Positions 1-27,147 of a stretch of DNA of 27,147 bases are shown piece by piece (within the stretch, counting starts at the first letter, position 1; every line of letters starts with the position of its first letter). The DNA comes from Cyclostephanos tholiformis (taxonomy: Eukaryota > Bacillariophyta > Thalassiosirophyceae > Thalassiosirales > Thalassiosiraceae), in NCBI GenBank assembly GCA_036939975.1, contig JALLPB010000137.1, forward strand, positions 1 to 27,147, in the 5' to 3' direction. The translations under genes were made by a program, and so were the position numbers. The notes beneath the pieces are model-generated. The model worked only from the letters and a program-made list of their open reading frames with translations, did not search any database and was not told where the DNA came from.

Positions 1-1
1 A

Positions 2-1038
2 GTTACTCCAAAGCATCGACTCGACCATTGGGATCTGGTCAACACTAGCGTGAAACAAGTGACGAATTTTGGTATCGGGAGGAGCCCGAGTAAATTCTTC
101 CAACAGTGTCAGCAGGAGGAAATATGGGATGCAACAAAGGGGAATGCCACTTACGTCAAAGTGATCAAACAGGCCAAAAGCAAGGACGTAAGCCCCCCAC
201 ATCATGACTTTGGTGACTTACCCTCTAACATCACCACGTTCTGTGCTCTCCTGTTTACCCTGTTTGGAGAGGGGCATGATCTATACCGCTCCATGCTCCA
301 GGTTCTTCAGATTTTGAGCCACCCATTTTGAATGCAACACAAGAATGCATACACGCCTGAGGTGATACGTCGCATTGTCTGGGCTATCATCATGGACACG
401 CGGTCCTTTTTTGATGACATTAAGCTAGCAGATGACTTTGTTGAACAAGGGGCTTATATGCAGTTCCCAGCGTCGACGCTGGAGGGAGTTTACATGTCTA
501 TCAAGCGCCGGATCAAAATCCAAAGGCACAATTTCCCCATGAAATGGACGACACTGGACCTACAACCGGGAGGGGCTCCATACTTTCAGGGAAAAGCAGG
601 TGGGGGGCCCTACCAGCATACCCCCACTGCGGGGGCCATTGGGTCAAGCCCATGAGCCATGCAGGCACCGGTGGCAAAATCACCGGTCGCGCCATACACC
701 TGGCGCCCGGCAGGGTTTGTGGAAGAGCATCACCCTAAGATCCAGGCAATGATGGAGCCACTCCTCATGAAGTTTTGGGGCCGGTGCTCGGTTAGCAATA
801 TTCTCACGGTGAGAAGCAAGCAATTTGACAGCCTTCCAAAACTTGATGCCTATCCCAATGGGGTCTGCTGGCTGATTCTATTGCCACATGTACCTATGGC
901 GCCCAATGTGCCTTTGCGGCCGAACATGTCCCCAAAGGGACTCTCACAGATGCACAGGCTGACAAGGTAGTAATGGCATTACAGGCGGGTGTTACGGCAT
1001 TAGTTACTCGGGCGGGAGCTCCCTCACCCATGGGCTAA
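2..1038 (+). pseudogene. Degenerate Gag-like ORF of a retroelement, CCCH finger at the end
   Basis: One forward frame reads from the window edge to about 870, broken by TGA at 329-331 and TGA at 653-655. The coding sense carries straight on across both stops, so these are nonsense changes in an older continuous frame. After the peptide AYPNGVCWL the sense moves by one base and continues as DSIATCTYGAQCAFAAEH to the TAA at 1036-1038. Together these give a Cys-x8-Cys-x5-Cys-x5-His cluster, like a CCCH zinc finger or a nucleocapsid-type knuckle. The preceding part (FFDDIKLADDF, ASTLEGVYMSIK) resembles a repeated protein family I associate with diatom genomes, but I cannot name it firmly. The 5' end lies outside the window. 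Its Gag role is inferred from the finger and from the Pol-like text downstream. Confidence 0.5.
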
Positions 1039-1131
1039 TGTAAATCCCGGTCAGGCCAGGGAGGCAGTGGGGGTGCCCCAAGTAGTGCTACCCCAGCCGC
1101 CCCCTCGGTCTGACAGGGACACCGCACAGTT

Positions 1132-2190
1132 GTGCTAGGGGACATTGGGGGCGGCTGTACGGTGAACAGCGGGTCCGGGGGTAGAAATGGGGGGAGAGGT
1201 GTCTGCTGGAGGCCTCTAACATCCCGCACAGCTTTAACTTTAACAGAAAAATTATTATGCAGCCCCCATTCAGCGCTCCAATGGGGTTCATGGTCAGGCA
1301 CAGGATTAGAGCATGAGGGCCATCAACGCTATGATCAGGGGGGAAAATGGTGGAACAATGAAGAGAATGGACATGAGGAACTGACTTCGCAAAAACCCCT
1401 ACTCGATGGGGCCGAAGGTAAGTCAACGGAAATCCACTCAAACACGGTGACACTGGCAGAGGTCGTGACAACGGTACTATCGATGGCAACCAACACAAAG
1501 GAGGGGTTGGATGCCAAGATGCTCACTGGCAATATCAAAAAAATGCCTGGGAACACTCTTCCAGGCCTGGAACCACCGAGTCTAGATACTACGGGAGGAC
1601 CGGTGATGGGGGCAGATATACCCCAACATAGGATTGAGAACAAGCACCGGAAAAAGGTACTGCTGGCCATGCAGTCCCCAAAGATGCATTGGACGGAATG
1701 TAGAGGCAACTTTGACATACCCCCCCCCAGGCAAATGCACTCGAGACTCATCGGGGGGGCATGTGCCCATTGGGTCTCTGGCTCTGCATCACCCGACTGC
1801 ATCGGTTTTGTCTGAATGGGCCACTTATGGGTGCCCTATGCACACAGGCAGGATTTGGACCAAGGAGGAAATGACGGAGGCAGTGCTGCGCGGACCGCAC
1901 CTCTCAGCCCTATCCGACATTGCTATTGCTCATTTCAGGGCGGAAGTCGATGAGAAGGTAAAAACTGGCCAGGCTAAACTGGTGGCCTGGGACTCCATCA
2001 AGGATGACCCGCCGGCCGAATGAAAAATCTCCCCTATCGCAGCGATCTCCCACAAATCCAAACAGTTCCGATCAATCCTAGACCTGTCCTTCCCCTTGCG
2101 CCTCACACAAGGGGGCATCCTACCATCATGACAAAGTGAAAAAAAGAAACACATGTATGAAAATGATGCAAATTGTATAATATACAATCT
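1132..2190 (+). pseudogene. Degenerate Pol-like segment of the same retroelement
   Basis: Forward coding sense runs in one frame from about 1132 to 1740. It then shifts frame near two homopolymers (C run ~1721, G run ~1752) into the frame that reads LHHPTASVLSEWATYGCPM and WDSIKDDPPAE. That frame stops at TGA 2021-2023, but recognisable text goes on as KISPIAAISHKSKQFRSILD. The last string looks like the start of a reverse-transcriptase-like region (substrate-binding loop followed by 'RSILDLSF') in diatom retroelement proteins; this match is from memory. The sense fades after about 2130. There is one frameshift and at least one nonsense codon, and the rest of the RT, RNase H and any terminal repeat are absent. 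The assignment as retroelement Pol is moderately supported. Confidence 0.42.
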
Positions 2191-2855
2191 CAGAACTAGG
2201 GGATTTAGTCAACCCCATCTCAAATCGGCCAACTTGTCTGACATTGGCAACATCCTCTAATGCGAACACGATTCTGATAACATTTGCCAATGCCTCATCT
2301 GGACATTTTGTCTCCCCAACACACTCAGCACTCAGACAATATTTCTTTGACCCCTCATCTCACTTTCCCCATTCCCATTACAATCTTCACAAAACAATCC
2401 AATTTCTGAGCCCCTGAGGCGTCCGATACATTGAATCCCCTTTGATTGTCTATGTATTTTTCTTGTTCTTACAAGATAGACGGCATCATTGCCATGTTCT
2501 TATTTTTTTACTCATGTTTTATCGATAACGTTTCCGCGCCTCCAGCGAATACTGCCAATGAAAATCATCTTCGAGCACTGTTTTCCACGCCGCCACAATA
2601 CCCCAATCGATACCATCCGATGGGGGAGAAAAATGTCGAGCGACATTGTGATGGAGAACCTCACGTCAAACTACTACTAAAACTTGTGTGAGCCCAAGGC
2701 CGTCCATCATCATCCATCTATCTAATCCAAGAAAAAAAGAACAAATCACCAAAAACCGCCGATCAATAACGAGGATAAGACAAGCCCGACTTGACGTTTA
2801 TCGACGCTCCCCACCCCCCACCCACCCACCCACCCATCCATCCCCTCCCATCATG
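2191..2855. other. Intergenic stretch, no supported gene
   Basis: This lies between the retroelement remnant and the 3' end of the DUF493 gene. A forward 81-codon ORF (2446-2691) begins with a hydrophobic run, but nothing else supports it. From 2690 to 2850 the sequence is C-rich with CCCA/CATC repeats and probably holds the 3' UTR of the reverse-strand gene. Confidence 0.5.
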
Positions 2856-3800
2856 TCAAAACTTGAACTTGACCCTAGGATCCATATCCACGCGCTCGTA
2901 AAGCGCGTACAGCATGTCGGCATCCCCCACAGGCGCGTGTACGGTAACGCTCGTCCACTTCCCGTTCTTCCTCGTGGTGTGCCTCACGTCGCACGGATCG
3001 ACGCCGCAGCAATGCGCGACGATGTCCACCATGTCCGACGCGAATCGCGTTTCGTCGACGTCGTCTCGACCGACGATCTTCATCTCGAATATCGACGGGT
3101 ACGATACCAACGCCTCGAAGACCCGACGTTTCTCGCCGGTGGTCTCGTCGGCGTACAGGGTGTACCCGTATTCGTCGTACTCGGGATTACGAACGTCGTT
3201 CAACGGCCTGCCGATGCCCACGAAGCTGCCCCTGCCGCCCCCGACGCCGTCGGCCGTCGTTTGTATGACGGATCGCGCGGCATGGTCGGTCGTGGACGTC
3301 GTCCTGGCGAAGCCCATCCCACCCCCCGACGAGCCGGCGCTTATCCGCGTGCTACGGACGATGCGCTCGAAAATCTCCATGCCGCCGCCGCCGCCGCCGC
3401 CGTCGTCTCGGTCGTCGTCTCGGTCGTCGTTCCCTCCTCCCCCGAGTATGGACGATGACGAATACGACGGGCCGATATCGACCGAGACGTCATTCAAGGA
3501 CGGGGGGGGGGTGGTGGGGGGGGTCGTCGGGACCTCGTGAAAGAACGATCCGGACGCCAATGGTAGTCCCCCCCCCCCGTCGGCATCGTCATCGCCGTCC
3601 GACGTGTCATCTCGGGACGCGGGAGATGATGAGCGCGAGGGCGACGGCGGCGGGAATCTCCCCGACATCCCCACGCGATGGTACGATGCAACGACGAAGG
3701 CGGCGCCGTCGATGGAGGAACGAGCCATCGCCGCGTTGACGTGTTTGGCGACAAGGATGGAGAGGAGGATGGACGAGGTGGAGGTCGGCGAAATTCCCAT
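2856..3800 (-). CDS. DUF493 (YbeD-like) domain protein with a probable plastid leader
   Basis: This is a single-exon protein of 314 aa counted from the ATG at 3798-3800; the frame opens slightly upstream with a GTG. Residues ~8-25 form a hydrophobic signal-peptide-like segment (SSILLSILVAKHVNA), followed by an AAF-containing stretch reminiscent of diatom plastid leaders. Residues ~40-220 are low-complexity, rich in Pro, Ser, Asp and Gly. The last ~87 residues (228-314) match the small DUF493/YbeD fold: a SYPSIFEMKIVG strand, a helix ending in AHCCG, then a GKWTSVTVHA strand and a DMLYALYERV helix with a terminal strand. YbeD-like proteins are small alpha/beta proteins of poorly known, possibly regulatory, function. 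The domain call is good. Plastid targeting is inferred. The gene diverges from the acidic two-exon gene at 4185. Confidence 0.72.
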   Translation of the reverse strand: MGISPTSTSSILLSILVAKHVNAAMARSSIDGAAFVVASYHRVGMSGRFPPPSPSRSSSPASRDDTSDGDDDADGGGGLPLASGSFFHEVPTTPPTTPPPSLNDVSVDIGPSYSSSSILGGGGNDDRDDDRDDGGGGGGGMEIFERIVRSTRISAGSSGGGMGFARTTSTTDHAARSVIQTTADGVGGGRGSFVGIGRPLNDVRNPEYDEYGYTLYADETTGEKRRVFEALVSYPSIFEMKIVGRDDVDETRFASDMVDIVAHCCGVDPCDVRHTTRKNGKWTSVTVHAPVGDADMLYALYERVDMDPRVKFKF

Positions 3801-4184
3801 GGTGGCGTGCACAAGTGCGTGCGGCGGGGAGGGGCGTTGCTGTTCGTTCGTGTGGCCCGCCGCCGGCCGCCTGCTCTATAGCTGCTGCTGCTGCTTTGCC
3901 TATATTATGTTGCACTTACCGCCGGGCCGCCTGGGGGGGGGGGTGGAAGAATAATGGAAAAAAAATAGTTGAAAAAAGTAGAAGAAGAAGAAGAAGAAGA
4001 AGAAGAGAGTTTACCTATCTAGTTTATCATATCGTAGTTCATCATCATCATCTTCTGGTCAAAAAGCCGACCACGTGGAAGCAAAAAGTGCCACTTCGCG
4101 CCAATTTTTCATTTTTCTCTCATCGCATATTATAATACCGCCATCGATCAGTAGATGATAAAAAATAATTAAATAGTAATAATC
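3801..4184. promoter_or_regulatory. Divergent intergenic region with GAA microsatellite
   Basis: About 380 bases separate the start of the reverse DUF493 gene from the forward gene at 4185, so both promoters should lie here. It holds a CTG run near 3882-3895, a G run at ~3934-3942, and a (GAA)n tract at about 3980-4006 followed by AT-rich sequence. I see no clear TATA box or named operator. Confidence 0.4.
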
Positions 4185-5051
4185 ATGGACGAAGATCCGG
4201 ACGAATTGGCAGCTGCATTCTTCGCCCGTCAATCCGAGAAGGAAAGGGCGAAAACGATATTGCCCATCGACGATTGGACGAGAGTCATCATCGAGATCGT
4301 CGATGGGAGGAGGAGGAAGATTTCACCCTCCGCCCGCAATGACGACCACTACGATGACGACCACGACGACGACGACAATGACGACGACGATCACGACGGG
4401 GTGAGCATCTCTCTTCATAAATCGCCCATTTCTCGATATTTACCTCGACCATCGCCTATGATATTATAACCGCGTGAAGTGGTGGAGTCTTAATGTATGC
4501 CTATAAATACACCATGCATTCCAAAATTTTTTCACCCACCTCAACCCGATCATCGTTTCCTCTCCCCCACGCGCACTCTCACGGGGGGAAAAAAAAAGAA
4601 GAAGACGAAGAGGACGCATGGGCACATCGCCGGCGCCATGGACGCCGTCACGTTGGGGAGGGAAGTCGTGAACTCGGGCGTCGACGCGATGGATACGTCG
4701 TCGTCGACGACGACCACTTCCACGACGTGGCATCTGGTAACGACCATGCCCCCGGCGCCGACCCAACATCATCGAGTTGCCGCCGGGGGGTACGAATATG
4801 GGGAAGGTGGAGTCGTGGGGATCGTCATGAATACGAACGACGCGCGTCTACTACCATATCCCGCGAGGCATCGTCGCGCCGACGGGGATCACGGCATCTG
4901 CGGAGGGGTATCACAAAACATCACCATGGGCGAGATCGAGGAGGCGAGGCGCATTATCAAGGATCGCTTGGTGCGCAGGCTGCTGGAGGAGGAGGAGGAG
5001 ATTTTTTTGGAGGGGGAGGGGGAGGGAGAAATGACGTTGGAAAGTAAATAA
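4185..5051 (+). CDS. Two-exon acidic hypothetical protein
   Basis: I do not recognise this protein. Exon 1 is 4185-4400 (72 codons), from an ATG in good context to the donor GTGAGC at 4401. It has a helical N-terminus (DELAAAFFARQSEKERAK) and ends in an Asp/His-rich acidic run. The first AG after the pyrimidine-rich stretch is at 4597-4598, so exon 2 is 4599-5051 in phase 0. Nearby AGs at 4601 and 4604 would only add or drop a codon. The predicted product is 222 aa. Exon 2 has a Lys-rich start, a Ser/Thr run, then a predicted helix (GEIEEARRIIKDRLVRRLL) running into Glu-rich tail sequence. The intron is 198 bp. Most of the protein is low complexity, so no function is assigned. Splicing is inferred from the consensus sites and the shared phase. 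Confidence 0.5.
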
Positions 5052-5976
5052 TGATGTCGCCGTCGTCGTGTGTCCGTGGAACAAGACAGGTGGGGGGTGG
5101 GACCACTACTTGTCTCGAACGAGGTGCCACATGAGTCGACAATCACCATCGTCGTTCGGGTTGGAAGTTAGATGATATTGGGGTTAGGAGAGAGGATGCT
5201 ACGAAGAATAATCGGTGGCGAGGTCGTCACGAGTACACGGCCACAAATTATGTCCACGTTTGTCACAGTCGTCATCGTCATCGGATCCTCGGCGCTGTTC
5301 CGGCGAAAGGAAAAAATGTCGCCAAGAGGGGGTGGGGGTGTGTGTGCGGGGGGGGAGAGGGGGCGTCAGTTGTCGGCACTTGGTCTCCACCCCACGTCAA
5401 TTCTCCAGTTGACTTCTCTTCGATGGTATGATGGTATGCTAATGTCCAGAGCCGTTCTCCCCCCCCCCCCCACAGCGTCCCCTCCCCGATGGACCGGTAT
5501 TTCTCAAGTGTTATAACGCCGCATGGAGCGCGGGGGGGGGGGGGGGGGGGGGATGACAGTCGTTCCTCCTCGGAAAACAAGAAGAATTAGGAAGACACAC
5601 GCATTTCATGCTCTAACAAACCGCGAAACGCATGCACTCTCTCGACCTTAGACTGTTTCACACAGAAGTAGTGGACTTAATGATAAAGTGATGGTTGCAT
5701 CCTGATCATAGCACGTTCTTGCATGAACAAGGTTGTAGCTGTACCCATCGAAAACCAACAGAAATCTTGCGAGTTTTCGCCCTCGCGGTCTCTACACGGG
5801 TGCACACTCTCTGTCGAAATTAGGAAAATAGTCCATCAAGATGGGGCACGATTCATGGCCGTGTTGTCAGGTTTTATGAGATTTATGATGAAAATCTTCC
5901 CACAAGCCTAAACATAGAGATACAGAGTGACATGCGCGAACTGTAATTAAATTTACGAAACTACTCAAAAAGGAAT
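5052..5976. other. Intergenic, simple-sequence rich
   Basis: There is no supported gene. It contains G-rich stretches near 5087-5100, 5325-5362 and a 21-G homopolymer at 5532-5552, plus a C run at 5460-5470. A 62-codon forward ORF at 5723-5911 has no supporting features. The right end probably holds the 3' UTR of the reverse gene ending at 5977. Confidence 0.5.
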
Positions 5977-6432
5977 TCAAAGATTGGTATTCTTCGGCGG
6001 GGGTGATTGTGCCCATTCGGCATCTTCCTTCTGATGATGAGCTTTGGAAGAGGCGGTTTCCTGTTTGTATAGGCGATCGTACACCGCGCTCCCATGACCG
6101 TGAGGGCTGGTAACTTTCCCAGGACTCGACGGCATCTCACCGTCACCGGGACTGTGATGCGCGGCGGATGAGATTGTTTCTCGCGTAGCGAGGTGGTTGA
6201 AAAAAGCGTCTTTTTGTGTTGGCGTTCGCATTGTCGGACTCTTTAGTGTTCGATCAGCTTGATCCTGTGGAGGGTTAAGGTGTTGAAGCTTCGCGGGATT
6301 CGTCCTTGAAGACAATGCTCTGGTGTCAAGAAGACGCAGCTGCTGCAGCTCCTCTCGGAGTTCCTTCACCTCCGCTTCCCTTGCTTTAGATGCGGTGGTT
6401 CCATTCATTGCGAGACGATCGTAAACGGTCAT
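5977..6432 (-). CDS. Small hydrophilic protein with three copies of a Y-D-R-L motif
   Basis: This is a 151-aa single-exon ORF with an ATG start. Three copies of one ~17-residue motif are visible: VYDRLAMNGTTASKARE (about residues 3-19), a diverged AFFNHLATRETISSAAHH (76-93) and VYDRLYKQETASSKAHH (117-133). The consensus is aromatic-(D/N)-(R/H)-L-x3-(E/G/T)-T-x-S-S/K-A-x-x, each followed by a charged or Ser/Pro-rich linker. Residues 19-35 (EAEVKELREELQQLRLL) have coiled-coil spacing. There is no signal peptide, membrane segment or enzyme motif. I recall similar short 'FDRLY...TASSK'-type repeats in stramenopile proteins of unknown, perhaps cytoskeletal, role, but cannot name a family. It diverges from the rhomboid gene at 6739. 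Confidence 0.6.
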   Translation of the reverse strand: MTVYDRLAMNGTTASKAREAEVKELREELQQLRLLDTRALSSRTNPAKLQHLNPPQDQADRTLKSPTMRTPTQKDAFFNHLATRETISSAAHHSPGDGEMPSSPGKVTSPHGHGSAVYDRLYKQETASSKAHHQKEDAEWAQSPPPKNTNL

Positions 6433-6738
6433 GGCACATAAGAATAGCGATATTATTATTGCATATTATTATTATGATGTGTCACCCGAACCCCAAAAAC
6501 TCTCGTCACCCTTGTCCTCCTAGGAATACTAACTCCTGCGTAAAAATAGTCATACACTCTACCTATCTAAAAATGCATCGCCCCGCCAAACACCGATCCT
6601 GACCACCACGACGATGTCTTGTTGTCGCGGCGAGCACAAGGTACAAGAGGGGGGCGAGTTGCTTAATTAATTATTAAGCAGTCATGATAAGATGTCATTT
6701 CTGCGGAAGTATCTATTAGAGAGATATTCACAATATAT
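6433..6738. promoter_or_regulatory. Divergent intergenic region, AT-rich
   Basis: These 306 bases lie between the reverse repeat-protein gene and the forward rhomboid gene. It has ATT-repeat sequence near 6449-6475 and an AT-rich palindromic block (TTAATTAATTATTAA) near 6663-6678. It probably carries both promoters. No specific factor site is claimed. Confidence 0.4.
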
Positions 6739-9208
6739 ATGGGCGACAAAATGGCCATGTCGAAACTCGTCGGCCTGCTCGTCATTCTGCCGTTCGGGAC
6801 GACCTATCTTCATCTGTTTTACAAAGCCTTCGTTAAGAATGAGTATTGCTTCGTGGGTCCCGCCTCCTTAGTTGGTCTTGACGTCGTCGGCGACATGGAT
6901 TATAAAGGCGTCAACAACGCCATACGCGGCGACGAGACGTCGACGAGGGATGACAGATACCGCGGCATCGGCGAGGGGTATCCCTACCACGGTATATACG
7001 CGCCATCGACGTCGCCATCCGTGAAGCGGAAGAAGAGGGGGAAGGGGGGGGGCGACGACGGCGGTCGCGTGGATGGCATCGAATTCCGACAGATATATTC
7101 CCCGAGCGATGATTATTCGCTATCGTCGTCGTCCTTGTGGCATTGGACGGGGATGGTGGGTAGGATGGGAGGCTGGTCGTCCGTCACTCGGGCGTCGGCA
7201 GTCGTCTCCCTCCCCCCGTCGTCGTCGTCGTCGTCCTCCTCCTCCTCCTCCTCGTCGACGCGGATCATTTCTTTCGTCGGTGCCGACGGGGGGGGGAGGT
7301 GGTGTCTGGTGTCTCCCGGGGAAATTCGATCGTGGTGCTCCGACCCCGAGGACGGGACGGCCTCGGCCCAGTTCCCGCCCAGCGGGTTGTGGAAATCGAC
7401 CAACGCCATCGAAACGTCCGGTCCGTCGATCCTTCGTGTCACATGTCCAACGGCGTCGACCTACTTCCCAACCGATGGCGGTAATCGCAAGATTCAGAAT
7501 GCCAAGCAGAATGAGAATTTGCGTTTCGTCCTCGACAAGCCGGGCACGACGTTGCTCTTACTCCTCAACGTCGGATTGGCCTTCCAATATTGGAATCAGC
7601 GGATCGATCCGTCCTCGGTTTGCAAGCAGTACAATCGCATCGTCGTCGACGGCGAGTGGTGGAGGGGACTGACAGGCGCTACGGCACATTTCGAGCCGTT
7701 GCACCTTGGCTTCAACGCCATGTCGCTGCGCAATCTCGGAAACGAGCTGGAGGGGGCCGACGGAAGGTGGTACGGCGATACCGTCGCATTCCTGATTTAC
7801 AATGCCGCACTCGTGGTGTTCACGACCGCGACCATGATGGCACTTGTGCACGCGAGGCTGAGCATTATTCGTCATCGTATCCCCCCCGCCACTTCTCCCC
7901 TTCGCGCATCGTGCGAGGATCGGATGCGACGCCTGCGCGACACGAGCTCCGTGGGATACAGCGCCGTCCTCTTTGCGTGGATGGTGGTTAGCACGATGGA
8001 ACGGAATGCGCCAACGTGCCCCGTACCTTTCTTCTCGGACGTTTGCTTCGCGACTCACGCAGTCCCCGGAATGCCCTTCTTGAGGTTCAACGTCGCTCCT
8101 ATAGTATCGCTCTTCGCCGCGCAGTTTATCATGCCGCGGGTCAGCTTCATGGGGTGAGTTTGAATTTAATTTAGCGTGGGAGGTGGCCATGAACATTGTC
8201 CGTACGCTTATGATTCACGCCCGTTCTCACATTCTGCTCCGTGTTTGTCCTCCTCCCCCCCCCCCCTTGTAAAACGACAACGTTCGGCACAGTCATCTTG
8301 CTGGTATCATCTGTGGTTTCTGTTTACATTGGGGCATATTCCCGCCGTTGGAGGTCTGCAGCCCAAACGTTCTCATTGGCGGGGCGTTTCTCGTCGGCCT
8401 GATTTGGAGAGGAAAATTCATCCCGGTGAGGCCGCTGTTGACGTCGGATATGGATGAAGAGGGGTGCGTAGAGCACGAGGAATACCTGATTTCGCTGCTG
8501 AAAGCCGAAAATGGAGGCGAGGGGGGCAACCACGATAATTCGCGCCATATCTCAGGTCAGATTAACGTCAACGGGTTGTCTCATGATACCATTGCGCTCG
8601 GAAAACAGAGGAAAAGAGAGCGCGAGCTGAACGAGGCTCTTCGGAAGCAAAGAACACTCCTATCGGTTCGGAACCTAATGGGCATGTTCACATTTGCATC
8701 GCTTCTCGTTTTTGATTTGAATTCCAGTCTTATCCTCTCTCAATACTTGCTACTAGCCTATTTTATATTCGGGACCCAAAGCTCATTGATAGTTTGGGCA
8801 TACGCGCAATCAGAGGCCGAGAACGACATCATCGTACCAGAAAAGAAACGATCTGGCGCGATTTGGAGGGGATTTATGATGACAGCGGTCATTTCGATCG
8901 TCATCGACTCGATGTCGCTCGCATCATGGCTCTCTGTACCGATCATATCCGCCGAAATGCCGATGGTAGGGCTGCCGACCGTATCCTTATTCATGACCCT
9001 TCGAATCGCCGTCGGTCTACTCGCGCTGGTGGTATCGTCAAAGATCCTTCACGATTTGGGAGAGGTGGGCGGTGGTATATATGCTCGCGTTTTCTCTTTT
9101 GTGATTGATTGGACCAAATCTGTTGGAGATAATGGAGTATTTGCCCTGCAACGACGGCCCTTGTGGACAGCCTTTGAGGGTAGAGGAATCACACTGGGTA
9201 GACGCTAA
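6739..9208 (+). CDS. Rhomboid-family intramembrane serine protease with long C-terminal membrane extension
   Basis: Two exons, 6739-8153 and 8293-9208, encode 776 aa. The 139-bp intron has donor GTGAGT at 8154 and acceptor CACAG ending at 8292. Joining rebuilds Gly-His-Leu-Ala-Gly exactly at the catalytic His. The start is ATG 6739, with a hydrophobic segment at residues 10-32. Residues 60-260 are low-complexity with a 13-Ser run (161-173). Rhomboid hallmarks follow in order: membrane segment ~269-284, WWRGLTGATAHF (W308, R309), HxxxN (H322, N326), GYS (catalytic Ser408, in GYSAVLF) and HLAG (His473). Ser and His form the dyad that cleaves membrane-embedded substrates. After the core, about 300 further residues include a charged KQRKRERELNEALRKQR helix and about four more hydrophobic segments, unusual for the family. 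The Gly after the catalytic Ser in most rhomboids is Ala here. The target membrane is not evident. Confidence 0.8.
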
Positions 9209-9872
9209 GCGGATGCATTGTAAACCGAATCCCATCTTCTTCGCTAACAAGGATAAAATTCACATGCAAGTGCTACAACCTCACAAACCCTAATACACTA
9301 GGTGTGGCCACAACATCTTTCTCATATGGTTCTACTGCATCGTGGAATGAGGACAGTGACCACTTCTTTCTTATGGTATTCCTGAAAGAGCTTGCTGTAT
9401 TGCCTCCATCTCCAACCGTAGTTGGACGTGGACCTCACGACAACGATGCCGACGAATGATTGTCATTCGGTCTAAAATGGAGACTGTATAGCCTGTCCCA
9501 TGATGAGGCGACGATTGGAAAGCACCTCAGTAACGAAATCCGCTTTTTCTTCTCTCAAACAACGCAATTAAGAGTGGACGCAAGATGATGCAAATAGCGA
9601 TAAACTGGAGATACGTAGAGCTACATAGCATCAACGTGAAGACTTGAAGTCGCCCGATGCAACTGGGCTCGAAGGCAGAGAACACAACTCCCTCATCTTG
9701 GATTTTTTCTGCATTTTTTTGTCATATTTGCGCTTCGTCGTTGATACATGTGGCGCATTGAACCACTAGATATTATCATGAATGATTGCATCAGCAATTG
9801 ATAGATTTTGCAGCGAAGTACGCTAAGAATTTACTAAGAGCGTTACATTCTCAATGTAATAAGCAGACCTAA
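9209..9872. other. Convergent intergenic region
   Basis: These 664 bases lie between the stop of the rhomboid gene and the stop of the reverse TrpEG gene, so they should contain both 3' UTRs. It is AT-rich towards the right. I see no ORF with coding character, no tRNA and no repeat beyond short T runs. Confidence 0.5.
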
Positions 9873-12800
9873 TCAATATGACAGAAATCTCAATGCATTC
9901 TTCAATATAGTCATTCCATGTGCAGGACTGGTCAATATAGACTCTGGATGAAATTGAACTGCTGCATATGGCAGTGTCTTATGTTTAATTGCCATGACAA
10001 TTCCATCTTCCGTTAATGCTGTAACATCGAGGCAAGACGGAATCTTGTCGCGTATTCCATGGAGAGAATGATACCGCGCTACCTCAAAAGTGTCTGGCAA
10101 TCCAGAAAATATACTGCACAGGAATGATTGATTGTTAAGATGTACAATCGCTAACGAAAGCACCTTGGACACGGAATGGAACATCTTCTTCTTACCTGCC
10201 GCCATGTTGACCTGATTCTGTAAGCGTTATTGAAGATGGTTTCCCGTGCATCGGATATCCGAGCACACCAAGTTCGCCCCCAAAGTGTTCTACCATGCCC
10301 TGAAGGCCAAGGCATACTCCAAACCCAGGAATAAGGTTCTTCTCCAGGAGCGAAAGAGTTTTAGATAACTCAAAATCGGTCGGGTTCCCAGGGCCCGGGG
10401 ACAAGACGACCATGTCTGGTTTCTTTCCATCGTCAACTAATTTTTGGATCGTTCGAAGTGCCGATGGTCCACTGCGTAGAGTTATCACTTCCGCGCCGGT
10501 TTGACGCAAGTAGTTGCCTAGTGTATGGACAAACGAGTCCTCGTGATCGACAAGAACGATTCTCTTTCCTTCGCCGGGTCCAACTACGGCAGCGGCCGAC
10601 ATCGCATTATCCCCAACTTCCTCGTCACTATCAATAGCCGAGTCTATGGCGTCCAACATGGCCGATGCTTTCAATTCAGTCTCAAGTTCCTCTGCCTCTG
10701 GATCTGAATCGTACAGAAGTGTTGCACCAGCCCTCACCTCCGCGACGCCATTCTTCACCCGGACGGTGCGCAGAGTAAGTCCGGTATTCAAGCTACCATC
10801 AAAACCGACCAGGCCCACGGCCCCTCCGTACCAGCATCTGGGGGAACGCTCGTTGTCTTCTACAAATTGGATCGCCCATGTCTTGGGAGCTCCGGTAACC
10901 GTCACCGCCCAAGTATGGCACAGGAATGCATCGAGGGCATCGAACTCGGGACGCAAATACCCCTCAACGTGGTCCACCGTGTGTATCAGCCGACTGTACA
11001 TTTCGATTTGCCTCCTACCAATCACCTTGACGGATCCTGGCTCGCAAATACGGGATTTGTCGTTGCGATCAACGTCCGTGCACATGGTCAGTTCGCTCTC
11101 TTCCTTCAAGTTCATGATGAGACTCTTGACTCGCGCGGCGTCCTCCAACGCATCAATGCCCCGTGCGACCGTACCGGAAATGGGACACGTTTCAACCCGT
11201 ATGGCGCCCGGTCGGTACTCGTTGTTATCCACCTTCTCGCATCTGACGAACATTTCCGGGCTGGCGCCCACCAGGTACTCGTCCTCGCCAAGGTTGAAGA
11301 AGAAGCCATATGGACTGGGGTTGTTCGAACGCAACCGACGGAACAAACGGGAGGGACTGATTTTCAATGGCCTGCGGAAGGTTTGGGACAACACGACCTC
11401 GAACAGATTCCCCACCTTGAATTCGCGCTTGGCGCCGTCGACCGATTTCGTGAAGTCGCCGCGGGGGGTGTCGCGCGGCGAGAACTCTCCGCCGTTGTTG
11501 CGCGGATTTGAGTCGAATGGCAGGAACGGGGAAGACGATCCGTCGCGCGACAGGCCCTTCGTGGATTTGGAACCGTACGAGAAATCCAACGAAACCGTCC
11601 ACGCCGATTCTCGACTCTGATCCACGACCACGATCTCGTCCGCGAGGTAAAGCAACAGGTCGCGCTGATTTGGATCGCGATCTTGGGCCAGGTTAATCGG
11701 CTCGAATTGGAAGGTTAAATCGTAGCCAAATGCGCCGAAAAGTCCCAGCTGGAGGTCCCCGCTCTCGTCGCTGTCATATTGAAACAGATCCACCAGAGCA
11801 CGGACTACCGAGAACAGCGAAGGCTGAAACCCACAAAACGGCAAAACGAACGACATCGTTCGCAGACAGATGAAGAGACGTGTCGAGAGGTTGGCAATGG
11901 ATGTATAACATCATATGGCGTAGATCATTACAAAAAATGGTAGCTCACACGAACGAAAAACACGCGGGTGTCAACGACCTACCTGTCTCGAGCGCTCCTC
12001 CTCGTTGAACGACCCCACTTCTCCGGGGGGCGGGACACGTACATCGATGACGTCGTCCTCCATGGACACGTGCGACAATGTCCCGATTTCGAGGAGACCG
12101 TTCATGACGTCCATGACTGGCCCCAGCAGTACTTTACCCCTAGCGTTCAACGCGGTTATCGTGCATTTATTGCCAGTGCCGGAAACCTGGAGGGGCGGAT
12201 CGACGAAGCCCAGCGACCAGCGGGCGTATCTGGATTTGAGAGAGAGAGAGAGAGAGAGAGAAATGGTGCACAAGGATGGAGAGTGAGATGATACGAATTA
12301 ATTAACATCATCAACGTCGCGCTTTGATACAGCGTCAACCTCTATATTGACCGGTCGTTCCCGTAGGTGGATCGTTTTATTCGAAGTCCCCGTGCGAGAG
12401 AATGGTCGACGCGAGCAGTCTCTGGACCAACTCGTTCCTCCGCCACATATTTTACTCTCTCTTCTCTCACTCACCTGCCGGGAAACTCGTAGCTCGATGT
12501 CAATACCGCCCCCTTCCTATGATCGAGAAGATCCACAAGCCTCTCGATGGCGCCGTCGCTCCCCCAAGGCAGCGTCCCCGCCCCCCCCCCATCGTCGACC
12601 GCGACGTCGCCTTTGGAGAAGAACGAGGGCACGTAGGCGTCGCAATCATCGTCACCATCGCCACAATCATCGTCATTAACAATGCCGTGCGTGTAACGAA
12701 GTGGACGGACCGATGCGTCGATCTCGACACCGCCAACGGTGACGAATTTCCCGCCAGCCGGACGACGGGGGGGAGGGGCGCCGAGGCCGCGCCCCCCCCC

Positions 12801-13133
12801 CTTGACTCCCATCATCTCCGACGCCGATCTCACCCCCACGCCGCCCGACTTGGCAACGTAAACGGCGTTGTAGTTGATGATACCTCCCTCGGTCGTATCC
12901 GTCGACCCCATCATTGGGGGCGGAGGACGACTAGGACGATGACCATGACATCGTCGCGAAGGAGTCGATGCGCCCGGGCGGCGCGACGACGACCCGGCGA
13001 TCGGCACGCCCCGCGGCGACACGGTGAAGGCCGAGATCATCATTACCGGGGAGGTTGACGTCGCCGCAAGTAGTAGTGCGAGGGCCGCATGCATCGCGGC
13101 GGCGTGGCCATACCTTGCCATCACGACGCGCAT
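9873..13133 (-). CDS. trpEG: Bifunctional anthranilate synthase, TrpE-TrpG fusion, plastid-type leader
   Basis: Four exons on the reverse strand: 12475-13133, 11983-12229, 10196-11823, 9873-10113. Introns are 245, 159 and 82 bp; all are GT-AG, and each join restores family sequence (FPG-RYARW, SRQ-PSLFSV, GG-SIFSGLP). The product is about 924 aa from ATG 13133; an ATG at 13121 is also possible. It converts chorismate and glutamine to anthranilate, the first tryptophan-specific step. The N-terminus has a hydrophobic signal (ALALLLAATSTSP) then ISA-FTV, an ASAFAP-like plastid cleavage motif. The TrpE part carries TSSYEFPGR, CPISGTVARG, CTDVDRND, CHTWAVTVTGAPK and YGGAVG. The amidotransferase (from ~720) carries VLVDHEDSF, SPGPGNP, the nucleophile in GVCLGLQG (~Cys806) and QFHPES. 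Motif wording matches the fused rhizobial/cyanobacterial type rather than separate E. coli-type subunits. Confidence 0.92.
12238..12261. repeat. (GA)n microsatellite serving as intronic polypyrimidine tract
   Basis: About eleven GA units lie in the first intron of the reverse TrpEG gene. On the coding strand this is a (CT)n run ending a few bases before the acceptor AG (12230-12231), so it is the pyrimidine tract of that splice site. Length changes could affect splicing (inference). Confidence 0.8.
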
Positions 13134-13298
13134 GTAACTTTGCGTTCTACAACAAACCCAACGCACCTACCATCCAAGTGGCATGATTGACGAGCAAAAC
13201 GTCATGGCGCCAAAAATAAATAAATTTAGTAAATATATATTCTATTTTCGTCGTCTTGGACAGACTGAGTCTTGAGCAGGAGACAGCCCTTGGTCGCG

Positions 13299-13309
13299 GG
13301 TTCGACCCC
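13299..13309 (+). promoter_or_regulatory. Internal B box (RNA polymerase III)
   Basis: GGTTCGACCCC matches the B-box consensus GGTTCGANTCC at all but one position. It forms the T-arm of the permuted tRNA. Here it lies upstream of the A box, the reverse of a normal tRNA gene. Confidence 0.75.
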
Positions 13310-13346
13310 CGTCTGGTGCATTCAGCTTATGCTGTCGTTGCACTTG

Positions 13347-13357
13347 TAACTCAGTGG
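13347..13357 (+). promoter_or_regulatory. Internal A box (RNA polymerase III)
   Basis: TAACTCAGTGG matches the A-box consensus TRGYNNANNNG except for A at the third base. It covers T8 to G19 of the tRNA 5' half. Confidence 0.65.
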
Positions 13358-13397
13358 TCAGAGTGAGGGTCTTATGCTGCTAGCTCTCAGATTCTGC

Positions 13398-13403
13398 TTT
13401 TTT
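13398..13403 (+). terminator. T6 polymerase III terminator
   Basis: A run of six T follows directly after the trailing flank that pairs with the leader, at the place expected for the end of the precursor transcript. Confidence 0.7.
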
Positions 13404-13420
13404 ACCGAGTTAAAACTTTA

Positions 13421-13588
13421 TTGATCAGTGGTCAGAGTGAGGGAATTATGTTACTAGTTCTCAATACTTGCTTTTTTTCAGTTATCCTTTGTTTAGGGTC
13501 TCATGTTGCTAGCTCTCATTACATTATTTTTTGCTGTTAATCCTATTTTGAGGGTCTTATGCTGCTAGCTCTCAGTATATGTTTTTTT
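13421..13588 (+). repeat. Three decayed tandem copies of the tRNA 5'-half plus trailer, each with a T-run
   Basis: Copies lie at 13421-13478, 13491-13532 and 13546-13588. They align with 13349-13403: the core AGGGTCTTATGCTGCTAGC recurs as AGGGAATTATGTTACTAG, AGGGTCTCATGTTGCTAGC and AGGGTCTTATGCTGCTAGC, and each ends in a run of six or seven T. Core-to-core spacings are 74, 55 and 56 bases. Only the first keeps the D-loop sequence (CAGTGGTCAGAGT), and its D-stem is broken. None has a 3' half, so they are not complete tRNA genes. Confidence 0.7.
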
Positions 13589-14062
13589 GCTGTATGGGTC
13601 TCCCAACCGCATCAACCATTAGTCATGCCTAATAATACTTCTTTTACTCTTCTTTACTACTTTTGTTTTCTCAGTCCCCCTCTGGTCCTCTTACTAATTT
13701 CTCTCTCTCTCTCTCTTACTCGGACAGCATTTTTTGTTTCTTGCTTGATGAGAGCAAGACCTATTATTCAACTGCATGGGATTTTTTGCTATTTGGTGGA
13801 ACTCTTCTCTTCGCAATTACAGGTCATGATTTTTTGTGAATAATTTTGTTAGACTTCTTGAGCCTTTCAACAATTCATCATGCAGTCAGTATAATCTAGT
13901 TTACAATCACTCATAATGATGCCTAAAATTTGAAATTGCATGAAATTTATCCCTAGAGATGGTCACAAACATACATTTATTTCCAAGCATGGCAAACACT
14001 TCCCATTCCCAAATGTCATTGAGTTGGAGGTTAAAGCCTCTGAAGAAAAAATCTCAGATTTT

Positions 14063-14121
14063 GATACAATAAATTGTAATGGTGTGATGGGTAGGAACAC
14101 TCCCATACAATTTATTGTATC
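14063..14121. repeat. Perfect 16-bp inverted repeat
   Basis: GATACAATAAATTGTA at 14063-14078 is perfectly complementary to 14106-14121, with a 27-nt loop. Similar TTTTGATA/TATCAAAA sequence lies just outside. It may be a small foldback (MITE-like) remnant. Confidence 0.7.
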
Positions 14122-14264
14122 TTATCAAAAATTAATTATTTGAAAGGATGTACTCTTCAGATTGATTTTGCACCAATTTCCACTTGTGTAGGATAGAAGA
14201 AAAAAAGATGGTACATATTCCTACATAGTTCCATGTTTAAATCAATTTTCAGTTGTTTTTTGGA

Positions 14265-14340
14265 TGGGTGCGAAGCACAATTGTTTCTCACATTTTTGAT
14301 GTGAGAAACAATTACTATGCGTTGCACCTATCTGAACTAA
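14265..14340. repeat. Foldback element, 15-bp perfect core
   Basis: AATTGTTTCTCACAT (14279-14293) pairs perfectly with 14299-14313 across a TTTTG loop. Outside, GGGTGC and GCACCT give a second, imperfect pairing, so the whole ~70 bp is a foldback. No coding content. Confidence 0.75.
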
Positions 14341-14434
14341 TAACTAATTTGGATGGTGCAACTGCTCTACACTTAACACTTGTTTTTTTTTCAAAGAATT
14401 TTTATTTTTACTCTCTCTAAGTCTAAAACCTACA

Positions 14435-14550
14435 CTGCAAAGCAACTTTGAAGCCAAATGCCTCCACGATCCATGAATTAGAGAGGAAATGTACACGAGA
14501 TGTGCACAATGGAGCTGGGTTTGGAACTGAATTGTTAATTCAGCTATCCC
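14435..14550 (+). repeat. Dispersed repeat, copy A
   Basis: The stretch containing GCAACTTTGAAGCCAAATG, then ...GAATTAGAGAGGAAA..., then ...GGAACTGA is repeated as its reverse complement at 19636-19757. In this orientation one frame reads ATLKPNAS and another reads GTELLIQLSP. The mirror copy encodes closely similar peptides (ATLKPNAT, GTELLIQFSP), which points to an old transposon-coded protein. The family is not identified. Confidence 0.6.
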
Positions 14551-14652
14551 CTTCCCAGATGCCTCCTTGTCCCTGCTCTCTCTCTCTTCTCTGTCAGCAT
14601 CCAAACAATGATACTTACCAACTCGCAACTATGATACCTACCTTCCTGAAAG

Positions 14653-14699
14653 CATGGTGACCATGGTGACCATGGTGACCATGGTGACCCCCCCCCCCC
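14653..14699. repeat. 9-bp tandem repeat (x4) followed by a C12 run
   Basis: CATGGTGAC is repeated four times without change at 14653-14688, directly followed by cytosines up to 14699. Confidence 0.9.
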
Positions 14700-16007
14700 T
14701 GGCCAAAACCATTCCAAAAACTTGATGAATACAAGGGCAGCATCAGCAAAAATATATCGCCTAAGCTTAGTTTGCATCATATTGATGCAGTGGTGCAGAT
14801 AAAACTGGAGAATTGGCTTCAAAAATCTCATCTTTAGTCAGCAAGCATATCACGCCGCCACCTGTAGAAAATAGTCAATAAAATAAAGAAACAGCTACTC
14901 GTTTCACCAATAAAAATTGTAAAGTTGCAATGATTGTGTACTATTGCATAATGTACGGGGATTTTACCTAACTTTAAAAAAGGAGCCACTGGAAGGCAGC
15001 TGGCAGAAGGGACCATGGTCTTGTGTATTTTTTGATTTTTTAGTTGCATGTTGTGTTGTGTTCGTGGCACAAAACCATTGGTATTGAGTCCGCTGTTGGT
15101 CAAAATCAGATTTAAATGAAACCTACATACGTAGGCTTTAGTATTAAAATACGAGAAAATATAAGATTTTTGCCTTAATATTGCTGGGAAAATTTATTAT
15201 CTTTTACATAATCTTTTCTGTTCGATACAATGAATCCCTTCTTGTACTTAAAAATTGTTACAGATAAATAAATATTATGAGAAAACAAGTTGAAATGGTT
15301 AAGAAATGATTTTTGTCTTTACTGAACGTAACAAATTGAATTGCAGAAAAGGAATTAGTACATTAACAAAATAAGTTGAGAAAACAGAACATAAATTTGA
15401 GAAATTGACAAATATTATATAAGATATAATAAAAGTTAATCTGATTTACAGATAAAATATAAATTGCCAGATCCCAGATCTGTTCTTCAGAGGAGTTAAA
15501 GAAGGTTGATTATGTTTCACCAAGATTTGGTGCTTGTTGGTTCACTAAATTTCGGGCCTAGAACATCATGCTATTTTTTATCCAGTCATCTTCGTTTACA
15601 ATTCTGTCGGAGTGTTGTGTTTTTTTATCATAGGAATGGTCAGAGTTGCATTCTGAATTGAGACGGATTTTTCTTGTTGGGGGTGGGAGTTGATCACTGT
15701 TACACTAATGAATACGATGGATGGCAGCTTTCCTGAGGGCCAACTGCCGGATGGTGGTTTGTATTCGTGCAATTCTTGCTAATCGTTTGCCGAGAGGAGG
15801 TTGAAGAACATACTACGACACCCATCGTCTCTATAAGCCTACTGCCCGATCATGGAGGGGTGCATCTCACAGGTCAAGGCCGAAGAAAAAGTCGCTGTGT
15901 TACTCATATAAGGCGAGGTATTGATGTGTACTTCATGTCTAGAAATTCATTTGTTTATGTCTATCCCTATTGTACATTCTATGGAGTTGACGGCCAAGTT
16001 CTCGCTG

Positions 16008-16745
16008 TCAGAGGAGTGCAGCTTGCAAGTAAGCTGTCTCGTTATTGCACCTATCAATGTCGTGAGCGGTGAAGGGGGAGTCACCGCGCTTCGTCTTCGG
16101 GGATGTGGCTTTGCCCATCCTGGGATCAATTTCCCAGTAGTTCTTGACCCACTCGTCGAGAACCTTGACCGCGACGGCGGACGAGGTTGCCGATGATTCC
16201 CGTTCGACGACGTCCTTGGAACTGTACTTCATGCCACGATGAAATTCCGGCGCTCTGGCAAAGTTTACAGATCGTCCCCACTCATCGGGTGGCGCAGAAT
16301 CATACGAGGCACGAGTGGAGTCGGTCCACAACGTGAAGGGCCGCTTCCTGGTGACGACGCTGTTGGATTGGTCGATTACCGAGTCGAGCACGGCGAGTAC
16401 TTTCCCGCACTGCTCCCCCGATCTGCCCTCGTGCAGGGGCCAGTTGACGACGAAGGCGCACACGCGATGCCGCCTCACTTCAGCTTCGAGTTCGTGTATG
16501 ATTTCCCCGGTGATGGGATTCCTCGTGGCGTCGGAGGATCCGTCCGGCCGCCGTCCATCCCCGAGCGATATCGGTCTCAATGGGATGGATTCGCGAGCGT
16601 GCTCCGGATGTACCGACACCGCGATGCCAATGCTCTTCGCGGTTATGTCGAGCGACATAACGGAGCCCACGGCCTTACGCCAGTCCAACAAGTTGGCGAC
16701 TTTGGACGGGGCGACGAGGGCCCTGGATAACTTCGACGCGATCAT
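16008..16745 (-). CDS. YqgF/RuvX-like RNase H-fold protein, possible mitochondrial leader
   Basis: This is a 245-aa single-exon ORF from the ATG at 16743-16745; the frame upstream opens only with TTG. The N-terminus MIASKLSRALVAPSKVANLL is basic, Ser-rich and free of acids, like a mitochondrial presequence. The RNase H-like core is visible: VMSLDITAKSIGIAVS (first strand with Asp33), AFVVNWPLHEGRSGEQ (the 'GLP...G' strand-loop, ~98-112), LWTDSTRAS (~139-147, equivalent of the bacterial DERLT segment) and the terminal HDIDRCNNETAYLQAALL, equivalent to the final Asp-containing helix. Bacterial YqgF/RuvX acts in pre-rRNA 5' end maturation and was earlier proposed to resolve Holliday junctions. 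The Glu of DER is replaced here, so catalysis may differ. The insert between the third motif and the C-terminus is longer than in bacterial proteins. It diverges from the HMG gene. Confidence 0.7.
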   Translation of the reverse strand: MIASKLSRALVAPSKVANLLDWRKAVGSVMSLDITAKSIGIAVSVHPEHARESIPLRPISLGDGRRPDGSSDATRNPITGEIIHELEAEVRRHRVCAFVVNWPLHEGRSGEQCGKVLAVLDSVIDQSNSVVTRKRPFTLWTDSTRASYDSAPPDEWGRSVNFARAPEFHRGMKYSSKDVVERESSATSSAVAVKVLDEWVKNYWEIDPRMGKATSPKTKRGDSPFTAHDIDRCNNETAYLQAALL

Positions 16746-16781
16746 GGTATTGTACAACCTCGGGGGGGGCTGGTCCACCAA

Positions 16782-17787
16782 CGACAGATGAGGCTTAGGG
16801 GGATATTCGTCGCCGTCCCTGTTTAGTGTATAGCATTCTCCTTTCGGAGGATAGTGTGGTAGAATGTTTCAATACATTGGAACGAAGGCGGCCTTCGGTT
16901 TGAGTGACATCGACATCATGTTCGTGCTCTTTTAACTGATTGATACTCCGTGAGTCGTATGTATTAATACGTGATTAGGTTTGTTGGCGTTGGATGATGA
17001 AAAAAGTTCGAGGCAGAAGGCTTTTTTCTTTTTGGGGAGATTCCCTCTTGTCCGTTGGCGAGCGAGCTGGGATGAGTTTGACAAGATAAAAAATACCTAT
17101 TATCGTAGACGAACAACGTAGATACTGTACTAGTAGCAATATAATATGTTGTACAACATACGACAACTTGACAACACGAACAAGAGAGATGTTTTTTTTG
17201 GCCCGATATCTCGATCCGCTCGCAAGCAACCCACACGCCCATAGATCAAACGAACTGCGAGAAGCTACATAGGTACCATACATACTCCTCTAGTACTGCA
17301 TATCAAAAAATACCATACACCATCAACAAGGACTGGGTAAGTTTGTACATACTTACGCGATCTTCGGTATGTTGTGAAGGGGAAGGTAAGGATCGGATGG
17401 GACGGGCAATCAAAGCTGGAGGAGCTGGGCAACTACTGTTCATTTTTTACCTTTGTTCCGCCGAGGGTGTACTTTCATACTCGAGAGTTGCTCGATGATG
17501 GCGGCGGTTTGACGGCGTTACACTGGGCTGTGGCGGTTGGGTGTGGGAATTCGGGGATCGCCCCTCGCCCCTCGCCGTCCTGTTCGATCTCAGCATTGAA
17601 TATGTTGTCTCGCGCCCACTCTATCCTTGCTGATAAAACCAGGATCAACGCCTTAACATGGGCGGTGTAATTGAAATTCGTACTGGCATCTGATTTTCGT
17701 CTGAGCATTTTTTCTCCCCCTCCCTCCCCCCCCCTCGACAATGACAGAAGAGTATCGATACAAATAAACCGCGAAAAATATTTAAGC
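16782..17787. other. Divergent intergenic region
   Basis: About 1 kb lies between the YqgF-like gene (-) and the HMG gene (+). Short ORFs occur on both strands but none has motifs or credible coding bias. A T-rich/C-rich tract at 17708-17737 precedes the HMG start. I see no structural RNA. Confidence 0.5.
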
Positions 17788-19112
17788 ATGAGCTCCAAGA
17801 AATCAGCCCGAGACCCAAATGCGCCAAAGCGTAATCAATCGGCATACCTGCTGTATCAGAATGCCATGCGCAACACCTTCAGGTTGCAGAATCCTGGGAT
17901 GGTGAGTCGCTCCTTTCGTTTCAACCTCCCGTGATATATTTTTATTGATCGTGCTCTAATTCTCGATTCCGTTGCGCGATTGAAAGACTTTTGGTCAGCT
18001 TGCCAAGTACACCAGTGCGATGTATGCAGAAATGCCCCCCGCCGAGAAGGAGGCATGGGGCGATCGCGCCGAAGCAGACAAGGCCAGGTATTTGCACGAA
18101 CTCAGTACATATAATCCTCCGCCAGGTATGCATACGTCCCCGCCTTTCGATGTATGATTTACGTCTACATGAACTAACAACTATCCTAATGAATTGTTCA
18201 CAAATACAAATCAGGCTATGACGTGAAGGGCGATGCCATCGCAGGTCAAACTTTTGCTGTTAGGCAGTTGAAGGGAAACAAGGCTACACGCGACCCAAAT
18301 GCCCCCAAAAAGAGTACGTATAGAGACGACTGGATTCATGATAAGTTGTCATGTGTGTGTTGCATCTCTCTAACTTGATTGGCCGTCTTGCTGCTTTCCT
18401 AGATATGTCCGCCTACCTCATGTATCAAAATACGATGAGAGAATCATTCCGCACCGAAAATCCCGGCATGACCTTCGGCCAACTTGCTAAATTCACCTCA
18501 GCGATGTACAAATCGCTCACTCCCGAGGAAAAGGCGCGATGGGAAGAGGCTGCAGTGCAAGACAGGATCAGATATGAGAATGACATGTCAAATTACGTCC
18601 CCCCTCCCGGTTTCGACCCCACTGGACAGTTAGTGGAAGCCGTCGGTGGGATCGGACGCAGATTTAACAAAAAAGAGAAGGATCCGAACGCCCCTAAGCG
18701 TGCACGCGGATCCTACGTCTTCTTCACCCTCGACGCGCGTCCCAAGATTATGGCCGAGACCCCCGACATGAAATTCACCGATTTGGGACATGTCATGGGC
18801 GAACGGTGGAGGGCATTGTCGGCAGAGGATAAGAAGAGGTACGAGGATTTGGCAAACGACGACAAGAAACGATTTCAGGAGGAAATGGCAGCGTACAATG
18901 CGACCAAGCTGAACGCTCGTCCTGCCCCGGCGGCATCTGCGTACGCGCCACACCCTCAATATCAGGAAGCGCAGCAGTATGCCGAGCAGTACTACTCCTC
19001 CCCGGCGGCGGCAGCTCAATATGATTCGTCTGCAGCAGCTTACGCTCAGTACTATTCCCAACAGGGCCTTGCTGCTCAGCAGCACGATCCATCGCATTAT
19101 CATTACACCTAA
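17788..19112 (+). CDS. Triple HMG-box chromatin protein
   Basis: Four exons, 17788-17901, 17987-18125, 18215-18313 and 18403-19112, encode 353 aa; all introns are GT-AG and 85-89 bp long. HMG boxes bend DNA in the minor groove and act in chromatin or mitochondrial nucleoids. Box 1 (~8-82) starts DPNAPKRNQSAYLLYQNAM. Box 2 (~111-185) starts DPNAPKKNMSAYLMYQNTM. Box 3 (~211-283) starts DPNAPKRARGSYVFFTLDAR and contains the classical GERWRALSAEDKKRYEDLA. Boxes 1 and 2 are close relatives (both have NPGMTFGQLAK, T-S-A-M-Y and end in a YNPPPG/YVPPPG tail) and lack the central Trp present in box 3. The C-terminal ~65 residues are rich in Ala, Gln and Tyr, with repeated QY, and are probably disordered. 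There is no obvious transit peptide, so nuclear location is more likely. Confidence 0.88.
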
Positions 19113-19635
19113 TCAAGATGGGCTGACTTCTAGGCACGACAGTTGAGTCTGCTTGTTGTTCTCGGATAATTTAGGGCATTAAGGGTTTCGGGAAAGGCGT
19201 CTTACACACACAATTTGTACAGAATATTCTTGTGGTCTCCTCGATAATAATGTGTCCTGTCTTGCATCCTTTTTCTTCGGGAATAGTCAAATATTCATAA
19301 ATAACTTTTTAGTCCATCATCACAAAACATCACTTTTGGCAATTTTATTGACCGTGCAAATAATCACGCAGGAAACAGGAACCTCCTCCGAGCCAGCAGC
19401 GACATTCCGAGTTCAGGAGGTTCAAACAATACAAAACTACAGGCATTGGTCAAAGAAATTGGTATCGTTATTTTAGCTGCTGATGCAAACAGAAACATCA
19501 TGATTCGACATTCTCCCATGAACTTTGGCTGGACAAGGTCCCGTCCCAAAAACAAAGCAATGTGCATGCTCGGCGCCGGTCCACGAGCAACAGGCATCAT
19601 CTTCCCAATCGCTAAAGGAATTGTGGGGGGGGGGG

Positions 19636-19757
19636 AGAATTGAATGAGCAACTCAGTTCCAACCCCCCTCCCCTCCCCCGTGTCCATATTGTCATAATGT
19701 GTATATTTTCTCTAATTCACACATCGTGGTGGCATTTGGCTTCAAAGTTGCTTCGTG
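19636..19757 (-). repeat. Dispersed repeat, copy B (inverted relative to 14435-14550)
   Basis: On the reverse strand this matches copy A: GCAACTTTGAAGCCAAATG is shared exactly, then diverged sequence containing GAATTAGAGAAAAT and GGAACTGAGTTG. A G12-type homopolymer lies at its left edge. Reverse-strand frames encode peptides similar to those of copy A. Confidence 0.6.
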
Positions 19758-20264
19758 GGCATGAGGTTCTCGAGAGGTGGATCCATGGCAGCACAATTAT
19801 CTATTGAGTTTACCTTTATGAATACTTTCATGGCATTCCTTTCCCCACAGATTCTGCTCCACACCTCGATGGTGGGGCCTTGGAGACTAAACCTTGCATT
19901 GTTAATTATCTAATACTAAAAGTGCAATCTCTTTTATTTCTCTTCAAGAGATTCATTGGAGCCCTTGCTTCGGCATGTGCAAATTGGCAAATGAAAGTCT
20001 GGTCCATTGTTTGTATGTCTCAGCCTATTGCACTAAAAATAATGATTGAGTCTGTGGAAGATCAGATTGTGCCTTCTTCCTTCTTCCCCCATTTTTTGAG
20101 GACAGCCTTAATTGAGGAAATGTCTCGAATTATTGAGGAATAAGGCCAAGCCTTACAGTATTGCTGGACATTTTTTGCAATTTTTGTCATATGTAGACTT
20201 GTACCAATTGGCGATTTTTCAGCGGAAGGCAAAAAATTGCAAAGCTTAATTCATTTTTGGCATT

Positions 20265-20337
20265 TTTAGTCCTGCAAAATGCTGGACCAAAATGGCACCA
20301 TTTTTTTAGTCCAGCAAAAATGCCGGACCAAAAATTC
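20265..20337. repeat. Two tandem hairpins of the TAGTCC-GGACCA type
   Basis: TTTAGTCCTGCAAAATGCTGG (in part) and TTTAGTCCAGCAAAAATGCC begin two adjacent units. In each, AGTCC(T/A)GCA pairs with TGC(T/C)GGACC across a short A-rich loop. The units are about 40 bases apart. Confidence 0.55.
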
Positions 20338-20898
20338 ACATCCTGAAAAACGTCCAGACTAAAATTGACCTACGTCAAAAAGTATTAGGTCCATGGTAGA
20401 TATCGACCATCCCCCCCCCACTGCACATTTTATCATGACACCACAATGATTGACTCCTGCCCTCTTGCCACAATTTGGCACCTCTATCATTACTGCTGGA
20501 TGGCCTGAGATCTCTCTGCTGATTTCGCCTCAGGTGACAGTTGTGTCCTAAGGCGTCCTCTCTTTTTTCACAATCTTGAGCGACAGAATGTGAAGAGCAT
20601 TTGGAAGGGGGAGGGAGGGGGGAGCGCTCTGACATGATCATGCAACAGTGCAGGGGAGTTGTGGCGATGAAGGCATTGCAGCAGGAGACTACGATGGGCC
20701 ATGCAAACCATGGGTGACATTGCATGAAACACAAGATTGTTTGTGTGGTTCATGCAAACCAATTAGTAATTCCCCTCTACATGATGATAGAGGCAAAAAA
20801 AATATTCTTCCAGCTGTGAGACCCATCTTGTTGCAAAATTTGAGGCAATATTTGGTCAATATTACAGATGGAGGGATTGCCCAAATATCGCACGACTT

Positions 20899-20979
20899 AA
20901 TATCAACCAAATATCGACCAAAACCCCCCTAGGCGGGACTGATTTTTTGGGGGGTTTCGGTCAATATTTGGTCGATATT
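20899..20979. repeat. Foldback of ~31-bp arms
   Basis: AATATCAACCAAATATCGACC...CCCCCC (20899-20929) is complementary, with a few mismatches, to GGGGGGTTTCGGTCAATATTT...GATATT (20949-20979), with a ~19-nt loop. A further copy of the CAATATTTGGTCAATATT core lies at ~20845-20865. Confidence 0.65.
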
Positions 20980-21049
20980 TTAGAAGCAATATTATACTCC
21001 CTTGGCGGGTGCCGCAGTTTGCGCGAGCAAAAAAAATATATTACTTGAC

Positions 21050-21540
21050 TCCGTATCATCCACCACCCTCAACTTCATTTGCCTCCTCCTCCCAAACCAA
21101 CGCTAGGGGGGTGCCGAAACTTCACACATTCCTCCCTCACAACCCCACCAATGGCCCTGTTCACCGGCGCTGCTCCCCCATCTCGGCGAGAGAAGAGGTG
21201 GCCACCAGCCAAGAAGAAGCCATAATAAAAAATACTCTGATCTGCTGCTGCCGTCAACTTCATCCACCTCCTCCCAAACCAATGCTAGAGGGGCGCCAAA
21301 ACTTCACACATACCTCCCTCACAACCCCACCAGCAACCCTGTTCACCGGTGCTGCTCCCCCATCTTGGGGAGAGAAGAGACGGTCACCGGCCAACAATAT
21401 ACCATAGTAAAAAATGCTCTGATCTGCTGCTGCCATCAACCTCTCCCTCCTCCTACTACCAAACCAACGTTGGGTGGGCGCCAAAACTTCACACATCTCT
21501 CCCTTACCCTACAATCAACCTCATAACCCCTCTTCACTGA
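21050..21540. repeat. Tandem repeat of 182-185 bp, about 2.6 units
   Basis: The landmark AAACCAACGCTAG starts at 21094, AAACCAATGCTAG at 21276 and AAACCAACGTTGG at 21461. Each is followed by GCCAAAACTTCACACAT-like sequence and CTCCCT. The first two also share CTGTTCACCGG(C/T)GCTGCTCC and TACTCTGATCTGCTGCTGCC. Forward ORFs across it simply repeat with the unit, so I do not call a gene. Confidence 0.8.
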
Positions 21541-22060
21541 CAAGCATTGTTTGATGAATCTTGCTTTAGCTGCGAGAGCAATGCATGAGGATTTCATTTC
21601 CGTTGAAGTGAAGGTTGCATTAACTCTGAATCTACTGGCCAGTGGCACAGTCAATAGAGGCGGCAGGGGAGGACAGCCTATTGGGACTTTGTCTCGAACT
21701 AGATGATATGCCAGGGGCTATTGCTCCGACTTTAGTATGCTCTCGCATGCTGCACGATTTTTTAGTACACCAGTAGACACCAGTGCTTTGGCGCACTGTG
21801 CAAATATTTTTTACGGTGAATTTCTTATTTGCACAAAAATGATTTGATGGACCTTACCAAACTTTGTACTGATCTACAAGCATCGAAAGCAGAATCTAAT
21901 AACCTCACTAAAATCAACCCATAATCTAGTCATTTTGTATTTTGTTTTCTGATGTGGGAGAAAATGTGCAGTAAGCTCTCAACCCTAACCGGAGCATTCC
22001 CTGAAGTTCAAAATCATTGCTGTTTTTCAGTCTCCCCATTTTTATCTTCAGAGGCTTTTA
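21541..22060. other. Intergenic, no supported feature
   Basis: No gene or RNA is seen. Isolated matches to the array motif to the right occur at ~21851 (ACCTTACCAAA) and 21901 (AACCTCACTAAAA). Confidence 0.4.
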
Positions 22061-22062
22061 TT

Positions 22063-22615
22063 AACCTCGCTAAAAAAGGAAAGAAAATCTAGTAACCTCA
22101 CCAAAATTGAATAGTAGAATGCAATAATCTCACTAAGATAAAATATATGTATCCATTAGTCTCACTAATCAGTAATCATATTACTCAATAACCTCACCCA
22201 AATCAAGTTTTGTTTCTTGGTTGTCTCACTATAAAAGAAATCTATAAAAGAAATTGCTATCTGTTTACTTCACCATAATTGAATATTATAACTCATTAAC
22301 CTCACTAAAAAAAATGATGTGTATCTATTCACCTCACTAAATAGTTATCATATTATTTATTAACCTCACCAAATAAGATTTTCTCAACCACACTAAAAGT
22401 AATCAATTGATTAATTAACCTCACCAATTAGAAATAATATAATTGTTTAACCTCACCAAACCAGACATAAAACTTCTTACCTCACCAACTTATTATTAGT
22501 ACTAAAGCGCATCACTAATGACAACTTTGTCAAATAAACCACCTCACCAAATTGTAACATGACATGATTGTGCCCACTGAAAAAGAAAATCTCAACATCA
22601 TCCGCCTCGCTAAAC
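22063..22615 (+). repeat. Degenerate array with ~32-bp period, core AACCTCAC(C/T)AAA
   Basis: Core matches start near 22063, 22094, 22126, 22158, 22190, 22222, 22266, 22298, 22330, 22362, 22386, 22417, 22449, 22479, 22509, 22540 and 22603. Most steps are 30-32 bases. The step of 44 coincides with a 12-bp duplication (CTATAAAAGAAAT twice at ~22229-22254), the step of 24 fits an 8-base loss, and the last step is two units. Between cores the sequence is AT-rich and strongly diverged, so this is an old minisatellite and not a CRISPR array. Confidence 0.75.
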
Positions 22616-22653
22616 CTAAACTAAACCTGACCCAACTTCAATGCAGGGAACCA

Positions 22654-23680
22654 TCAAGCAAACCTCCTCTTCTTGGGTCCTTTTGTCTTTGCTTGACAGT
22701 CATCAACTGTCTCTTTTGCAGAATGCCTCCTCTTCTTTGGCTTTTTCTCTTCCAAACAACCCTTCTTCCTCTTTCCTTCCTTTGGGCGGCCTGCCTTATT
22801 TGAAGCAGCATAAGGTGGGCAGCACCTCATGAACAAATCAGGTGGCTCTGTATTCTTGAGGCTCTCAATATTGAAATCACACAATGAATCAATCTCCTGT
22901 GGATATTGTTTCTGCCACATCTCCATCATCCACCACTTTGGCATTGTATTGTTCATTTTCAGTCCATTTATCCTCCCACTCTACACAACTGCCACCATGT
23001 GGTGGCTAGGCAGTCCATCGGTACTTGGTATGCCACATGAACATCCGCCAAAGTGGGATCCCATCACAGCCTCCCTCACAAAAAAACATCTCCTCTCATG
23101 CCTATTCCCATGGGATACTCTACATTTCCACCGATCATCATATTCTCCAATATCGATTTGATAGTGATGGAAATCGACCATGGGAAATATTTCATCCCGT
23201 CGCTTGATTCCATGGGGGGTCAAAGTTTCCATCCAATTCCATGCCATCTCCTTTTTTGCATGATATCTCTTGCTCTCTAAGCCCAGCAGGAGTTTCATTG
23301 ACTGCACCACATTGACAACAGTCCGGTCCCTTACTCCCTTATTGGCTGCATTCATTCATTCAACTGCAGACGAGGCAGACCACTGATACATATAAATGTT
23401 TGGACCAAGGTTAACCCTTGCTCCAGGGTACTGCTCAGTGTCTGGGTTGGAATTTAGGTACTTGAGGGCTCTATCATTCATGAATGGGGCACTCTCCTCT
23501 TTGATGTGATCAATCTCTGCTTGTGTTTTTGCAGCCATAAGCTTGTTGTACAGCCAGGATGCTGAGTAGGTTTTGTTTCCCCCTTTCACATACTTCACAA
23601 TGTTCTTCTTCCTATGGTAGGAGCAGTGGAAAGCCCCGCTTCCAACATGACTTCCTTCACTGACTTTACCAATCCCTTAG
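22654..23680 (-). pseudogene. Decayed Mutator-like (MULE) transposase, C-terminal part with SWIM finger
   Basis: One reverse frame reads from about 23675 to 22654 with two in-frame stops, TGA at 23356-23358 and TAG at 22981-22983, and coding sense continues through both. In order it has AFHCSYHRKKNIVKY (a Cys-x2-His end of the catalytic region), the conserved string MNAANKGVRDRTVVNVV, then a SWIM-type zinc finger (CSCGIPSTDGLPSHHMVAV), then GRPKEGKRKKG with a basic tail. This order (catalytic end, SWIM, 'GRPK' tail) is typical of MULE-family transposases. The DDE-containing N-terminal part is missing upstream, where the frame meets a TAA. I saw no terminal inverted repeats at either side. Confidence 0.65.
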
Positions 23681-23802
23681 CCTGTGACATGAGCCCAGAA
23701 GTTCACTGTAACTTGTGTAACCTTTGTTACACTTTAGGCATGCCTGACCCAAGGCCAGACATTAGGTGTGTACAGTACTTACCTAAAAGTACATACAAGA
23801 TG

Positions 23803-24010
23803 CTCCTTGTCAGATCAAGACTTCTTAGTCTTGTCAGATCAAGAACTCACCAAGACCTCAACAAGATTTCTCAGTCTTGTCAGAACAAGACTTCTCAGTC
23901 TTATCAGATCAAGACTTCTCAGTCTTGTCAGAGCAAGACTTCTCAGTCCTGACAGAACAAGACTTGTCAGTCCTGTCAGAGCAAGCCTTCTTAATCTTGT
24001 CTGATCAAAA
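23803..24010. repeat. 24-bp minisatellite, about 8.5 units
   Basis: The unit AGTCTTGTCAGAACAAGACT plus TCTC is repeated in strict 24-base register at 23873, 23897, 23921, 23945, 23969 and 23993. More diverged units lie at 23803 and 23827. Each unit carries the inverted pair AAGACT/AGTCTT. Because 24 is divisible by three, all forward frames show an 8-residue repeat, but no start or domain supports a real protein. Confidence 0.88.
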
Positions 24011-24579
24011 TCCACTTCATTTTTAAAGCATTAAAATAAGCTCGTAATTTTCTCTTCCTGACCTGAACCACATGCTACTTCACTTTCACTCGTAGCATTT
24101 CACTTCAGGAGAAAAGTTATCCACCAGCCTAGGTCACACACATCATTGTAGATCTTGGTTTTTTGTACCAGTTCCTTTGTATGGATAGAAAAATACAAGA
24201 AAAAAACAAGAATCAGCCTCTTTTTGCATGATTCAAGAGAAGTGTACCAATCAGTGCTTTGTCCGGACATTGCACAAAATGATGCTCTTTTTTTGGAATT
24301 AACATTTATCCAACAAATTCCCTCGTGTCACCGGACAATGCACCAAATTGGGCAATGTCCAAAAGTGTCCGGTAAACTTTTTTTGCTAGACTATCTGTTA
24401 CAAAAATGTCCAATGCTGCATAATAGTGTCCTAATAGTGGGTGGGCTGGCACCCTCACACCACTTGAAAAACACTTTAGCTTCTCCTCATACTCTCGTAA
24501 CCCAAAAAATAGAGCTCACACCCGAAAAAAGATGAATCCCACAAAAAAGAGCACATAACACTCTCCACTAGCGCTGGCA
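24011..24579. other. Intergenic, no supported gene
   Basis: A forward 126-codon ORF (24155-24535) lacks any recognisable motif. Several TGTCC(GG) and GACAATGCACCAAA-like words recur between 24260 and 24420, suggesting an old repeat. Confidence 0.4.
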
Positions 24580-25327
24580 ATGCCTGAAAATTTGACACAA
24601 CAAAAGAGCAGGTGTGGCAAAAACAACAATGCCACACTCAATAGGCTTGTCAACCAAGGTGAGGTTGACATTGGAAACTTTGATACCATCAACATCAATA
24701 TTGTCCATGCCAAGCATTTTTGACACCACAAGAAGAGGAACTTCTGCTGCAATTTCTGCAGTTTTTCAGTGGCATTAGCGCTCGAGTCAGAATATAACGT
24801 AGCAAGGAGAGGAGGTAAGTAAATGTGTTTGATTTTTTATAGTTTTCTAATGAACTCCCACCCTCCCCCCATTGTTTTCTCATGCGGCAATGACATTGAC
24901 TTTCATGCCAAAGTAAATGAAGTCAACAATGATGCACCAGAAGACGCCCATGAAGCCACCCACGAAGACATGTCTGCCACCACCGCCACAAAGCCAGACA
25001 CTAAGAAGACCACTGCTGTCGAGGCAGATGTTCCTCTACCCCCACTCCAAAGAAGATTGTGCTGTATTACCTCAATACTTGTGATACTTATGTCATGGCA
25101 TATTATGCCGATGAGGGATGAGACTATGCAGAGGTAGCCTTCTACATCAATGGCTTTGTTCTCCACTCCTCATTTCATTTCCAACTGGCCGAGGAACATG
25201 TCAGCTAACTTCCAGCATGCCATTGACCAGCAGTGCTTCAACCACAGGATCCTCAAGGGAATATAAGGGAGCAAGTACTCCCAATCACACAGCCGCATTC
25301 TTGCCTATGACAAGGCACTACAGGCCT
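24580..25327 (+). pseudogene. Decayed coding remnant, upstream part
   Basis: From the ATG at 24580 a forward frame reads NRLVNQGEVDIGNFDTINI and HAKHF, meets TGA near 24720, continues, and runs into a donor-like GAG-GTAAGT near 24812. Further sense resumes as DAPEDAHEATHEDMSATTA (24935 on), then KKIVLYYLNTCDTYVMAYY (with a frame change at ~25050) and YAEVAFYINGFVLHSSFHF, then in another frame ANFQHAIDQQCFNHRILKG and DKALQAFRNP up to 25327. There are several stops and at least two frameshifts. The mixture of acidic, Lys/Thr-rich and aromatic-rich segments resembles an abundant uncharacterised protein family in diatom genomes (memory, weak). Function unknown. Confidence 0.4.
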
Positions 25328-26119
25328 TCAGAAACCCTGTTTTTGTCAATCATAAACATTACTATTATATTGCAGTATTTAAGTACTATTAGGTGACCAT
25401 TGAAGTTATCCTGTAACATTCATATTTTAATCGCAACAATAACTCTCAAAAATACTGGTCTGTAACATTTCATTGCCGCAATGTAAACATAACTCTTCTT
25501 ATCTCTTAACCATTTTAGTAGTCATCTTATGTTCATACTACATCCTACGTATGTAGAGAAAATTTTTGAAGAAAAAAAACCAACAGCAAGTCACAATGTC
25601 ACAAAAATATGAACAGCAACTCCCTCCCAGCACAACAAACCACACAACACACAACCTAACCTAAAAAATTAACTGCACCATGATCCCCTCCGCTTGCCAC
25701 CCTCCAGCAGTTCCAGTTTTGAAGGTAAGTCCAATCTCCATACAATGTGTGATCGATCTCAATCTGCACTACACGACAATGCAATATTTTTATTTGTAAC
25801 TACCTTCATCTTTTTTTTATTTGCTATAATTCTATAGGAACCGGCTCAGCATGCATGCTGACTAAATGTGAGTTTCAATAGTGAATATTTGCCCTTTTTT
25901 CTTGTTTGCTTCATTGAATCGATGCACATGCCGATATTTTTTTGCCAACGCTGCCCAAGTACTCATCATGTTTTGGCATGATATTGGACGAGGGGGGGGG
26001 TGGCGCCATGATCACACTGTTAACATGGCATAGAGAGGTAGGTTGCGCTTGTATATTTTTTACCTAGCAAAATAAAAAATAGTTCAGTAAAAAATTAGTG
26101 TTAAATAATTTGTAGTCGT

Positions 26120-26220
26120 ACCATCCAATAAGCCGGAAACGGTTTTGGATGGTGCAAAGGATGCTTCTTTGTCACAAAAATTGTGAGAAAAGAAACATCC
26201 TTTGCACTGTTCGAATCCAA
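26120..26220. repeat. Foldback within the TIR element
   Basis: TTGGATGGTGCAAAGGATG... (from 26145) is complementary to ...CATCCTTTGCACTG...AATCCAA (to 26220) around the CACAA-AAA-TTGTG turn at ~26173-26185. In addition ACCATCCAA at 26120-26128 pairs perfectly with 26145-26153. Confidence 0.7.
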
Positions 26221-26268
26221 TTTTATTAATGGTCTTATTTGTTCTACATAGGAATTCAGTTCTGGATG

Positions 26269-26309
26269 GGTGACAAAATGGTTACTGTATGGGGTGACGA
26301 AATGGTTAC
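26269..26309. repeat. Direct repeat of 17 bp, 24-bp step
   Basis: GGTGACAAAATGGTTAC at 26269-26285 recurs as GGTGACGAAATGGTTAC at 26293-26309. Confidence 0.8.
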
Positions 26310-26406
26310 ATTCTTCAAAAATGTTTACACTGTTGGAATGGCTTTGCAACAAACATTGTTGAAATCCAATAGTTACCATTGACATTGACGGAAATAGGGT
26401 TTCTGA

Positions 26407-26850
26407 TGGCAATGCACAAGGACAAGGTGACCCCCGACGGCTTGGGAAACTACTGGGGGGCCCCTCAAGTGATCCGGTTCACCAAGAGGGTCACAGAGAC
26501 ACCAAAGTACAACATGATCCCCTACCCAAGTGGGCATGAGAATGGTGGAGCCCACCAATACAACACCCTCGCTACGTTCAGGGTCGAATTGGTGAGGCAG
26601 CGCATTGCGATTTCGGCTCCGATACACTACAGCATCATTGACCTCCTTGGGGTCCAATCAAGCCAAGATAGTAACCCTTCCCCCCTCCCTCTTCACCCAA
26701 GAAGCATTGCAAGATGATTGCACATGTCGTTCCAAACTCAAAGTGCCGCAGCAAGTCCGATTTCTACAAAGAGCATGACGATGTGAAGCAGGAGCATGGC
26801 AACAACAATGGAGGGGGTAAGCATGGACGATGTAATGAGTAGTGTGGGCT
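26407..26850 (+). pseudogene. Decayed coding remnant, downstream part
   Basis: Immediately right of the TIR element a forward frame reads HKDKVTPDGLGNYWGAPQV, then QYNTLATFRVELVRQRIAI and SIIDLLG, before degenerating. In another frame MIAHVVPNSKCRSKSDFYKE follows (~26714 on) and ends near 26840. It probably continues the remnant that ends at 25327. No named domain is recognised. Confidence 0.38.
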
Positions 26851-27147
26851 GCTATTCATTTATTTATTATGATAATTACACATAGTAACATATCTCAATT
26901 ACAATATCAGCAGTAACCTATCATTTTACTACCTGTGTAACACCAAACTGTCCTGGCAACAGAATTTATTGTTCTGGCAACAGAATTTTGGGGGGCTCCC
27001 CCCCTTTTCCCTCAACCTCATCTTTTTATGGGGTGCGGTGCGATGCGCGACAATCGCCTGGAAGCTATGGTAGTACCATAATAATAATATGTATCGTAAC
27101 GAAGAATTTTCGAGACAAAAAAAAAAAGCCGAGGGCAAGAGTTCGGT
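26851..27147. other. AT-rich end of window, no supported gene
   Basis: It contains a short duplication (TTCTGGCAACAGAATTT-like at ~26958 and ~26973), a G/C homopolymer near 26988-27004 and an A12 run at 27117-27127. The 69-codon reverse ORF has no motif. Confidence 0.4.

Follow-up and report, generated by a model that had tools for sequence, protein, structure and literature searches.

The question raised by this locus is whether two halves of a tRNA, lying in the reverse of their usual order, can be a working gene of a diatom nucleus, and if so how such a gene would give a normal tRNA. The DNA analysed, hereafter the window, is a 27,147-nucleotide stretch of Cyclostephanos tholiformis (contig JALLPB010000137.1). 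Read directly from the sequence, the 3' half of tRNA-Ile(UAU) precedes the 5' half on the same (+) strand, exactly where the original prediction had placed the two halves. The 3' half, A38-A73 (13285..13320, 36 nt), contains the T arm, the B box and the discriminator A73, and the 5' half, G1-G37 (13340..13376, 37 nt), contains the D arm, the A box and the anticodon UAU. Between them lies a spacer of 19 nt (13321..13339, +), which runs from the 3' end of the tRNA to its 5' end and contains a small CAGC/GCTG hairpin. In an ordinary intron-containing gene the 5' half is upstream of the 3' half, and this is not the order of the Ile locus. The halves are flanked by a leader (13265..13284, +) and a trailer (13377..13397, +). 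On the 3' side of the trailer there is a T6 run (13398..13403, +), likely a terminator for Pol III; within 13249-13397, the spacer included, T does not occur four or more times in a row. On the opposite side, 45-51 nt upstream of the 3' half and within an AT-rich stretch, the sequence TATATAT (13234..13240, +) is a possible TATA-like Pol III promoter element, a role suggested by analogy with Cyanidioschyzon merolae (PMC3978253; this 2014 review is cited throughout for the part of its text available to us). The spacer length falls within the range of 1-74 nt given in the table of that review (PMC3978253).

Joined to each other, the halves make 73 nt. With CCA, which the locus does not encode and which we appended, ARAGORN calls the joined molecule tRNA-Ile(tat), in agreement with the complete cloverleaf that had been predicted after reordering. 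On the linear window the same program calls no tRNA gene, so a linear tRNA finder can miss diatom tRNAs. The D stem (4/4 pairs), the anticodon stem (5/5, with U31-G39 as a G-U pair) and the T stem (5/5, with G49-U65 as a G-U pair) are complete, and the acceptor stem has six of its seven pairs, U6:U67 being mismatched and U5-G68 being a G-U pair. U8, A14, G15-C48, G18G19, A21, U33, U54U55C56 and A58 are in place, the D-loop numbers having been assigned by hand, and the features of the type II criterion (U8, R15:Y48, G18G19, U33, U54U55C56) are all found in the joined tRNA. The anticodon loop, CUUAUGA (13371-13376), has G37 beside the anticodon UAU, which we take to be unusual in an Ile(UAU) tRNA, where A37 would be expected. 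Other cut sites giving A37 were considered by hand, and none of them leaves a 7-nt loop with A37. All arms form and the invariant bases named in the prediction are present, but the U6:U67 mismatch and G37 had escaped notice.

For a search in permuted order a covariance model was built from ordinary tRNAs of the same genome (18 of 24 were used) with their halves swapped at 37/38. Neither the Ile candidate nor tRNA-Arg(ACG) was included in the model, the scope of which is the 37/38 junction of class I tRNAs. In the 27-kb window, with E-values up to 10 admitted, the sole match was 13285-13376, with 57.4 bits and E=1.1e-20 (the E-values are rough); the check proposed together with the original prediction thus returned exactly the predicted interval. 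As a single match of 57.4 bits, obtained with a model of 18 other tRNAs, it is more than chance. The model was run on the window, then on 58 sources (window included), 56 and 21, that is, on 134 sources besides the window, two of which (L029 and L261) hold one and the same Arg array. Beyond the window the full matches in these 134 sources were two tRNA-Arg(ACG) units on contig C1280, with 57.2 bits each. The best remaining score, 29.7, belonged to an ordinary tRNA-Ala locus, where the middle of the model was skipped. The runs did not extend to L021, L030 (which overlaps L011), L031-L034 (which overlap the window), L035-L040, L068 (the window itself) and L127-L260.

The pattern GGTTCGANNCC matches at 138 places in the genome, 100 of which are among the matches listed. 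Thirty of the listed places were cut as loci (one being the window), 56 more were retrieved, 12 lie within loci already covered and two were left out; the remaining 38 are covered only where GGGTTCRANNCCC also matches. The latter pattern has 43 places in the genome, every one inside the examined loci. A permuted pattern ending in TAGCTCAG had no match in the genome, but this says little because it would match neither the window, which has TAACTCAG, nor Arg. A collection of viral contigs contained no permuted Arg, with either a tight or a relaxed pattern, and no permuted Ile, and a collection of prokaryote genome contigs contained no permuted Arg. A generic permuted pattern picked out at least 120 stretches in the viral collection, which we assumed to represent viral tRNA genes arrayed in tandem; none was used.

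The second permuted species, tRNA-Arg(ACG), forms a tandem array on the minus strand of C1280 (L029, 1192-983) in the order 3' half, CACGAT, 5' half, 55 nt, 3' half, GTATT, 5' half. The two copies of each half are identical (36/36 nt), while the spacers (6 and 5 nt) and the flanks differ, so that all halves, the outer ones included, seem to be constrained. A BLAST search with the joined Arg tRNA found only the four pieces of the array, each 100% identical to the query, and no normal-order intronless copy in the genome. ARAGORN takes the middle of the array for a normal gene whose intron is 55 nt long. This reading leaves a perfect 3' half before the gene and a perfect 5' half after it, and unused outer halves would be expected to decay. 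The 55-nt segment contains TTTT, a possible terminator of the first permuted unit. The array can be taken either as two permuted units or as one normal unit that contains an intron and is flanked on either side by an additional half, and it may be that both readings are true of one array. It looks like a step of the duplication-and-loss model, and offers a candidate intermediate for the formation of permuted tRNA genes.

In the canonical bulge-helix-bulge (BHB) for cleavage at 37/38, positions 32-35 pair with leader positions -3 to -6, and trailer positions +2 to +5 pair with leader positions -7 to -10. At the Ile locus one strand of the BHB is provided by the leader: its final two bases, AC, are the bulge, GGAG before them belongs to the central helix, and AGCA before GGAG belongs to the inner helix and pairs with TGCT (13378-13381) of the trailer in BHB register. 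A BHB-like motif made by leader and trailer at 37/38 is thus present at this locus. Seven of the eight pairs form in the fixed register, with one A35-G mismatch in the central helix, and 203 of 20000 flank shuffles were as good. The first Arg copy has 8/8 pairs (21/20000 shuffles), which is the unique best among 49 registers, and the second has 6/8 (1031/20000 shuffles as good). The number of pairs summed over Ile and both Arg copies was reached by none of the 20000 shuffles. Among the other 48 registers two were as good or better for Ile, 11 for Arg copy 2 and none for Arg copy 1. Taken as a normal intron, the middle Arg unit gives a BHB of 7/8 pairs (249/20000 shuffles), and the outermost Arg pair one of 6/8 (832/20000 shuffles).

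It has to be said that the register-fixed test, in which the 37/38 rule sets the register, was devised after a free duplex test had failed. With the register left open, the duplex energy of the Ile loop and its flanks was not significant, 541, 175 and 135 of 1000 shuffles being as good with flanks of 15, 20 and 25, respectively, nor was it significant for the two Arg copies, where 309 to 539 of 1000 shuffles were as good. The minimum-energy fold of the Ile precursor has leader-trailer pairing around the tRNA arms, with CTGCT of the trailer predicted to pair with AGCAG of the leader; the T arm of this precursor adopts its tRNA shape only with the arms imposed (-49.7 vs. -51.3 kcal/mol). Of the tests bearing on the interpretation originally proposed, the register-fixed BHB, the T6 run and the second permuted species came out in its favour, whereas the free duplex energy was no better than that of shuffled sequences.

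A normally ordered complete copy of the same tRNA had been named in advance as evidence against a permuted gene. A BLAST search of the genome assembly with the joined Ile tRNA yielded, besides the two halves, a single degenerate copy downstream of them and nothing else; a normal-order intronless copy was not among the hits. The anticodon-arm pattern AGAGCNNNNNNCTTATA matches at six places in the genome (its reversed control at 10), where ARAGORN calls no tRNA. Neither route revealed a normal copy, but this absence is weak evidence because the assembly (24.95 Mb in 1566 contigs) is fragmented and the list of tRNAs is incomplete (63/584 candidates were scored, and His, Phe, Trp and Val are missing from the tRNAs called).

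In the window itself GGTTCGA does not recur. Downstream of the Ile gene there are three degenerate partial tandem copies of the 5' half, trailer and terminator (13411..13596, +), at about 13411-13480, 13481-13537 and 13538-13596; close to the end of every copy there is a T6 or T7 run. D-arm sequence is kept by the first copy only, and the ATG of the Ile anticodon loop is also present in the copies. The Ile locus is prone to decaying duplicates, as these copies show. It is conceivable, though in our judgement unlikely, that the gene itself is permuted by descent and has since become a pseudogene, with no working Ile tRNA as its product. The three decayed copies would fit such a history, as would the U6:U67 mismatch and G37. 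However, the Ile locus scores the same as the Arg units (57.4 vs. 57.2 bits), its BHB potential and T6 run have been retained, and an admittedly incomplete search found no other Ile(UAU) gene.

Partial 3' fragments are also repeated downstream of the complete genes of tRNA-Pro (L025 1240-1540, minus strand) and tRNA-Leu (L011 1800-1900), as if duplication of tRNA-gene tails recurs in this genome. The Ile halves might accordingly be truncated pieces of two unrelated tRNAs lying side by side, or what is left, unexpressed, of two normal genes in tandem whose outer halves have been lost; the free duplex test of the flanks, not being significant, would be compatible with this. We think it very improbable, since the Ile halves together give a tRNA of 73 nt in which all four stems form, their flanks pair in BHB register, the layout recurs for Arg with identical halves, and at the normal tRNA loci searched the swapped model scored no higher than 29.7.

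At the curated (gathering) thresholds Rfam has no match in the window. In E-value mode the best match over both halves is YrlA (25.6 bits, E=0.0083), a bacterial RNA that has a tRNA-like module in permuted order, but a Y RNA-like non-coding RNA with such a module in place of a tRNA is the least probable explanation and was rejected on score, 25.6 bits being far below the gathering score of 69, the more so as its silicon transporter and fucoxanthin protein mark the host as a eukaryote and the Ile locus has an intact anticodon arm and a 37/38 BHB, neither of which YrlA is known to need. Elsewhere in the window a near-perfect long hairpin (14258-14337), whose tip consists of a 5-nt loop on perfectly paired arms of 15 nt, matches mir-548 weakly (32.3 bits vs. 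a gathering score of 90). mir-548 derives from hairpin transposons, and the hairpin is possibly a small inverted-repeat element.

The surroundings of the gene are those of a diatom. The genome encodes a silicon transporter (E=4.0e-206) and has 17 matches to the light-harvesting domain. One of the light-harvesting loci, L037, matches fucoxanthin-chlorophyll proteins in the PDB, the best being chain 6 of 8iwh (E=2.9e-85), which we take to be from Thalassiosira pseudonana; 8iwh, 8j7z, 6ly5 and others are presumably diatom structures. For the light-harvesting proteins of L035 and L036 the best PDB matches are the LHCI chains of 9vfj, with fucoxanthin proteins among the rest, so that these two proteins taken alone do not identify the host as a diatom. 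The window encodes an HMG-box protein and, on the minus strand at 10192-11856, a TrpE-TrpG-like fusion of a chorismate-binding domain with a class I glutamine amidotransferase, and C1280 encodes a GRIP-domain protein, all of which is in keeping with nuclear DNA. The GC content is 0.48 for the window and 0.50 for the first 10,000 bases of C1280. For the tRNA-splicing endonuclease domain the genome has one match over the cut-off (E=1.8e-10) and another that falls below it. Splicing of tRNAs seems to operate, since ARAGORN reads two tRNAs of normal order as interrupted by a short intron in the anticodon loop, tRNA-Tyr by one of 10 nt at 37/38 and tRNA-Gln by one of 13 nt placed a base later. The same program calls a selenocysteine tRNA (TCA) on contig C668 (L112 189-275, minus strand).

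We regard it as very likely, judging from the sequence, that the Ile locus is a working gene for tRNA-Ile(UAU) in the diatom nucleus, circularly permuted and of type II (37/38); that the arrangement itself is permuted is near certain. A working gene is supported by the gene order, the cloverleaf, the BHB potential, the T6 run, the recurrence of the layout in Arg(ACG) and the endonuclease domain, and the last four, together with the diatom markers, uphold the circularly permuted tRNA gene of the original prediction. What doubt there is about a working gene comes from G37 and the U6:U67 mismatch of the Ile copy and from the free duplex test; its three G-U pairs, the A35-G mismatch of the BHB, the other registers that do as well and the decayed copies downstream also count against it.

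The transcript of such a gene is probably cut and joined via a circle into a normal tRNA. Pol III would transcribe one linear RNA, consisting of leader, 3' half, 19-nt spacer, 5' half and trailer and ending at the T6 run. This RNA would fold as a whole tRNA body, with leader and trailer paired so that a BHB arises within the anticodon loop. Next, the tRNA-splicing endonuclease would cleave after G37 and before A38, and a ligase would join 37 to 38 to give a circle, from which RNase P and tRNase Z would take out the spacer, CCA being added afterwards. Transcription, cutting, circle formation, ligation, end trimming and charging are all inferred from the pathway of other algae (PMC3978253).

Up to 2014, 34 permuted tRNA genes were counted in six unicellular algae and one archaeon, with a patchy spread and a debated origin (PMC3978253). 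Table 1 of the review has no diatom, no Ile(UAT) and no Arg(ACG), and its text nowhere uses any of the words diatom, stramenopile, heterokont, Thalassiosira or Phaeodactylum (PMC3978253). For the literature to 2014, as far as this review covers it, this agrees with the earlier remark that no permuted tRNA was known to have been described in diatoms, and the Ile case is apparently a known kind of gene in a group new for it. One proposed origin is duplication of an intron-containing gene followed by loss of the outer halves (PMC3978253). We would tentatively go further and suggest, with somewhat less than even confidence, that permuted genes are an established part of the tRNA supply in a diatom lineage, that Ile(UAU) and Arg(ACG) come only from permuted genes, and that the Arg array is a living intermediate of the duplication-and-loss route. 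If this is true, established permuted genes of diatoms lie outside red algae, green algae, the nucleomorph descendant and archaea, in a separate, large and experimentally tractable group, and the diatom case would support repeated independent origin of permuted tRNA genes.

It is instructive to compare the diatom genes with the systems already known. The type II genes known from the nuclei of Ostreococcus and Micromonas and from the nucleomorph of Bigelowiella have the same order of halves, the same 37/38 junction and a BHB-like motif, and their spacers of 5-64 nt include the 19 nt of the Ile gene (PMC3978253). The Cys(GCA) gene of O. lucimarinus has an extra 5' half downstream, of which the window has a degenerate counterpart (PMC3978253). 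Our case differs from these in that the host is a diatom, the tRNA species are Ile(UAU) and Arg(ACG), and two permuted Arg units lie in tandem. With C. merolae the Ile locus shares a downstream T stretch and a CCA that is not encoded, and possibly also a TATA-like element, which would be looked for within about 50 bp upstream (PMC3978253). In the pattern of that alga the intervening region carries no signal, and the pathway through a circular intermediate has been shown experimentally there (PMC3978253). The junctions of C. merolae lie at several positions (PMC3978253), whereas our search model covers 37/38 only. Ordinary intron-containing tRNA genes (37/38) share the junction with the Ile gene and probably depend on one and the same endonuclease and ligase as it does, but the order of their halves is opposite, and the piece between the halves of the Ile gene joins the ends of the tRNA, not the anticodon loop.
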